Shown piece by piece: positions 1-64,000 of a stretch of DNA of 64,000 nt (its first letter is position 1; every line of letters starts with the position of its first letter). The notes under the pieces were generated by a model. That model saw nothing but the letters and a program-made list of their open reading frames with translations. It made no database searches and was not told the origin of the DNA. The position numbers and the translations under genes were made by a program. Source of the stretch: a bacterium (lineage in GTDB: Bacteria; Chloroflexota; Chloroflexia; Chloroflexales; Kallotenuaceae); assembly GCA_016781525.1 (NCBI GenBank), contig JADDQE010000040.1:53123-117122 (forward strand), read 5' to 3'.

Positions 1-701
1 TTGTGAATATGGCCGAGCGCGACGTAATCAATGCCAGGTAGGGCTAGGAGCGAGCGTGGAATGACAAGATCCTGCCCTAGCATGACGCTCCGCTCGGCGC
101 CATAAGTCGCCCCGCCGATTGTTCCATGAAATGTTAGCACTGTTGGGATGGACGGGTCGAGCCGCTCGACCGTTCCCTCGATAAAGCTGCCGACACGACT
201 GAGAATTTCGGTTTCGAGCGCGCTCATCGGTAGCCCAATCATCTCGTCTTTGGTCAACAGCGCCTGCCGGTTAAGCCATGGCACCGCGATAATCTGGATC
301 GAACCGGCGCGCGTATTAATCAAGTGGAAGCGCATACGTGACGCGATCGTAACGCCTTCGATCTCGAGTGTGTCGAAAATCTCGACGGAGTGCGCGCGGG
401 TGCTGGTGGCGGGCGCATCATGATTGCCAGTTAGAATAAAAATAGGAAGGCCAGCGCGAACGACGCGGTTGAGCCGACGCGCGAACTCACGCTGGTGGGT
501 CGGGTTCGGGGTGCGATTCTTGTAGATGTCGCCGGCAATCAGCACAAGGTCGACGGGCTCGCGCTCAAGCGCATAGTCAAGCACGTCGTCGAAGCGGTGG
601 AGGTAATCCTCGAGGCGCGTATGAAGGCCAGTTTGCGGGTTGGGATGGCCGTAGTTCTCCATCCCGATATGAATATCGGCCAAATGTAGCAGTTTTGGCA
701 T
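1..701 (-). CDS. Metallophosphoesterase / SbcD-like DNA repair exonuclease (partial, runs off left edge)
   Basis: Minus-strand translation from the ATG at 701: MPKLLHLADIHIGMENYGHPNPQTGLHTRLEDYLHRFDDVLDYALEREPVDLVLIAGDIYKNRTPNPTHQREFARRL; DxH and GD metallophosphatase motifs. Confidence 0.85.
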   Translation of the reverse strand, partial: MPKLLHLADIHIGMENYGHPNPQTGLHTRLEDYLHRFDDVLDYALEREPVDLVLIAGDIYKNRTPNPTHQREFARRLNRVVRAGLPIFILTGNHDAPATSTRAHSVEIFDTLEIEGVTIASRMRFHLINTRAGSIQIIAVPWLNRQALLTKDEMIGLPMSALETEILSRVGSFIEGTVERLDPSIPTVLTFHGTIGGATYGAERSVMLGQDLVIPRSLLALPGIDYVALGHIH

Positions 702-877
702 GACGACCTGTATAAGGCGAATAAATGAGAAACAGTAGGCACGGAGCGGCGCTGTGGGAGGCCGCAGGCGGTAGCGCTCTTAGATTTTGTTTACGTTTGT
801 CCGGTATTATACTACATAATGTTGCACGTTAGCGCATGGTGATCGCACGCGGTGGGCGACGAGATGAGGAGTAGGGT

Positions 878-2158
878 ATGAAGCGGATAGCAGGGTGGCG
901 TCCGCCACTATGGATGGTCGCGGTCTTGATGGGCTGTACGCTGGCGCTGGGCACGGGCGCTGGGTATGTTCAAGGTGCTGCCAGCAACGGTCAGTGTACC
1001 GAGGCGGCCGAGGTGTGCCAAAAATTTACGAACTTCTGGAAGGTCTGGAACCTGGCCGAAGAGCGCTTTTTGGATCCAAAGGCTGTCGAATCCGACGAGA
1101 TGATCGCGGGCGCGATCAACGGTATGCTGGACAGCCTCAACGACCAAGGCCACACGCGCTACCTCACCCCTGAGCAGGCCAAGTATCAGCAGGAAGCTTT
1201 AGAGGGTGAGTTCGAGGGCATCGGAGCTTATATCCGCCAGGAAGGCGAGTACCCGACGATCGTTGCACCGATCGAAGGCTCACCGGCAGAGGCGGCAGGC
1301 ATTGAAGCGGGTGATATGATCCTACGCGTCAACGGCGAGACGACGCGCGGCCTCGAGCTTGAAGAGGTCATTCGTCGTGTGCGCGGCAAGCCTGGCACGA
1401 CTGTGAAGCTCCAGATTCAACATCTAGAGCAGGAAGCGCCGGTCGAGATCACCGTTAAGCGTGCGGCCATCACTGTTCCCATGGTGACGTGGCGGATGTT
1501 GCCCGGCAAAGTCGCCTTGATCAAGCTGTCGCGGTTCGGCGACACGGCCAAGCCAGAGGTCCAGCAAGCGCTTAACGAGGCGAAGCAGCAGGGCGCCCAA
1601 AAGCTAATCTTCGACTTGCGCAACAATCCGGGTGGCCTGCTACCACAGGCAATCGGCGTGACCAGCCAGTTCCTGCCGGAAGGCGAGACGATCTTGCGGG
1701 TACGCGATCGGAACGGCAAGGAAGAAGTGTATAAGTCGAACGAGTCTCAGCCCGAGACGGAGCTGCCGATGGTTGTTCTGATCAACCAGGGCTCGGCGTC
1801 GTCATCTGAGATTTTCACAGGCGCCTTACAGGACTATGGTCGTGCAAAGGTGATCGGCGTACAAACACCGGGTGCCGGAAGCGTGCTCTCGCCGATTCAG
1901 CTTGATGATGGCTCGGCAGTTTACCTAGGCACTGCGGAGTGGCTGACTCCCAAGGGGCGCAAGATACGCCATGAGGGTGTTAAGCCCGACATTACGGAGG
2001 GGCTGCCGATCGATGTAGAGCCGCTTACGCCGACGACGGCGAAGCGACTGACAGATGAGCAGCTTCTCGAGACCGAGGACACCCAGATCGCGCGGGCATT
2101 GCAGGAGCTTGGCGTACCTACAAGCGCAAGCAGCACGGCCTCTGAGGCTAAGAAGTAA
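878..2158 (+). CDS. S41 family C-terminal processing peptidase with PDZ domain
   Basis: Signal-like N-terminus, PDZ segment (GIGAYIRQEGEYPTIVAPIEGSPAEAAGIEAGDMILRVNG), LRNNPGGLL and GSASSSEI catalytic motifs. Confidence 0.93.
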   Translation: MKRIAGWRPPLWMVAVLMGCTLALGTGAGYVQGAASNGQCTEAAEVCQKFTNFWKVWNLAEERFLDPKAVESDEMIAGAINGMLDSLNDQGHTRYLTPEQAKYQQEALEGEFEGIGAYIRQEGEYPTIVAPIEGSPAEAAGIEAGDMILRVNGETTRGLELEEVIRRVRGKPGTTVKLQIQHLEQEAPVEITVKRAAITVPMVTWRMLPGKVALIKLSRFGDTAKPEVQQALNEAKQQGAQKLIFDLRNNPGGLLPQAIGVTSQFLPEGETILRVRDRNGKEEVYKSNESQPETELPMVVLINQGSASSSEIFTGALQDYGRAKVIGVQTPGAGSVLSPIQLDDGSAVYLGTAEWLTPKGRKIRHEGVKPDITEGLPIDVEPLTPTTAKRLTDEQLLETEDTQIARALQELGVPTSASSTASEAKK

Positions 2159-2178
2159 GCTTCGCGATAATCGACGTT

Positions 2179-2209
2179 AACAGCGGCGCCCCCGTGGGGC
2201 GCCGCTGTT
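2179..2209 (+). terminator. GC-rich stem-loop after the S41 peptidase
   Basis: Perfect 14-bp stem aacagcggcgcccc-cgt-ggggcgccgctgtt. Confidence 0.75.
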
Positions 2210-2388
2210 CGTGTTTAACAGAAGTTTCGGCATCACCGCGCGACAGGTAACAGAGCCTTCACTTAGGCTCTTGCCATGGCCTACGTTTTTCGGCCCCGGC
2301 TGCAATAGCTACACCCAATAAGCAGGCACATGCGAGGCTGTGGGAGATGTCTCCACGCGTGCTCTGAACAACCGCGTCAGCCTTGGCT

Positions 2389-2793
2389 TCAAGGCGGCAC
2401 GATTGACAGCGCTGATAAACGTCGCACATCGTCAAGTTGCCAGCCGGAAAGGTAGCGTGGCCTGCCTTCGACCACGGCCACGATCACCATTAGCATATTC
2501 GGCCAGGCGTCGCGCCGATCCTGGAGCGACGGAAACGCGCTGCTGGTTGGATGGCTATGATAAAAGCCGATAATTTCACTCTCGCGTCGCGGTGATGATG
2601 CCTCGGCGCGCAGCAGTGTGGCTGCATCCAGCAGGAAGTGATGCGTCGGCTTTGGGTGGACGTTGCGGCCACGGATAATGCGTCTGATTTCCAGCTCGGG
2701 CTGGCGCCGACCAACCAGAAGCCCGCAGACCTCCTCGTCAGTGGACGCGCAATGCTCGAAAATCTCGTTGAGCTGTTGACGAGTTAGACGCAT
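2389..2793 (-). CDS. M67 family metallopeptidase (JAMM/MPN+ fold)
   Basis: EVCGLLVG then FYHSHPTSSAFPSLQD (HxH-x7-S-x2-D) motif; likely start MRLTRQQLNEIF at 2793 rather than 2859. Confidence 0.88.
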   Translation of the reverse strand: MRLTRQQLNEIFEHCASTDEEVCGLLVGRRQPELEIRRIIRGRNVHPKPTHHFLLDAATLLRAEASSPRRESEIIGFYHSHPTSSAFPSLQDRRDAWPNMLMVIVAVVEGRPRYLSGWQLDDVRRLSALSIVPP

Positions 2794-3000
2794 AGACACG
2801 CAGCAGGCTACGCCAACGCGAGGGCATGCCAAGCCGGTTGCCCTCGCGTTGGCCGGCAATCCCGAAGGCTGCGGTAGCCGCGCGCAGCCTCTACCGCTAA
2901 GGGGTTTAGTTGACTCAGCACTATTGCCGGCTGCACACGCGGCAGCAGGGGCGACCCGCTGACCTGCTACGTGGTGGAGCAGCCTCCGAGCATCGCTGCT

Positions 3001-3639
3001 TCACCGACGTTGATCGCCAACCGGATCGTTCGCGCGCGTCTGCTCGTACCCTCGATCGGATGCGAGCAGCGGCTGCTGGTGCAAGCCACCCACGTGGATG
3101 CGATTTTCGTCGAGCATCGTGACCGCACTGTACGCTACCATCCGCCCATCCTCGAGCAGCAGCTCCTGCGGCCGCCCCGTATCGATCGTCATCCCGCGCA
3201 GCTTATGCTGGGTGTCAGGCGCTGTGTCGTCGACGACCGCCGTCGACGATGTGAGTACGACCGAGAGCTCGTCCACTGTTCTGCGCTCGGTAGTTAGACC
3301 CGCGCTGAGCGGATGACTGGTATCTGGGACCTGCTGGGTTCTGGTAAACTCTGGCGTCAGCACACTCAGGTCGGGAGTGCTTTCATTCGGATTCCCTAGC
3401 CCCTGATCCATTGTATAGGACGGAAACGCTTTCCAATCATCAGCGCCAAGCTCAAGCGTCAACGCTTCGTCATCCGACTGCCGGAAAACGTTGATCGGCA
3501 CGACCCGCTCAGTCCCTAGAAAGCCGGGATCGACCGTGATTTGGTTGGCGATGCCATTATTGACGATGATGCGGCTCAGCTTACCGAGCTGCGACTCGTT
3601 AGCGTGGACAGGTGCGCCAAAGATTAGTGTAAATCTCAT
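3001..3639 (-). CDS. PRC-barrel-like hypothetical protein
   Basis: N-terminal MRFTLIFGAPVHANESQLGKLSRIIVNNGIANQITVDPGFLGTERVVPINV resembles PRC-barrel; the C-terminal half is uncharacterised. Confidence 0.6.
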   Translation of the reverse strand: MRFTLIFGAPVHANESQLGKLSRIIVNNGIANQITVDPGFLGTERVVPINVFRQSDDEALTLELGADDWKAFPSYTMDQGLGNPNESTPDLSVLTPEFTRTQQVPDTSHPLSAGLTTERRTVDELSVVLTSSTAVVDDTAPDTQHKLRGMTIDTGRPQELLLEDGRMVAYSAVTMLDENRIHVGGLHQQPLLASDRGYEQTRANDPVGDQRR

Positions 3640-3750
3640 ACTGCGTCCTCCTTACCTGCCAGGAACAGCAAGGCGTTTGCCAGCGCTAGACGTGCGGTGG
3701 GGCGTTCTGCTATGATACTCTGCTGCACGTACCTGAAAGGACACCAATAT

Positions 3751-4368
3751 ATGATCTGCCCAGTTTGTGGGGCTGATAATGAAACCGGAGCCGCTTTTTG
3801 TTATCGCTGTGGCAGCTCCCTGAAAGCGACTCCTGGGGCGACGGGGGCAACTGTTAATCTTGGCCGGGCCTCCGCAGCCCCTGACGCCGAGACTGGCGCA
3901 AGAGTGTATGATGCTCCGCCACAGCCTGCGCCTGTCAGGGATTTTGCATCGAGAGGCGCCGATGTGCCGCCAGGGATGTCTGAGACGGAGTTGACTGGTC
4001 CAGGCTACACTGTTCCGGCTCAACCGGTGGCGGCATACACGGTGCCTGCGGGCGTCGGTACCATTCCTGAGCAGAGCAACAGCGCGCTGATCTCGATGAT
4101 TCTAGGGATCACCTCGCTGGTGCTTTTTATGCTGCTGCTGTGTGTGTTTTTCTTGTCGCCACTGTCGGCCGTGGCCGGCATTCCCGCTGTTATTCTCGGC
4201 AGAAACGCGCGGCGTGAGATTAGAGCATCCGGCGGGCGGCTGACCGGGGAGAACATGGCAGTAGCCGGCATCATCATGGGCTGGATTAATATCGGGCTGA
4301 GCGTGTTGATGCTCTGTGCAATTATCGCCTTTTTCGGCATGCTTGCCGCTGGGCTGTCAGCCAGCTAG
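3751..4368 (+). CDS. Zinc-ribbon + DUF4190-like membrane protein
   Basis: MICPVCGADNETGAAFCYRCGSSLK zinc ribbon, linker, then two TM helices with GIPAVILGRNARREIRASGG. Confidence 0.8.
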   Translation: MICPVCGADNETGAAFCYRCGSSLKATPGATGATVNLGRASAAPDAETGARVYDAPPQPAPVRDFASRGADVPPGMSETELTGPGYTVPAQPVAAYTVPAGVGTIPEQSNSALISMILGITSLVLFMLLLCVFFLSPLSAVAGIPAVILGRNARREIRASGGRLTGENMAVAGIIMGWINIGLSVLMLCAIIAFFGMLAAGLSAS

Positions 4369-4387
4369 CCTATTCATAGATACACAG

Positions 4388-5854
4388 ATGATCACTGGCA
4401 ACGTCGCTATTGTGCTTAATGCGCACTTCCCATATGTGCGTCGCGCTGGTCGCTGGCCGCATGGCGAAGAAGCGCTGCATGGGGTGATCGCGGAAAGCTA
4501 TGTGCCGCTCCTGGCGATGCTCTACGACCTGCGTAACAGTGGGCCAGTCGTTCCGTTGACGGTGTCGATTAGCCCAGTATTGCTGGAACAACTGGCCGAC
4601 CCGGTCATCAATAAACATATGTTGTTCTGGCTCGCAGAGTACCGAGGCCGAGTTGAAGGCGACCTCGCGCGCTTTGAGGCTGAGGGTAACGGTCACGGAG
4701 CCTACCTAGCGCGCTTCTATGGTGATTGGCTTGACCATGTCGGGCATAGCTTTGTGCAGCGCTTCGGGCGGAATTTGGTAGCGGCTACCCGCGGCCTGCT
4801 GCGCGAAACAGGTGATGTCCTGCTCGCGCCTGCCACCTACGCGTATTTGCCGCACTTGTCGCCGATCGAGCTGCGGGCGCAGCTGGAGGTCGGCGCAATG
4901 ACGGTGCTGCGGCACCTAGGTAAGCGCCCGAATGGCCTTTGGCTGCCGGCCGGGGGCATGCCGGCGGATGGTCTAGGTATCGCGGAAGAGCTTGGGCTTA
5001 GCTATGCTGTCGGGTCGGCCCATCCGATCACATCGCGTACCGCGGGGGCTTCCCTGCCACTGCTCCATCCTGACAGAACGCTGGTCGAGCACGTCGTCGC
5101 GCTCGGTATGGGCTATCCCGGCGACAGCATGTATCGCGACTTCTACCGACACCATCCGGAGTCCGGCATTCAATACTGGCGTGTGACTGGCCTTGAGGTG
5201 CAGCAAGAGGTAAAAGCCTGGTACGACCCGTATGTCGCGTTCGGACGGGTCGAGGAGCACGCAGCGCATTTTGTGCGAGCGGTGCGGGAGCGTCTTCATG
5301 CAGTTGTTCCACAGGCGTCCCCCGGCGTCGTAGTCGCCTTTGACGTCGACCTGTTTGGACATTGGTGGTTCGAGGGAGTGCGGTGGCTGCAGCACGTTCT
5401 GGTTGGGTTGCGCGATGCCGACGACGTGCAGCTGACGACCGCAACTGGGCTCCAACCCAGCGTGCCCTTTGCCGATGCCGACCCCGGCGAGGCGCACCCA
5501 ATCTTTGATGGGCCGATAGTCACCAATCTGCGGCAGCGTCTTGCTCATGCAGGTGCCACTCTTACACAGATAGCCCAGCAAAACCCAAGCGCCGAGGGCT
5601 TCGTCGAAGCCCTGCTCGGCCAAGCCACACGCGAGCTCCTTTTAGCCCAAAGCAGCGACTGGCCGACGCTGATCGCGACGGGTATGGCCCGCGGGTACGC
5701 CGAACACCGCTTCGACGAGCATCTGTCACGCTTCGAGCAGCTGATCCGTTATGTGACAGATGGTCCGATAACGTCCGAGGCTGACGCCTATCTCCACGAG
5801 ATCGCCGAGCTCGATAATCCTTTTCCATTTATCAACTATCGCTTGTATAGCTGA
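4388..5854 (+). CDS. Glycoside hydrolase family 57 protein (DUF1957 / branching-enzyme-like)
   Basis: GNVAIVLNAHFPYVRRAGRWPHGEEALHGVIAESYVPLL N-terminus typical of GH57; internal VVAFDVDLFGHWWFEG. Confidence 0.85.
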   Translation: MITGNVAIVLNAHFPYVRRAGRWPHGEEALHGVIAESYVPLLAMLYDLRNSGPVVPLTVSISPVLLEQLADPVINKHMLFWLAEYRGRVEGDLARFEAEGNGHGAYLARFYGDWLDHVGHSFVQRFGRNLVAATRGLLRETGDVLLAPATYAYLPHLSPIELRAQLEVGAMTVLRHLGKRPNGLWLPAGGMPADGLGIAEELGLSYAVGSAHPITSRTAGASLPLLHPDRTLVEHVVALGMGYPGDSMYRDFYRHHPESGIQYWRVTGLEVQQEVKAWYDPYVAFGRVEEHAAHFVRAVRERLHAVVPQASPGVVVAFDVDLFGHWWFEGVRWLQHVLVGLRDADDVQLTTATGLQPSVPFADADPGEAHPIFDGPIVTNLRQRLAHAGATLTQIAQQNPSAEGFVEALLGQATRELLLAQSSDWPTLIATGMARGYAEHRFDEHLSRFEQLIRYVTDGPITSEADAYLHEIAELDNPFPFINYRLYS

Positions 5855-5926
5855 CGTGTGGTGAGAGAGGAGCAATGCGCAGGCCGGTAATTATGCCAGC
5901 GAGCATTGCTCGCTGCGCATCGCTCG

Positions 5927-7297
5927 CTATCGTGCGGTATTCGCCGAGATGCGCAGCAGCAGCCCAATGATCAAAAAGTTGATCAGTACTGACGAGCCAC
6001 CATAGGAGATAAATGGCAACGTTATACCTGTGAGCGGGATAACGCGCAGATTGCCGCCGATAATAATAAAGGTTTGCACTGCCAGGATCGACGTGAGGCC
6101 GATCGCGAGAAGCTGCTCGAAGCCACGGAAACGACTGTTAATTGAGAGTGCAGTGTGGTAACCGCGATACATCAGCAGAACATACAACAGCAGAACACCC
6201 AGCGCACCGGCAATACCCATCTCTTCGGCGATGCTGGTAAAGGCGTAGTCGGTATGGGCGGCTGGAACAAGTGCCGGCATGCCCTGTCCGAGCCCCGTGC
6301 CAAAGACGCCGCCGGCTGAAACGGCGTATTGTCCTTGCACAGGTTGGTACCCATTAGCCGCCGTCCAAGGATTCAGCCACAAGTCGACACGCTCGGCAAC
6401 ACGCGCAATGGCGCGATTAAGCACAAATGCACCTGCGCCGAAGGCCCCGAGGCCGGCGAAGACGTACCATCCCTTGTTGGTGGCCACGTACAGCATCGCA
6501 AGAAAGATCGAGAAGAGCAGCAGCGCCGCGCCCAGGTCGCGTTGAATAATGATAATGCCCATCGTCAGTCCCCACATACCGACCATTGGCAGGAGGTAAG
6601 GTAGCGGAGGCAGTCGTAGGCGACCAACGCGGAAGGGAACCTCGTTCATCACCTCGCGGTGCTCGTCGAGGTACGATGCCAAGAAGATCACGAGAATGAC
6701 CTTGAGCAGCTCCGACGGCTGGAGATTAAAGGGCCCGATATCGATCCATAGTCGCTGGTCTTGGCCGGCCGGTCCCTTGCCTGCAACTAGCGTCACGCCG
6801 ACGAGTGCTAGACCCAAAATGATCCAGACCCAACGGTGGTTCTTCAACCAGTCCATGAACGACATGCGCTGGTAGCGGATAAAAATGCGATCCAGAGGAG
6901 CTAGGGCCATGATCAGCAGCAGGAGCACACCAGCCAGCACAAAAGTCGACTGCTTAGCGGCGATCCTGCCGTAGTAGTCGGGCCCGAGGAAAACATTGAA
7001 CTGCGGCTCAAGTCGTGCGGTCAGCAGTAGGCCGAGGCCAGAGAGCACGGCGACGAGTGGGAGGATGAGCTGATCCGCACGGGGCAAGCGCCAGGCTAAA
7101 ATAAAGCTGACGACCACGAAAAGCAGGATTGGGAGACTCGAGGGCCACAGCAGTCGGAGCAAGCCTTGTGCAGTGCGATCGACCTCGCTGCCGGCAAAGC
7201 GCAGCGACGTCAGCAGGTAGCCGCTTGCGAAAAAGAGCAGCGCGGTAATCAGCAGCTGGAGCTCGATGAAGCGGATTCGACGTAGTTTGTCTAGCAT
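5927..7297 (-). CDS. FtsW/RodA/SpoVE family protein (SEDS peptidoglycan polymerase)
   Basis: Polytopic; GITLPFISYGGSSVLINFLIIGLLLRIS signature. Start MLDKLRRIRF at 7297 preferred because a TATAAT box overlaps the longer ORF start. Confidence 0.9.
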   Translation of the reverse strand: MLDKLRRIRFIELQLLITALLFFASGYLLTSLRFAGSEVDRTAQGLLRLLWPSSLPILLFVVVSFILAWRLPRADQLILPLVAVLSGLGLLLTARLEPQFNVFLGPDYYGRIAAKQSTFVLAGVLLLLIMALAPLDRIFIRYQRMSFMDWLKNHRWVWIILGLALVGVTLVAGKGPAGQDQRLWIDIGPFNLQPSELLKVILVIFLASYLDEHREVMNEVPFRVGRLRLPPLPYLLPMVGMWGLTMGIIIIQRDLGAALLLFSIFLAMLYVATNKGWYVFAGLGAFGAGAFVLNRAIARVAERVDLWLNPWTAANGYQPVQGQYAVSAGGVFGTGLGQGMPALVPAAHTDYAFTSIAEEMGIAGALGVLLLYVLLMYRGYHTALSINSRFRGFEQLLAIGLTSILAVQTFIIIGGNLRVIPLTGITLPFISYGGSSVLINFLIIGLLLRISANTAR

Positions 7298-7304
7298 GGA
7301 CGGT

Positions 7305-7312
7305 ATTATACC
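7305..7312 (-). promoter_or_regulatory. Putative -10 box (GGTATAAT) of the rodA/ftsW-like gene
   Basis: Reverse complement reads gggTATAATaccgtccATG; the box ends 7 nt before the preferred start codon. Confidence 0.45.
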
Positions 7313-7361
7313 CGGCATCGGTCCGCCGAAGCGAGTGCGGACCTCATTACGGCGAGCAGTT

Positions 7362-8042
7362 CTACGTGTTAAGCTCGACGACCTCGCCCCGGAGTAGGAA
7401 AATAACCTGCTCCGCCAGGTTTGTGACGCGATCCCCGATCCGCTCGAGGTTATGCGCGAGCGTCAAGAGGTGGATCGCCTCGTCGCCGTATTCAGGCTGC
7501 GACCGCGCAATGTCGATGGTTTCGCGGAAGAGCCGCCGGTAAATGTTATCGATCGCGTGATCGTCGTTGCAGAGCTGCTCGGCGTAGGCGGCGTCACGAC
7601 GCGCAAGGGCATCCAGACCGTTATGGAGCAGCTGTGAGACGCGCTCACCCATCTCTGGGATCAGCTTGGGGAAGCTGCCGGCCATTGCCTGCAGCGGAAA
7701 GAACCCCGGCTCGTTGTTCATCCGCAGAGCGATCTTGCAGCACGTGGCAGCGTGGTCAGCCATACGCTCCATCTCGGGCAGCAAGCTGATGACCACGCTA
7801 ATCTCGCGCAAGTCGCTAGCCATCGGCTGCTGGCGCGCGATGAGTGTGAGGGAGCGTTCATGCAGCCCCTGCGCCGCGCTGTTAATGTTCTTGTCGCCGC
7901 TGATCACCCGCTGCATCAGCTCAATGTCATTCGTGACGACGGCCTGCATCGCCCGTGCGAGTGCTTCCTCGACGCGGCTTCCGAGCGCCAGCGTGTCGGC
8001 CATGAGCCGATCGAGCTGCTCTTGAAAAAATTGACGGCTCAT
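7362..8042 (-). CDS. phoU: Phosphate signalling complex protein PhoU (copy 1)
   Basis: MSRQFFQEQLDRLMADTLALGSRVEEALARAM ... HNLERIGDRVTNLAEQVIFLLRGEVVELNT. Confidence 0.92.
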   Translation of the reverse strand: MSRQFFQEQLDRLMADTLALGSRVEEALARAMQAVVTNDIELMQRVISGDKNINSAAQGLHERSLTLIARQQPMASDLREISVVISLLPEMERMADHAATCCKIALRMNNEPGFFPLQAMAGSFPKLIPEMGERVSQLLHNGLDALARRDAAYAEQLCNDDHAIDNIYRRLFRETIDIARSQPEYGDEAIHLLTLAHNLERIGDRVTNLAEQVIFLLRGEVVELNT

Positions 8043-8133
8043 AGTCCTCTCGGCTTCCAAGGCTCAGGCTCGGAATGCTGGCTGTAGCGCCGGCTACGCT
8101 GCCAGCGGAAACGCGCGGCCTGACACCTCCTAG

Positions 8134-8790
8134 CTAAACGTTAAGGTCGACAACTTGGCCTGTAACCAAAAAGATAAGGCGCTCCGCGATGTTGGTCGCC
8201 CGGTCGGCGACTCGCTCAAGGTTGTGCGCAACAAATATTAAGTGCAGCGCCCGCTCGCTGCTAGCTGGATCACGAACCATCACCTTCAATAGATCATTTT
8301 GAACGACCGTGGTCAGCTGGTCCACCTCGTTATCCGCCATCCCAACACGCCGCGCCGCCTCGGCGTCACGGTTGACAAACGCGTCGAGCGAATCCCGCAG
8401 CATTCGCTGGGCGACCTGCGCCATGCGTGGAATATCCACCAGTGGTTTGAGCAACGGCTCGTTCGCACCACGAATCACGATCTCGGCGATCCCTTCGGCG
8501 TAGTCTCCCATCCGCTCAAGCTCGCTCGCGATGGAGATGACGGCGCTGATCAGCCGCAAGTCTGCGGCGATTGGTGCCTGCCGCGCGATGAGATGGAGCG
8601 CCGTATCCTCGATCGCGTACTGGGCGTGGTCGATAGCGTCGTCGTCGGCTATGATGCGGCGTGCCTCGTCCACATCTTGGGTCTTGAGCGCCTCTATCGC
8701 GCGGCCAATCGAGGTCTCGACCTGGCTCGCCAGACGCAGCAAGCTGTCTTGTAGTTCACTCAGTTGTCGGTCGTATTGCTGGCGCGGCAT
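8134..8790 (-). CDS. phoU: Phosphate signalling complex protein PhoU (copy 2)
   Basis: MPRQQYDRQLSELQDSLLRLASQVETSIGRAIEAL ... HNLERVADRATNIAERLIFLVTGQVVDLNV. Confidence 0.92.
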   Translation of the reverse strand: MPRQQYDRQLSELQDSLLRLASQVETSIGRAIEALKTQDVDEARRIIADDDAIDHAQYAIEDTALHLIARQAPIAADLRLISAVISIASELERMGDYAEGIAEIVIRGANEPLLKPLVDIPRMAQVAQRMLRDSLDAFVNRDAEAARRVGMADNEVDQLTTVVQNDLLKVMVRDPASSERALHLIFVAHNLERVADRATNIAERLIFLVTGQVVDLNV

Positions 8791-8948
8791 GAGCGGTCGT
8801 CCTTTCTAACGACAGTTGACGAAAGGTGTCTAAGGCTTCGCTGGGTGCGAACTGGTGCTTGATTATGAACGAGCGTGACTGCTTGTCGGGCAAAGATATC
8901 GGGTATAGCCCCACCCATTCTGATGTGTACTACCTGTCGCATCATATC

Positions 8949-11462
8949 CTAGCTCGCAGCTCCTGCGTTCGACCAAAAGGTTTCTACCTTCTGCTTGAGT
9001 AGGGCATGGTCGGGGCGCTCAAGGTGTTTGTCCCCTAGCAAGATACGTTCCGCTTCGACGCGGGCTGCATGGAGTAAGCGCGTATCGCCGAGGCGGGCCA
9101 TTTTGAGGTCAGGCGTCCCGCTTTGGCGTCGCCCGAAAAATTCTCCGGGTCCGCGCAGTGTCAGATCGACATCCGCGAGCACGAAGCCATCCTCGCTCTC
9201 CTCGAGCGCGCGCAGCCGCTGCTCGGTAATCTCGTTGTCCACGTCCGAGACCACAACACAATATGACTGGTGCTCTCCGCGCCCAACGCGTCCACGGAAC
9301 TGGTGCAGCTGGGCGAGGCCAAAACGCTCGGCGCCCAGGATCAGGATTGTGGTCGCGTTGGGGACGTCGATCCCGACCTCGACCACTGCAGTCGCCACCA
9401 GAATGTCGAAGACACGGTCGCGGAATGCCGTCATGACCGCATCTTTCTCGAGCTGGCTCATCCGTCCATGCACCAATCCGATGCGGAGATCTGGAAAGAC
9501 CTCGTGCTGAAGCTGCTCCTGGGTCTCCACGGCTGAGTCGAGCTCCAGCTTATCGCTTTCCTCGACCAGCGGGCAGATCACGAACGCTTGACGGCCGGCC
9601 GCGACCTCTTTCCGAATATGTTTGTGGGCCTTCGCTAGCTCGGCCTTCTTGATCCATTTGGTCTTTATCGGCTGACGACCTGGTGGTCGCTCGTCGATCA
9701 CGGAAGCGTCCAGGTCGCCATAGATCGACAGCGCAAGCGTTCGCGGAATCGGCGTCGCAGTCATGACCAAGAGGTGCGGATGGTGTCCCTTGCCCTTGAG
9801 TCGCTCACGCTGCTCTACACCAAAGCGGTGCTGCTCGTCGATAACAACCAGACCGAGGCTATTGTACTGCACACCCTCCTGAATCAGCGCGTGGGTGCCA
9901 ATCACCAGGTCAACCTCGCCTTGGGCGATGCTTTCGAGCACCCGCTTACGCTCCTTGGTCTTGAGCGAGCCGGTCAGCAGCGCGACACGGACCCCCGATC
10001 CGCCCATGTCTTCCTCGTCGGTCATGCCGAGGAGTCGCTTCAGCTCCTCCATGCGCTTCAGCTGCTCAGGGTCGATACGGCGCTGCCAATCATCGCTATG
10101 GACTGCCTGATCCTTGGCGTCACGCGGCACATGCACCTGGCTCAGCACTTTCTTGAGCCCACGGTAATGCTGCTCGGCCAAGATTTCGGTCGGCGCCATC
10201 AGCGCGCCTTGATAGCCATTCGCGATCGCTTGCAGCAGCGCGGCAGCCGCAACAACCGTCTTGCCGGAGCCTACGTCTCCTTGCACCAGCCGCGCCATCG
10301 GCACCGGCCGCTGCAGGTCATTGAAAATTTCGTCGAGCGCCCGATTTTGCGCGCCTGTCAGCTGGAACGGCAGCTTGGACAAGAACTCTTCGTGAACTTG
10401 CCGATTGAGACTGAGCTGATAACCGGGCACGCCCTGCCACAGCTGCTTACGCTGAAGCACGCCTAGTTGAATGAACAGAAACTCATCAAAGCCGAGGCGG
10501 TAGCGCGCCAGAGCCAGCTGCTTCTGATCATCCGGAAAATGGATCTGCGCGAGGGCTTTCGCCAGCGGTACAAGCTTGGCCCGCTCGCGTACCTCATCCG
10601 GTAGATAGTCACGTACCAGCGGCACCGCCATGTCGATAACTTTCTTGATCGTCGTTCTGGCGTTGCGCTCATACATGCCCTTGGTGAGCGGGTGGACCGG
10701 CACGAGCCGACCCGCGTGAACCAGCGCATCTTCGCGGTATGGCTCCCACTTTGGGCTATTCATCTGGAGCCGTCCGTTGAATGCCGTGACCTTGCCGCTC
10801 ACAACGATCTGCTCGCCCAGCTTGAGCTGATTGACCAGCCATTTCTGGCCAAAAAAGGTAATCGGCAGCGTGCCCGTCTCGTCCTCGAGCGTCAGATTGA
10901 CGCCGCCAAGCATGGTGCGGGTGTTGAAGGTTTTGATGTCGGCAATGGTCCCCACCACGGTCTCGACCGCACCGACCGTAAGCTCCGCGATGGTCAGACG
11001 CGACGAGAAGTCGTCGTAACGATGCGGAAAGTGGTAGAGCAGCTCCTCAACCGTGCGGACTTGCAGCCGCGTAAAGGCTTTTGCCAAGGATGGCCCGATG
11101 CCGGGAACGACGGACAGTGGGGCGTCCAATGTGAGGGGCGCTGGCGCTTGGCGCTCCTTGACCGATTTGCTCTTGGTCCGCGGCGCGGCCGTGCCCTTCT
11201 CTCGGAACAGGGCGCGCAGCTGTGTCAGCGACTCGTCGAGGCGGGCCTTGCGCTCGTCGGGCTCGAAGCTCGCGTAGCCCTCAAGCCGTGCAAGAGCTGC
11301 CTGAACCACAGGCTCCTGAGCGGTCCCATTAGCCCCTGCCAGCCACTGCGCGATAAAGGTATCGAGGCCACCTTTAACGGCATTGCCATAGCCCGCTTGT
11401 GCTTCAGCGGCGAGGCAGCGACCAAGCTGAATTATCTGTTCGCGTGTGTCCATGAGATACAC
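8949..11462 (-). CDS. recG: ATP-dependent DNA helicase RecG
   Basis: LVQGDVGSGKTVVAAAALLQA, VIDEQHRFGVEQRERLKGKG, LVMTATPIPRTLALSIYGDLD, FRGRVGRGEHQSYC. Confidence 0.96.
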   Translation of the reverse strand: MYLMDTREQIIQLGRCLAAEAQAGYGNAVKGGLDTFIAQWLAGANGTAQEPVVQAALARLEGYASFEPDERKARLDESLTQLRALFREKGTAAPRTKSKSVKERQAPAPLTLDAPLSVVPGIGPSLAKAFTRLQVRTVEELLYHFPHRYDDFSSRLTIAELTVGAVETVVGTIADIKTFNTRTMLGGVNLTLEDETGTLPITFFGQKWLVNQLKLGEQIVVSGKVTAFNGRLQMNSPKWEPYREDALVHAGRLVPVHPLTKGMYERNARTTIKKVIDMAVPLVRDYLPDEVRERAKLVPLAKALAQIHFPDDQKQLALARYRLGFDEFLFIQLGVLQRKQLWQGVPGYQLSLNRQVHEEFLSKLPFQLTGAQNRALDEIFNDLQRPVPMARLVQGDVGSGKTVVAAAALLQAIANGYQGALMAPTEILAEQHYRGLKKVLSQVHVPRDAKDQAVHSDDWQRRIDPEQLKRMEELKRLLGMTDEEDMGGSGVRVALLTGSLKTKERKRVLESIAQGEVDLVIGTHALIQEGVQYNSLGLVVIDEQHRFGVEQRERLKGKGHHPHLLVMTATPIPRTLALSIYGDLDASVIDERPPGRQPIKTKWIKKAELAKAHKHIRKEVAAGRQAFVICPLVEESDKLELDSAVETQEQLQHEVFPDLRIGLVHGRMSQLEKDAVMTAFRDRVFDILVATAVVEVGIDVPNATTILILGAERFGLAQLHQFRGRVGRGEHQSYCVVVSDVDNEITEQRLRALEESEDGFVLADVDLTLRGPGEFFGRRQSGTPDLKMARLGDTRLLHAARVEAERILLGDKHLERPDHALLKQKVETFWSNAGAAS

Positions 11463-11483
11463 TGATGTGCTGAATATCGTCGT

Positions 11484-11491
11484 ATTATACC
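11484..11491 (-). promoter_or_regulatory. Putative -10 element GGTATAAT upstream of recG
   Basis: Reverse complement catggcGGTATAATacgacg. Confidence 0.4.
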
Positions 11492-11687
11492 GCCATGTGC
11501 AAGTAACCCCGAACCGGATAGGCTTCCGCGTTGCGCGTGTCTTCTGGGCTGGAGCAATCCATGGTAATGCCTACAACAGCTGGGGCTGGGCCGCTTGGCT
11601 GCTGATACACGCCAGAATGCCGGTCGTTGACATGCACAGGAACCGCTCCTACAATGCTGACCAATTTACAGGAGCGCTACACTGCCC

Positions 11688-12578
11688 ATGCATCCACCTG
11701 ACGATCGATACGTAATTTATCAACTCTTCGGTCTGCTAACCATCCACTGGTATGCCGTTTGCATCCTGAGCGGTGCTATTCTGGCAGCCTGGTTCGGCGC
11801 GCGGCGTGCGGCGGCGCGCGGCCATGATCCCGAGCACGCCTGGAATATCTTGGCGATTGGCCTCGTGACCAGCATCGCCTGCGCCCGGGCCTGGTACGTT
11901 GCGGCAGAGTGGAACTCGTTTGTGCAGCGCCGCGATAACTATGCGAGTGCCTGGCGCTGGCTCCTGTTTGACGTGGCTAATCCACAAACCGGTGGTATCG
12001 CCATTCAGGGCGCCATCGTTGGCGCGGTTATCGGCTGTTTCATTTATACCCGCCTCAACAAGCTCGAGTTCCTCCACTGGGCCGATTTGGGCGCGCCATG
12101 TATGTCGATTGGTCAGGCAATCGGGCGCTGGGGTAACTTCTTCAACCAAGAGGCCTATGGCCGTCCCATGGACCCGCCGCAGCCGTGGGGCCTACGCATT
12201 GATGCTCCCTTTCGCATCCACCAGTTCCAAGACTTGACCGAGTATCCCGTCGAGACGACGCGCTTTCATCCGACGTTCTTGTATGAGTCGCTCTGGAATG
12301 TGCTGGTGCTGCTCTCACTTCTGCTGGTTGAGCGCCGCTTCCGTGGCTGGCTTCGCAAGGGCGACCTGCTCCTGCTTTACGCGATCTTTTACTCGATCGG
12401 CCGCCTCTTTATCGAGGGTCTACGCACCGATAGCTTGTGCACCAACGGCATTGGCGGGGAGTGCGAAGGCGCCCTTCGGCTAGCCCAAGTGACCGCGCTG
12501 GTCACGATTGTGCTTTGTTCGGGTGTGCTGGCACTGCGGCGGCTACGCCGCCCGTCGGCGCCGCAGACAGCTTCCTAG
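11688..12578 (+). CDS. lgt: Prolipoprotein diacylglyceryl transferase
   Basis: AIGRWGNFFNQEAYGRPMDPPQPWGLRID and HPTFLYESLWNVLV motifs, polytopic. Confidence 0.95.
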   Translation: MHPPDDRYVIYQLFGLLTIHWYAVCILSGAILAAWFGARRAAARGHDPEHAWNILAIGLVTSIACARAWYVAAEWNSFVQRRDNYASAWRWLLFDVANPQTGGIAIQGAIVGAVIGCFIYTRLNKLEFLHWADLGAPCMSIGQAIGRWGNFFNQEAYGRPMDPPQPWGLRIDAPFRIHQFQDLTEYPVETTRFHPTFLYESLWNVLVLLSLLLVERRFRGWLRKGDLLLLYAIFYSIGRLFIEGLRTDSLCTNGIGGECEGALRLAQVTALVTIVLCSGVLALRRLRRPSAPQTAS

Positions 12579-12653
12579 AGATACTGCATAAGAACGACGA
12601 CGCATAGTGCCGAGACCTGCTCCACGCACAGCTGCGACAGGCGGTGCGCCGCG

Positions 12654-14006
12654 CTACGTTGTTCGTTCCCTGATTTCGCCGAGCGCGGTGTCAAAGGCGC
12701 GGATCGTGGTCTCGATGGCATCCGGCGTGTGCGCTGCGGAAACGAAGCCGCTCTTGCCGCGCATGAGATCGACGCCATGGTTGAGCATGGCTAGCCGGAA
12801 GTTTCGCTGGAGCTGGGGATCGCCGCCCTGCTTAAGCTCGGCCAACGGCAAATCAGGCGGCAGATGCCCGGGCGCAAAGCTCGTCTCGGAGCCCAAAAGC
12901 AGGTGAAAGATCGAGCCGTCACCGTAGGCCGCCGAGCTCTGGAAATTATGACGGCGCAGGACTGCATTAAAACCATCGATCAGCTGCGTGCCTAGTGTCG
13001 CCGCTCTTCGCTGGGGCTCGCCCGTTCGTGCGACCTCCAGCGCAGCGATGCCTGCCGCCGCGGCGAGTGGGTTTGCGTTGTAGGTTCCCAGGTGGATGAT
13101 TTTGTGCGTAGCGTTCCAGGCTGCATCACCAAAGGCAAGATGCTGGAAAATGTCGGCGCGGCCACCGACGGCTCCGCCCGGTAGCCCACCGGCAACAATC
13201 TTGGCTAACGCCGTAAGATCGGCCACGACGCCGGCTCGCTGTTGGACTCCGCCGGGCGCAACCCGAAAGCCGGTCACGACTTCGTCGCAGAGCAGCAGCA
13301 CGTCGCGATCGCGCGTGAGCGCTCGCACCTGCTGCAGAAAAGCATCCGGAAGCGGCTGGGTTCCATATGTCGCGCCGGAAGGCTCCAGCACCACCGCCGC
13401 GATGTCATCGCACTCGGCAAGTGTTCGCTCCAGTACGTCCAAGCTGGCCGGCAGTACGAGTAGCCCTTCCGTAACCTGCCGCAGAACACCCGGCAAGAGC
13501 CTGTCGGGGAGGTCTTGGGCGAGCAGATCGTGCCAGCCATGGAAGTGCCCGGCGAAGCGAATCACCGTGGGCTTGCCGGTATAGGCTCGGGCAAGGCGGA
13601 GCGCAAGCAGCGTTGCCTCGGTGCCCGACGACGTGAAGCGCAAGCGTTCGAGCTGTGGGAAGCACGCCTTCACAGCAGCGGCCCACTCAATCTCAAGCGC
13701 GTGGCTGGCGCCGTAGTGCGTGCCCCGCTCGACCTGGCGCTGCACAGCCGCCACGACGGGAGCGGGACTGTGGCCCAGCAAGAGGGCGCCATGTCCTTGC
13801 CAGTAGTCAATCAGCCGGTTGCCGTCGACGTCCCATTTATACGCGCCGCTTGCCTGCTCGACCGCGATCGGAAATGGCTGCATCCAGCGCCCATCGTGGG
13901 TAACACCGCTGGGGAAATGCTCGAGTGCGCGCTCATAGAGCACCGCTGAGCGGGGATGAAGTTCTCGGTACCGGTCCTCATGCGTCATCGAAGATCGCCT
14001 TTTCAA
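12654..14006 (-). CDS. Class III aminotransferase, glutamate-1-semialdehyde 2,1-aminomutase-like
   Basis: FPSGVTHDGRWMQPFPIAVEQASGAYKWDVDGNRLIDYWQGHGALLLGHSPAPV; VLLLCDEVVTGFRVAPGG; LAKIVAGGLPGGAVGGRADI. Confidence 0.88.
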   Translation of the reverse strand: MKRRSSMTHEDRYRELHPRSAVLYERALEHFPSGVTHDGRWMQPFPIAVEQASGAYKWDVDGNRLIDYWQGHGALLLGHSPAPVVAAVQRQVERGTHYGASHALEIEWAAAVKACFPQLERLRFTSSGTEATLLALRLARAYTGKPTVIRFAGHFHGWHDLLAQDLPDRLLPGVLRQVTEGLLVLPASLDVLERTLAECDDIAAVVLEPSGATYGTQPLPDAFLQQVRALTRDRDVLLLCDEVVTGFRVAPGGVQQRAGVVADLTALAKIVAGGLPGGAVGGRADIFQHLAFGDAAWNATHKIIHLGTYNANPLAAAAGIAALEVARTGEPQRRAATLGTQLIDGFNAVLRRHNFQSSAAYGDGSIFHLLLGSETSFAPGHLPPDLPLAELKQGGDPQLQRNFRLAMLNHGVDLMRGKSGFVSAAHTPDAIETTIRAFDTALGEIRERTT

Positions 14007-14156
14007 GATGAGCCGCGCACATCATCCATACACCGCGCATGAGCTGTTGTGGGGCTGAGGCTAATCGGGGAGCTGCTAACAGGGTCAACCGCTGCGTGTC
14101 ATGCAGCACCCTTGCCGACGGCTGCGTCGGGCTCCTGATATCCGGGGCCATCCAGA

Positions 14157-14888
14157 TCAGCGCCCGAAGGCCAACCGATCCGCCAACATGTCTGGAAGAC
14201 CAGCCGCGCGCATCTTACGCTGTGTGGCTGAAATGTCGTACTCAACACGGTTGAAGCGGATGGTATGGGCTTCCGTATCCCACACTGCATAGGCGGCCCG
14301 CGGATCTCCGTCGCGCGGCTGTCCGATGCTGCCTGGGTTGATGATATAGCGTGAGCCCTGCTTCAGCTCCAGGATTTCGCCTGGAGTACCACGGCGGAAC
14401 TCGGTCTTGCCATTGTCGTGCTTGACGAAGATCGTCGGGACGTGCGTGTGGCCCACAAAGCAGAGCGGTGTATCGAAATGCTTGAGGTTCACCTGGGCTG
14501 TTCCAGCGTCCAGGATATATTCCCACACCGGATCGCGCGGGCTCGCGTGAGCCAGCGTCGCTTCGGGCGGTACCGGGAGGCGATCGGGCAGCGCCTGAAG
14601 GTATGCCCGCAGCTCGGGCTCAAGCTGCTGGTTGTTCCATTGGTTCGCGGTGCGCGCTAGCGCATTGAAATCTGCGAGTGAGACCAAGCCGAGGCTGGCG
14701 AGGTCATGATTGCCGGTGAGGGCATATTTTGCCAAATCCCGCATTTTCTGGAGACAGACGTTGGGCTCGGGCCCATAGCCAATGGTATCGCCAAGACACC
14801 AGAGCTCGTCATAGCGCGGAAGCGCGCCGAGGACGGCGGCTAGAGCAACGGCGTTAGAATGGATATCCGAAACCAGGACGATTCGCAT
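14157..14888 (-). CDS. Metallophosphoesterase (YfcE-like)
   Basis: MRIVLVSDIHSNAVALAAVL, CLGDTIGYGPEP, LTGNHD, FVGHTHVP, NPGSIGQPRDGDPRAAYAV. Confidence 0.93.
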   Translation of the reverse strand: MRIVLVSDIHSNAVALAAVLGALPRYDELWCLGDTIGYGPEPNVCLQKMRDLAKYALTGNHDLASLGLVSLADFNALARTANQWNNQQLEPELRAYLQALPDRLPVPPEATLAHASPRDPVWEYILDAGTAQVNLKHFDTPLCFVGHTHVPTIFVKHDNGKTEFRRGTPGEILELKQGSRYIINPGSIGQPRDGDPRAAYAVWDTEAHTIRFNRVEYDISATQRKMRAAGLPDMLADRLAFGR

Positions 14889-14909
14889 GCACAGCTCCTC
14901 CGAAAAGCT

Positions 14910-14938
14910 TTGACGTGGCCCGATCCGTCCTCTATACT
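14910..14938 (+). promoter_or_regulatory. Putative sigma70 promoter TTGACG-N17-TATACT
   Basis: Near-consensus hexamers at 14910-14915 and 14933-14938 with 17-bp spacing, about 30 nt before the GTG start at 14970. Confidence 0.65.
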
Positions 14939-14969
14939 ATATAGTTGCCACTATAAAGGTAATGACTCA

Positions 14970-16127
14970 GTGAACGAACGCTCCCATTGTCCGTATCTTG
15001 GACTACGCCAAAATCGTGCAATACGCTTCGCATCGCCGACGTCGGAGCATCGCTGTTATGTTAGCGGCGAAGCTCAAGATATTCCCGTCGATCAGCGCAC
15101 GCATTGCTTGAGTATTAACCATCTATCCTGCCCATTATACACGGGCGAGTGGAGTGGAACAACGACGGGCGCTGTTGCTGGTGCGGGCGCGATGGCGTTC
15201 GCCGGCAGCCGATCACGTGGGCGGCTTGCCAGTCGCGAGAGCCTGTTCTACCTCGCCGTGGTTGGGCTTATCTTTACGATTACGTTGGTGTGGGTCGGGA
15301 TTTACTACTTGTACATGGTCTCGGGCACGGAAGGGCCGGTGGATACAGTCGTCGTTCTGCCGACCGCGACCGCTACAGATGTGCCTCCGACTACGACTGC
15401 TGTGCCAACAGTCACGCCGACTGTCGATACGCCGCCGTCGTCGCCCAGTGGCCTCACCGCAGTTGCCTCGGTCACAGGTGTAGCGCTGAATTGGAACCGC
15501 AACAACGAAGCCGATCTCGACGGGTATGATGTATTTCGAGCGGATGCGATCAATGGGCAGTACACCAAGCTCAACCCTGAGCGGCTGCAGCGACTGGAGA
15601 CAGACTTTATCGACGACTCGGCGCCGGCTGGGAAGCGTGTGCAATATCGTGTCGTAGCCGTCGACAAGGCCGGCCAAAGCTCACAAGCGGCAACAATCGA
15701 GGTTCCAACGCTTGATGCCACGGCGACGACAGTGCCGACGTCGACGTTGACGCCCGAGCCGCCTACGCTCACTCCCACGACGCAGATCGCGCCGTCACCT
15801 GTCCCGCCATCACCCACGGCGCAAGTGATCTATGTGCCGGGACCGCCGGTCGAAGTGACGCGTGTGGTTGTGCCGACGACGCAGCCGAGCAGCACGCCCA
15901 CCAGCATACCGACGCCGACGAACACCACCGAGCCGACGGCAACCTATACGCCGGAGCCGACGGCGTGGGCGACGCCGGTACCAGCCGCAACCGAAACTCC
16001 GGTGCCTCCTCCGCCAACTGCGACGCAGCCCTTGCCGGAACCAGCGCCGGAGCCTTCCGTCCAAGCCTCCGCCCCATCCACCGAGACGATGCCAACGATT
16101 GAGCAGGTAACCGCTCCGGCCCCCTAG
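14970..16127 (+). CDS. Membrane-anchored surface protein: N-terminal CPYLGL-type Cys motif, TM helix, fibronectin type III domain, Pro/Thr-rich tail
   Basis: GTG start gives MNERSHCPYLGLRQNRAIRFASPTSEHRCYVSGEAQDIPVDQRTHCLSINHLSCPLY, then a TM helix, FnIII (PPSSPSGLTAVASVTGVALNWNRNNEADLDGYDVFRADAINGQYTKLN), and a TPTPEPTA-rich tail. Confidence 0.8.
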   Translation: MNERSHCPYLGLRQNRAIRFASPTSEHRCYVSGEAQDIPVDQRTHCLSINHLSCPLYTGEWSGTTTGAVAGAGAMAFAGSRSRGRLASRESLFYLAVVGLIFTITLVWVGIYYLYMVSGTEGPVDTVVVLPTATATDVPPTTTAVPTVTPTVDTPPSSPSGLTAVASVTGVALNWNRNNEADLDGYDVFRADAINGQYTKLNPERLQRLETDFIDDSAPAGKRVQYRVVAVDKAGQSSQAATIEVPTLDATATTVPTSTLTPEPPTLTPTTQIAPSPVPPSPTAQVIYVPGPPVEVTRVVVPTTQPSSTPTSIPTPTNTTEPTATYTPEPTAWATPVPAATETPVPPPPTATQPLPEPAPEPSVQASAPSTETMPTIEQVTAPAP

Positions 16128-16164
16128 GTGCCATAGTCCGGAACTCCTTACCGCCTTAAAGTAA

Positions 16165-16195
16165 GCCGCCCCGCATCGTTCAGATGCGGGGCGGC
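16165..16195 (+). terminator. Stem-loop between convergent genes
   Basis: Perfect 13-bp stem gccgccccgcatc-gttca-gatgcggggcggc. Confidence 0.75.
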
Positions 16196-16213
16196 ACGTA
16201 TCCGGCTTGGCTT

Positions 16214-18235
16214 CTAGACCGGCTCGGCCTCCACTATCGGCTGCGCGCCCTCGCCACGGTACCGCTCAAGATGCACCAGCAGTACGGCCACGTCCGCAGG
16301 GTTGATGCCGCTCAGCCGGGCAGCCTGTCCCAATGTCGCGGGCCGGAAGCGCTGCAACACCTGCCGCGCCTCGTTACGTAGTCCGGGAACGGCCATCACA
16401 TCAAAGCCTGGAGGAATGCGCCGCGTCTCCATCTTGCGCACCCGCTCCGCCGCTTTGAGCTCCTTCTCGATATAGCCGCTGTATTTGGTCTCGATCTCCA
16501 CCTGCTCGGCTACATACGGGGGTAGCACCGGGAGATCGAGTGCTTGCTGGAGTGCTGCGTAGCTAACATCCGGTCGCGCCAGCACGACATCCGCGGTGCA
16601 AACCTGACTAATCGGCATGATGTCTGCCTCGCCCAGCCGCCGGTTGACCTCGCCTGACGGCGTGAGGCGAACTCCACGGATCTGCTGTTGTGCTTGCTCG
16701 GCTTGCTCGCGTTTGCTTTCCACGATCGCCATCCGGCCCGAGTCGACCATGCCAAGCTGATAACCGATCGGTGTTAGACGCAGATCCGCGTTATCTGAGC
16801 GCAGCAGCAGGCGATGCTCGGCGCGGGATGTGAACATGCGGTAGGGCTCGTGAATCTCCTTAGTCACCAAATCGTCGATCAGCACGCCGATATATGCCTG
16901 GTCGCGCCGGAGAATGAAGGCAGCCTCGCCCTTGACCTGACGAGCGGCATTGATCCCGGCGATCAAACCCTGAGCCGCCGCCTCCTCGTAGCCGGTCGTG
17001 CCATTGATCTGTCCGGCGAGAAACAGGCCTGGTAGCCGCTTGGCTTCCAGGGTCGCCAAAATCTCGCCGGTTGCCACTGCGTCGTACTCGATCGCATAGC
17101 CGACCCGCATGATCTCGGCGTTGCGAAGCGCTGGGATCGACCGCAGCATCTGCCATTGCACATCCTCGGGCAGCGACGTGTTGCAGCCCTGAACATAGAC
17201 CTCGCTCGTTTGCCAGCCCTCGGGCTCCAAGAAAAAGCCGTGGCGCTCCTTATCGGCGAAACGAACAATCTTGTCCTCAATCGAGGGGCAGTAGCGCGGC
17301 CCGACACCTTCGATCACGCCCGAGAAGAGCGGCGCACGGTCAAGGTTGTCTCGGATGATCTGGTGTGTCTCCGGCGTGGAGTAGACCAGATAACACGGCA
17401 GCTGCGGCCGCCAGCCGTCAAGCTGGGGCTGCGGGAAGCGCGGGTAGGGCGTATCGCTGAGAAACGTCGGCGTACGGGGCGGAGCGTCGTAGTAAAAGCC
17501 GAAGTGGAGCGGACTCGCACTCCCAAACTGCAACTCGGTCGCGCCAAAATCGATCGTGCGCGCATCCACGCGTGGTGGTGTGCCCGTCTTGAGGCGGACG
17601 AGTGGAAAGCCTAGCTGATGCAAATCCTCGCCCAAGGCAACCGCGGCATGTTCGCCGGCACGGCCCGCCGACCACTGCGCAGCGCCGGTGATGGCACGTC
17701 CACGTAGAAAAGTGCCGGTTGTGAGTACCAGCGAGCGGCCATAGTAACGCCAGCCGGTATGCGTCACGACGGAGAATAGAGCGTCAGGATCAGAGACCAA
17801 AGCATCCGCGCCGCTAGCTGTCGCTGGTTGTGTGCGCTCAGTTTTTTGTGGAGCAATGATCCGCTCCACCAGCGCCTGCTTGAGATCAAGGTTGGGCGTG
17901 CGCTCGAGTGCATCCTTCATCCGCTGCGCGTACAGCCGCTTGTCACACTGCGCCCGCAGTGCCTGGACCGCGGGGCCCTTGGAGTCGTTGAGCATGCGGA
18001 TTTGAATAAAAGACTCATCCGTGACCCGGCCCATTACGCCGCCGAGCGCATCGAGCTCGCGGACGATGTGTCCCTTCGCTGGACCGCCGATCGACGGGTT
18101 GCACGACATATGCGCCAGTTTGTCGAGGTCGATCGTCAGCAGCAGCGTGCGGCAGCCCATCTGTGCCGCCGCGTGCGCCGCCTCACAGCCTGCGTGGCCC
18201 GCGCCGACCACGATCACATCATATACAGTTTGCAT
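16214..18235 (-). CDS. mnmG: tRNA uridine-5-carboxymethylaminomethyl(34) synthesis enzyme MnmG
   Basis: [62 protein letters not shown]. Confidence 0.97.
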
Positions 18236-18591
18236 AACTGGTAATTTCGCTACAAAACGCCGCTGCGTCGATACGACTCGCTACATCGGCAATACATGAT
18301 TATGTTCATGGCGTAGTGTAACGCTTACGCCCAGTAAATCAAGCACCAGCCGTTATCTGACATAAACAGGGCCTTCTGCGTTTGCCTGCGGTCAACAGGC
18401 ACAAACCTTGGCCGCTCTACTTTCAACGTGAGCCAAATGCCGCTCACCTTGGTGCTCAGTGTCCGGGAGCCGAACCATAACCATTAGGTGTCGTAGTTCG
18501 ACGGTGTTTGTTACGGTTCACGGTACTGGTACAATGCGCCAATTACTATTGGTTCATAACCAGCGAACAGCATGGAGAACATTAGATATTT

Positions 18592-19596
18592 ATGAGACTT
18601 TTCCAGCGTCTGCGTAGAAATCGCACGCCATATGCTGAGCGTGCAACGCTCGCCGACATAACCGCGGCGTATCGCTTCTTCCTTCGGCGTCAGCCAGACC
18701 CCGAGGGTTTCGCGCATTTTAGGCGAATGGTAGCTCACGGGGTTACCATCGACCGGCTCATCGCAAGCTTTACTGATTCGGATGAATACAAAGCACGAAT
18801 CGCGCGCGAGTCCGAAGTCAGGGCGGTTGACCTTGGTGGATACTTTGTTTGTGTCCAGGAGGCCGAAACTGATTTTGGTAAAGAAATTATTGCTACGAAA
18901 CAATATGAACCGCATGTGCGGGGGGCCATCTCCGAGTTGCTTAAGGCGGGCCAAACATTTGTAGATATTGGTGCGAATGTCGGGACGATTAGTTTTTTGG
19001 CGGCTAAAATTGTTGGAGTGGAAGGTACGGTTATCTCCGTGGAACCTAATGCTCATAACCAACAGTTGCTCTACGCTGGAATAGTGCTCAACGCATTTGC
19101 AAATATTCGTGTTCTTCCATACGCAGCTTCGAACAGACGAGCCGTTTTTTCATTGACGGGTGGAACGTCCAATACCTACCTTGTTTCCGCGAAGACGTAT
19201 CAAAATGTTGGCTCTTATACCCAATCAATTGTCTTAGATGAAGAGTTAGCGGATCTGGCAGCGATTGACTTTGTCAAAATGGATATCGAAGGCCACGAGC
19301 CCCTTGCACTTGCGGGGTTTTCGTCGCTGATAAAAAAACACAACCCGACCCTGCTAACTGAGTTTAATCCTCGCTGTCTTAAGGATGTGCAGTGTCTTGA
19401 GCCTTATGAATACGCGAAGCAATTATTTTCATACTACAACCGCTTACATGTCATTACGCCATTCGGGGATTCAGACAGCTTTACAAATCCTGATGATCTG
19501 ATGAGTCACTGGCGGAAGCGAAATGAGGAAATTTCGGGTCAAAAGCTTCTACCTGATGGCCTACTCCATTTTGACATTATTGCCACAAACACCTGA
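18592..19596 (+). CDS. FkbM family methyltransferase with N-terminal DUF4214-like segment
   Basis: RFFLRRQPDPEGFAHFRRMVAHGVTIDRLIASFTDSDEYKAR, then FVDIGANVGTISFLAAKIVGVEGTVISVEPNAHN ... DFVKMDIEGHE. Confidence 0.9.
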   Translation: MRLFQRLRRNRTPYAERATLADITAAYRFFLRRQPDPEGFAHFRRMVAHGVTIDRLIASFTDSDEYKARIARESEVRAVDLGGYFVCVQEAETDFGKEIIATKQYEPHVRGAISELLKAGQTFVDIGANVGTISFLAAKIVGVEGTVISVEPNAHNQQLLYAGIVLNAFANIRVLPYAASNRRAVFSLTGGTSNTYLVSAKTYQNVGSYTQSIVLDEELADLAAIDFVKMDIEGHEPLALAGFSSLIKKHNPTLLTEFNPRCLKDVQCLEPYEYAKQLFSYYNRLHVITPFGDSDSFTNPDDLMSHWRKRNEEISGQKLLPDGLLHFDIIATNT

Positions 19597-19864
19597 AAAG
19601 CTTCATCCGAGACCATGGAATTGCCGATAGGTCTGGTGTAGCAGCATTCCTGAGCATGTTGATTACCTGGATTGAGCCAAGTCTACGATCCAGAGGGCGG
19701 CTGCCTGTACGCTTTGTGCCGTGCCGACGTCCACATCATGATACGCGCAGTTCAAGATGCTGCTGCGATGTGGGCCGTCGACGGGCTCGTCTGGGTGCCG
19801 CCGTGGCGCGGGAAGTCGGCGACATACAGCATCGCGCGCAACCACCTGCTTATGGCTGCCGACC

Positions 19865-20437
19865 TTAGCTCTCTGACGCTTCCGGTGGCCAACGCTTAGG
19901 AATCGGAACTTCACGCCACTCGCCGGGCTGCAGATTCCCAAGCGACCATGGACCGATGGATGCGCGGACCAGGCGTAGGGTCGGATAGCCGACCGCCGCG
20001 GTCATGCGGCGCACCTGTCGATTACGGCCCTCGGTCAGCACCAGTTCGATCCACGAGGTTGGAATCTGCTTACGCTCACGGATCGGAGGCGTACGCGGCC
20101 ACACATCGGGTGCATCGATCAGCTGGGCTTGCGCGGGACGCGTCATGCCATCGTTGAGCCCCACGCCGCGCCGAAGTGTTGCAAGCGCCTCCGCCGTAGG
20201 CACACCTTCGACTTGGACCCAGTACGTTTTGGGCAGCTTATGTCGCGGGTCGGCGATGCGATGTTGGAGCCAGCCGGCGTTGGTCAGGAGCAGCAGCCCC
20301 TCGCTGTCGGTGTCAAGGCGGCCTGCGGCGTAGATCTCGGGTATAGACAGGTAATCGGCCAGGGTGGGACGCCCCGACGGATCGGTGAACTGGCATAGCA
20401 CCAGATACGGCTTGTTGAAGAGCAGGAGCCGCTCCAT
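19865..20437 (-). CDS. RsuA/RluE-family pseudouridine synthase
   Basis: [14 protein letters not shown] ... [43 protein letters not shown]. Confidence 0.92.
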
Positions 20438-20542
20438 CGTCCTCGTCCCGGCGCCCTTGCGCCCGCTGCGTCTGGCCCATTCCCTAGTCAGGCGCCGCTC
20501 GAAAATAGCAAGATGTACACCAAGTGTTGGGGTTTGCCAAGG

Positions 20543-21148
20543 TTAGCGCGAAGACTCCTCAGGGTTCAGCATTACGCCAACAACTTGGAGCCACGGCGGG
20601 TCGGGATATGGATTGCGCTCGATGTGCATGCCGAGCTTCTGCATGACGCCGATTGAGGCGGTGTTTTCATAGGCTGTGGTGGCGACAATCCGCGACAGCC
20701 GCAGGGTTGTAAAGGCGTAGTCAATCAGGGCACGGCCGGCTTCACTTGCATAGCCACGCCGCTGGTGCGATGGAGATATCGCCCAGTACAGCCCGAACTC
20801 GGGCGAGGACAAGCGCGTCTCGCGGCCGCCGCACATCGCCGCGAACCAAGGCAGCTGACCGACCGGTGCCAAGACGGCCGCAAAGCCACAGGCCCCAATC
20901 AGCTCGTCGGTTTCCTTCAGTACGACCGCGCGGTCACCATACGGCGGCTGATACAGCCAGGCCATCTGGGCATAATTCAGCACCATCCACTGAAGCCACT
21001 CGCGACGCTGCTCAAGCGCTAGGGCGCCCTCTGTACCGACGTCCGCCTCGCCAAGCTCGATATCTAGCAGCTGATGAACACGCTCGAGGTCGTCCATAAC
21101 AAAGGGTCTCACGCGCAGGCGGGCTGTTTCAAGGATGGGCATTTCCAT
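20543..21148 (-). CDS. GNAT family N-acetyltransferase (RimJ/RimL-like)
   Basis: LETARLRVRPFVMDDLERV ... LYWAISPSHQRRGYASEAGRALIDYAFTTLRLSRIVATTAYENTASIGVMQKLGM. Confidence 0.92.
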   Translation of the reverse strand: MEMPILETARLRVRPFVMDDLERVHQLLDIELGEADVGTEGALALEQRREWLQWMVLNYAQMAWLYQPPYGDRAVVLKETDELIGACGFAAVLAPVGQLPWFAAMCGGRETRLSSPEFGLYWAISPSHQRRGYASEAGRALIDYAFTTLRLSRIVATTAYENTASIGVMQKLGMHIERNPYPDPPWLQVVGVMLNPEESSR

Positions 21149-21172
21149 TGTTAGCTCCTGAGAAGAGCGAAA

Positions 21173-22009
21173 TTAGCTGCCGGCAAGCTGCTCGAGCAGT
21201 CGTGTTACAAGCGCGGTGAATTTGGGCTTGACGGCCTGCCCTGCGGCCAGAACTTCCTCGTGGTTCGCGGGCGGCGCGTCAGGTGTTGCGATGTTTGAGA
21301 TCATCGAGATGCCGAGGACGCGCATGCCGCCGTGGCGTGCAACGATAACCTCGGGCACGGTCGACATGCCGACCGCATCGATCCCGAGCAGCTGGAGCAT
21401 TCGCAGCTCGGCGGGGGTCTCGAAGGACGGTCCTGTCAGCATCGCATAGACTCCATCGTGCATAGTGATGCCGACATCAGCCGCTAGTTGATGTGCCAGA
21501 CGTCCGAGACCAGTGTCGTAGGCATCGGTCATTGCGGGGAAGCGGAGTCCGAGCCTGGGGTCGTTGGGCCCCCGCAAGGGATGCTGCCCGGCCATGCCGG
21601 GGAAATTGACATGATCGGCGATGCGCATCAGATCGCCTACCTGCCAATCCGCACGGATACCGCCCGCAGCATTGGTCACGATCAAGGTCCTAGCGCCAAG
21701 CTCCTGCAGCACGCGCACGGGAAAGGTAGTCTGGTTGAGGGCATAGCCTTCATAATAGTGAAAGCGCCCACGCATCACGGCAACGTTGCAGCCGCTCAAG
21801 CTGCCAAGCACGAGCTCGCCCCGGTGACCTTCAACAGTTGACTGCGGAAAGTGGGGGATGTCGGCGTACTGAACGGTGGCAGCGGCTGCTACATCGTCGG
21901 CGAGAGCACCTAGCCCAGAGCCCAGGATCAGGGCGACTGTGGGCTTGAGGTCCGTATGGCGCCGGATCGTCGCTGCCGCGTCTTTGATTTGATCGTACAG
22001 GTCGGGCAT
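21173..22009 (-). CDS. Purine-nucleoside phosphorylase
   Basis: PTVALILGSGLGALAD, VMRGRFHYYEGYALNQTTFPVRVL, NAAGGIRADWQVGDLMRIADHVNFPG, YAMLTGPSFETPAE. Confidence 0.94.
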   Translation of the reverse strand: MPDLYDQIKDAAATIRRHTDLKPTVALILGSGLGALADDVAAAATVQYADIPHFPQSTVEGHRGELVLGSLSGCNVAVMRGRFHYYEGYALNQTTFPVRVLQELGARTLIVTNAAGGIRADWQVGDLMRIADHVNFPGMAGQHPLRGPNDPRLGLRFPAMTDAYDTGLGRLAHQLAADVGITMHDGVYAMLTGPSFETPAELRMLQLLGIDAVGMSTVPEVIVARHGGMRVLGISMISNIATPDAPPANHEEVLAAGQAVKPKFTALVTRLLEQLAGS

Positions 22010-22014
22010 GTGGG

Positions 22015-22095
22015 CTCCCGTAGCTGTCAGCCATCAGAGGACAGTCATCAGCTTGGGAAACAGATACCCTTCACCTGATTGCTGTTAGCTGACGG
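22015..22095. repeat. Degenerate intergenic inverted repeat, GCTGTCAGCCATCAG type
   Basis: tagctgtcagccatcag on the left; reverse complement of the right arm is atagccgtcagctaacagcaatcag. Confidence 0.5.
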
Positions 22096-22743
22096 CTATA
22101 TTCTTGACAACAGCTCGCGCTTCTTGGCCTCGAACTCGGCGGGTGACAGAATGCCACGGTCGCGCAGAGCGGCGAGCTGCTCGAGTACAGCGCGTACGTC
22201 GCGAGGATTATCATAGGCCTGGACGGGACTGCGGTCAAGGTAACCGTCGTAGCATGCACGCGCATCCTGCATCGCCCGCTTAAATTCGACTGGGCCGCGG
22301 ATAGCACGCATACGGTTGACCCCGTCCTCGTTCGCCGTCAATATCTCTACGTCGCCAAAGTTGAAGATGCGGCCGATCCAGCTTTGATGCAGCTCGATAT
22401 CGTTGATCTTTTCCAGCGATGAGTCCAGCACACTCTTGTTAAGCACGCCTTGCAGCTGGAGCACGCGCCGGTCGGTAATCACGAATTGTTCACTACGCCA
22501 GCGCAGAATGTCGGCCAGCGCGCTAAAGGCGACGATGATGCCGAGCGCGGCCGCACCGAAGAAGATCAGCTGATCGGGAATGCTCTGGAAGGGCTGCCAG
22601 TAGAATTGCAAGAGTGCCACCGAGGTCAAGAGCCCGATTAGAACGATCTCGGTCAGTACCTGGGCAAACGGAATGAACCAATGCTGGCGCGTCTCGAAGA
22701 GGATCTCTTCGTCTTGGCCAAGCAAATTATGGAGATAACTCAT
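22096..22743 (-). CDS. PH domain-containing membrane protein with C-terminal SHOCT motif
   Basis: Two TM helices, WRSEQFVITDRRVLQLQGVLNKSVLDSSLEKINDIELHQSWIGRIFNFGDVEI, C-terminal LEQLAALRDRGILSPAEFEAKKRELLSRI. Confidence 0.88.
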   Translation of the reverse strand: MSYLHNLLGQDEEILFETRQHWFIPFAQVLTEIVLIGLLTSVALLQFYWQPFQSIPDQLIFFGAAALGIIVAFSALADILRWRSEQFVITDRRVLQLQGVLNKSVLDSSLEKINDIELHQSWIGRIFNFGDVEILTANEDGVNRMRAIRGPVEFKRAMQDARACYDGYLDRSPVQAYDNPRDVRAVLEQLAALRDRGILSPAEFEAKKRELLSRI

Positions 22744-22790
22744 GTTCGTTCTTCGGCCGCGTGGAGCGGCGACCGTGTAGGTGCGTAGCT

Positions 22791-23558
22791 TTACGAAGCG
22801 AAACGCACGGCGTCGAGAAATTCAACCGATTTCAGGTCACGTTCCAATATTGGCCGCAGCGTGGCCCGTAGGATATGCTCCGTCTCGCGGCGGAGCGGCT
22901 CAGACAAGCGCTGGAGCTGCTCGATCGCCGCGAGCGGCTCGCGCTGGAGAAAACGCAGCGCCTTGAACGCGGCCAGGCTAATCGGGAGTGCGTGCGGCTC
23001 ACGAGCGGCACAGAGGGGGCAGAGCATGCCACCGCTCGCCGGGCTCCACCGATCGGCGGCTTCGGTAAGCGGCGACTGACAGCTGGCACAGTTGAAGAGA
23101 TTGGGGCGGTAGCCCAACAAATTCAGCAGGTGGAGCTCAAAATAGCGGGCTACAAGATCCAACGTAGTGGCCGAGTCTAGTGCGGCCAGGGTGTTGACGA
23201 AGAGCGTATAGAGCGGCGGGTTTTCTTCCGCGTCGCCGGTTAACTTGTCCAACAGCTCCGCAACATAATACGCGTACGAGAGCCGGGGGAGCTCCGCATG
23301 TAGGCGCTTGTACGCATCGATATTTTGGGCATCCGTGACGATGTCGAGGTTACGTCCGGTGGCGAGCTGCAGCTCCGCTCGGTTGAACAGCTCAACATGG
23401 CCGGCCCGCCGACTTGTCGTCTTGCGCGCGCCCTTGGCGATTACTCGCAATTTGCCGTACCGCGGTGTGAGCAGCGTCAAGAGGCGATCGGCCTCGCCAA
23501 AGTCACTCCGCCGTAAAATCACCGCTTCCGTCCGATAGAGTCGCTCGCGACCAGCCAT
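22791..23558 (-). CDS. recO: DNA repair protein RecO
   Basis: LYRTEAVILRRSDFGEADRLLTLLTPRYGKLRVIAKGARKTTSRRAGHVELFNRAELQL; C-terminal Cys-rich segment. Confidence 0.95.
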   Translation of the reverse strand: MAGRERLYRTEAVILRRSDFGEADRLLTLLTPRYGKLRVIAKGARKTTSRRAGHVELFNRAELQLATGRNLDIVTDAQNIDAYKRLHAELPRLSYAYYVAELLDKLTGDAEENPPLYTLFVNTLAALDSATTLDLVARYFELHLLNLLGYRPNLFNCASCQSPLTEAADRWSPASGGMLCPLCAAREPHALPISLAAFKALRFLQREPLAAIEQLQRLSEPLRRETEHILRATLRPILERDLKSVEFLDAVRFAS

Positions 23559-23596
23559 AGCCTACATTGAACCTTCGGTAACCCTTGCCTCCTCAT

Positions 23597-23604
23597 ATTA
23601 TACC
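23597..23604 (-). promoter_or_regulatory. Putative -10 element GGTATAAT upstream of recO
   Basis: Reverse complement cgaggcGGTATAATatgagg. Confidence 0.4.
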
Positions 23605-23652
23605 GCCTCGATGGTGCGATACATAGCCAAACGTTGTATCCCAGGCGGGCCC

Positions 23653-25581
23653 TTAATCGTTCGATGTAGGGGGACTGTTATCGTGGAGCTGTGCAGCAAA
23701 CACGGTTGCGGCATGTTGCGCCGCGTCCACCAAGCGGGTCGGCACAAGCTTCGACAGCCGCTGCAACGTGGCTGGGGTCACCTCGCACGGCAGGTCGAGC
23801 TCGGCACAAGCACGTGCATAGACGAACGCCGCCATCACCAGCGCTTTAAGGTCACGTTCGTCAAACGGCGATTGCATCTCGATCCGCTCGTCGCGTAGGC
23901 CAAAGCCCGCCCGGCGCAAACGCTCTGCAAGCTCGTCGGCATCACCGTCTGGCACTCGTAGCAGTGTCGGAGTGAGCGGCTCGACGTCGCCAAGCCCAAG
24001 CGCTTTAGCTGTGCGAGCTTGCGCCAGCACGACCGGATCGGTTGCGCTCAGCAGCACCGCATCTTCGAGCCGCAGCTGTTCGGCTTGACCTGCCCACTCC
24101 CGCAGTGTATATGCGACATTTGGGGGTACATGCCCAGCTGTCTGCTCTTCCAAAAAACGCAGCACATCGGCTGCTGAGATGCCGCGTTCGATTGCCGCGA
24201 GCAACGCCGTTCTGGACAATAGGTAGATGCTCAGCGGCCCGCTCTGCTTGAGCTCGGCTAAACGTGCCAGCTGAAAGACTGCGTAGGGCGAGGCATTAGC
24301 TGGACAGACGACCTCGAAGGTACTCTGAACAATCAGAGGTGCAACCGGTGGTGGCGGTGGCGGCGGAGCATTGGCGATCAGATGGCTGCCAAGAGCTGTC
24401 AGCTGTACAAGCATCCGGCGCTCATCGTCGGGCTGCGTCTCAACCAGCCCGAGCCACGTCAGCGGTCCTTGAACGACCGCTGCCACCAGCCGACCTTCGA
24501 CGTGGTGCCAATCCTCCCAGCTGCTTACCAGTCGGTCGGCAGCATCGTAAAGCAGCCAGGTATCGTAGCGCCCATCCCGCCGCTGGAAGTCCGGCTCGAC
24601 GCGGCGTATCTCGGCGATGACCGCAGCGAGATCGAGCCATTGAGCTTGGGGCACGGTCGCCAGGAGCCGCAGCAGGTTGCGGCGTGTCGCCGTGCGGTTG
24701 AGCGTATAGGGCGCGCCACCTTTCCAGCGCAGCCCGCAAAGCAGCGTTAGGTCGTCGCTCGTGCTCGCGCACCAGGCGTCAAGGAGACGCCTAATTCGCT
24801 CGGTGCGTGATGCGCGGAGCCATTCAATCGCCGCGCTAGCCGGCCGGAAAGCTCCATCACTCGTTTTGCGCAGCAGCCCCGCCTCGACCAGCATCGCCCG
24901 CAGCAGCGCGACCAACGGCCATTCGGCCTCACGCCGCAATTGGTCAGGTGCATTCGGAAACTGCTTTTGCAACTTAAGCAGGCTAGCCTTATTGAGGGCG
25001 CCGTCCTCGAGCGCTTTGAGCTGACCAGCATACGCCAGCGTTAGCACGCCGACTGCCAGCGCCTCGGTCTGCTCCACTCCCGAGATATCGCGGCGCAACG
25101 GCGTAGCTGGAGCGGGAACAGGCGCCAGGCGTAGTGTTAAATCCCGTGGCGGCAGCTGTGGCAAGAGCGGCAGTAGATCATTCGGAATGCGGTAAATCGC
25201 ACCGCGCTCATCATGGGTCCGAAAAATGAGACCCAAGTTGAACAGCCGCTCGGTAGGCGTGGAAGGACCATGGAGCGCTTCGATATAGGCACGGGGATGT
25301 TCGAAGCGGCTTGGCTCGCGCACGGCGCCGAACTCGCGCTGCATGATGCCTACGGGTACTGCGCCGCCATCTTGTAGCAGTCGGACCAGCGCCGCTTTAT
25401 CCGGCTCCCGCATGTCGCGCCATATAGCCTCGACCTTCACCGGATCAAGCATCACCGCCAGCAGCGCGGTCGGGTCTGGGCGTGGCGCTTGCCAGAGCTG
25501 CGCCATGACACGCCGATCGACGGGCGACAAGAGCTCAAGCAGCCGGCGTAATTCGGGTTTGGCGCGCGAGGCCGGGGACAT
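23653..25581 (-). CDS. Helicase-associated domain protein (XPB/Ssl2 N-terminal-like)
   Basis: LIVQSTFEVVCPANASPYAVFQLARLAELKQSGPLSIYLLSRTALLAAIERGISAADVLRFLEEQTAGHVPPNVAYTLREWA matches the helicase_C_3/XPB-N pattern. Confidence 0.72.
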   Translation of the reverse strand: MSPASRAKPELRRLLELLSPVDRRVMAQLWQAPRPDPTALLAVMLDPVKVEAIWRDMREPDKAALVRLLQDGGAVPVGIMQREFGAVREPSRFEHPRAYIEALHGPSTPTERLFNLGLIFRTHDERGAIYRIPNDLLPLLPQLPPRDLTLRLAPVPAPATPLRRDISGVEQTEALAVGVLTLAYAGQLKALEDGALNKASLLKLQKQFPNAPDQLRREAEWPLVALLRAMLVEAGLLRKTSDGAFRPASAAIEWLRASRTERIRRLLDAWCASTSDDLTLLCGLRWKGGAPYTLNRTATRRNLLRLLATVPQAQWLDLAAVIAEIRRVEPDFQRRDGRYDTWLLYDAADRLVSSWEDWHHVEGRLVAAVVQGPLTWLGLVETQPDDERRMLVQLTALGSHLIANAPPPPPPPVAPLIVQSTFEVVCPANASPYAVFQLARLAELKQSGPLSIYLLSRTALLAAIERGISAADVLRFLEEQTAGHVPPNVAYTLREWAGQAEQLRLEDAVLLSATDPVVLAQARTAKALGLGDVEPLTPTLLRVPDGDADELAERLRRAGFGLRDERIEMQSPFDERDLKALVMAAFVYARACAELDLPCEVTPATLQRLSKLVPTRLVDAAQHAATVFAAQLHDNSPPTSND

Positions 25582-25950
25582 CAGCCATTCCTTCCAGCGT
25601 GAAGCAGCTGCGCGGAAGAAGCATACCGAATCCGAGCAGCTGGCACAACAGGAAGGGCTGCTATAAAACTGGCCCGCCGGCTCTTCCGATGGTAAGATGC
25701 GACGGCGTTCAAACCTCGAAGGTCGTAGTAAAATCGCCGAATTGCTTGCGCTGCGCTGTTGTTCAATGACTACCGGCCGGCTGAATGCGCCGCCTCACCA
25801 CTGACGAGACCAATCATTGTGATTCGTGGGCGCAAGTATCGGCTGGTGTAACCGTTCTTGCTATAGTCTCATACCTCAGAGGTGGCTGCTCTCGGTGCGG
25901 GCGCACCCACTGCGGTTCTATTTGGCAAGTAGCTTAACGAGGGATGGTGT

Positions 25951-26706
25951 ATGGGCGACTTACTCACCGGCGAAGCCTTAGTGGCATTGCTGACCTTGAC
26001 GGCGTTGGAGATCGTGCTGGGCGTTGACAACATCATCTTTATTTCGATTCTGGCGGGCAAGCTGCCGGCGGAGCAGCAGGCGAAGGCGCGGCAGACTGGC
26101 CTCGCGCTCGCCCTGATCACGCGCATCGCATTGCTGCTGTCACTTTCCTGGATTATTGGGCTGACCCAGCCACTGTTCGCCGTCTTTGGCCATGGAGTCA
26201 GCGGCCGTGACCTGATTCTGATCCTCGGTGGTCTATTCTTACTCGGTAAGTCGACCTATGAGATTGGTGAGCGGCTCGAAGGTGAGAGCAGCCATGGGAG
26301 TGGTCGTGCCGCGGCGTCGTTCACCGCGGTGATTATCCAGATCCTGCTGCTGGACGTCGTCTTCTCGCTCGACTCGGTGATTACTGCGGTGGGGATGGTC
26401 GACGAGATCGCGATCATGATTACAGCGGTGATCATTGCGATCGTGATCATGCTGGTGGCTGCCAGCACGATCAGCGACTTCGTCAATCGTCATCCGACAG
26501 TCAAGATGCTGGCGCTGTCGTTCCTGCTGTTGATTGGCGTGAACTTGCTGGCGGAAGGTTTCGGGCAGCATATTCCGAAGGGCTATATCTACTTCGCGAT
26601 GGCCTTCTCGGTCTTTGTCGAGTTCCTGAACCTGCGCGTGAGAAGCAAGAGGACCGACCCTGTGGAACTCCACACACCGTACATCTCCACAGGGGGCCAG
26701 CACTAG
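25951..26706 (+). CDS. TerC family integral membrane protein
   Basis: LTLTALEIVLGVDNIIFISILAGKLP ... VFSLDSVITAVGMVDEIAIMITAVIIAIVIML. Confidence 0.93.
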   Translation: MGDLLTGEALVALLTLTALEIVLGVDNIIFISILAGKLPAEQQAKARQTGLALALITRIALLLSLSWIIGLTQPLFAVFGHGVSGRDLILILGGLFLLGKSTYEIGERLEGESSHGSGRAAASFTAVIIQILLLDVVFSLDSVITAVGMVDEIAIMITAVIIAIVIMLVAASTISDFVNRHPTVKMLALSFLLLIGVNLLAEGFGQHIPKGYIYFAMAFSVFVEFLNLRVRSKRTDPVELHTPYISTGGQH

Positions 26707-26710
26707 TAAT

Positions 26711-26941
26711 CTAGTCGTCTTCTATAGACTCGGGCTGGTGAGGAGGGCGGGCGCCCTCCTCACCGCTTGCCGGGACTGGCCGTTGGTCGGCGATCGCCTG
26801 GATCCGCCGCGAAAGGCCGACAGCCACACCAAGCGCAAGCGAGCTAGCCACAGCCACACAGACGAGCGCGAGGATGACCCGCGTCGAGGCAAGCGGGTCA
26901 CTGCTGCCGGTTTGCAGCAGCACAAGAAATGTCTCTGCCAT
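26711..26941 (-). CDS. Small single-TM hypothetical protein
   Basis: 76-aa ORF with one TM helix (ILALVCVAVASSLALGVAVGLSRRI), convergent with terC. Confidence 0.45.
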   Translation of the reverse strand: MAETFLVLLQTGSSDPLASTRVILALVCVAVASSLALGVAVGLSRRIQAIADQRPVPASGEEGARPPHQPESIEDD

Positions 26942-27066
26942 GGCAGCATTGTAGCACCTTTGCCTGTGCTGACCGTTGCCGAACGTTATGCGAGGTCATA
27001 GCTGTATGATTGGCGTACCGGCGGATCGCGACGAATGTGCCGCACAGCAACTTGACCCAACGGACC

Positions 27067-28011
27067 ATGCTGAACACTGATCATCTGCAAACCTTTCTTG
27101 TGGTTGCCGAAACTGGCAGTTTTACGGCGGCCGCTACGCGGCTGGGATTTACTCAGCCCGCCGTTAGCCAGCATATCAAGCTGCTCGAAACGCATGTCGG
27201 CGAAGTTCGGCTGTTCCGACGCGTGGGCAAGACCATGCAGCTGACTCATGCGGGTGAGGAGCTGCTCATCCATGCGCGCGAGGTGGTGAGTCTCGCGCAG
27301 CGTGCCGAGCAGCATATGCTGAGTCTGCGCGGTCATGTCATCGGGCGGGTTGGGATCGGCTGCGCGCCGACGAGCGGGGAGCGCATGGTGCCGGCTTTGC
27401 TGGCGGCGTTTCATGTCAAGCATCCGGGCGTGCAGTTTGCTGTCGATGTTGGGTTGTCGGAGCAGCTCTTTACCTGGCTTGGTAACGGCCAGGTACAGGC
27501 TGTCGTCGTCGACGAACATCCGCGGCGGCGTGCCTATGATGTGTTGGAGCTTGGCGGCGAGCCGATCAGCTGCATCGCAGCACGCGGCCACGGCTTGGTC
27601 CGGCGCGAGGCCGTGAGCCTGGCCGAGCTCGCGCAGTGTCCCTTGATACTGCCCCAGCGCGGAATGCTCCTCCGGCGAAATTTAGAGGATCACTTTCGGC
27701 GCCAGGGTGTTACGGTGGGGCAGCTTCAAGTGGTGCTCGAAACCGATAGCGTCACCGTCGCAGCTCAGGCTGCCAGTGATGGCCTCGGGCTGGCCTTCCT
27801 TCCCCGTGTACGTCTGCCCAAGACGCGCGACATCGGCACCGTTAACTTGGCTGGCCCCCCCGTGGAGCAGCCATGGTACCTTGTGCGTCAGCGCGGCAGT
27901 GCGACAAACCGGGCTGTCGACGAGCTCTGGGATTTTGCTGATAGCGCGCAAGGTCGTAAGCTGCTAACGCGGCTCGGTCTTAATCAGCCCGACGGCGCCA
28001 AAGAGCTGTGA
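27067..28011 (+). CDS. LysR family transcriptional regulator
   Basis: MLNTDHLQTFLVVAETGSFTAAATRLGFTQPAVSQHIKLLETHVGEVRLFRR. Confidence 0.93.
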   Translation: MLNTDHLQTFLVVAETGSFTAAATRLGFTQPAVSQHIKLLETHVGEVRLFRRVGKTMQLTHAGEELLIHAREVVSLAQRAEQHMLSLRGHVIGRVGIGCAPTSGERMVPALLAAFHVKHPGVQFAVDVGLSEQLFTWLGNGQVQAVVVDEHPRRRAYDVLELGGEPISCIAARGHGLVRREAVSLAELAQCPLILPQRGMLLRRNLEDHFRRQGVTVGQLQVVLETDSVTVAAQAASDGLGLAFLPRVRLPKTRDIGTVNLAGPPVEQPWYLVRQRGSATNRAVDELWDFADSAQGRKLLTRLGLNQPDGAKEL

Positions 28012-28850
28012 CTACGATTCGGGAAGCACTCCAGCATGCGACAGCCCAGCTGGAGGCGACATCCCCGTCCGCGCGGCTGGATGCCGAGGTTCTTCTGTCC
28101 CATGTGCTGAATATTCCGCGGGCCAGGCTGCTTGCTGATAGCCACCGTTCGCTCGCCGCCCGGGAGCTAAACACCTACGAGCAGCTAATAGCTCGTCGTG
28201 AGGCCCTGGAGCCAGTCGCCTACCTTGTCGGCCATAAAGAATTTTATGGCTTCGACTTTCTGCTGGATCGGCGTGTACTGGTCCCCCGGCCAGAGACGGA
28301 GCTGGTGGTCGAGCGAGCGCTTGAGTGGGCTAGGCGGCGGGCGAGTCCTGTGCGTACGCTTGCAGATATCGGTACCGGCAGCGGTTGCCTAGCAATCACT
28401 CTCGCGCTGCTGCTTCCTACCGCGACTGTGTACGCCATTGACTTGTCTCCTGCTGCATTGGAGGTAGCCAGGCTCAACGCGGTGCGGCACAAGGTCGACC
28501 AGCGGATTATGCTCCTCCAGGGAGCCGGCTCCCAGCCTCTGCCGCAGGCTGTCGAACTCATCGTCGCCAATCCGCCGTACACGGTACTGGTCGAGGTCGA
28601 CGAAAATGTACGTCGGTGGGAGCCGCATCTGGCGCTCGATGGGGGCGCCGAACGCGGCTTTGCCATTCCAGCGCAAATTATGGGTGAAGCCCAGCGCAGG
28701 CTGCTGCCGGGCGGTGCCCTTTTTATGGAGATTGGCGCGTGGCAGGGCCAGCAAGCGCTTAGCGCAGCACAGAGACTTTTTCCTCAAGCACGCGTGACCA
28801 TCGATCAGGATTTAGCGGGGCTGGACCGGGTTGTAGCGATCGAAAGCTAA
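28008..28850 (+). CDS. prmC: Peptide chain release factor N(5)-glutamine methyltransferase
   Basis: GHKEFYGFDFLLDRRVLVPRPETELVVERAL, ADIGTGSGCLAITLAL, IVANPPYT; GTG start overlaps the upstream stop. Confidence 0.94.
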   Translation: MTTIREALQHATAQLEATSPSARLDAEVLLSHVLNIPRARLLADSHRSLAARELNTYEQLIARREALEPVAYLVGHKEFYGFDFLLDRRVLVPRPETELVVERALEWARRRASPVRTLADIGTGSGCLAITLALLLPTATVYAIDLSPAALEVARLNAVRHKVDQRIMLLQGAGSQPLPQAVELIVANPPYTVLVEVDENVRRWEPHLALDGGAERGFAIPAQIMGEAQRRLLPGGALFMEIGAWQGQQALSAAQRLFPQARVTIDQDLAGLDRVVAIES

Positions 28851-28989
28851 GGCAGTTTTCGCGGTTGGCTTAGAAGATTGGGGAAAGTGCTTCTTGTCGC
28901 AAAGGAGCCACCTCCGGGTTGACGCGCACAGGGTAGTACCGGCGCGGCGCTCGGAGGTGGCAGCTGCTCGTGATCGGGTTGGGGCAAAG

Positions 28990-29499
28990 CTACTTGCGGA
29001 TGCCAACCGCCATGACGTAGTAGTCGTAGAACTGGCTGGGATCATTAGAGCGGTGGGCCGTGCCGATGCCGAGCTCCGTGACTTTTCGATGCAGGATGAC
29101 GCGGCGATGCCCCGGGCTGGCCATCCATGCCGCGACCACTTCGTCGGCCGTGGCGTAGCCGGCGGCGAGATTTTCGCCGTAATGCTTCCAGCGGTAGCCA
29201 CACCGTGTCAGCCGCTGCCCAGGATTCTTGCCATCTGGCCCGGTATGATTAATCTTCCCTTGCGACGCCTGCACCTCGCTATACTGCTGCGCGCAGTTCA
29301 TCAAGGTGGGATGTACACTGAGTGGCCGGAGACCTGCCTCGCGGCGGCGATGGTTGACCAGCTCGACGATCTGCTGTATCTGACTCTTAAGGGGTGCTTT
29401 CGCAGGTGCAGGGGCGGGGGCTGCGCTGGTGATTGAGCCTGGGGAACTGAGGGCAACCAGTGCTAGGAGCAGGGCGAGAACGAGATGAATGCGGTACAT
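28990..29499 (-). CDS. Secreted CAP/SCP domain protein
   Basis: Signal peptide; VELVNHRRREAGLRPLSVHPTLMNCAQQYSEVQA ... YGENLAAGYATADEVVAAWMASPGHRRVIL. Confidence 0.92.
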   Translation of the reverse strand: MYRIHLVLALLLALVALSSPGSITSAAPAPAPAKAPLKSQIQQIVELVNHRRREAGLRPLSVHPTLMNCAQQYSEVQASQGKINHTGPDGKNPGQRLTRCGYRWKHYGENLAAGYATADEVVAAWMASPGHRRVILHRKVTELGIGTAHRSNDPSQFYDYYVMAVGIRK

Positions 29500-29718
29500 G
29501 ATCCAAAATCCCTTGCTGGTAAAAATGTCGTGCTACGATGTTCAGGATAGTGTGATGTGTTCTGTTTATCAGGTAGCCTAAGCGTACTCTTGTGCGCTGC
29601 ACTTGCACATGCTGCATCGGTAACGGTCTGGAGGTTAAGAGGGACCACGTGACGATTAGCCCCGAAGGACTACTACCCTTGTGCGGCACAGCCATCAAAA
29701 ATGACAGGAGGCAGTTAG

Positions 29719-30531
29719 ATGCGCTATCGCTTGTTGGCGCTTGATCTAGACGGCACGATAATCGGGCGCGATCTAGTTATTCCCGATGGTACGCTTGCTG
29801 CGCTTCGTGCGTTCCAGTCGCAGGGCGGCCGCGTTACCATCGCTACCGGGCGTACGCTGCGTACGACCGCGCCTTTTGCAGACGAGCTAGGCATCGACGG
29901 TCCGCTGATCTGCTATCAGGGTGCGCTCATCCAGGATCATCGCAGCGGCCAGGTATTGTTTCACGAGCCGGTGCCGCCAGCGCTTGCCGTCGAGGCGGTC
30001 AAACGTTTGCTCGACCAGGGCGTGTATGTCCACGCCTATATCAACGACGAGCTCTATGTGCCCTGGATCGGGCGCGAAGTAGAGCTGTACCAAACCTTCT
30101 CGTCGGTTAAGCTGGCCGTACATGTTGTTGACGACCTCGCCGCCGTGGTCGCCGAACGCGCACCGACCAAGCTGCTGTTTATTGAAGACGAAGACAAGGT
30201 GGGCCCGCGCTTGGCAGGGCTACAGGTGCACTTCGTCGAGCGACTGCACGTTGTGCGCTCGCACGCGCATTTCGGCGAGCTTACAGCGCTCGGGTGTACA
30301 AAGGGCCGGGCATTAGAGCAGCTTGCGACTGCCCTGAACATATCGCAGGCCGAAGTTGCAGCAGTTGGGGATCATTACAATGACGTGGAGATGGTTAGCT
30401 GGGCGGGTTTAGGGCTCGCCGTACGGACTGGTCCGACTGAGCTCCTGGCACAGGCGCAGGGGCTCATTGACCCGCCAGAGCAGGCGGGATTGGGCCGAGC
30501 CATTCAGCATTACCTGCTTGCGTCGGCGTGA
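29719..30531 (+). CDS. Cof-type HAD-IIB family hydrolase
   Basis: YRLLALDLDGTIIGRDLVIPDGTLAALRAFQSQGGRVTIATGRTLRTT ... AVGDHYNDVEMVSWAGLGLAV. Confidence 0.93.
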   Translation: MRYRLLALDLDGTIIGRDLVIPDGTLAALRAFQSQGGRVTIATGRTLRTTAPFADELGIDGPLICYQGALIQDHRSGQVLFHEPVPPALAVEAVKRLLDQGVYVHAYINDELYVPWIGREVELYQTFSSVKLAVHVVDDLAAVVAERAPTKLLFIEDEDKVGPRLAGLQVHFVERLHVVRSHAHFGELTALGCTKGRALEQLATALNISQAEVAAVGDHYNDVEMVSWAGLGLAVRTGPTELLAQAQGLIDPPEQAGLGRAIQHYLLASA

Positions 30532-30624
30532 GCGGTTGTCCGGGACGGTGTGATGGTGAGCAGTCTCCTAGGATGGTAGAGGCAGCCGGGAGCGACCTCG
30601 TTAATTTGAGGTTAAAAGTCTGCC

Positions 30625-30654
30625 TTGATATCACGGCCGGCTTTGCACTATAAT
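30625..30654 (+). promoter_or_regulatory. Putative sigma70 promoter TTGATA-N18-TATAAT, orphan, pointing antisense into rpmB
   Basis: TTGATA 30625-30630 and TATAAT 30649-30654. Confidence 0.5.
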
Positions 30655-30698
30655 GCAGGCGATATGAGGCAGCAGACGGCGCGGCTCGCGACCAACAA

Positions 30699-30732
30699 AA
30701 CACAGACCCATCCGCAAGGATGGGTCTGTGTT
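30699..30732 (-). terminator. Rho-independent terminator of rpmB
   Basis: 15-bp perfect stem aacacagacccatcc-gcaa-ggatgggtctgtgtt, followed on the minus strand by a T-rich tract (ttttgttgg). Confidence 0.85.
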
Positions 30733-30750
30733 GAACGTTATGGAGCTGGG

Positions 30751-30933
30751 TTAGCGGGTTTTGGCAGCTGTCCGGATGCAGCGGGTGCAGATCTTCACTT
30801 TGGCGGACTTGCCGTCTTTCACAACCGTCACCGTTTGCAGGTTCGGGTTGAAGCGGCGGCGCGTATGCCGCTGAGAGAAGCTGACCGCGTTGCCGAAGGA
30901 CGGGCCTTTACCGCAGTTAGCGCACTTTGCCAT
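30751..30933 (-). CDS. rpmB: 50S ribosomal protein L28
   Basis: MAKCANCGKGPSFGNAVSFSQRHTRRRFNPNLQTVTVVKDGKSAKVKICTRCIRT. Confidence 0.97.
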   Translation of the reverse strand: MAKCANCGKGPSFGNAVSFSQRHTRRRFNPNLQTVTVVKDGKSAKVKICTRCIRTAAKTR

Positions 30934-31113
30934 GAGCGGATGCCTCCTAAGGGCTAGGTCTGGTCGAGCACATAATCAGTGTGCAATGGTAGAGCAGCCG
31001 TTACCCAGCGGGCAGGCGACTGCTCTTTGCGCATGATACCATAGCACCGCATGTTGCGCAAACCGTCAGCCGACATTTTCTCGGCCGGCGGCTTGCGTGT
31101 GAACGGAGTTTGC

Positions 31114-31485
31114 ATGAGCGATCGAAAAGAGCAGCCGAACACCCGGGTTTCCCCGCAAGGCATCATCGAAGTGTCGCCGCGGGCGATTGCGACCATAGCA
31201 GCCGAGGCAGTGTGTCGCGCGTACGGCGTCGTGGGCATGGCGCCGGCAAATTTGCGGGACAGTGTGGTCCAGGTGCTGCGCAAGGAAGATCAACACCGTG
31301 GTATCGAGGTGCATATCGGCAAGGATAGCATTGCCGTAGATTTGTATGTTGTCCTTGCCTACGGGACGCGTATTTCGGAAGTGGCGCAGCAGGTGATTGC
31401 GACAGTATCCTACGCGCTCAATAAGTCGTTGGGCATGCCGGTCTCGACCGTTAATGTCCATGTGCAGGGTATTCGCACCGAATAA
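31114..31485 (+). CDS. Asp23/Gls24 family envelope stress response protein
   Basis: GIIEVSPRAIATIAAEAVCRAYGVVGMA ... IEVHIGKDSIAVDLYVVLAYGTRISEVAQQVIATVSYALNKSLGMPVSTVNVHVQGI. Confidence 0.93.
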   Translation: MSDRKEQPNTRVSPQGIIEVSPRAIATIAAEAVCRAYGVVGMAPANLRDSVVQVLRKEDQHRGIEVHIGKDSIAVDLYVVLAYGTRISEVAQQVIATVSYALNKSLGMPVSTVNVHVQGIRTE

Positions 31486-31550
31486 TTCTGGGCTCGACAT
31501 GGGCGTCCGCGTGCTCGTGGCGCGTTACATAAAGGTATATGGGAGGATTC

Positions 31551-33236
31551 ATGGATCAGCAAGGCATGGTCTGCGATGGCGCGATGCTGCTACGCGGATT
31601 AGAGGCTGCGGCGCATTGGCTCGACCAGCATGTTGGCGAGGTCAACGCGCTCAACGTGTTCCCGGTACCGGACGGTGATACCGGCACGAATATGCATCTA
31701 ACGCTCAGCGCCGCCGTAAAGGACGTGCAGGTCCAGCCATCGGCAGCGGCGGTCGCGGACCAAGTGTACCGCAAAGCCTTGATGGGAGCGCGCGGCAACT
31801 CCGGCGTGATCTTGTCCCAGATTATCCGTGGCTTTGCCGAGGGTATCGGCGGCAAAGCGGTGCTTGACGGCAACGGCCTAGCTGAGGCGTTGCGCCGAGC
31901 AGCGGAGCGCGCATACAAGGCCGTGATGAAGCCCACCGAGGGAACGATTTTAACGGTGGCACGCGTGGCGGGCGAGGCAGCCGTCGCACGCGCCGAGGCC
32001 GGCGGGGGATACGTGGTAGTCCTGGAGGCGGCGGTTGAAGGTGCAAACCAGGCGGTGGTCGACACGCCCAATCAGCTCAAGCAGCTCCGCGACGCGGGGG
32101 TGGTCGATGCTGGCGGCAAGGGGCTCGCCATCGTCCTGGAAGGTCTGCTGAAGGATGCTCGCGGTGAAACGATCGAGCGGCCCGCCGGTAGCGATGCGGT
32201 CGAGGTCGCCTTCGATATCGATGAGATTCACAGCGAAGATGATTTTGGCTACTGCACGACCTTCCTGCTGGAGGGTGAGAACATCCCCTTCGAAGATGTA
32301 CGTGCTACAATCGCCGAGATGGGCCAGTCTGTGGTGGTGGTGGGCGACGAGACGCTGGTCAAGGCGCATATTCATACGGAGCGGCCCGGCGATGTGCTCA
32401 ATTACGCGATCGGCTTTGGTGCCTTGACCGGCATCGAGATCGCCAATATGGACAAGCAAAAGGCGGCGATCAAGGACACGGGCATGGTTTCCACCAAGGC
32501 GACGCGCGCTCCCAAGGAGTCGGCCGGCTCGATTGGCGTTGCTGCGCACACGAGCTTGACATCTGATGAACACGCAGTGCCGATTGGTGTGGTTTCAGTC
32601 GCGCCTGGGCAAGGGTTCGTGGAGTTATTTCGCTCCTTGAACGTGGGCAATGTGATCACCGGCGGCCAGACGATGAATCCGAGCACCAAGGATTTGGTCG
32701 AGGCGATCAATCAGCTGCCGCAGTCTGAGGTGATCGTGCTGCCGAATAACTCCAACATCATGATGGCCTCGCGCCAGGCTCAAGAGCTGGTGGATAAGGC
32801 TGTGCGCATCATACCGTCGAAGACAGTGCCGCAGGGTATGGCGGCGATGCTGGCCTTTAATTACATCGAAGACCTCGAGGACAACGTCAACGCGATGACC
32901 CGAGCGCTGCAAAATGTCCGCACGCTGGAGATCACTACCGCCGTGCGCGACGCCACCGTCGACGATAAAGAGGTCCGCGCGGGTCAGACGATTGGGCTGC
33001 TCGACGGGACGCTAGTCGAGGCCGGCGACGACCGCGACGCCGTGATCGATGCGATGCTCGAGCGGGTTGATATGGATGACTACGAGATCGTTACCATCTA
33101 TTATGGCGCGACCACAGACGAGGAGCAGGCTCGTACGCTTGGGGCCCGGATCGAGCAGCGCTACGGGCACCTGGATACGGTCGAGATCCAAAGCGGCGGC
33201 CAGCCGTTCTATGATTTTATTATTTCGGCAGAATGA
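31551..33236 (+). CDS. DAK2/DhaL domain fatty-acid kinase-like protein (FakA-like)
   Basis: WLDQHVGEVNALNVFPVPDGDTGTNMHLTLSAAVKDV; ALMGARGNSGVILSQIIRGFAEG; C-terminal DegV-like half. Confidence 0.94.
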   Translation: MDQQGMVCDGAMLLRGLEAAAHWLDQHVGEVNALNVFPVPDGDTGTNMHLTLSAAVKDVQVQPSAAAVADQVYRKALMGARGNSGVILSQIIRGFAEGIGGKAVLDGNGLAEALRRAAERAYKAVMKPTEGTILTVARVAGEAAVARAEAGGGYVVVLEAAVEGANQAVVDTPNQLKQLRDAGVVDAGGKGLAIVLEGLLKDARGETIERPAGSDAVEVAFDIDEIHSEDDFGYCTTFLLEGENIPFEDVRATIAEMGQSVVVVGDETLVKAHIHTERPGDVLNYAIGFGALTGIEIANMDKQKAAIKDTGMVSTKATRAPKESAGSIGVAAHTSLTSDEHAVPIGVVSVAPGQGFVELFRSLNVGNVITGGQTMNPSTKDLVEAINQLPQSEVIVLPNNSNIMMASRQAQELVDKAVRIIPSKTVPQGMAAMLAFNYIEDLEDNVNAMTRALQNVRTLEITTAVRDATVDDKEVRAGQTIGLLDGTLVEAGDDRDAVIDAMLERVDMDDYEIVTIYYGATTDEEQARTLGARIEQRYGHLDTVEIQSGGQPFYDFIISAE

Positions 33237-33237
33237 C

Positions 33238-33322
33238 GAGGTACTAGAGACTAGCGGCTTGAGGCTAGAGTCAGCAGCGGAAGCTCCTAGTCCCTTGTCC
33301 ATAGTCCTTAGCCCTCAACCGG
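33238..33322. repeat. Degenerate intergenic inverted repeat (GGACTAGG/CTAGAG words)
   Basis: Left arm gtactagagactagcggcttgaggctagag; reverse complement of right arm ggttgagggctaaggactatggacaagggactaggag. Confidence 0.55.
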
Positions 33323-33329
33323 AGACACC

Positions 33330-34172
33330 ATGTCGGGTGTGAAGATTGTTACCGACAGTACGGCGGATATTCCGCCAGCGTTGCTACGCGAGCTTGAGAT
33401 TGAGGTTGTTCCGCTGTATGTAAACTTTGGCGGAGAAACATATCGTGCGGGCGTCGATTTGACCAACGAGCAGTTTTACAAGCTGTTGAGCGAAGGCAAT
33501 GGCCCGCCCACGACGACGGCGCCGCCGACGATCGTGTTTGAACAGACCTATCGGCGGCTCGCACAGAGCTGCGATGCGATTGTGTCGATCCATATTTCCA
33601 GCCACCTGAGCACGGCTCACAAAGCTGCGGCGCAGGCGCGCGAGCGTCTGTCCGTATCGCTGGCGCGAATCGACGTCATCGACAGCCACTCGGCCTCGAT
33701 GGGCCTGGGGCTAACCGTGATTGCGGCGGCGCGAATGGCCAAGGCCGGCGCCCCGGTCGACGAGATCGTGCGCGAGGTGCACCATCGTGTGCAGCATACG
33801 CATAGCGTCTTCTTTGTCGACACTATCGAGTATCTCGATCGGTCGGGACGGATTAGCATGGCAAACAATGCCGTGAGCTCGATGTCACGGATCAAGCCCC
33901 TGCTGCTCATCGACGAGGGGCATATTGTGCCGTATGAGCGTACTCGAACACGTGCCAAGGCCATCGATGGCCTGTTCACCTTTGTCGAGGACTTTCCTAA
34001 TGTGAGCGAGGTGGCAGTCATGTATAGTACCTCGCCCGAGGACGTCGAAAAGCTGCTCGACAAGCTGATGCTGATTTTTCCCCGCGACCAAGTGCTGGTC
34101 ACGGAGTATGGCCCGGCCGTCGGGACGCATCTCGGTCCCGGCGCCATGGGTGTTGCAGCATACGAAGGATAA
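33330..34172 (+). CDS. DegV family fatty-acid-binding protein (FakB-like, copy 1)
   Basis: MSGVKIVTDSTADIPPALLRELEIEVVPLYVNFGGETYRAGVDLTNEQFYKLL. Confidence 0.94.
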   Translation: MSGVKIVTDSTADIPPALLRELEIEVVPLYVNFGGETYRAGVDLTNEQFYKLLSEGNGPPTTTAPPTIVFEQTYRRLAQSCDAIVSIHISSHLSTAHKAAAQARERLSVSLARIDVIDSHSASMGLGLTVIAAARMAKAGAPVDEIVREVHHRVQHTHSVFFVDTIEYLDRSGRISMANNAVSSMSRIKPLLLIDEGHIVPYERTRTRAKAIDGLFTFVEDFPNVSEVAVMYSTSPEDVEKLLDKLMLIFPRDQVLVTEYGPAVGTHLGPGAMGVAAYEG

Positions 34173-34244
34173 TCGAACGGCAGGAGTCGGAAGGAGCGCA
34201 TTGACAATCCTTCCGCCGCCCGTCTTGCAAATCAGGAGGACCGC

Positions 34245-35078
34245 GTGACAGTAGCAGTGGTCGTCGATAGTACCGCCGATATTCCCCAGCGGACGCGTGA
34301 AGAGTACGGTATCTCGGTTGTTCCCCTAACGATTATCTTCGGCAACGAGTCGTTTCGTGACGGCGTGGATATGACGAGCGACCAGTTCTATCAACGCTTG
34401 ACTGAGAGCAGCGTTCATCCATCGACGTCGCAGCCCTCGCCCGGAGCCTTCGCCGAGGTGTATGAAAGGCTGGCGCGCGACCACGAAGCAATCATTTCGA
34501 TCCATATCGGAGGCAAGCTGAGCGGCACGGCTCGGTCTGCAATGCAGGCCAGAGAGCTGGTACCCAATGTGCCGATCCATGTTGTCGACTCCGGCAGCGT
34601 CTCAATGGGCTTTGGCTTCCTGGGTATCGAGGCGGCCAAGCTGGCTCGTGCCGGGCAGTCCCTGGAGCAGATAGCCAGCCGTATCGACAGTATGGTGCCG
34701 AAGATCCGACTATGGGCGGTGCTCGATACCCTTAAATACCTTGAGCGAGGGGGCCGTATCGGTCGAACGCGCGCGTTTCTCGGCACGCTGCTCAATGTCA
34801 AGCCAATGATCCAAATCAAAGAAGAAGTGTTGCCTGCCGAGCAGGTGCGCACCCATAAAAAGGCGATCGCGCGCATGGTCGAGATCGCGTCGGCGGAGGG
34901 GCCCTATGAGTATCTTGCGGTGCTACATAGCTCGGCCGAGCCGCTAGCCGTGGAGCTTTCAAACCAGCTGGCCGCGATCCACCCACGGGACGAGATCGTC
35001 GTCGCGCAGCTCACAGGCGTAATTGGCGTGCACGGCGGCCCGGGCGTGCTGGGTGTTACAGGCATTAAACGGAGCTAA
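34245..35078 (+). CDS. DegV family fatty-acid-binding protein (FakB-like, copy 2)
   Basis: VAVVVDSTADIPQRTREEYGISVVPLTIIFGNESFRDGVDMTSDQFYQRLTES. Confidence 0.94.
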   Translation: MTVAVVVDSTADIPQRTREEYGISVVPLTIIFGNESFRDGVDMTSDQFYQRLTESSVHPSTSQPSPGAFAEVYERLARDHEAIISIHIGGKLSGTARSAMQARELVPNVPIHVVDSGSVSMGFGFLGIEAAKLARAGQSLEQIASRIDSMVPKIRLWAVLDTLKYLERGGRIGRTRAFLGTLLNVKPMIQIKEEVLPAEQVRTHKKAIARMVEIASAEGPYEYLAVLHSSAEPLAVELSNQLAAIHPRDEIVVAQLTGVIGVHGGPGVLGVTGIKRS

Positions 35079-35100
35079 TCCTCGGCGCGTGAGCGCGTAG

Positions 35101-35143
35101 ACCTCCCAGAGGGACTGCCGATTGGCAACAACCTCTGGGAGGT
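35101..35143 (+). terminator. Stem-loop after the second degV
   Basis: 12-bp stem acctcccagagg ... cctctgggaggt. Confidence 0.6.
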
Positions 35144-35299
35144 TGCTTTGCGGTAAAGCAGCGAATGGCAGGCCTGGTGCGGGATAACCGACCAGGCACA
35201 AGGTCTCGTTGGTTGTGGTTCAGCGACCGTGGATCTACTGGAAGCTCGACATAACGTTCACGACGTAGCTCGGCAAGTCATCCATCAGAGGATCATGGT

Positions 35300-35743
35300 A
35301 TGCGTATACTTGTGTTTCACGGCCCCAACCTGAATATGCTTGGCACCCGCGAGCCCGACGTCTACGGGCACACGACACTGTCCGACATCAACGCGGCGCT
35401 CTCGACGCGAGCCGATGAGCTAGGTGTTGAGGTTTGGGCATTTCAATCTAATCACGAGGGTGTGCTGATTGATACACTGCAGCAGGAGGCGGCCCGCAGC
35501 GATGGCCTGATCATCAACCCGGGCGCCCTCACGCATTACAGCTATGCGCTGCGCGATGCCATCGCCGGGGTTCGCCTCCCGACAGTTGAAGTACATCTCT
35601 CGAATGTCTATGCACGCGAGCCGTTTAGGCATCACTCCGTGATTGCCCCAATCGCCAGCGGCCAAATTAGTGGGTTGGGTTGGCGCGGGTACCTCCTGGC
35701 GCTCGAGTGGTTCGCGGCCACTCGGTCGGCTGGTGGTGCGTAG
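35300..35743 (+). CDS. aroQ: Type II 3-dehydroquinate dehydratase
   Basis: [30 protein letters not shown] ... [14 protein letters not shown] ... [18 protein letters not shown]. Confidence 0.96.
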
Positions 35744-35841
35744 AACGCTCTGCAACAAATCCTATGGTATACTGGTGGCCGACGCGGATCGGCGCGGCGC
35801 TTGGTGTGTTCACAATCAGTGATAGTTGATGGCGGAGTGAG

Positions 35842-36930
35842 ATGAAAGAGCGGCTTGAGCGCGTTCGGGAGCAGTTCGAACAAGCGGAAGTGGATGCGCT
35901 GCTCGTGACGAGCGGGCCTAACCGACGCTACCTCAGCGGATTTACGGGGTCAGCCGGTACGCTGCTTATCACTCGCCAGCGGGCGCTGCTGTTATCGGAT
36001 GGGCGTTACGCCGGGCAGGGTCCGCGTGAGGCGCCAGGCTTTGAGTTTAAGCTGCTGTCGGACGCAGCGCCCTTGGCACGTCAGCTCCCAGACTTGTTGC
36101 AGGAACTGCACATAGAGCGACTCGGCTTTGAGGCCAATCACATCAGTGTTGCCCAATACTCGAAGCTCCAGCATGAGCTGGAGCAGGCGCACGCGTCGTG
36201 TGCTTGGGTGCCTACCGAAGGGCTCGTCGAGACGGTACGCCAGGTCAAGGAGCGTGATGAGCTGGCTACGCTGCGTCATGCCATCGCGATTACCGACGAC
36301 GCGCTCGCCGCAGTTCGTCCAATGCTCCGTCCAGCCATGCGTGAGCGAGAAGTAGCCTGGGAGTTGGAAAAAGCCATGCGTAAGCGTGGCGCCGACGGGC
36401 TCTCCTTTGAGGTTATTGTTGCTGGCGGGGATAACGGCTCGCGGCCGCACGCACGCGCCGGCACCGACGAGCTTGGAGTTGGGCGGCCGATTGTGATCGA
36501 CTTCGGCGCGCTGGTTGCGGGTTACCACGCAGATATGACCCGCACTCTCATCCTGGGCGAGGCCGACGAGCAGTTTCGGAACGTTTACACCACGGTACGT
36601 GAGGCGCAGCAAGCCGCGGCATTGGGCGCCCGAGTGGGCATGACGGGAGCGGAGGTCGACGCCTTGGCGCGTGAGCCTATTGCAGCGGCAGGCTTCGGAT
36701 CCGCGTTTAGTCATGGGTTGGGCCACGGGGTCGGTCTCGAGATCCACGAAGGTCCGGCGGTGCGGCAGCTGAGCCAACATGTGCTGCAGGCTGGAATGGT
36801 CTATTCGGTCGAGCCGGGGATTTATCTCCCAGGCTGGGGTGGTGTTCGCATTGAGGACCTCGTTCTGCTGACCGACGCCGGCCCAGAGGTACTGACCCAG
36901 TCAAGCAAAGATCCGGTTGTTAAGATCTAA
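35842..36930 (+). CDS. M24 family Xaa-Pro aminopeptidase/dipeptidase
   Basis: LLVTSGPNRRYLSGFTGSAGTLLIT; VIDFGALVAGYHADMTRTL; FSHGLGHGVGLEIHEGP; VYSVEPGIYLPGWGGVRIEDLVLL. Confidence 0.95.
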   Translation: MKERLERVREQFEQAEVDALLVTSGPNRRYLSGFTGSAGTLLITRQRALLLSDGRYAGQGPREAPGFEFKLLSDAAPLARQLPDLLQELHIERLGFEANHISVAQYSKLQHELEQAHASCAWVPTEGLVETVRQVKERDELATLRHAIAITDDALAAVRPMLRPAMREREVAWELEKAMRKRGADGLSFEVIVAGGDNGSRPHARAGTDELGVGRPIVIDFGALVAGYHADMTRTLILGEADEQFRNVYTTVREAQQAAALGARVGMTGAEVDALAREPIAAAGFGSAFSHGLGHGVGLEIHEGPAVRQLSQHVLQAGMVYSVEPGIYLPGWGGVRIEDLVLLTDAGPEVLTQSSKDPVVKI

Positions 36931-36973
36931 GGCAAATTGCTACCTTTTTCAAAAGCCTAAGGAGTTGATTGTA

Positions 36974-37537
36974 ATGCCAGTTGTCGATACGGGTTCGATG
37001 AAAAAAGGAATGACCATCCTGCTTGAGAGTGAGCTGTATAAAGTTCTGGAGCACGAGCACAACAAGCAGGGCCGCGGCACTGCAAACGTCCGGCTCACGT
37101 TGCGGAACGTTCGTACGGGCTCGACCACGGTACGCACCGTGATGGCCGGCGAGCGCTTTGAGCAGGCGATCCTGGAAACCAAGAAGGTACAGTATCTATA
37201 TCGTGATGGCGATGACTTCCATTTCATGGACCAAGAAACGTATGAGCAGCCAGTGATCAACACGGATATCATCGGAGACGCTGCGAAATACATGAAGGAA
37301 GGGCTTGAGATGGAGCTTCTGTTCTACGGGGACGAGGCGCTGGATGTTTCACTGCCGACCGCCGTCGAGCTGATGATCACGGATACCGAGCCGAACTACC
37401 GCGGTGATACCACGACCGGCGGCAAGCCCGCGACCTTGGAGACTGGAGCGGTCACGCAGGTGCCGTTCTTTGTCAACCGGGGTGAGGTTGTGCGTGTTGA
37501 TACGCGGACTGGTGATTACATCGAGCGCGTTGGCTAG
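36974..37537 (+). CDS. efp: Elongation factor P
   Basis: MPVVDTGSMKKGMTILLESELYKVLEHEHNKQGRGTANVRLTLRNVRTGSTTVRTVMAGERFEQA. Confidence 0.97.
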   Translation: MPVVDTGSMKKGMTILLESELYKVLEHEHNKQGRGTANVRLTLRNVRTGSTTVRTVMAGERFEQAILETKKVQYLYRDGDDFHFMDQETYEQPVINTDIIGDAAKYMKEGLEMELLFYGDEALDVSLPTAVELMITDTEPNYRGDTTTGGKPATLETGAVTQVPFFVNRGEVVRVDTRTGDYIERVG

Positions 37538-37636
37538 TTCGAGGCGGCGCATCCCAGGTTTCAAATCTCAGGCGCGGTTGATTGGCTTGTCCTTGAAACC
37601 GGCTGCCCGATACCTAAAGCCTTCGTTGGAGGATCT

Positions 37637-38149
37637 ATGGGCGAACAGGAGCATAGTGGCATCCTGCTGACCGATGAAGTGCGTGAGCTCGTCGCGCTGA
37701 TGAAAGATGCGGATATTGCCGAGGTGCTGATCGAGCGCGGCGATGCGAAGCTGCATCTTAAGCGAGCCACTCCGCCCGCTCCCGCGGCCATTAGTGTTCC
37801 TGTTTATAGTCAGCCGCCGATTGCCTCGGGTACGGCAGTCGTGGCTGCTGCTCCGGTTGTCGCGACACCGTCCGCTTCTGGGGAGGCTGCCGCAGCGGAA
37901 GAGCCGCAGGGTATAGTGGTGACGGCGCCGATGGTTGGTACGTTCTATGGCTCGCCATCGCCCAAGGACCCTCCCTATGTCAGGGTTGGCGACGAGGTGA
38001 AGCCAGGCGATGTACTCGGGATTATCGAGGCGATGAAGATTATGAACGAGATCGAGTGCGAGGTGCACGGACGCGTCGCGCAGATCTTAGTGCAGAGCGC
38101 GCAGCCGATCGAGTATGGGCAACCCTTGATGGTGATCGAGTCCCTGTAG
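37637..38149 (+). CDS. accB: Acetyl-CoA carboxylase biotin carboxyl carrier protein
   Basis: Ala/Pro linker then VTAPMVGTFYGSPSPKDPPYVRVGDEVKPGDVLGIIEAMKIMNEIECEVHGRV. Confidence 0.96.
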   Translation: MGEQEHSGILLTDEVRELVALMKDADIAEVLIERGDAKLHLKRATPPAPAAISVPVYSQPPIASGTAVVAAAPVVATPSASGEAAAAEEPQGIVVTAPMVGTFYGSPSPKDPPYVRVGDEVKPGDVLGIIEAMKIMNEIECEVHGRVAQILVQSAQPIEYGQPLMVIESL

Positions 38150-38214
38150 GTTGATCGTTTGGGCCGTTTCAAACCACACAGGCCCTATCTTTCCTCCCGT
38201 TTCCTCCGTTTAAA

Positions 38215-38222
38215 GGTATAAT
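38215..38222 (+). promoter_or_regulatory. Putative -10 element GGTATAAT upstream of xseA
   Basis: taaaGGTATAATcagtg, about 54 nt before the xseA ATG. Confidence 0.35.
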
Positions 38223-38275
38223 CAGTGTTCACGCGGACGCTGGTTATACCTACGCGGCGTCATCACGGTATCCAT

Positions 38276-39478
38276 ATGCACATTTTCTCGGTCAGCGATC
38301 TTGCCGGCTACATCGGCGAGGTGCTCGACGCCGACCCCATCCTGAGCGACGTTTGGGTCGAAGGCGAGGTTTCGAACTGGAGCCGAGCTGCCTCCGGCCA
38401 TTGCTATTGGACGCTGCGTGAGGGCGACGTTCAGCTTCAGGCTGTGTGTTGGCGACAGCAGGCGGTGCGGCAGCCGCGCCTGCCAGTAAATGGCGATCAG
38501 GTGCTGGTGCATGGGCGAGTTGCGTTCTGGCCAGGTAGCGGAAAGCTCCAACTCTACGTCGACTTAATTCGTCCCGCCGGAATCGGTATTCTGCATGCGC
38601 AGATCGAGGCTCTAAAACAGCGGCTGGAAGCCGAAGGTTTGTTCGACCCAGGCCGGAAGCGCTCGATCCCGGCCTTGCCGCGCCGGATCGGCATTGTGAC
38701 CTCGCCCACGGGTGCAGCGCTCCGAGATATATTGTCGGTGCTGCGTGCGCGATGGCCGCTTTGCGAGGTGGTGCTGGCACCTGCTATCGTGCAGGGGGAG
38801 CAGGCGCCGGAAAGTATCGTCGAGGCGCTTTACAACCTGTATGGGGTAGAGCTAGACGTAATCATCGTTGCGCGTGGAGGCGGCTCGATCGAAGACCTGT
38901 GGGCGTTTAATGATGAGGTCGTCGTGCGGGCAGTCTTCGCGAGTCCGGTTCCGGTTATTACCGGCGTGGGCCATGAGACGGACACCACCGTCGTCGATTA
39001 CGTTGCCGACTTACGGGCGCCAACACCCTCGGTCGCCGCTGCCTACGCCACGCCAAACATTAGTGAGCTGCAGAACGAGCTGCACGGACTCGTGTCCGCG
39101 CTCCGAGGCGCAATGGTACAACGGCTGGAGGCGGCGCAAGCGGAGCTGGCACATACACAGCGACATCTACAGCGCCTATCTCCACACGCGCGCCTTCAGC
39201 GTAACCGTGAGCTCCTCATGCAGACAGGCGAGCGTCTCCAACGGAACGCAAAGACAATGTTTACCATGCAGCAGCTCAAGCTTCAACATCTGCGCCAGCA
39301 GCTTGAAACCCTAAACCCGCGTGCGACGCTTGCTCGAGGGTATGCGATTGTGCGTGGGGCAGATGGAAGTGTTGTGCTCGATCCATCGGTCGTCGGTGCT
39401 GACGAGGCACTGCTGCTTGAGCTTCGGGATGGCGTGCTGCGGGCCCGGGCTGACGTTTCCAACACGAACCTACCCTAA
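38276..39478 (+). CDS. xseA: Exodeoxyribonuclease VII large subunit
   Basis: MHIFSVSDLAGYIGEVLDADPILSDVWVEGEVSNWSRAASGHCYWTLREGD ... IGIVTSPTGAALRDILSVLRARWP ... ARGGGSIEDLWAFNDE. Confidence 0.96.
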   Translation: MHIFSVSDLAGYIGEVLDADPILSDVWVEGEVSNWSRAASGHCYWTLREGDVQLQAVCWRQQAVRQPRLPVNGDQVLVHGRVAFWPGSGKLQLYVDLIRPAGIGILHAQIEALKQRLEAEGLFDPGRKRSIPALPRRIGIVTSPTGAALRDILSVLRARWPLCEVVLAPAIVQGEQAPESIVEALYNLYGVELDVIIVARGGGSIEDLWAFNDEVVVRAVFASPVPVITGVGHETDTTVVDYVADLRAPTPSVAAAYATPNISELQNELHGLVSALRGAMVQRLEAAQAELAHTQRHLQRLSPHARLQRNRELLMQTGERLQRNAKTMFTMQQLKLQHLRQQLETLNPRATLARGYAIVRGADGSVVLDPSVVGADEALLLELRDGVLRARADVSNTNLP

Positions 39479-39545
39479 ACCTAGGGCTGCTTCCCCTCTC
39501 TAAATGTGGGACTGATGGACTATGGACGTTGGGCCATTGGTCATG
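39479..39545. repeat. Divergent copy of the GGACTAGG-like intergenic element
   Basis: gtgggactgatggactatggacgttggg shares ggactatggac with the reverse complement of the 33.3 kb element. Confidence 0.35.
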
Positions 39546-39812
39546 AAAGATTCAGGAGTTACTGTGCCTCGCCCAAAAGCTTCGTCGGAAGATGCCGCGC
39601 AGAGTTACGAGGTGCTACTTCAGCGCCTGCAAGAGGTTGTCGCACGTCTTGAAACTGGGGAGCTGCCGCTTGCAGAAGCCGTGGCGCTGTACGAGGAGGG
39701 CGTCGGGTTGGCGGCACGCTGCCAACACCTGCTTGACACGGCTGAGCTACGCGTGCAGCAGCTGTTGGTTAGCGGCGACGGTGTCGAAGAAATGCCATGG
39801 AGTGCGGAGTAG
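39543..39812 (+). CDS. xseB: Exodeoxyribonuclease VII small subunit
   Basis: SYEVLLQRLQEVVARLETGELPLAEAVALYEEGVGLAARCQHLLDTAELRVQQL; ORF track start 39522 lies in repeat-like DNA, so the start is uncertain. Confidence 0.93.
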   Translation: MKDSGVTVPRPKASSEDAAQSYEVLLQRLQEVVARLETGELPLAEAVALYEEGVGLAARCQHLLDTAELRVQQLLVSGDGVEEMPWSAE

Positions 39813-39839
39813 CGGTGCTATAGCCCGCACCTGCCGCTG

Positions 39840-41936
39840 TTGAAGCATTCGGGATTAACGGGCCGCCAAGCGGCAAACGCTCGACTGTATCGTGTGGAAT
39901 CGGAGTCCGTAATGAACGACGAACATGTGTATCGGTATCCGCGCCGCATTACGTGGCCTATCGAGTTGATCGGCGGTTTGCTGGTGTTATGGAGCACGGT
40001 GCGTGTTGCGCGCGTTGCACTAGCGCTGCTGTGGAACACGTGGCCGCTGGAGCCGTTCATTTTGCATCGTGTTCCGGGCTTGGCTGAGCTTGTGAGCTGG
40101 GTTGCGCTAACAGGTCCTGATCAGTTGAACCTGCAAACATTCACGATGCCGCTGCTCTGGATGCTAGTCACGCTGTTTGTCGTGCTCATTTTGCGGAACA
40201 TGTTTCCGCCTGTGCGGTACAGCGCGCGTGGTTTGTTGGTCGGATTCGAGGGCGATTGGGTCCCCGTTCGCTGGGAAGGGCTACGGGCCCTGCGCGTGAC
40301 TGACACGCCCGACAACAAGCGCTTCGTCGTGCTGGCTCAAGCGGCCGGCCAGGATCTCACGTCATGGCATCGTATTTATGCCTTGCTGTATCACTTCCGC
40401 TTCCGGCGAGGCTTTCTGATCAGCTCAGCAATCCAAGATGGTGAAGGATTGCTGCGGGATATCATGAACGAAATTGACCGCCGTAGCCGCTTGGGCGAGA
40501 AGCTGAACATCGAGATGAGCGAAGGGCCGGCATCGCCATTGTTTGGCATGCTGCTCAACCTTCCAGGGCTTCTACGCGGTGCTCGTAACCAAAGTGAGGC
40601 TCCAGTCTTCCAGCCCGTTGCCACAGCGGCTACGATGGGGAGTGGAGCGGCGCTGACCATGCCAAGTATTGGTGGAGTAATCGCGTCTGCGCCCCAGGCA
40701 GCGCCTGCTCAGCCGCAAGTCGCTCCTGCACAACCACAGGCCCTCGCCCCGGCCGCCCAGCGGCAGCCTACCCTTGCCGCGGACGCGATCCAGGGCGGGT
40801 ATTCGCGTGGGATTCAAGGCGTATTGAACGTGCTGACGGTGCTTATACTTGGCTTTGCGCTGTGGCGATACCTAGCCGCGTGGTCCATGTTCCTGCTCTT
40901 TACCTTTCCAAGCCTGCGCGACACTGCAATTTTTCGCGGCGTAACCGTCGTTCCTCTGGTCTCGCATTGGGGGCTGCTGGTCGGCGCGCATGTCGCGCTC
41001 TTGTTGGTCGTAGCTATTGTGCTGATGCTGCGGCATCTTTTCCCGGCGGTAGCGCTCGACAGCAACGGGATCGTCTTCAGCGCGCTCGGCCGGTCGCATT
41101 GGCTCGCATGGGAGCACGTAAGCTTCGTCAAGGCGACCGACATTCGGGATGAGCAGCACGTTATTCTGGTCGAGGCCGAGGGACGCCATCTGCCCTGGTA
41201 CTATGTGATGGGCTCTTGGCTGTATGATGGCGGTAGCGGCCGTGGGGCCTTGATCTGGCCGATGCTGTCCCAGTTCGAGCCATTGATGCAGCGCATGGCG
41301 TTGGAGCTGACGCGGCGCCAGGCTCCTGACCAGCCGATGAAGCTACGTGACGACGCTCCCGGATGGCTACTGATGCTGGCCGTCCGTCCGGCTGAGGCGC
41401 TTGATCGGCTTGTGGGTGTGTACGAGCGCGAGCGCGATCTGCCGCAGGATTTGGAGCTTCCCGCTGTGCTGCGGGCTGGCCTGCAGATGCTCTGGGTCAC
41501 TGCGGCGCCTGCTATTCTGTTGCTACTGTACTGGATGATGTATAAGGGCCAGCTTCTGGTGCTGCAAGTGCCGCTGATGCTGATTCTGGCAATCATCTGG
41601 GGTATTACTGAGTGGCCGCTCGCGTCGTTTCTGTCCTCGTCGATCGATCAGATTGTCGGGGTGGGCAACAAAGGGTACCAGGGCCTCTACCTGTACCCAA
41701 CTGCCCAGCTGCCGCGAGTTCTGCCGCTAGTTCTCGCCGTGCTGCTTACGCTGATGGGCTTTCCAACGTTGGCAATGATCGCCTGGGGCGCTGGGATTGC
41801 TTGGAGTGGGCTGCTCACGGCGGGTCTATGGGAAGCGCTCTATGGCTGGCGCGGGCCAGTCCTGCTCGCCGGCAGCATCATGACAGTGTTCTTCCAAATT
41901 CTAACTCTGATTGGGGTGCTGGTACTGCGGGGCTAG
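39840..41936 (+). CDS. Uncharacterised 698-aa membrane protein with two repeated TM + PH-like modules and a C-terminal polytopic domain
   Basis: Internal repeat: MLVTLFVVLILRNMFPPVRYSARGLLVGFEGDWVPVRWEGLRALRVTD versus LLLVVAIVLMLRHLFPAVALDSNGIVFSALGRSHWLAWEHVSFVKATD. Start may be 39912 (MNDEHVYRYPRR). Confidence 0.8.
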   Translation: MKHSGLTGRQAANARLYRVESESVMNDEHVYRYPRRITWPIELIGGLLVLWSTVRVARVALALLWNTWPLEPFILHRVPGLAELVSWVALTGPDQLNLQTFTMPLLWMLVTLFVVLILRNMFPPVRYSARGLLVGFEGDWVPVRWEGLRALRVTDTPDNKRFVVLAQAAGQDLTSWHRIYALLYHFRFRRGFLISSAIQDGEGLLRDIMNEIDRRSRLGEKLNIEMSEGPASPLFGMLLNLPGLLRGARNQSEAPVFQPVATAATMGSGAALTMPSIGGVIASAPQAAPAQPQVAPAQPQALAPAAQRQPTLAADAIQGGYSRGIQGVLNVLTVLILGFALWRYLAAWSMFLLFTFPSLRDTAIFRGVTVVPLVSHWGLLVGAHVALLLVVAIVLMLRHLFPAVALDSNGIVFSALGRSHWLAWEHVSFVKATDIRDEQHVILVEAEGRHLPWYYVMGSWLYDGGSGRGALIWPMLSQFEPLMQRMALELTRRQAPDQPMKLRDDAPGWLLMLAVRPAEALDRLVGVYERERDLPQDLELPAVLRAGLQMLWVTAAPAILLLLYWMMYKGQLLVLQVPLMLILAIIWGITEWPLASFLSSSIDQIVGVGNKGYQGLYLYPTAQLPRVLPLVLAVLLTLMGFPTLAMIAWGAGIAWSGLLTAGLWEALYGWRGPVLLAGSIMTVFFQILTLIGVLVLRG

Positions 41937-41966
41937 ACTCGCGGCGGCGCTCACATTCGCCGAAGC

Positions 41967-41992
41967 ACGCCTGCAGATAACACTGCAGGCGT
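41967..41992. terminator. Stem-loop between convergent genes
   Basis: acgcctgcag-ataaca-ctgcaggcgt. Confidence 0.55.
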
Positions 41993-41998
41993 CCCAGT

Positions 41999-42820
41999 TT
42001 AGTAACCCATCCACAGTCGGCCCGCGAGGGCAATAACGGAGAGCGGCAAGACGACGAGCCAACAGTAGCGCAGTGCATGTTGGATTGTTCGATGCACTGC
42101 TGCGTCGCGGAGGCCGCGGCCTACAAGCGCCACGGCTAGCGCTAGCCACAGCTTGAGACTAAGCTGCTGCCACCATGGCAGTGTTGGCGCTGTAACAAAT
42201 ACGCTCGCGATCAACGTGATCAACAGCACGCTGCGGAGGTTGTGCGCCCAGCGCGCTATGCCGACATCCTCTGGCCGAAGGTGGGCATCCGCATCACCTA
42301 AGCCCAGACCACTTTCTCCACCAAACGGTTGCCAGCGGGCCGCAGCTGGCAGGGCCAGAAGCGCCGCGAACGCCCCGAGTAGGAGCGGACCAAGCTCTGT
42401 AAGTGTTGCGCCCTGCCACCCAAAGCCTACGAGCAGCGCAATCCAGAGTACCGCGCGGCCGCTTACGCCAATTTGGGCTTCCCGCACAGCAGCTCGGCTT
42501 GCCGCGGGTAGTGACGAGAGTAGGCCTGGCGCAAGCGCTACCAGGAAGCTCGCTTCCGTGAAGGCCCAGATACGCCACAGGTCGAGCTGCGGTATAGGAG
42601 CAAACGGACTCGCTGGCCAGGGAAGCAGCCCTATGGCGATCAGGCTGAGCACGACCGAGAGCGCGTGCGGCAGCGATCCCTGTCCACGTAATGCGCGCCA
42701 AGTGTTGCGGATTGCCTGCGAACCGCGTGCTGAACGCCCAAGCGCCGCGATTAAAATCAGCGCCAGGGTGATTACCCACAGGAGCCCTGGATACACTAGT
42801 ATTTGAAACAACGTTTCCAT
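41999..42820 (-). CDS. NuoH/HycD-like membrane subunit of a group-4-hydrogenase-related complex
   Basis: Polytopic; LDLWRIWAFTEASFLVALAPGLLSSLPAASRAAVREAQIGVSGRAVLWIALLVGF; position in the operon. Confidence 0.65.
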   Translation of the reverse strand: METLFQILVYPGLLWVITLALILIAALGRSARGSQAIRNTWRALRGQGSLPHALSVVLSLIAIGLLPWPASPFAPIPQLDLWRIWAFTEASFLVALAPGLLSSLPAASRAAVREAQIGVSGRAVLWIALLVGFGWQGATLTELGPLLLGAFAALLALPAAARWQPFGGESGLGLGDADAHLRPEDVGIARWAHNLRSVLLITLIASVFVTAPTLPWWQQLSLKLWLALAVALVGRGLRDAAVHRTIQHALRYCWLVVLPLSVIALAGRLWMGY

Positions 42821-42860
42821 AAGTCCTGACCATTTACCCGCAGTAGCGGTCACTCCGCAG

Positions 42861-43259
42861 CTACGCCTCGATAATACGTGGCTGGCGCGCAGCTTCCATG
42901 AGGGCTTCGGCCACGATGTCGGTCAGCGGTGGACAGCCGTCGACTTTCCGCCGAGCCTCAATATCCGGCAGCGCTGCGATACCCCCTTTGCCGAATGGAT
43001 AGCCGTCGATGGCGCACCGGCCAATGACGACGACCGGCAGCCGGCCTTGAAGCATGGTGGTGTAGGTTGTCATCAGCGCAGATCGGCTGGTCGCAGGAAT
43101 GCTGCCAGTAAGCGCGATAACGTCCGCGACCTGTGGTGTTGGCGCCCATGTTAGCTCCGGGGTCCCTTCAACCGCAGCCCATACCTCGGCCGCACATGCA
43201 CCGCAATCGCCAGCGCAAAGGTGAAATACTTTATAAGCTCGTGGCACGTCGCCCTCCAT
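42861..43259 (-). CDS. NuoB/HycG-like small subunit ([4Fe-4S] N2-type)
   Basis: FHLCAGDCGACAAEVWAAVEG, ADVIALTGSIPATSR, VVVIGRCAIDGYPFGKGG, KVDGCPPLTDIVAEAL; Cys pattern of a complex-I/hydrogenase small subunit. Confidence 0.8.
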   Translation of the reverse strand: MEGDVPRAYKVFHLCAGDCGACAAEVWAAVEGTPELTWAPTPQVADVIALTGSIPATSRSALMTTYTTMLQGRLPVVVIGRCAIDGYPFGKGGIAALPDIEARRKVDGCPPLTDIVAEALMEAARQPRIIEA

Positions 43260-43347
43260 TTCTAGCTGTCGGGCAAAAACCCGCAGCGCGTGATCTTGTT
43301 CCTATCTTGTTTTCCACGTCTCCCTCTGCGCGTACGCCACGTAAGTG

Positions 43348-44787
43348 TCAGCGGCTCAAAAATGGGAGACCGCGCATTGCCTCGTCGATCAGGGTAATGA
43401 CCGGCTGCGGCCACACGCCAACTACGATGCTTAGTATCGCCAGCAGCACAATGACGACCAGCACAGCCCTTGGCGCGTAAGGTACTGCGACTACCGCGAG
43501 GCGATCGAGGTCATCTGAGAAAAGACTCCGGGTTGTCGGGGCTTCGGACGGCCGCAAGAGGGCCTGGCTGAGCAAGCGTGCACCGGCAACACCGTTAAGC
43601 ACCAAGGCACCACCTACGAGCAGCCCTACCACGCCGCTCTCCCCTGCGACCGCGCTGAATAACAGTAACTTTGGCAGGAAACCGCTGAAGGGCGGTACGC
43701 CGAGGAGCAGAAGCACGCCGAGCAGCAGTGCGAGCGCAGCCATTGGACGCTCGCGCATGGCGCCGGCCTGTTCACGACGACCGGGTACCGGTTGTTCTAG
43801 AAGGGCCAAACCTAGGGCGATGAGCGTCAGCCCTAGCACGTGGCTCAGCGCGCCGAGCAAGGCGGCCCCGACTCCCGCAGCGTTGGTCATCGCTAGACCC
43901 GTCGCGAGCAAGCCCATATTTGCGACCGCAAGATAACCAATTGCCCGGCGTGTATGGGCAGCTGCGAGGGCCAAAGCACCACCGCCAAGTGCCGAAAGGA
44001 AACCCAGACCAAGCATCAAGCGTTGCCCGCTGCTGTTTCCTACTAGCAGCTGCGGCTGTGTTTGTAACGCGACAAGCAACACGGGAAAGCTCAAGGCCGT
44101 AAGCAAGCCAAGCTGTACGAAAATGGTTGGCGGCGGAGCTTCGTCCAGCACATCTGGTAGCCATAGATGAAACGGGAGAAGGCCCACGCGAATGCAAAAG
44201 CCGATCAACAGCAGTGCAAATATGGTGTGCGTTAGAACGGGTCCCGTCGAGGCCAGCTGACCCGTAAAAGCAGTTGCCAGCACAAAGCCAATCAGCAGCA
44301 GCACGCCGCCAAGTGCCACCAGCAATGTGTATTTAAGCGCCATTCCGATCGTATGCGGTTGCATCAGGACGGGACTGTCGGCCGGCTGATCGACAAGCTG
44401 AAGGCCTCCGAGTAGACTTGCCAGAAATAAGAGTGATGCAACCACGAACGGCTCTTGCAGGATCAAGATCGCCGCGCTAAGCCCAAGAATGAGCAGCAGT
44501 GCCGCGACAAAGTACTCTCCCTCAGGCCGAACTGCTGCCAGGAGGGTCATTGCAAGACCGCCGATGCAAAAGGTCGTCAGGAAGAGCTGACTCAGCTCGT
44601 TGTAATTGACGCTCACGTCCAGCAGGCGCGCCGGCTGGTTGACCGGAGCGGTTAGGGCCAACCAGAGCTCGGCGGTAACAGCGCCGACACCAGCCCAGCC
44701 TGCGAGCGTGCTGTCGCGCCGGAGGATAAAGGCACCCGCCGCGGCGGCGAGCGGAAACAGAATCAAGAGCAAATAGATCATATTCAA
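43348..44787 (-). CDS. NuoN/HyfF-like proton-conducting-transporter-family membrane subunit
   Basis: Many TM helices; IRVGLLPFHLWLPDVLDEAPPPTIFVQLGLLTAL and PPFSGFLPKLLLFSAV. Confidence 0.82.
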   Translation of the reverse strand: MNMIYLLLILFPLAAAAGAFILRRDSTLAGWAGVGAVTAELWLALTAPVNQPARLLDVSVNYNELSQLFLTTFCIGGLAMTLLAAVRPEGEYFVAALLLILGLSAAILILQEPFVVASLLFLASLLGGLQLVDQPADSPVLMQPHTIGMALKYTLLVALGGVLLLIGFVLATAFTGQLASTGPVLTHTIFALLLIGFCIRVGLLPFHLWLPDVLDEAPPPTIFVQLGLLTALSFPVLLVALQTQPQLLVGNSSGQRLMLGLGFLSALGGGALALAAAHTRRAIGYLAVANMGLLATGLAMTNAAGVGAALLGALSHVLGLTLIALGLALLEQPVPGRREQAGAMRERPMAALALLLGVLLLLGVPPFSGFLPKLLLFSAVAGESGVVGLLVGGALVLNGVAGARLLSQALLRPSEAPTTRSLFSDDLDRLAVVAVPYAPRAVLVVIVLLAILSIVVGVWPQPVITLIDEAMRGLPFLSR

Positions 44788-44890
44788 TTCACCGTCGCCG
44801 GCCTGCCGGTCTCCACAAACAGGTGATGAGCTCCCCGCAGGGCAGTTTTGTCAGACCTAGCCGCGTGTAGGCAAGGGCGTGTGCGTGCGC

Positions 44891-45595
44891 TCATCGCCGC
44901 TCAAATAAGCTGCCAAGCTCCAGGCTGCGTAGTCGTCCATAAAGGAGACCACTCAGGTAGGCGACAATCACTGCTAGCGCCAAGCTGAGTACCTCGAGCA
45001 GCGCAATATGCAGTATATTGAGGCGTACTGCAACGCCAAAGTAGAGTAGCTTGGCACTTGCCGTCAGCAAAAGTAGGCCAAGGCCGAGCTTGAGCACGTT
45101 GCTGGCCATAATCAAGACAATCAGCCCAGACAAAAGTAAAAAAATCCAGCCGGCGTCGAGCACTTGCTGCCGTGCGACAGGATAAAAGGTCGAGAGCAAC
45201 CATGTCGCGAGGCCCGCTAACACCATTGCGCCAAAGGGCACTACGGTAGCCCCCCAGCGGCCGACTACATTCTCACGTTGGTGGTGTGCCTCGCGCTCGG
45301 CTCGCCGCAGTTCCATTTGCGCGAACTCGTCCAGCTCGGAGGAATGATAGTCACGGTTAAAGGTGAGCCCTGTAATCATTAAGATCACGGCACTGCCGAG
45401 AGCTGTCAAGATCTCCACGGCGAGTAATGTTACGCCCGCCGTTCCGCCGAAGAGGCTTGTAGCTTGCCATGCCAAGCCCACGCGGCACAGCTCGGCGCCG
45501 AGGAGGAGCGGAAGCGCCAGTCGCCAGTCGTCGATGACGACCATTGTCGCGGCCAAAAGGATTAATCCGATGAGGAAGACGAATGTAAGCCACAT
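44891..45595 (-). CDS. HyfE/NuoK-like membrane subunit with two similar halves
   Basis: DDWRLALPLLLGAELCRVGLAWQATSLFGGTAGVTLLAVEILTALGSAVILMITGLTF and VLKLGLGLLLLTASAKLLYFGVAVRLNILHIALLEVLSLALAVIVAYLSGLLYGR. Confidence 0.65.
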   Translation of the reverse strand: MWLTFVFLIGLILLAATMVVIDDWRLALPLLLGAELCRVGLAWQATSLFGGTAGVTLLAVEILTALGSAVILMITGLTFNRDYHSSELDEFAQMELRRAEREAHHQRENVVGRWGATVVPFGAMVLAGLATWLLSTFYPVARQQVLDAGWIFLLLSGLIVLIMASNVLKLGLGLLLLTASAKLLYFGVAVRLNILHIALLEVLSLALAVIVAYLSGLLYGRLRSLELGSLFERR

Positions 45596-45598
45596 AGG

Positions 45599-47341
45599 TT
45601 ATTGAGCTGCCAGCAGCAGGACACCAATCAGGCTAGTCACGACTACTGCCAGATAGTAGCGTCGTTCCAGCACCTGTAAGGGGACTGCCACACGCTCTCG
45701 CTGTCGGGCCAGCCACTGCCCAAGAGCTCGGCCTGGAGGCTCGTCGGGAATAACCAGCGGCGAAAGTGTGGCGCGCAGAGCGACGAAGGGTAACGCCCAA
45801 CCCGGCTCCTCGTCAAGCGGCTCGCCGCCCGCGAACTGGACCGGCGGTCGGGGATGGCGCAGGGCTCGATTGGCGATTCCGAAAAGCACCAGAATGAAGA
45901 AGGTTGTCATGCCGGTCGAGATGAGGGTAGCTGGTGATGGCAGCTGTAGCTCGGGCGTCGCCGGATCACCCAACACCCACTGCCAAATCTGGTCGGGGAT
46001 GAGCCCGCCAAGCAGCAAGCCCAGCATGAGCAGCAGCGGCCAGCCACCGCCACGTTGCTCGAGCGCTCCAATCGGTGAGCGAAACGCAGGCCGGCGAAAA
46101 AAGGCGGCGAGCGTTGGCAGGTAGCTGAGGGCGAGAAGGGTGGAGGCTGCAAGCAATACGGGCGTCAGCCAAGGCTGCGCTGGTGCGAGCAATACTACAA
46201 CTCGCCGCAAGGCGTACCCAAGGAGCGGGGGCAATCCGGCGCACGACATAGCTGCAATTCCATAGGCCAGGCCGGCGCGACGTAGGGGCTCGGGCAGCGG
46301 CGGGAGTGCGGCGATCAGCTCGGTCCGTGTGGCGCGCTCGAGCTGCCCTAGCGCCAGGGCGAGGCTCGTGCCAGTGACAGCGGTATGCACCAGGAGACCA
46401 GTAGCAATCGGACCCGCGGCGGGATGACCCGTGCCGAAGGAGACCGCCAGCAGCGACAGCTGAGCCAAAAGTTGCCAGCTAAATGCGTCGAGTAGTCGTC
46501 GTGCTGTGAGCGCGTTGACTGCTCCGAGAATCAGCCCTAGCACGCCAAGCAAAAGGACGCTTCCAGTCAGCTGCTGGGACCAGAGCGCGGCTGTGGCGAT
46601 GCCATAGCGGACTAGCAGATAGCCGCCCAAGAGTGGCAAGCCGAGCGCCAGCGTTGGTGCACGGACTAGGATTGGCGAAGTGGTCGTCGTGCTGAAGCGT
46701 GGAGCTAGCCCGATCAAAATGCCACAGCCAGCCAGCCACGGGCCACCCAGCACGCTTCCGCCTGCCAACGTCGGTGTGGCTGCATACGCCAGCATTGCAA
46801 CGGCCAGCAGCAGAACTGGTAGGCCGCCAAACGACGCATTGTGGTTATGAGCGGTAGCGCTCTGTTGCATCACGGTGCTGCCGAGCCACGTAATGCCTAG
46901 GCCAGCAATTGCACCAATCGGAGTGACACTATAGGCTGTTATGAGCCCACCTAGCAGCAAGATCAGCAGCCCGGCGAAGACCAACCCGAGCACCCGAGTT
47001 GTGCGCCCAAAGGTGGACGCTAAGCCGCCTGCTGTAATGGCGCCACTGCTGAGCAGGAGAAGAGCAAAGAAACTTGCAGGCTCACTGGTATCAAAGCGCA
47101 GCATGAGCGGCACACCGTTGAGCGTGCCCCACGGCAGTGTCGTCTGCTGGCTGCCAATCCACAATGGTTGGCTCGCTACGAGGCCAATAAGTGCCAAGAT
47201 GACGCCAAGTGTGGTCAGGCCGAGATAGTAGGCACGAACTCGCCCGCTCATGATCCAGATAAAGAGCGCGGCTATGATCAGGATTGCAAGTGGGCTAAGC
47301 GTAAGCAGTGCCACAGCTAATCCTCGGCGCAAGTCATGCAT
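45599..47341 (-). CDS. NuoL/HyfB-like divergent proton-conducting-transporter-family subunit
   Basis: 580 aa with many TM helices; LMLRFDTSEPASFFALLLLSSGAITAGGLAS (NuoL-like N-terminus), GLPPLLGYALRRVVVLL; true start may lie downstream of the nuoD-like overlap. Confidence 0.7.
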   Translation of the reverse strand: MHDLRRGLAVALLTLSPLAILIIAALFIWIMSGRVRAYYLGLTTLGVILALIGLVASQPLWIGSQQTTLPWGTLNGVPLMLRFDTSEPASFFALLLLSSGAITAGGLASTFGRTTRVLGLVFAGLLILLLGGLITAYSVTPIGAIAGLGITWLGSTVMQQSATAHNHNASFGGLPVLLLAVAMLAYAATPTLAGGSVLGGPWLAGCGILIGLAPRFSTTTTSPILVRAPTLALGLPLLGGYLLVRYGIATAALWSQQLTGSVLLLGVLGLILGAVNALTARRLLDAFSWQLLAQLSLLAVSFGTGHPAAGPIATGLLVHTAVTGTSLALALGQLERATRTELIAALPPLPEPLRRAGLAYGIAAMSCAGLPPLLGYALRRVVVLLAPAQPWLTPVLLAASTLLALSYLPTLAAFFRRPAFRSPIGALEQRGGGWPLLLMLGLLLGGLIPDQIWQWVLGDPATPELQLPSPATLISTGMTTFFILVLFGIANRALRHPRPPVQFAGGEPLDEEPGWALPFVALRATLSPLVIPDEPPGRALGQWLARQRERVAVPLQVLERRYYLAVVVTSLIGVLLLAAQ

Positions 47342-48393
47342 GCGCCGATTGAGGCTACAATCACCGCGGCGTTTTCGACGAGCTGGTTGGCGAGCAACGC
47401 TCGGAGCACGAGACGCTGAGGCGGCCCCACAGCCTCGATGTTGATCGTTGTGAGACGAGTGCCATCACTTGTCAGGGTATAGCGTAGCGGTCCTGCCGGG
47501 GCCTCAACCATGGTCGTAATCGTTCCCCGGGGCAGTGCTTCCACGGTCGTACTCTGCCACGCCCCGACCGGCAGATCGTCGAGCAGGCGCCGGACGAGCT
47601 GGAGGCTGTCGTAGGCCTCGAGAAGCAAGAGCATGATGCGAGCGTAGGTGTCACCGCCGGTCTGGGTCACCTGCGCTGGCTTGATTTCGCCGTAAGCAGC
47701 GTAGGGTGCGTCGGCCCGAAGATCGCGTTGAATACCCGCTGCTCGGCCCAATGGCCCGGTAACACCCAGACTCTCAGCAGCTGGTTGGAGGAGAGCGCCG
47801 ATGCCGATGACGCGACGAGTAAAGGCCCGTCGCTCGATTGTCCGGTCGATCAAACGGTAGAGCACCTCGGAGGGGCGCTTGATCAGCCGTTGAATCGCCG
47901 CACGCTCCTCGTCGGTTAAGTCGACCTGAACGCCGGCTGGTCGTACAAAATCGACGACGAGGCGGTGCCCAGTCAGATGCTGCATTGCCGCGAGGACCCA
48001 TTCCCGGAGCGCGACGAGCTGACGCTGCACTTGCCCAAGGCCGAGCAGCTCGAAAACAATTGCCGTCGTATGGAGGTGGGAGGCGGCGCGCTCAAGCTCG
48101 GCTGCGGCCGTACGCAGCACCTGAGCTCGCGGCGGTACGGAGAGCCCGGCAAGCGCTTCTAATGCCATCGTCCAGGCGAGCGCATGATGATGGGAGTGAA
48201 CGCCGCAGATCCGGTTGACCAGGGTGTAGCTGCGCACAAGATCACCCCGTCGGATACGCTCCGCAACATTCCGAGCGCTATAGCCATCACGGTGCTCAAT
48301 ATCCTGAATGGTCTCGCCCTCAACGCGCAGCACGATCCGCTGGGGCGTCCGTAGAGCTGGATGGAATGGGCCAAGTGGGAGCAGATAGCTCAA
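47317..48393 (-). CDS. NuoD/HycE-like large (catalytic-type) subunit with altered NiFe-site motif
   Basis: LPLGPFHPALRTPQRIVLRVEGETI ... GYSARNVAERI ... NRICGVHSHHHALAWTMALEALAGLSVPPRAQVLRTAAAELERAASHL ... SIGACMTCAED; TTG start. Confidence 0.88.
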   Translation of the reverse strand: MSYLLPLGPFHPALRTPQRIVLRVEGETIQDIEHRDGYSARNVAERIRRGDLVRSYTLVNRICGVHSHHHALAWTMALEALAGLSVPPRAQVLRTAAAELERAASHLHTTAIVFELLGLGQVQRQLVALREWVLAAMQHLTGHRLVVDFVRPAGVQVDLTDEERAAIQRLIKRPSEVLYRLIDRTIERRAFTRRVIGIGALLQPAAESLGVTGPLGRAAGIQRDLRADAPYAAYGEIKPAQVTQTGGDTYARIMLLLLEAYDSLQLVRRLLDDLPVGAWQSTTVEALPRGTITTMVEAPAGPLRYTLTSDGTRLTTINIEAVGPPQRLVLRALLANQLVENAAVIVASIGACMTCAED

Positions 48394-48423
48394 AACGTCA
48401 TTAACTCCACCAATCCGCGCGAG

Positions 48424-48431
48424 ATTATACC
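48424..48431 (-). promoter_or_regulatory. Putative -10 element GGTATAAT upstream of the hydrogenase-related operon
   Basis: Reverse complement gtgcatGGTATAATctcgcgc, about 30 nt before the start codon. Confidence 0.45.
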
Positions 48432-48462
48432 ATGCACGGTTACGGATGGCGAACCATGTGCT

Positions 48463-49196
48463 TTACATATGATAGGGTTGCTCTGCATGTATTCCCGCCT
48501 CCACGGCCGGTTGACCACGATTGCCTGCTGGAGCGCCGTCTACACCCTGGGTCCTGACGCTTCCTCGACGCTTAAGCTCCGCTAGTGTCCGTTGATGCTG
48601 CTCGCGTGTTATCGGAAAGAAATATACCAGGACCACACCGGCGATCAAGAACAGCGCAGGGAGCGGCCCGATCAGAATCCGAATCGCGAGGAGCGCAGTC
48701 GCGGGCTGGCTGACGAGGTCAGCTGCTCCAGCTGCCGGTGCAACATACCCGGCGAGCGCTAGGGTCTGCCCAATTGCAAAAAGGCCGAGGGCTAGCCCAA
48801 TCTTTTGCAGCAGCACGGACAAAGCCGTAGTACACCCCCTCGCGGCGCTGCCCGGTTTCTAGCTCGTCCAGCTCGATGACATCCGGCAACATCGCCCATG
48901 GAACTAAGTACGCCGTTGCAACGCCGATGCCTGCGAGTACGCCAAGCACGATAACCGCCCAGCTTGGCCAGGTAGGCTGGACCGCGAATAGCCCCAGCAG
49001 CACAACAATCCAGATGGCCATTCCACGGTAATAGACGCCCTTCTTACCAACTGAACGGCTTACCCTACTCCAGATCATAAGCCATACGAGTGCCGCTGAT
49101 GATGGTGACAATCGCAGGTCCAACATCACCTTCGCCAAACGCAAGCTTCGTGACGAGCGGAACCTTTTCCGACGCAGGATCGGCGGTCGGCTGCAT
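48463..49196 (-). pseudogene. Decayed MFS (GPH/MFS_2-like) transporter
   Basis: N-terminal fragment MQPTADPASEKVPLVTKLAFGEGDVGPAIVTIISG; then, after an apparent internal deletion and frame change, SRSVGKKGVYYRGMAIWIVVLLGLFAVQPTWPSWAVIVLGVLAGIGVATAYLVPWAMLPDVIELDELETGQRREGVYYGF; then a second frameshift to VLLQKIGLALGLFAIGQTLALAGYV. Confidence 0.8.
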
Positions 49197-49322
49197 GGCG
49201 AAATCCCTAGTTGTGCTTAGGTTCTTTGCTGCGGATGCTTTGGGCGGGTGTGTACGTAATGCGTACGCTGATCATATGTCCTGTGAGGGTCCTTCTGCAC
49301 ATTGCATCGTGTCCAGCACCAT

Positions 49323-50561
49323 TCACTCCACTATGGATGCCGCTAGCGCCACAATCCGCTCGGCGCGTCCGTGGTAGGTCCACGGCAGCGATTGCTGGTA
49401 CGCAGCCTGGCCCATATGTGTTCGGCGGAGGGGATCACGGGCTAGCTCCTCGAGTGCTATCCGCAGGTCGCTGATGTCACTGCGTCTGACAAAGCGTGCC
49501 GCACGCTCGTCGATGACCTCACGTAGGGCTGGCAGATCGACGGTGATGATTGGCCGGCCCATTGCCATATACTCGAAAAGCTTCAAGGGTGAAGCCGTTA
49601 CATCGGTGACCGTATCGGGAATGACAAGCACATCAGCCGCCGCTAGATAACGCGCGACCGTCGGCTGCGGCTGCGGCGGGACGAACTGTATCCTGCTCTG
49701 GAGCTGTAGTTCGTCGGCTTGATCCTGTAAGCTCGCCACCTCGGCGGGTCGGCCGCCTACAAAGATGAGATGGGCATCCCCAAGCTCGGCCGACGCGAAG
49801 GCTTGCAGCAACCGATCAAGCCCGCGGTGGGCAAAGGTCATACCTGCGTAGACGAGCACAAAGCTGCCGCTTGGAATGCTAAGCTCCTGCCGTGCCCCAT
49901 CACGATCCTGCGGCTGGTACACGTCGGCGTCGAACGCATCGGGAATCACTGCGCTTCGCCGCGGGGTCCAATCGATTCGGTCAAGCTCGCGTAGGAAATG
50001 GTCGGTCAGCGAGACCACAGCATCGGACCCCGTGATGGCAACGCGGTCGAGTAGATGCAGCAGGCCCTGAGCCCAGCGCTCTTTGGCACGCGAGGGGTTG
50101 GCTGTTTCCCAGTCGTGGGCTTCGTAGATGACGCGCGCACCATAGAGCTTGCCCAGGAGGCCGGCCCACCACGCAGCAATCACAATCTGACGAACATAGA
50201 CGACATCGTAGGAGCGCCCGCGCAAACGCTCCCAAAGCAAGTATCCGAGGCACATCCAGGCCCAGGCGGAATGCTCCAGATAGTAGAGTAGCGTTGTCTT
50301 GTAGATCCGGGACAGGCGGCCGATGCCGGGCCGTAAAAGATGGGTGGCGCCGACTTCGTCAAAGCGTGATGGCTCGCGCCATTTGCGTGGGATCAGTGCA
50401 AGAGTTTGGGGGGCAATCCGCCGCAGCTCCCGTAGCGTTGTCCAGGTCTGAATGGCATTTGCCGACTGGAGCATCAGGTTCGTCGGATATGCCAGATAAC
50501 AAATTCTAATCCCAGCTGGATCCGTCGGTTGCTCGCTTGCCATTATTTGTAGCCGTCCCAT
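49323..50561 (-). CDS. Glycosyltransferase family 4 protein
   Basis: RVIYEAHDWETANPSRAKERWAQGLLHLLDRVAITGSDAVVSLTDHF; LVYAGMTFAHRGLDRLLQAF; SPLKLFEYMAMGRPIITVDLPALREVI. Confidence 0.9.
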   Translation of the reverse strand: MGRLQIMASEQPTDPAGIRICYLAYPTNLMLQSANAIQTWTTLRELRRIAPQTLALIPRKWREPSRFDEVGATHLLRPGIGRLSRIYKTTLLYYLEHSAWAWMCLGYLLWERLRGRSYDVVYVRQIVIAAWWAGLLGKLYGARVIYEAHDWETANPSRAKERWAQGLLHLLDRVAITGSDAVVSLTDHFLRELDRIDWTPRRSAVIPDAFDADVYQPQDRDGARQELSIPSGSFVLVYAGMTFAHRGLDRLLQAFASAELGDAHLIFVGGRPAEVASLQDQADELQLQSRIQFVPPQPQPTVARYLAAADVLVIPDTVTDVTASPLKLFEYMAMGRPIITVDLPALREVIDERAARFVRRSDISDLRIALEELARDPLRRTHMGQAAYQQSLPWTYHGRAERIVALAASIVE

Positions 50562-50672
50562 CGTTAGTGTTTCACAGTGGCTGTTGCGGGTCCTGGCGTA
50601 CTTACATGCTCATGGTTGCGCAGCCAGGGGCGGTACAGGTACGGCACGGGCCCTCTGCTGCGAGGTGTTTCT

Positions 50673-51947
50673 TTAAACCTCATCCCCCACCTGCGGATGA
50701 AGCTTGGTCGACTTGCCTGCGGCACGGTAGCTAATTGCGCTTCGGAATACTTCTTCGAGGCATTGGGCGAGCTCCGCTTCACGGTAGCGTGTGGTGATGG
50801 TTTCACGACCACCGTGGACGAGCCGCTGACGAAGGTCGGCGTCGTCAAGGAGCGCTAGAATGTTGTTGGCTAGATCGTCGGGGTCGTTGTAGCCTGCGAG
50901 CAGGCCATTATGACCGTGCTGCACAATCTCGTTGACAACTGGAATATCGGTCGCAACCAGCGGGCAGCCAATCGTCATGGCTTCGAGCAACGTCAAGCCA
51001 AAGCCTTCGTAGCGTGTTGGCGTAACATACACATCTGCCGCGCGGTACAAGTTGACCAGGTCGGCATCCTCGACCCGCCCTCGTAAATGGATTCGGTCGG
51101 CGACACCAAGCTCGCGTGCCATGCCCAATAGCTTTTCCTGGTCTTGCAGATTGAGGCCGGATACATACTCAACGGTTACGTTAGGGTACCGCCGTACGAT
51201 CGCCGGCAGCGCCTGAAGTAGCAGGTCGTAGCCTTTACGTGGTGTAAGCTGACCAATGAAGAGCAGGGCTGGACGTGATAGCTCTATCGTTTGGTGGGGT
51301 GTGGCCGCGATAGCGGCAAAATCTAGCCACTGCGGAACCAGCATTTGCGGTTGCATCAGTCCGGCATCGCGCATACACCGCGCCTCGTGCTGCGAGATGG
51401 GCACGAGCGCATCTGCCGCCTTGAGCGGCCAGTGCAGCCAGTAGTTACGCAGGTGATCACGCAGTCGTCGATCGTGCCGCGTGCGCCGAACGACCTCAGG
51501 GAGGTCCCAGATAAGCCGCTGGTAGCTTGGGGGATGCTTATATGGACGCTCGCGATCGCTGACCAGGTAGCGGTCGTGAAAGGGGCCGTTCCACGTGTAT
51601 ACGGTAGGTATCCCACGCCGGTGTGCCCACTTCGTCGCGCCGAAGGCCAGGACGTTACGCGGGTGAAGGAGGTACATAACGTCGAATGGACTGGTCTCTT
51701 CAAGCGCAGCTCGTAGACGATTGTTTGGCCAATGCCGCACCGGAACACGGCGCACCACGATCCCGTCGACCTCGTCCCGCTCGGCACGGAGAGCCGGTAC
51801 TTTGAGATCGTGATACGCGATGTTGACAACGTGGTGCCCTCGCCGCACCAGCGCGCGGCCGATCACGCGCTCCGGCCAGTGCCGGAACTCATGCGTAACG
51901 CCCCCCATTCCAACGATCGCGATGCGTAGCTTCTCGTCTTTGTTCAT
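50673..51947 (-). CDS. Glycosyltransferase family 4 protein
   Basis: LLFIGQLTPRKGYDLLLQALPAIVRRYPNVTVEYVSG; PTRYEGFGLTLLEAMTIGCPLVATDIPVVNEIVQHGHNGLL. Confidence 0.93.
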   Translation of the reverse strand: MNKDEKLRIAIVGMGGVTHEFRHWPERVIGRALVRRGHHVVNIAYHDLKVPALRAERDEVDGIVVRRVPVRHWPNNRLRAALEETSPFDVMYLLHPRNVLAFGATKWAHRRGIPTVYTWNGPFHDRYLVSDRERPYKHPPSYQRLIWDLPEVVRRTRHDRRLRDHLRNYWLHWPLKAADALVPISQHEARCMRDAGLMQPQMLVPQWLDFAAIAATPHQTIELSRPALLFIGQLTPRKGYDLLLQALPAIVRRYPNVTVEYVSGLNLQDQEKLLGMARELGVADRIHLRGRVEDADLVNLYRAADVYVTPTRYEGFGLTLLEAMTIGCPLVATDIPVVNEIVQHGHNGLLAGYNDPDDLANNILALLDDADLRQRLVHGGRETITTRYREAELAQCLEEVFRSAISYRAAGKSTKLHPQVGDEV

Positions 51948-51949
51948 GT

Positions 51950-52067
51950 CAGGTATCAGGTATCAAGTGTAGGCATCAAGTATTAGGTGCAGGTGTAAGG
52001 TATCCGCCACGAGCCACCACTTGTTAGCCATCTGCTATCACTTGAGGCTCTAGCCTTGGTCCTTTGT
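51950..52067. repeat. Degenerate intergenic word repeats (GGTATCAGGTATCAAG type)
   Basis: caggtatcaggtatcaagtgtaggcatcaagtattaggtgcaggtgtaaggtat ... cacttgttagccatctgctatcacttgaggctctagcc. Confidence 0.5.
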
Positions 52068-53222
52068 TCAATATTCTTTGTTTCTTTGTCCTGCCGCCCC
52101 TGGTGCTACCAGTCGCTCGTAGGCTGCCTCGACCCGATCGGTAACCGCTTCCCATGTGAATTGCCGCAGAACATGCTGTCGTCCCTGCGCGGCAAGGCTA
52201 TGGGCGAGCCCCGGGTTGTCGAGCAGGTGCGCGATGGCTTGGGCAAGCGCTGCCGGATTTTGCGCTGGGACGACCAGGCCGGTCTCCCCGCGGAGCACGA
52301 CCTCCTGAAACCCAGCCCAATCGGAGGCGATAACCGGCCGCTCGCAGCCTAACGCTTCACAGAGGGCCATACCGAATGTTTCGCTTGCAAAGCTAGTACC
52401 TAGCACAATCGCCGCCGCCGCGAAGAGCCGCGGCATGAGCGTGTGCGGCACATTCCCCAAGAATGTAACATGGTCTTCGAGGCCAAGGCGTGCAACCAGC
52501 TGCTCTAGGGCACTCCGGTAGCTTCCCTCGCCGCCGATCAGCAGTCGAACCTTCCGCTGTGGTACGAGGAGCTGGAGCGCCTCGATCGCGTACTGGATGC
52601 CCTTCCATGGCTGCATTCGGCCGACCACCACGATCGCCTGCTCGTCGTCTTGTAGCCAGCGCGCACGGTCTTCGGGATCGGGTGGCTGAGGGTGGAACAG
52701 CTCTTGGTCAAAGCCGTTGAAGACGACCTCGGGGCGGGTACGGTAACGTGCCCTGATGGTCGCAGCATTGTATCCCGAGCAGGAAAGCATCGTGTCGGCC
52801 GTGCGCGAAAGCGGCTGATCGAAGGGATAGAAGTCCTCGCCATGCCCGTGGTAAAGGACGCGTGCCCCGCCTGCATGGGCGAGTGGCCCCACTGCAAAGT
52901 CATATGGCTTGTGGAGATGGACGATGTCCGGCCGACGCGTGAGCATGGTCGGTACGGCCGAGGGCATGAGTGACAGCCGCTCCAGCAGCTTGGTTAGCTC
53001 AAAGTGGCGGCGCAGTGGTTTGATGGCACGTAGGGTCATCCGATCGATGAAAGGAAAGCGCAAAACCTCTACACCAGGCACTTCTCGGCTAACTCGGCCC
53101 ACACCGCCAACGATTGTCACCTGGTGTCCGCGCCGTGCAAGGTGTCGACTCAGCTCCCAGACAAAGGTTTCGACGCCGCCCTCTTTGGTTGTAGTAGTTA
53201 GATTATATTGGACGATATTCAT
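52068..53222 (-). CDS. Glycosyltransferase family 4 protein
   Basis: MNIVQYNLTTTTKEGGVETFVWELSRHLARRGHQVTIVGGVGR; VVVGRMQPWKGIQYAIEALQLL; SFASETFGMALCEALGCERPVIASDWAGFQEVV; ORF track start 53489 is likely too long. Confidence 0.93.
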   Translation of the reverse strand: MNIVQYNLTTTTKEGGVETFVWELSRHLARRGHQVTIVGGVGRVSREVPGVEVLRFPFIDRMTLRAIKPLRRHFELTKLLERLSLMPSAVPTMLTRRPDIVHLHKPYDFAVGPLAHAGGARVLYHGHGEDFYPFDQPLSRTADTMLSCSGYNAATIRARYRTRPEVVFNGFDQELFHPQPPDPEDRARWLQDDEQAIVVVGRMQPWKGIQYAIEALQLLVPQRKVRLLIGGEGSYRSALEQLVARLGLEDHVTFLGNVPHTLMPRLFAAAAIVLGTSFASETFGMALCEALGCERPVIASDWAGFQEVVLRGETGLVVPAQNPAALAQAIAHLLDNPGLAHSLAAQGRQHVLRQFTWEAVTDRVEAAYERLVAPGAAGQRNKEY

Positions 53223-53621
53223 CGTTTCTGCGGGAAAAGAGCTGCCCGCTGACCTATCCCTCTGTTGTGCTTGTGGCACTGCTGTACGTTTGATACGTAG
53301 ACTGGAACATGCTGCTCGCTCAGCAGGCCGGTATCTTCGAGTAAGGAATGTCCACCTCGCTCCCCCTCTTACACCGTGAAGGGTGAATGCCGGAAACCGT
53401 CGGACACGTGCAGCGCCGACCCGCCCACACAAAGGAGGCGCCCCTATTTTCAATCGTCCCTCGCCGCTCATAAGCCGACAGTATAGCATTCCTTTATGCC
53501 GCGCCGAAGCTATCCAAGCTGATCGTTCCGTTTTTGCTCCCCGCCAACGGGTATCGGTTTCGACAAGTGGGACGCTGACGCCTGCTACAATTATGGGGGT
53601 ATCTCGTGATGGAGGAACTCA

Positions 53622-53891
53622 ATGAATGCTGCCCTACGACCTCGTTGGCTGGTACTTGCAGCGCTAACCGCCGTTATCGTTGGTGCTGGAGGCCTGCTAG
53701 CGGGTGACGCGCGTTACAGCCCGATGGCTTGGCTGCTGGCCGAGCTCCTAATAATATACGCCGCGATTTTGTGGGCAACGCCCACAATCCCGCCTTTAAG
53801 TACCGTGCCGGCGGATGCTCACCAGGAGGGGACGAACGAGCAACCCGCCGCGTCGGTCTCAGTCGCCGGCGATGCGGAGCCGCTTCAATGA
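53622..53891 (+). CDS. Small membrane hypothetical protein
   Basis: 89 aa, two hydrophobic segments (WLVLAALTAVIVGAGGLLAG, MAWLLAELLIIYAAILWA). Confidence 0.5.
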   Translation: MNAALRPRWLVLAALTAVIVGAGGLLAGDARYSPMAWLLAELLIIYAAILWATPTIPPLSTVPADAHQEGTNEQPAASVSVAGDAEPLQ

Positions 53892-53921
53892 GTGGTGTAA
53901 TCTGGTGGGGCAGCCGGGGCT

Positions 53922-55712
53922 GTGCCTAGCTTCAGCGCGACGTATGTTGCCGGGATTTTGGCCGGGACGCTCATCCTGCTGCTGGTTGTACGTCTACGAG
54001 CCGAGCTTGTTGCATTGCTGGTGCTTGTAGCGCTCGAAATCCCGGGCATCCTCACCCGCGAGGAAGCGCTTTCCGGCTTTAGCAGCAGTGCAGTGATTAC
54101 AATCATTGGGCTCTTTGTGCTAAGCTCCGCGCTGGAGCGCACTGGCGTAGCGGACTATATGGCGCGGGTGCTTGTGCAGCTTGGCGGGCGAAGCGAGCAA
54201 CGGCTCATCGCCTCATTAATGGCCCTTGCAGCACTGCTTTCATTAGTCATGAATAATATCGCGGCGGGTGCTGTGCTGCTACCCGCCACCGTAACTGCAG
54301 GCCGCAGGGTCCGCTTGGCCGCCTCACGGCTGTTGATGCCTCTCGCTTTTGGTGCATCACTTGGCGGTATGGCAACCATCTTTACCACTGCCAACATCGT
54401 CGTCAGCTCATCACTCAGCCAAAGCGGTTTTGCACCACTAGGATTTCTCGATTTTCTGCCACTTGGCGGTCTCGTTGCGCTGCTCGGCATCGCCTATATG
54501 GTCTTCATAGGGCGCCATCTACTTCCATCCGCGGACCCTTTTGCCGACCAGATGAGTGGGATTGTGCTGCCCGAGGTGTATCAATTGCACGAGCGGCTGT
54601 GGGAGGTACAGGTTACGGCTGAGTCAGCTCTGGTAGGCCGGAGCTTAGCCGAAGCTCAAGTTGGCCTGAGCCTAGGCGTAACCATCGTCGCCATTTTTCG
54701 GGAACAAAGCTCGCTCCTGACACCTGGATCAGAAGATCGTCTGCGTGCAGGTGATGTGCTGCTTGTGACCGGTGGAGCGGAGCAGGTACAGCGTCTGCCG
54801 GGCGTCATGGTCGGGCGACAAACGCGCGTATCAGGTTACTTCAATGACCCCTTGGTGCAGGTCGCCGAGGTTGTGGTTGCACCGCGAGCCAATATCCTCG
54901 GCCAGACGCTCAAGCAGATTGAGTTCCGGCGGCGCTACGGTGTGACAGTCGTGGCAATCTGGCAAGAAGGGCGTGCCCATCAGACTGATGTTGGCGATTT
55001 GCCCTTACACGCCGGGGATGCTCTGCTTGTCGTTGGACCGGCCGAGCGACTTGCTCAGCTACAGCAAAATCCCGCGCTCATCGTAGTTACCCCGGTTGCC
55101 GCCTCAAATGTGGTGCGTGACCCGGCCAAAGGAGTTGTCGCAGTTGGGATTACCACGCTTGTGCTTGGGCTTTCGATCGGGAACTGGGTTGCAACATCGA
55201 TTGCGCTGCTTCTAGGAGTCGTGCTGCTGGTTTTGACGCACTGCTTAACAATGGACGAGGCGATCCAGGCGATCGAGTGGAAGACAGTATTCGTAATTGC
55301 AGGTCTGCTTCCTCTCAGTATCGCAATGCAGAAGACGGGCCTGGCTGCCCTGCTTGGGTCGACCCTAGTGGAGCTGGTTGGTGCCTATGGCTTCGCCGCC
55401 TTGGTCGGCGCTGTCTTTACCGTTACGCTGCTTTTGACGCAAGTCATTGGAGGCCAGGTGACTGCGCTTGTGATGGCTCCGATTGCGATTGCTGCCGCAG
55501 CCGGGCTCGATATCTCGCCGCGCGGTATTGGCATAGTGGTTGCTCTGGCGTGCTCTGTAGCTTTTCTTACACCCCTTGCCCATCCGGTAAATCTTCTGAT
55601 GATGGGCCCTGGCGGCTACACCTTCAGGGACTTTGGTCGCGTTGGTATTGGCTTAACGGTGCTCTGCTTTGTGGTCGTCGTGGTTGGGCGAGGGCTGCTG
55701 CCAGGCGGGTAA
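53922..55712 (+). CDS. SLC13 family permease with two TrkA-C (RCK_C) domains
   Basis: TM region with SLVMNNIAAGAVLLPATV; two RCK_C segments (VTAESALVGRSLAEAQVGLSLGVTIVAIFREQSSLLTPGSEDRLRAGDVLLVTGG and VVVAPRANILGQTLKQIEFRRRYGVTVVAIWQEGRAHQTDVGDLPLHAGDALLVVG). Confidence 0.92.
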   Translation: MPSFSATYVAGILAGTLILLLVVRLRAELVALLVLVALEIPGILTREEALSGFSSSAVITIIGLFVLSSALERTGVADYMARVLVQLGGRSEQRLIASLMALAALLSLVMNNIAAGAVLLPATVTAGRRVRLAASRLLMPLAFGASLGGMATIFTTANIVVSSSLSQSGFAPLGFLDFLPLGGLVALLGIAYMVFIGRHLLPSADPFADQMSGIVLPEVYQLHERLWEVQVTAESALVGRSLAEAQVGLSLGVTIVAIFREQSSLLTPGSEDRLRAGDVLLVTGGAEQVQRLPGVMVGRQTRVSGYFNDPLVQVAEVVVAPRANILGQTLKQIEFRRRYGVTVVAIWQEGRAHQTDVGDLPLHAGDALLVVGPAERLAQLQQNPALIVVTPVAASNVVRDPAKGVVAVGITTLVLGLSIGNWVATSIALLLGVVLLVLTHCLTMDEAIQAIEWKTVFVIAGLLPLSIAMQKTGLAALLGSTLVELVGAYGFAALVGAVFTVTLLLTQVIGGQVTALVMAPIAIAAAAGLDISPRGIGIVVALACSVAFLTPLAHPVNLLMMGPGGYTFRDFGRVGIGLTVLCFVVVVVGRGLLPGG

Positions 55713-55779
55713 GGTGCCGCGATGCGCAAGGAAACGGTGCCGCGGTTTCGACAACCGCGCTGCAACACCCTTAACGAAG

Positions 55780-55810
55780 CGCGCCCGATCCCGACGAGGG
55801 ATCGGGCGCG
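55780..55810. terminator. Stem-loop between convergent genes
   Basis: 13-bp perfect stem cgcgcccgatccc-gacga-gggatcgggcgcg. Confidence 0.75.
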
Positions 55811-55831
55811 AGCTTACCGACGTCGTAAGCG

Positions 55832-56320
55832 CTACGAATATACCTTGGCCCGCGATACCTCTGGCATCTGGATTGTCTGGGATTCAGCGGCACTCATACT
55901 TGCCGTTGAGCCGCAGTAGGGGCAGAGGTGCCACGTAAGATCCACGGTACGCTCACACGTCTGGCAGCGTCGACGCAACTCTGTTAGGCAGTACGGGCAG
56001 ACGATGAACTCGGCATCAGTGCCACGCTGGCAGTTCGGACATACATGGTCGTCTTCGATATCGCGCCGCAAATATTCTTCTTCCAGCGCTCGCTCGTACT
56101 TCTCGGCAAGGGTTTGCTTTGGCCGCATCAGCAGATAAAGCACTAGGCCCGGCAGCTGGAGCACCAGAACCAGGGCTACCGCCAGCACCTGCGCCGTAAT
56201 ATCTTGAGTGCGGGACCGAATGTCGCGGTAGGTCCACACGGCACAAGCGAAAAGCAGCAAGACATAATATGCACCGAAGATGATCGCCGCTGTCCGTAAA
56301 ATTTCAAGAATATTTTCCAC
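55832..56320 (-). CDS. Membrane protein with C-terminal double zinc ribbon
   Basis: Two TM helices then CPNCQRGTDAEFIVCPYCLTELRRRCQTCERTVDLTWHLCPYCG; likely GTG start at 56320. Confidence 0.78.
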   Translation of the reverse strand: MENILEILRTAAIIFGAYYVLLLFACAVWTYRDIRSRTQDITAQVLAVALVLVLQLPGLVLYLLMRPKQTLAEKYERALEEEYLRRDIEDDHVCPNCQRGTDAEFIVCPYCLTELRRRCQTCERTVDLTWHLCPYCGSTASMSAAESQTIQMPEVSRAKVYS

Positions 56321-56467
56321 GAAAACCCGCTCCTCAACAAGACGTGAGGTCCGCCCAGGGCACACCGGTACACCTTTGCAAAGCCCTCAAGCGTCGCATC
56401 ATACCATCTGCCTGTGCATTATGCAAAGACTGCGCCTTCAGCGGCGGTGATAGCCAGGTGATAGTCG

Positions 56468-56797
56468 CTAGGCACGACCAAGAACCGCAGCGTCGACCAC
56501 AAAGACCGTTGCGCCACCAACCTGGACCTCGATCGGAGTCGATGGGTAGAACTCACCCGACTCCGCGACTGGTGGCAGTGGGGCAACGAACTTGGTGCGC
56601 GTGTAACAGTGTTTACGAATGTCCTGCATCACGTCGTCAACACGATGATCGGGCACCACAATAAACAGGGTAACATTCCCCTCGCGCAGAAAGCCGCCTT
56701 TGCTGCTCACACGCGTAATTCCAACGTGATGACTTACCAGCGCGCGCGTAAGCGCACTTTCGTCTTGGCGCTGGATAACCGCAATCATTAGCTTCAC
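56468..56797 (-). CDS. Cyclic-di-AMP receptor (PII-like, DarA/PstA family)
   Basis: GTG start: MKLMIAVIQRQDESALTRALVSHHVGITRVSSKGGFLREGNVTLFIVVPDHRVDDVMQDIRKHCYTR. Confidence 0.85.
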   Translation of the reverse strand: MKLMIAVIQRQDESALTRALVSHHVGITRVSSKGGFLREGNVTLFIVVPDHRVDDVMQDIRKHCYTRTKFVAPLPPVAESGEFYPSTPIEVQVGGATVFVVDAAVLGRA

Positions 56798-57498
56798 GGG
56801 TGAGTGTCCTCCAGCGGACGAATACTCGGCAAGCGCACCTCGATCGCATGCCAAATCTGTTCGCTCAGCTCATCCATTGTAAGCCGAGCGTCGAGGACGT
56901 GCCAGCGCTCGGGCTCGAGCTTGATCAACTCCAGAAAACCGTGACGAACGCGCTCGTGATAGGCCAGGTCACGCGCATCGAGCCGGTTCCATTCGATCGG
57001 CTCGGTTGCCGTGATTTTGGGGGAAAGCGGGTTGTCCTGAGTAGCTCGCTGCGCTGCTTTCCGCTTGCGATCCAGTCCCTGCTGAGCAGGTAGATCAAGA
57101 TAGAAGGTCAGGTCCGGGCGTAGTCCGCCTGTCGCGATCCGTGTGAGCGTCCGCAATATGTCGAGATCCTGCCCCGAGCCATAGCCCTGGTAGGCCAGCA
57201 TCGAGTCGGCAAAGCGATCACAGACGACAATACCGCCAAGCTCGAGATACGGCCGGATACGCTCCGCTACATGCTGGGCCCGGGCTGCAGAAAAGAGCAG
57301 GGTTTCCGTTGTCGGAGCCATCTCACTGTGCTGTAAGTCGAGCACGATCCGCCGGATCATATCCGAGATCGGGGTGCCCCCTGGCTCGCGTGTAACAATA
57401 ACCGGATATGACGCTGCCGCTAACCGCTCGTACAGCCGTCGAGCTTGCGTTGATTTACCGCTGCCCTCGGGTCCTTCAAATGTAACGAAGAGACTCAT
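56794..57498 (-). CDS. tmk: dTMP kinase
   Basis: MSLFVTFEGPEGSGKSTQARRLYERL, VVCDRFADSMLAYQGYG. Confidence 0.96.
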   Translation of the reverse strand: MSLFVTFEGPEGSGKSTQARRLYERLAAASYPVIVTREPGGTPISDMIRRIVLDLQHSEMAPTTETLLFSAARAQHVAERIRPYLELGGIVVCDRFADSMLAYQGYGSGQDLDILRTLTRIATGGLRPDLTFYLDLPAQQGLDRKRKAAQRATQDNPLSPKITATEPIEWNRLDARDLAYHERVRHGFLELIKLEPERWHVLDARLTMDELSEQIWHAIEVRLPSIRPLEDTHP

Positions 57499-57521
57499 GT
57501 TGTGCTAGCATACTGGTTAAC

Positions 57522-57557
57522 GAGCAAAAAGGCAAAATCATGTTTGCCTTTTTGCTC
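57522..57557. terminator. AT-rich perfect hairpin between the R3H-ATPase gene and tmk
   Basis: 15-bp stem gagcaaaaaggcaaa-atcatg-tttgcctttttgctc. Confidence 0.5.
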
Positions 57558-57576
57558 ATCCCTCGTTCAGCGCGCT

Positions 57577-59286
57577 CTAGCGCGATATTTTGACACGGCG
57601 ATGTGGCTCTTTGCCGCGGCTCTCCGAATGAAGGTTGTAGCGCTCAGCCATCTGATGCTGCAACCGTCGGACAACGGTGGCCTGTGGCTTGAGCTCTACC
57701 GCATCGGCCGCCCCGTTGATCACACGTCCGATCGCCTCTTCGGTCTCAATCATCGCATCGGTCATTGGATCGCCTGGCTCGTCAACGTTAAAAACATCGG
57801 CCAGCATCGTCTCCATCTGAGTCTGCGTGTTGGAGCGCAGCACATAGACCGGAACGCCATCCTCCTCCGCGCGCTGCAGCCGTGTCGGGTTTTGCCGATA
57901 GTGATTCTTTAACGTCATCACGATCGTTGCCTCGTCGATGTCCCGCACAATGGTTGCCGACACGCGCAGACGCTCGATCGCTTTTTCCAAACGATTGCGG
58001 CTGACGCCAAAGGGAAAGATCCGGGCGGTCTTAGGCTGTGGCTTGTCTTGTGCCGGAGCAATCGCGAACTGCTCGGAGCGTGCTGTTGCCCCTGCTGCAC
58101 CGCCTTGCTCTGCGCGCGCAGTTCCACGCTCACGCTGGTCATCACGACCCGAACGACCATCTCGACCGTCACGACCATCTCGACCGTCTCGACCGCGTCC
58201 ATTGCGGTCACGACTCATGCTTGGCGCGCGTCTACCACCGCCGCCACGCATAAACTGCTCCATCGTGACGTCTTCTTGTGCCGCCACCTGCTCGACATTA
58301 ACCTGCCCATCCGCGTCCTTGACACGGTGCTCAGGCATTGGCTCGTCACCCCGCAGCAATGTGTCGACGGCCGCGGCAACGTCGCGGTAAACGATCATAT
58401 CGTCGATCGAGCGAATCTCGACCAGCACGTCAAAGGTCGGCGGCGCCTTGCGCTCCAGCACTGTCTTTTGTGTCCCTCGCCTGCGCGCCTCCTCATCGCC
58501 GAGTGTGACTGCCTGAATACCCCCGATCAAATCCGAGAGCGTCGGGTTGATCATCAGGTTTTCAAGGCTGTTGCCGTGCGCAGTGCCCACCAGTTGGACG
58601 CCACGCTCCGCAATCGTGCGCGCTGCCTGTGCCTCAAGCTCGGTGCCGATCTCGTCGATCACAATCACCTGCGGCATGTGGTTTTCGACCGCCTCGATCA
58701 TCACCCCGTGCTGCTCAGCAGGTCGGGGCACCTGCATACGACGGGCACGCCCGATGCCCGAGTGCGGAATATCGCCGTCACCTGCAATTTCATTCGACGT
58801 GTCGACGATAACAACCCGCTTCCGGAAGTTGTCGGCAAGCACGCGCGCCATCTCACGCAGCAGGGTCGTCTTGCCAACGCCCGGCCGTCCCAAGAGCAAA
58901 ATGCTCTGGCCTTCTTCGATCAGGTCCTGCAAAATGTCGATCGTGCCGAAGACGGCACGGCCGACGCGACACGTTAGGCCGATGACCAGATTCGAACGAT
59001 TGCGGATCGCCGAAATACGGTGCAGGGTGCGCGGAATACCTGCGCGGTTATCCTCACCAAACTGCCCGATCCGGGAAACAACGTACTCGAGATCCTCGCG
59101 CGTGATCTCCATGTCCGACAAGAATGCCTCATCGTTGCGGAAGCGCGCCTCCGGCAGCCGCCCAAGATCCATCACGATCTCGATCAGATCGTCGCGTCGT
59201 GCGTCGTCGTCAATTGGTCGCCGGATATGTGGCGGCAACGTGTCAAGCAAGAGGTCAATGTTACTGGTTACGACCTGCTCTATCAT
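57577..59286 (-). CDS. P-loop ATPase (SpoIIIAA-like) with R3H-type nucleic acid-binding C-terminal region
   Basis: [59 protein letters not shown] ... [43 protein letters not shown]; likely start MIEQVVTSN at 59286. Confidence 0.87.
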
Positions 59287-59296
59287 ACTGTTTAAT

Positions 59297-60310
59297 CTAT
59301 CCTCCCCCATTCGGAACGCGTGGCAGCGTCGTAATCGGCTCAAGGCTTGGTTCGCTACGCAGCAGAGCCGGTACACGGCTCAGTTGTCGTTGCGGGACCG
59401 TAAGATGCTTGACAAAAAGCGTCTGCTCACCACGGAGCTTAAAGCCAAGTTCCTCTAATGCACCGCCTACTTCCGCTTGGTAGCCTCGGATAATAGCAAA
59501 AACCGTGCGAGGCTCGCCAAGCTGGCTCAAGCTGTACCTGAGCAGCGCCGCACCCTGATGCCGAATGGCTGGATCTTGCAAAATACGGAGCACATGTCCG
59601 CGCGGCCCGGTCAAAGCATGAACATAAATATCAAGTGTTTGGTCTGAACTGAGTACCCATCCGCGCTCGTGCCAGCCGATACGCCGCCGCGGACGGGGAA
59701 GCTGCCAAGAATTGCTTTGCCGCTGCTCGGCAAGCTGAACGTGTCGCGGCGCGACGCGCGAGTAAAGCTGCTGGATCTGCCATGCATCCCGCCGATGTTG
59801 TCGCCGCAGCGCGACCATCGCGGACCCCGCTTCGATCGCCGGCTCTGGCAGCATCCAGATTTGCTGCTGTGTGTACGGCTGAAAGCCGAGCTGCTTAAGC
59901 ACTTCGGTCATATCGTCGAAGCGCTGACTTACCGCCGCAAATACCCGTTCAATCCGGGCCTGACCGGCCCGTTCGATAAGATTCTGCGCGAGCGAGTACC
60001 AGACGTCGCCATCCGGTATACCGGTACTGCGCGTCGTAAAGCCCGCAAGGTAGGTAATGTCGATCTCGGGTGCGTGCGCACGCTTGCTGGCCTGGAGGAA
60101 GCCGCGCATGCCCCCGTCACGGAGCACGAGCGTCACCACATCATCGCCGATCGGCCCGAGCATCGAGCGCAGCGACACGGCCAATGGGCGATAGCTGCCT
60201 GCCAGCATCGCCTCGGTATAGAGGAACATTCGCCGCTGCGGACGCCGCCGCAAGGCCCAGATATCGGCGACCATCGCCGGTCGGATCAAGCTTGTGCTCC
60301 TCGTCCCCAT
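59297..60310 (-). CDS. Hypothetical protein, possibly tandem GNAT-like domains
   Basis: [36 protein letters not shown] ... [24 protein letters not shown] ... [20 protein letters not shown] pattern of GNAT C-termini. Confidence 0.6.
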
Positions 60311-60357
60311 TTATGCGGCCCTCTCCGCCGGGACCGCCGCAGCTGAGGGGCAGCTAC

Positions 60358-60930
60358 CTACATCTCAAGGAATAGCTCGTGCATCCGCGTGTCGTCTGTG
60401 AGCTCCGGATGGAACGCGGTAGCCAGCAGCCGTCCTTGCCGTGCTGCTACTATACGACCGTCGTCAAGTGTTGCCACCGCCTCGGCATCGCCGCCCACAC
60501 TCGTGATCAGTGGTGCGCGGATAAACACTGCTCGAAACGGCTCCCCAGCGATCCCCGCAATCTGCAGGTCGGCCTCGAAGCTGTCGAGCTGCCGCCCAAA
60601 GGCGTTGCGCTGGGCCACGATATCCATCAAGGCTAGCGCTGGCTGGCCTTCTGGACGCCCCTCGATAATCTGCCCCGCTAGCAGAATCATTCCTGCGCAT
60701 GTGCCCCAAACCGGCATCTCACGGCGTGCCCGCTCCCGAATTGGCTCGACAAGCTTGTAAGCTACCAGGAGCTTGCCGATCGTCGTGCTCTCACCGCCCG
60801 GAATAATCAGCCGGTCGACCTGCTCGAGATGCTCCGGCAGCCGCACCTGCGTAACTTGCTGCCCCAGCCGCCGAAGGATCTGCTCGTGCTCTCTAAATGC
60901 GCCCTGCAGCGCCAATACGCCAACGTTCAT
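60358..60930 (-). CDS. pdxT: Pyridoxal 5'-phosphate synthase glutaminase subunit
   Basis: [23 protein letters not shown] ... [15 protein letters not shown] ... [13 protein letters not shown]. Confidence 0.97.
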
Positions 60931-60939
60931 AGTGTTATG

Positions 60940-60999
60940 TTGCTAGAAGCAAGGGTCGGGACTAGGCGACTCTAGCCCCTAGTCCCTGGTCCCTCGTCT
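60940..60999. repeat. Degenerate intergenic inverted repeat (GGGACTAGG type) between pdxS and pdxT
   Basis: aagggtcgggactagg ... cctagtccctggtccct imperfect stem. Confidence 0.55.
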
Positions 61000-61881
61000 C
61001 TACCATCCTCGAACTGCGAGCAGCTCGCCTTCGGGAATATCGCCGATGTTGATCCCAACCATCGCCTCGCCCAAGCCTTTACTTACCTCGGCAATGATCT
61101 TGGGGTCATTGTAGTGCGTCGTGGCTTCGACAATAGCCTTAGCGCGGCGCGCCGGGTCACCGGATTTGAATATGCCCGAGCCGACGAAGACACCGTCGAC
61201 CCCAAGCTGCATCATCAGTGCCGCATCAGCTGGGGTGGCAATACCGCCAGCTGCGAAGTTGACGACCGGCAGCTTACCTGCTTCGGCGACTTCGCGGACT
61301 AGCTCATACGGTGCCTGCATTTCCTTCGCCGCGACGAATAGCTCGTCCTCGTTCATGCTCTGCAGCCGGCGGATATCCGCAAAGAGCTGACGCGCATGGC
61401 GCACGGCCTCCACGACGTTACCCGTGCCCGCCTCGCCCTTGGTGCGAATCATTGCCGCGCCTTCGTTGATGCGGCGCAGTGCTTCGCCAAGATTGCGACA
61501 ACCACAGACAAACGGGACATTGAACTTGTGCTTGTTAATGTGGTTATGCTCGTCTGCCGGTGTCAGCACTTCGCTTTCGTCAATGTAGTCAATACCGAGT
61601 GCTTCGAGTAACTGAGCCTCAACAAAGTGGCCGATGCGTGCTTTCGCCATCACCGGAATCGTTACTGCTTCGATAATGCCCTGAATCATTTCAGGATCGC
61701 TCATGCGCGCTACACCGCCATGCTTGCGAATGTCGGCCGGCACACGCTCGAGCGCCATGACTGCGACCGCCCCGGCCTCTTCAGCGATGCGTGCCTGTTC
61801 TGGAGTGACGACGTCCATAATGACGCCACCCTTGAGCATCTGCGCCAAGCCGGCTTTGGTTCTAAAGGTTGATTTTTCCAT
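61000..61881 (-). CDS. pdxS: Pyridoxal 5'-phosphate synthase lyase subunit
   Basis: [58 protein letters not shown]. Confidence 0.98.
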
Positions 61882-62075
61882 CGGATATCTCCCGTATTGC
61901 CCTTAAGTGATAGCTGTTTTTATCTTAACATATTGTACCATACGGAAACAGTGACAGAAGGAATGCTATACATGAGACATTATTTTAAGCTTGTCTTTAG
62001 CGATAAAAGTGGCATTCTTGTCAATCCTTTTACAAAGCCGAAATCGCATATCGAACTATCCGGCTCGGCTGTGCT

Positions 62076-62993
62076 TTACCCCGGTATGCTGGTCTCACGA
62101 TCCAAGCCTTGGTCTTCCCACGCCATCGGGTCTTCAAGCGGCTCGAGGTGGGTTATCACGCTAGTGTCGGCCAGCGCTCGACTAATGGTCAGTTCGAGCT
62201 CCTCGCACACATCATGGCCCTGCTGGACTGTCCATTCGCCAGGAACCAGCACGTGCAGCGAGACAAATCGACGCGGGCCCGCCTGCCGTGTTCGTATCGC
62301 ATGGAACATGAGGCCGCGGTTCGTGTAATGCTCCAGAATGCCGTTGATGATTTGCTGGTCGTCGGGTGGCAGGGCACTGTCAAGCAGTCCGTAGCCGGTC
62401 TCACGCAGAAGCCGTACCCCGATCCAGACGATATTGATCGCAACGGCGAACGCGATCAGTGGATCGAGCACTAGCCAGCCCGTCCATTCTACGAGGAGAA
62501 CGCCTAGGACGACACCACCCGTCGTCCATACATCTGTTAATAAATGTCGTGCGTCGGCGATGAGCGTAATCGAGCGAAGGCGCTGGCCCGCGCGCATCAA
62601 AATTAGTGCGACAACACCATTCAACACTGCCGCAACAATCGCCACCCCCAAACCTGCCGTGACTGCTTCCAATGGTTGCGGATAGCGTAGTCGCTCCCAA
62701 GCTGTCACAGCGATACTGCAGGCGGCAATCAGTACAAGCGCGCCCTCAAGCCCGCTCGCAAAATACTCCGCTTTAGAGTGACCATACGTGTGCTCGTCGT
62801 CGGGAGGCTGTGCAGCTAAGGTCAGCGCCCACAAAGCGATTAATGCGGCTATGAGATTAACTAACGACTCGGTCGCGTCGGAGAAGAGACCAACCGAGCC
62901 AGTCAGCGAGTAGGCCGTGGCCTTGAGCAGGATTGTTCCCAGCGCGGTTGCGATTGAGATTATGGCATAGAAGCGCGGTGATTGGCTATACAT
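62076..62993 (-). CDS. Cation diffusion facilitator family transporter
   Basis: AYSLTGSVGLFSDATESLVNLIAALIALWAL ... DDEHTYGHSKAEYFASGLEGALVLIAA. Confidence 0.94.
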   Translation of the reverse strand: MYSQSPRFYAIISIATALGTILLKATAYSLTGSVGLFSDATESLVNLIAALIALWALTLAAQPPDDEHTYGHSKAEYFASGLEGALVLIAACSIAVTAWERLRYPQPLEAVTAGLGVAIVAAVLNGVVALILMRAGQRLRSITLIADARHLLTDVWTTGGVVLGVLLVEWTGWLVLDPLIAFAVAINIVWIGVRLLRETGYGLLDSALPPDDQQIINGILEHYTNRGLMFHAIRTRQAGPRRFVSLHVLVPGEWTVQQGHDVCEELELTISRALADTSVITHLEPLEDPMAWEDQGLDRETSIPG

Positions 62994-63461
62994 CTGGGTG
63001 TTTTCACAGCTCCCTGGCGCGACTCACGGCTACCGCTGCGGGAGCGCGTGCGTGCTAACCTGTGTCCGTACCTCTGCTCGCCTAGCCCAGATTGGATTGT
63101 ACCGCATCACCTAAGCTCTGCTTCGTCCTATGCTCCAATCTCGCTTTCGTGCACCGCAACCCGCCGGCGCCGATATCTGCCTAACCTCGTCAAGTGCCAA
63201 GCACGACTTGTTTAATAGATGTCCGCTACGTTTGGTCCCATGATTGCTAGGAGTGACATCAATCTAGCTGATCGAGAGAGTGAGGCCGACCAAGGAAAGG
63301 AGCTCAAGCTCTTTACAAATGATGAGGGCCAGGGATGAGTAAGGCGATTGCACAAGATATAGCGTCGCGTAGCGCAAGTGAGGCTGGCTATTGTGCAACA
63401 CTAACAGGCCCGTCGGCGTCCTACACATGTGACAGTGCTCGACAACAAGGAGGGGTGTACT

Positions 63462-63863
63462 ATGAACAGCTCGGGACGACTTACCCGGAGCAATACCGAT
63501 CGAATTGTCGCCGGTGTTTGTGGTGGAATTGCAAACTATCTCAAGGTGGATCCCATGCTGGTCCGTCTCGCGTTTGTGCTGCTTGTTTGGTTAGGTGGTG
63601 TATCACCCTTGATCTACCTGATCCTATGGGCCGTGCTCCCCACAGAGGCGACCATGAACCAAGGGTTTTCGCAACAGGTGCGGCAAAACCTCAGCGAAAT
63701 GGAGGAGCGGGCGACCTCAGTGGCGACAAAAGTCGGCGGCCATGTAAATCAGCTTGTTGGTGGCAACCGGACAAGTCAGTCCGGTCAGACCGGGCAGTCT
63801 AGTCCCGGCTCCGGAGCGCAGCAAGGTGATGGGCCAGCAACGGGGCCTACTCGGCGCCTCTAG
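63462..63863 (+). CDS. PspC domain-containing protein
   Basis: MNSSGRLTRSNTDRIVAGVCGGIANYLKVDPMLVRLAFVLLVWLGGVSPLIYLILWAVLPTE. Confidence 0.92.
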   Translation: MNSSGRLTRSNTDRIVAGVCGGIANYLKVDPMLVRLAFVLLVWLGGVSPLIYLILWAVLPTEATMNQGFSQQVRQNLSEMEERATSVATKVGGHVNQLVGGNRTSQSGQTGQSSPGSGAQQGDGPATGPTRRL

Positions 63864-63924
63864 CCCAAACCATGTCAATGACGATACTAATGCGTTCCAT
63901 TGCATAATCTTCCTGCGCAAAAGA

Positions 63925-63958
63925 ACGAGGCCGACTTCTTTGAAGAAGTCGGCCTCGT
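63925..63958 (-). terminator. Terminator hairpin downstream of the tRNA gene
   Basis: 16-bp perfect stem acgaggccgacttctt-tg-aagaagtcggcctcgt. Confidence 0.75.
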
Positions 63959-63961
63959 CAT

Positions 63962-64000
63962 TGGTAGCGGCGGCTGGATTCGAACCAACGACCTTCGGGT
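63962..64000 (-). tRNA. tRNA 3' part (truncated by window; possibly tRNA-Met, anticodon not visible)
   Basis: Minus strand acccgaaggtcGTTGGTTCGAATCCAGCcgccgctaCCA: T-arm, variable loop, acceptor 3' strand and encoded CCA. Confidence 0.8.

Follow-up and report, generated by a model that had tools for sequence, protein, structure and literature searches.

An Ehr-like operon of the Chloroflexales as a candidate redox-dispensable, non-pumping membrane module beside an ABC transporter

In the usual view, members of the complex I superfamily are defined by redox chemistry and by the pumping of ions. The stretch of DNA analysed here (64,000 nucleotides, referred to as the window) carries six minus-strand genes that a preliminary description, made from the letters alone, had taken for a highly divergent, reduced or repurposed relative of complex I and the group-4 [NiFe] hydrogenases. 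Does a complex encoded by such genes still transfer electrons and pump ions, and what would it be conserved for if it does neither? The reading that we favour, with a probability of about one half, is that an Ehr-like complex has become a membrane module that partners an ABC transporter, no longer pumps and can dispense with redox chemistry.

The operon and its bearers

The six open reading frames were all confirmed where they had been placed, in the order LS-L-K-N-SS-H over positions 41999-48393 (Table 1). Identical gene order is found in four of the five other genomes of the window's family. The LS protein matches PF00346 (E=1.8e-37) and PF00374 (E=5.4e-6), and its predicted structure (AlphaFold, pLDDT 89.9) gives a TM of 0.95 against the E. 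coli FHL large subunit 7z0s_E. L has no Pfam hit and its NCBIfam antiporter matches are weak, the best being 6.6e-8; the profile of its family matches NuoL/HyfB-type proteins (hhalign E 1.1e-20). H is likewise without a Pfam hit, and its family aligns with NuoH at an hhalign probability of 80.6 and an E of 1.3e-5. The earlier subunit calls thus stand for LS, N and SS by Pfam and for L and H by hhalign, and so does the judgement that the proteins are highly divergent; the NuoK/HyfE-like call for K finds no support in sequence or fold. K has no Pfam hit, its hhalign comparison with HyfE, against only two HyfE sequences, returned an E of 0.38, and Foldseek found no PDB match with E<0.001. The structure prediction, with a pLDDT of 85, shows a helical membrane protein.

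Table 1. Genes of the operon and the flanking remnant in the window
Feature	Position	Strand	Remarks
LS, NuoD/HycE-like large subunit	47317..48393	-	358 aa, TTG start
L, NuoL/HyfB-like antiporter-type subunit	45599..47341	-	580 aa
K, helical membrane protein in the NuoK/HyfE place	44891..45595	-	234 aa; placed by position and topology
N, NuoN/HyfF-like antiporter-type subunit	43348..44787	-	479 aa; PF00361 E=2.1e-22
SS, NuoB-like small subunit	42861..43259	-	132 aa; PF01058 E=4.5e-7
H, short NuoH-like subunit	41999..42853	-	284 aa; profile match to NuoH
MFS-type remnant flanking the operon, outside the system	48463..49144	-	two ORF pieces

In a relative (G005), a single uninterrupted ORF of about 480 aa matches both pieces of the MFS remnant, which makes the earlier description of the remnant as a pseudogene plausible. 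No counterpart of NuoC, I, E, F, G, A or J was recognised in the operon, and the statement that no ferredoxin, 30-kDa or NADH module lies next to it was right. The window's genome holds exactly two NuoC (30-kDa) and two NuoI, found on contigs C229 and C158 next to the nuoD genes of the two complex I sets; these sets account for all of them, and therefore none remains for the six-gene operon. Across the seven genomes searched, no NuoI or NuoC was found beyond the two complex I sets; the ferredoxin subunits counted with the NuoI model equal the complex I copies in number, diverged ferredoxin types falling outside that model. The absence of hyp genes had been noted for the neighbourhood only, and a genome-wide look finds HypD elsewhere (C39), as well as a separate [NiFe] hydrogenase at C31.

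With a threshold of E<=1e-70, the class yields LS homologues in 76 of 158 genomes, and almost every one of these belongs to the window's order; the LS search also matched two MAGs, including one from a Herpetosiphonaceae bacterium. The order appears to include the phototrophs Chloroflexus and Roseiflexus and the gliding predator Herpetosiphon; if these species assignments are right, the complex occurs in cultured organisms and is hence testable. In the LS tree the proteins of the order form a single clade (support 99/97), to which L067, L083 and then L091/L096, all from other Chloroflexota, are successive sisters. HyfG, Ech, two rhizobial-type Ehr and NuoD (clade support 100/100) fall outside, so that the window-type large subunit does not cluster tightly in any of these characterised groups. 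The Ehr large subunits of Rhizobium and Azospirillum, the only two Ehr sequences in the tree, branch with HyfG. Our literature searches for the six-gene cluster returned no paper, and the searched passages of one Chloroflexus genome paper describe only two complex I clusters (PMC3150298).

Metal ligands and pump residues

The positions of the NiFe ligands in the window's LS are occupied by C63 and H66 (RICGVH) and by C352 and C355 (CMTC, at the extreme C-terminus), a CHCC pattern. H66 in place of the second N-terminal cysteine is found in the window and its family f1, and family f3 has CDCC. Among 39 LS proteins of the order, 20 have CCCC and the other 19 deviate, with ten other patterns. The idea that CCCC tracks the Hyp genes was rejected, since HypD is present with 15/20 CCCC proteins versus 12/19 of the others (Fisher p=0.50). 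Moreover, CCCC also occurs where HypD was not found (g34, G070, G057 and G061), and genomes with LS in which HypD was not found comprise G002, G003, G005, the f3 genera g23-g25 and the f4 genus g34. In the favoured reading, the complex is no longer a hydrogenase. Roseiflexus-like G064 and some other relatives keep CCCC, the SS cysteines and HypD together, and judged from these residues redox activity is possible in them.

The small subunit of the window keeps four cluster ligands (C19-x2-C22, C82 and C109) and, on that pattern, could bind a cluster; the same four cysteines are present in most relatives that retain the gene. One of them is lost in G002 (GFPP), and all four are lost in G047, G048 and G055; the Herpetosiphon-like genomes have none of the four. 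In L083, from another family of the class, SS is present without cysteines. The SS gene itself is absent from three single-contig Chloroflexus-like genomes, in which N and H are adjacent, and a whole-genome search for SS in these complete genomes returned only two NuoB-level matches. SS is separately absent at L058 (G056). Genomes without SS could borrow NuoB from complex I. An apparent loss of both SS and H in Herpetosiphon-like genomes was rejected, because the operon is split there and both genes are located at a second locus, SS-H-ATPase-permease.

The altered genes evolve under constraint. Within the Herpetosiphon-like genus g23, omega of the cysteine-free SS is 0.02-0.04 wherever dN>0, and dN/dS is <=0.05 for all six genes; within the Chloroflexus-like genus g6 it is roughly 0.05-0.22 where dS is measurable, with LS at about 0.08-0.16. 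By these ratios, the operon genes of both genera are maintained genes. Given that in several branches the cluster site or the whole of SS is gone while the rest remains under purifying selection, electron transfer is not the conserved function of the family. Redox-dispensability within the order is quite likely. The claim concerns the family and not redox-silence in the window, as a cluster may still be bound by the window's SS and all ligands are retained together with HypD in some relatives. To ask for an electron donor and acceptor, as the preliminary description did, presupposes electron transfer, whose known route is impossible in the several lineages in which cluster ligands or SS are gone.

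The antiporter-type subunits were aligned with a reference set of E. coli NuoL/M/N, HyfB/D/F and rhizobial Ehr. A Glu in TM5 and a Lys in TM7 form a pair described as key to the mechanism, and as strictly conserved, in Mrp and complex I (PMC9568556). Both residues are kept in 8/8 references, and in other group-4 or complex I subunits of the Chloroflexota the Glu is kept in 28/29 and the Lys in 29/29. In the order, the pair is present in none of the 34 N and none of the 37 L proteins (0/71). In N, arginine replaces the TM7 Lys in 32/34 (R200 in the window) and the TM5 Glu is replaced as well; at TM12 there is mostly Lys/Arg, and 27/32 retain a Lys at the position of NuoN K158. The window's L has G and L at the two positions; the losses in L are read from alignments of a very divergent protein, those in N being more robust. 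An earlier alignment gives the same result for N (0/32) and likewise for L of the window, but shows a Glu in two L proteins, one of which is that of the sister L083. The TM5 residue of L083_N depends on the alignment, being A in one and E in the other. Acidic residues of the NuoH channel are lost in the H family: E157 corresponds to Arg in 25/25 and E228 to Gly in 21/25, and gaps are found opposite the D63-K70 stretch and E220. These substitutions make it likely that canonical pumping has been lost, and the function of an electron-driven pump is probably gone. "Reduced or repurposed" was a sound description, and too mild a one given the losses of ligands, pump residues and SS.

The neighbouring ABC transporter and the competing readings

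Comparison between genomes shows two things that could not be read from the window: the operon is kept by nearly the whole order, and an ABC pair usually lies behind it. In most genera a GldA/DrrA-like ATPase and a 250-aa permease lie downstream of H, the ATPase directly so in 34 of the 40 loci with data. Six loci depart from this arrangement. Two belong to g34 and still have the permease about 1 kb downstream; the other four are from the window's family, in which the ABC pair lies away from the operon, at G000:C228:36270-38122 in the window's own genome. The permease family is present in 78/82 genomes of the order, nearly always as a single match, and a comparison of the permease with Pfam and NCBIfam found no family. 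For the companion ATPase, the DrrA and GldA models of GldA/DrrA-type ABC ATPases score best, below both curated cut-offs.

Chloroflexales glide (PMC7332563). A role of the ABC pair in gliding motility would be a weak lead, which we do not claim, the GldA-like ATPase being below the cut-off.

For the conserved role of the complex, a structural or regulatory one is the most likely, in which LS(-SS) would form a cytoplasmic platform on a membrane arm of L, K, N and H. Platform and arm would work with the ABC transporter, with ATP as the energy source. That the six products assemble into one physical complex is what we infer. Composition, order-wide conservation, loss of ligands and residues, and linkage to the ABC genes are established at the sequence level; a partnership with the transporter, in the sense of physical and functional coupling, seems somewhat more probable than its absence. 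More tentatively, a complex derived from complex I, without redox chemistry or canonical proton pumping, may now serve an ATP-driven ABC transporter.

Several readings compete with this one. The complex might still be a redox-active Ehr, in which the single [4Fe-4S] cluster of SS, fed by a soluble donor, drives a non-canonical ion path, and the losses in Herpetosiphon- and Chloroflexus-like genomes are lineage-specific decay. Coupling of redox chemistry to ion transport is the function generally assumed for Ehr (PMC6349859), the window and most SS-retaining relatives have the four SS cysteines, and many relatives keep a CCCC large subunit. However, the pump residues are lost order-wide, the low omega of the cysteine-free SS in the Herpetosiphon-like genus is not that of decay, and no extra NuoI or NuoC came out of the seven genomes, which leaves this reading rather unlikely. 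We consider it improbable that the complex is a redox-independent, Mrp-like proton/sodium channel or antiporter working with substituted residues (Arg in TM7, Lys/Arg in TM12). The retained charges of N, including the Lys at the K158 position, would suit such a device, but neither subunit has the Glu/Lys pair called strictly conserved in Mrp (PMC9568556), and almost nothing of the residue set survives in L.

Hardly any credence is due to a genuine group-4 [NiFe] hydrogenase. The LS fold, the best PDB matches (FHL and Mbh large subunits) and the four cysteines kept by half of the order speak for it; against it are the His at a ligand position in the window, the genera and genomes in which HypD was not found, the lack of association between the four cysteines and HypD, and the NuoI count, by which no ferredoxin subunit was found.

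If the complex is indeed a redox-dispensable, non-pumping partner of an ABC transporter, a conserved relative able to miss both functions would show that the architecture of complex I is reusable for other ends. Cluster-less small subunits and SS-less complexes would then be natural mutants in which the function of the bare scaffold could be studied.

Relation to known systems

The closest composition is that of the Ehr on plasmid pCB3090_3 of Rhizobium sp. CB3090 (L104), with two antiporter-like subunits, a small membrane protein, a NuoH-like subunit, LS and SS. Both systems lack a ferredoxin subunit, and the NiFe cysteines are altered in the window's LS as in the rhizobial one. Composition by itself is therefore not a novelty. 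The two differ in the length of LS (358 aa in the window versus 505 aa), its separate clade, the gene order LS-L-K-N-SS-H and the Glu/Lys pair, which the antiporter subunits of the Rhizobium Ehr keep and those of the window do not. Of the features by which an Ehr is recognised, a large subunit homologous to that of group-4 [NiFe] hydrogenases is present. Missing NiFe cysteines are seen in the window, whose CHCC is without one, whereas 20/39 members of the order have CCCC. The antiporter Glu/Lys pair is found in 0/34 and 0/37. Judged from the descent of LS, we would call the complex Ehr-like, its grouping with known Ehr having been compared with only two sequences.

With the group-4 [NiFe] hydrogenases (Mbh, FHL/Hyf and Ech), the complex shares the LS fold and, in the window's SS, the CxxC...C...CP pattern. 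Unlike them, it has His for the second N-terminal cysteine in the window, has lost the pump residues, occurs in several relatives in which HypD was not found, and has no ferredoxin subunit. Homologues of NuoD, B, H, L and N link it to respiratory complex I, but its LS falls outside the NuoD clade and the NADH and peripheral-arm subunits are absent from the operon. The Mrp antiporter has in MrpA/MrpD the Lys/Glu pair that is missing here. As far as we know, the loss of pump residues, the loss of the Fe-S subunit and the linkage to an ABC transporter are new relative to the Ehr described in PMC6349859 and PMC10284858.

Genes beside the operon and smaller relatives

Of the four relatives inspected within the family, three conserve the membrane protein (698 aa) convergent to the operon along with xseA/xseB-like genes. 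In the three loci of f3 (the family that includes Herpetosiphon-like genomes) from which the small-subunit and NuoH-like genes relocated, a putative ligT/2′-5′ RNA ligase-like ORF, named from reading, lies 3′ of the NuoN-like gene.

Smaller systems related to the window's operon are found at two loci of other Chloroflexota (L091 and L096), each consisting of the large subunit, a single large membrane protein in the NuoL-like position, the small subunit and an H-like gene. The L091 system also contains a putative metallo-beta-lactamase-like ORF (name likewise from reading).

Cysteines and reading frames of the two subunits

The last cluster cysteine is missing from the L096 small subunit. The genome search found one stop, possibly the terminal one, in the matched small-subunit frame of both G044 (locus L052) and G077.

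In the window, the start of the NuoL-like gene overlaps the codons for the C-terminal CxxC of the large subunit, and these cysteines are thus encoded by DNA common to both genes.

Coordinates of the features
Feature	Location
698-aa membrane protein	window 39840-41936
ligT-like ORFs (putative)	L055:4608-5201; L056:14363-14956; L057:14132-14743
Smaller systems	L091:5114-10469; L096:2462-7210
Small-subunit frames	G044:C110:24000-24356; G077:C27:18231-18593
CxxC/NuoL-like start overlap	window 47317-47341
G027 large subunit	L045:10273-11388

The large subunit of genome G027 reads SADD at the NiFe-ligand positions (0/4 cysteines), while its small subunit retains its four, which is opposite to the Herpetosiphon-like state.
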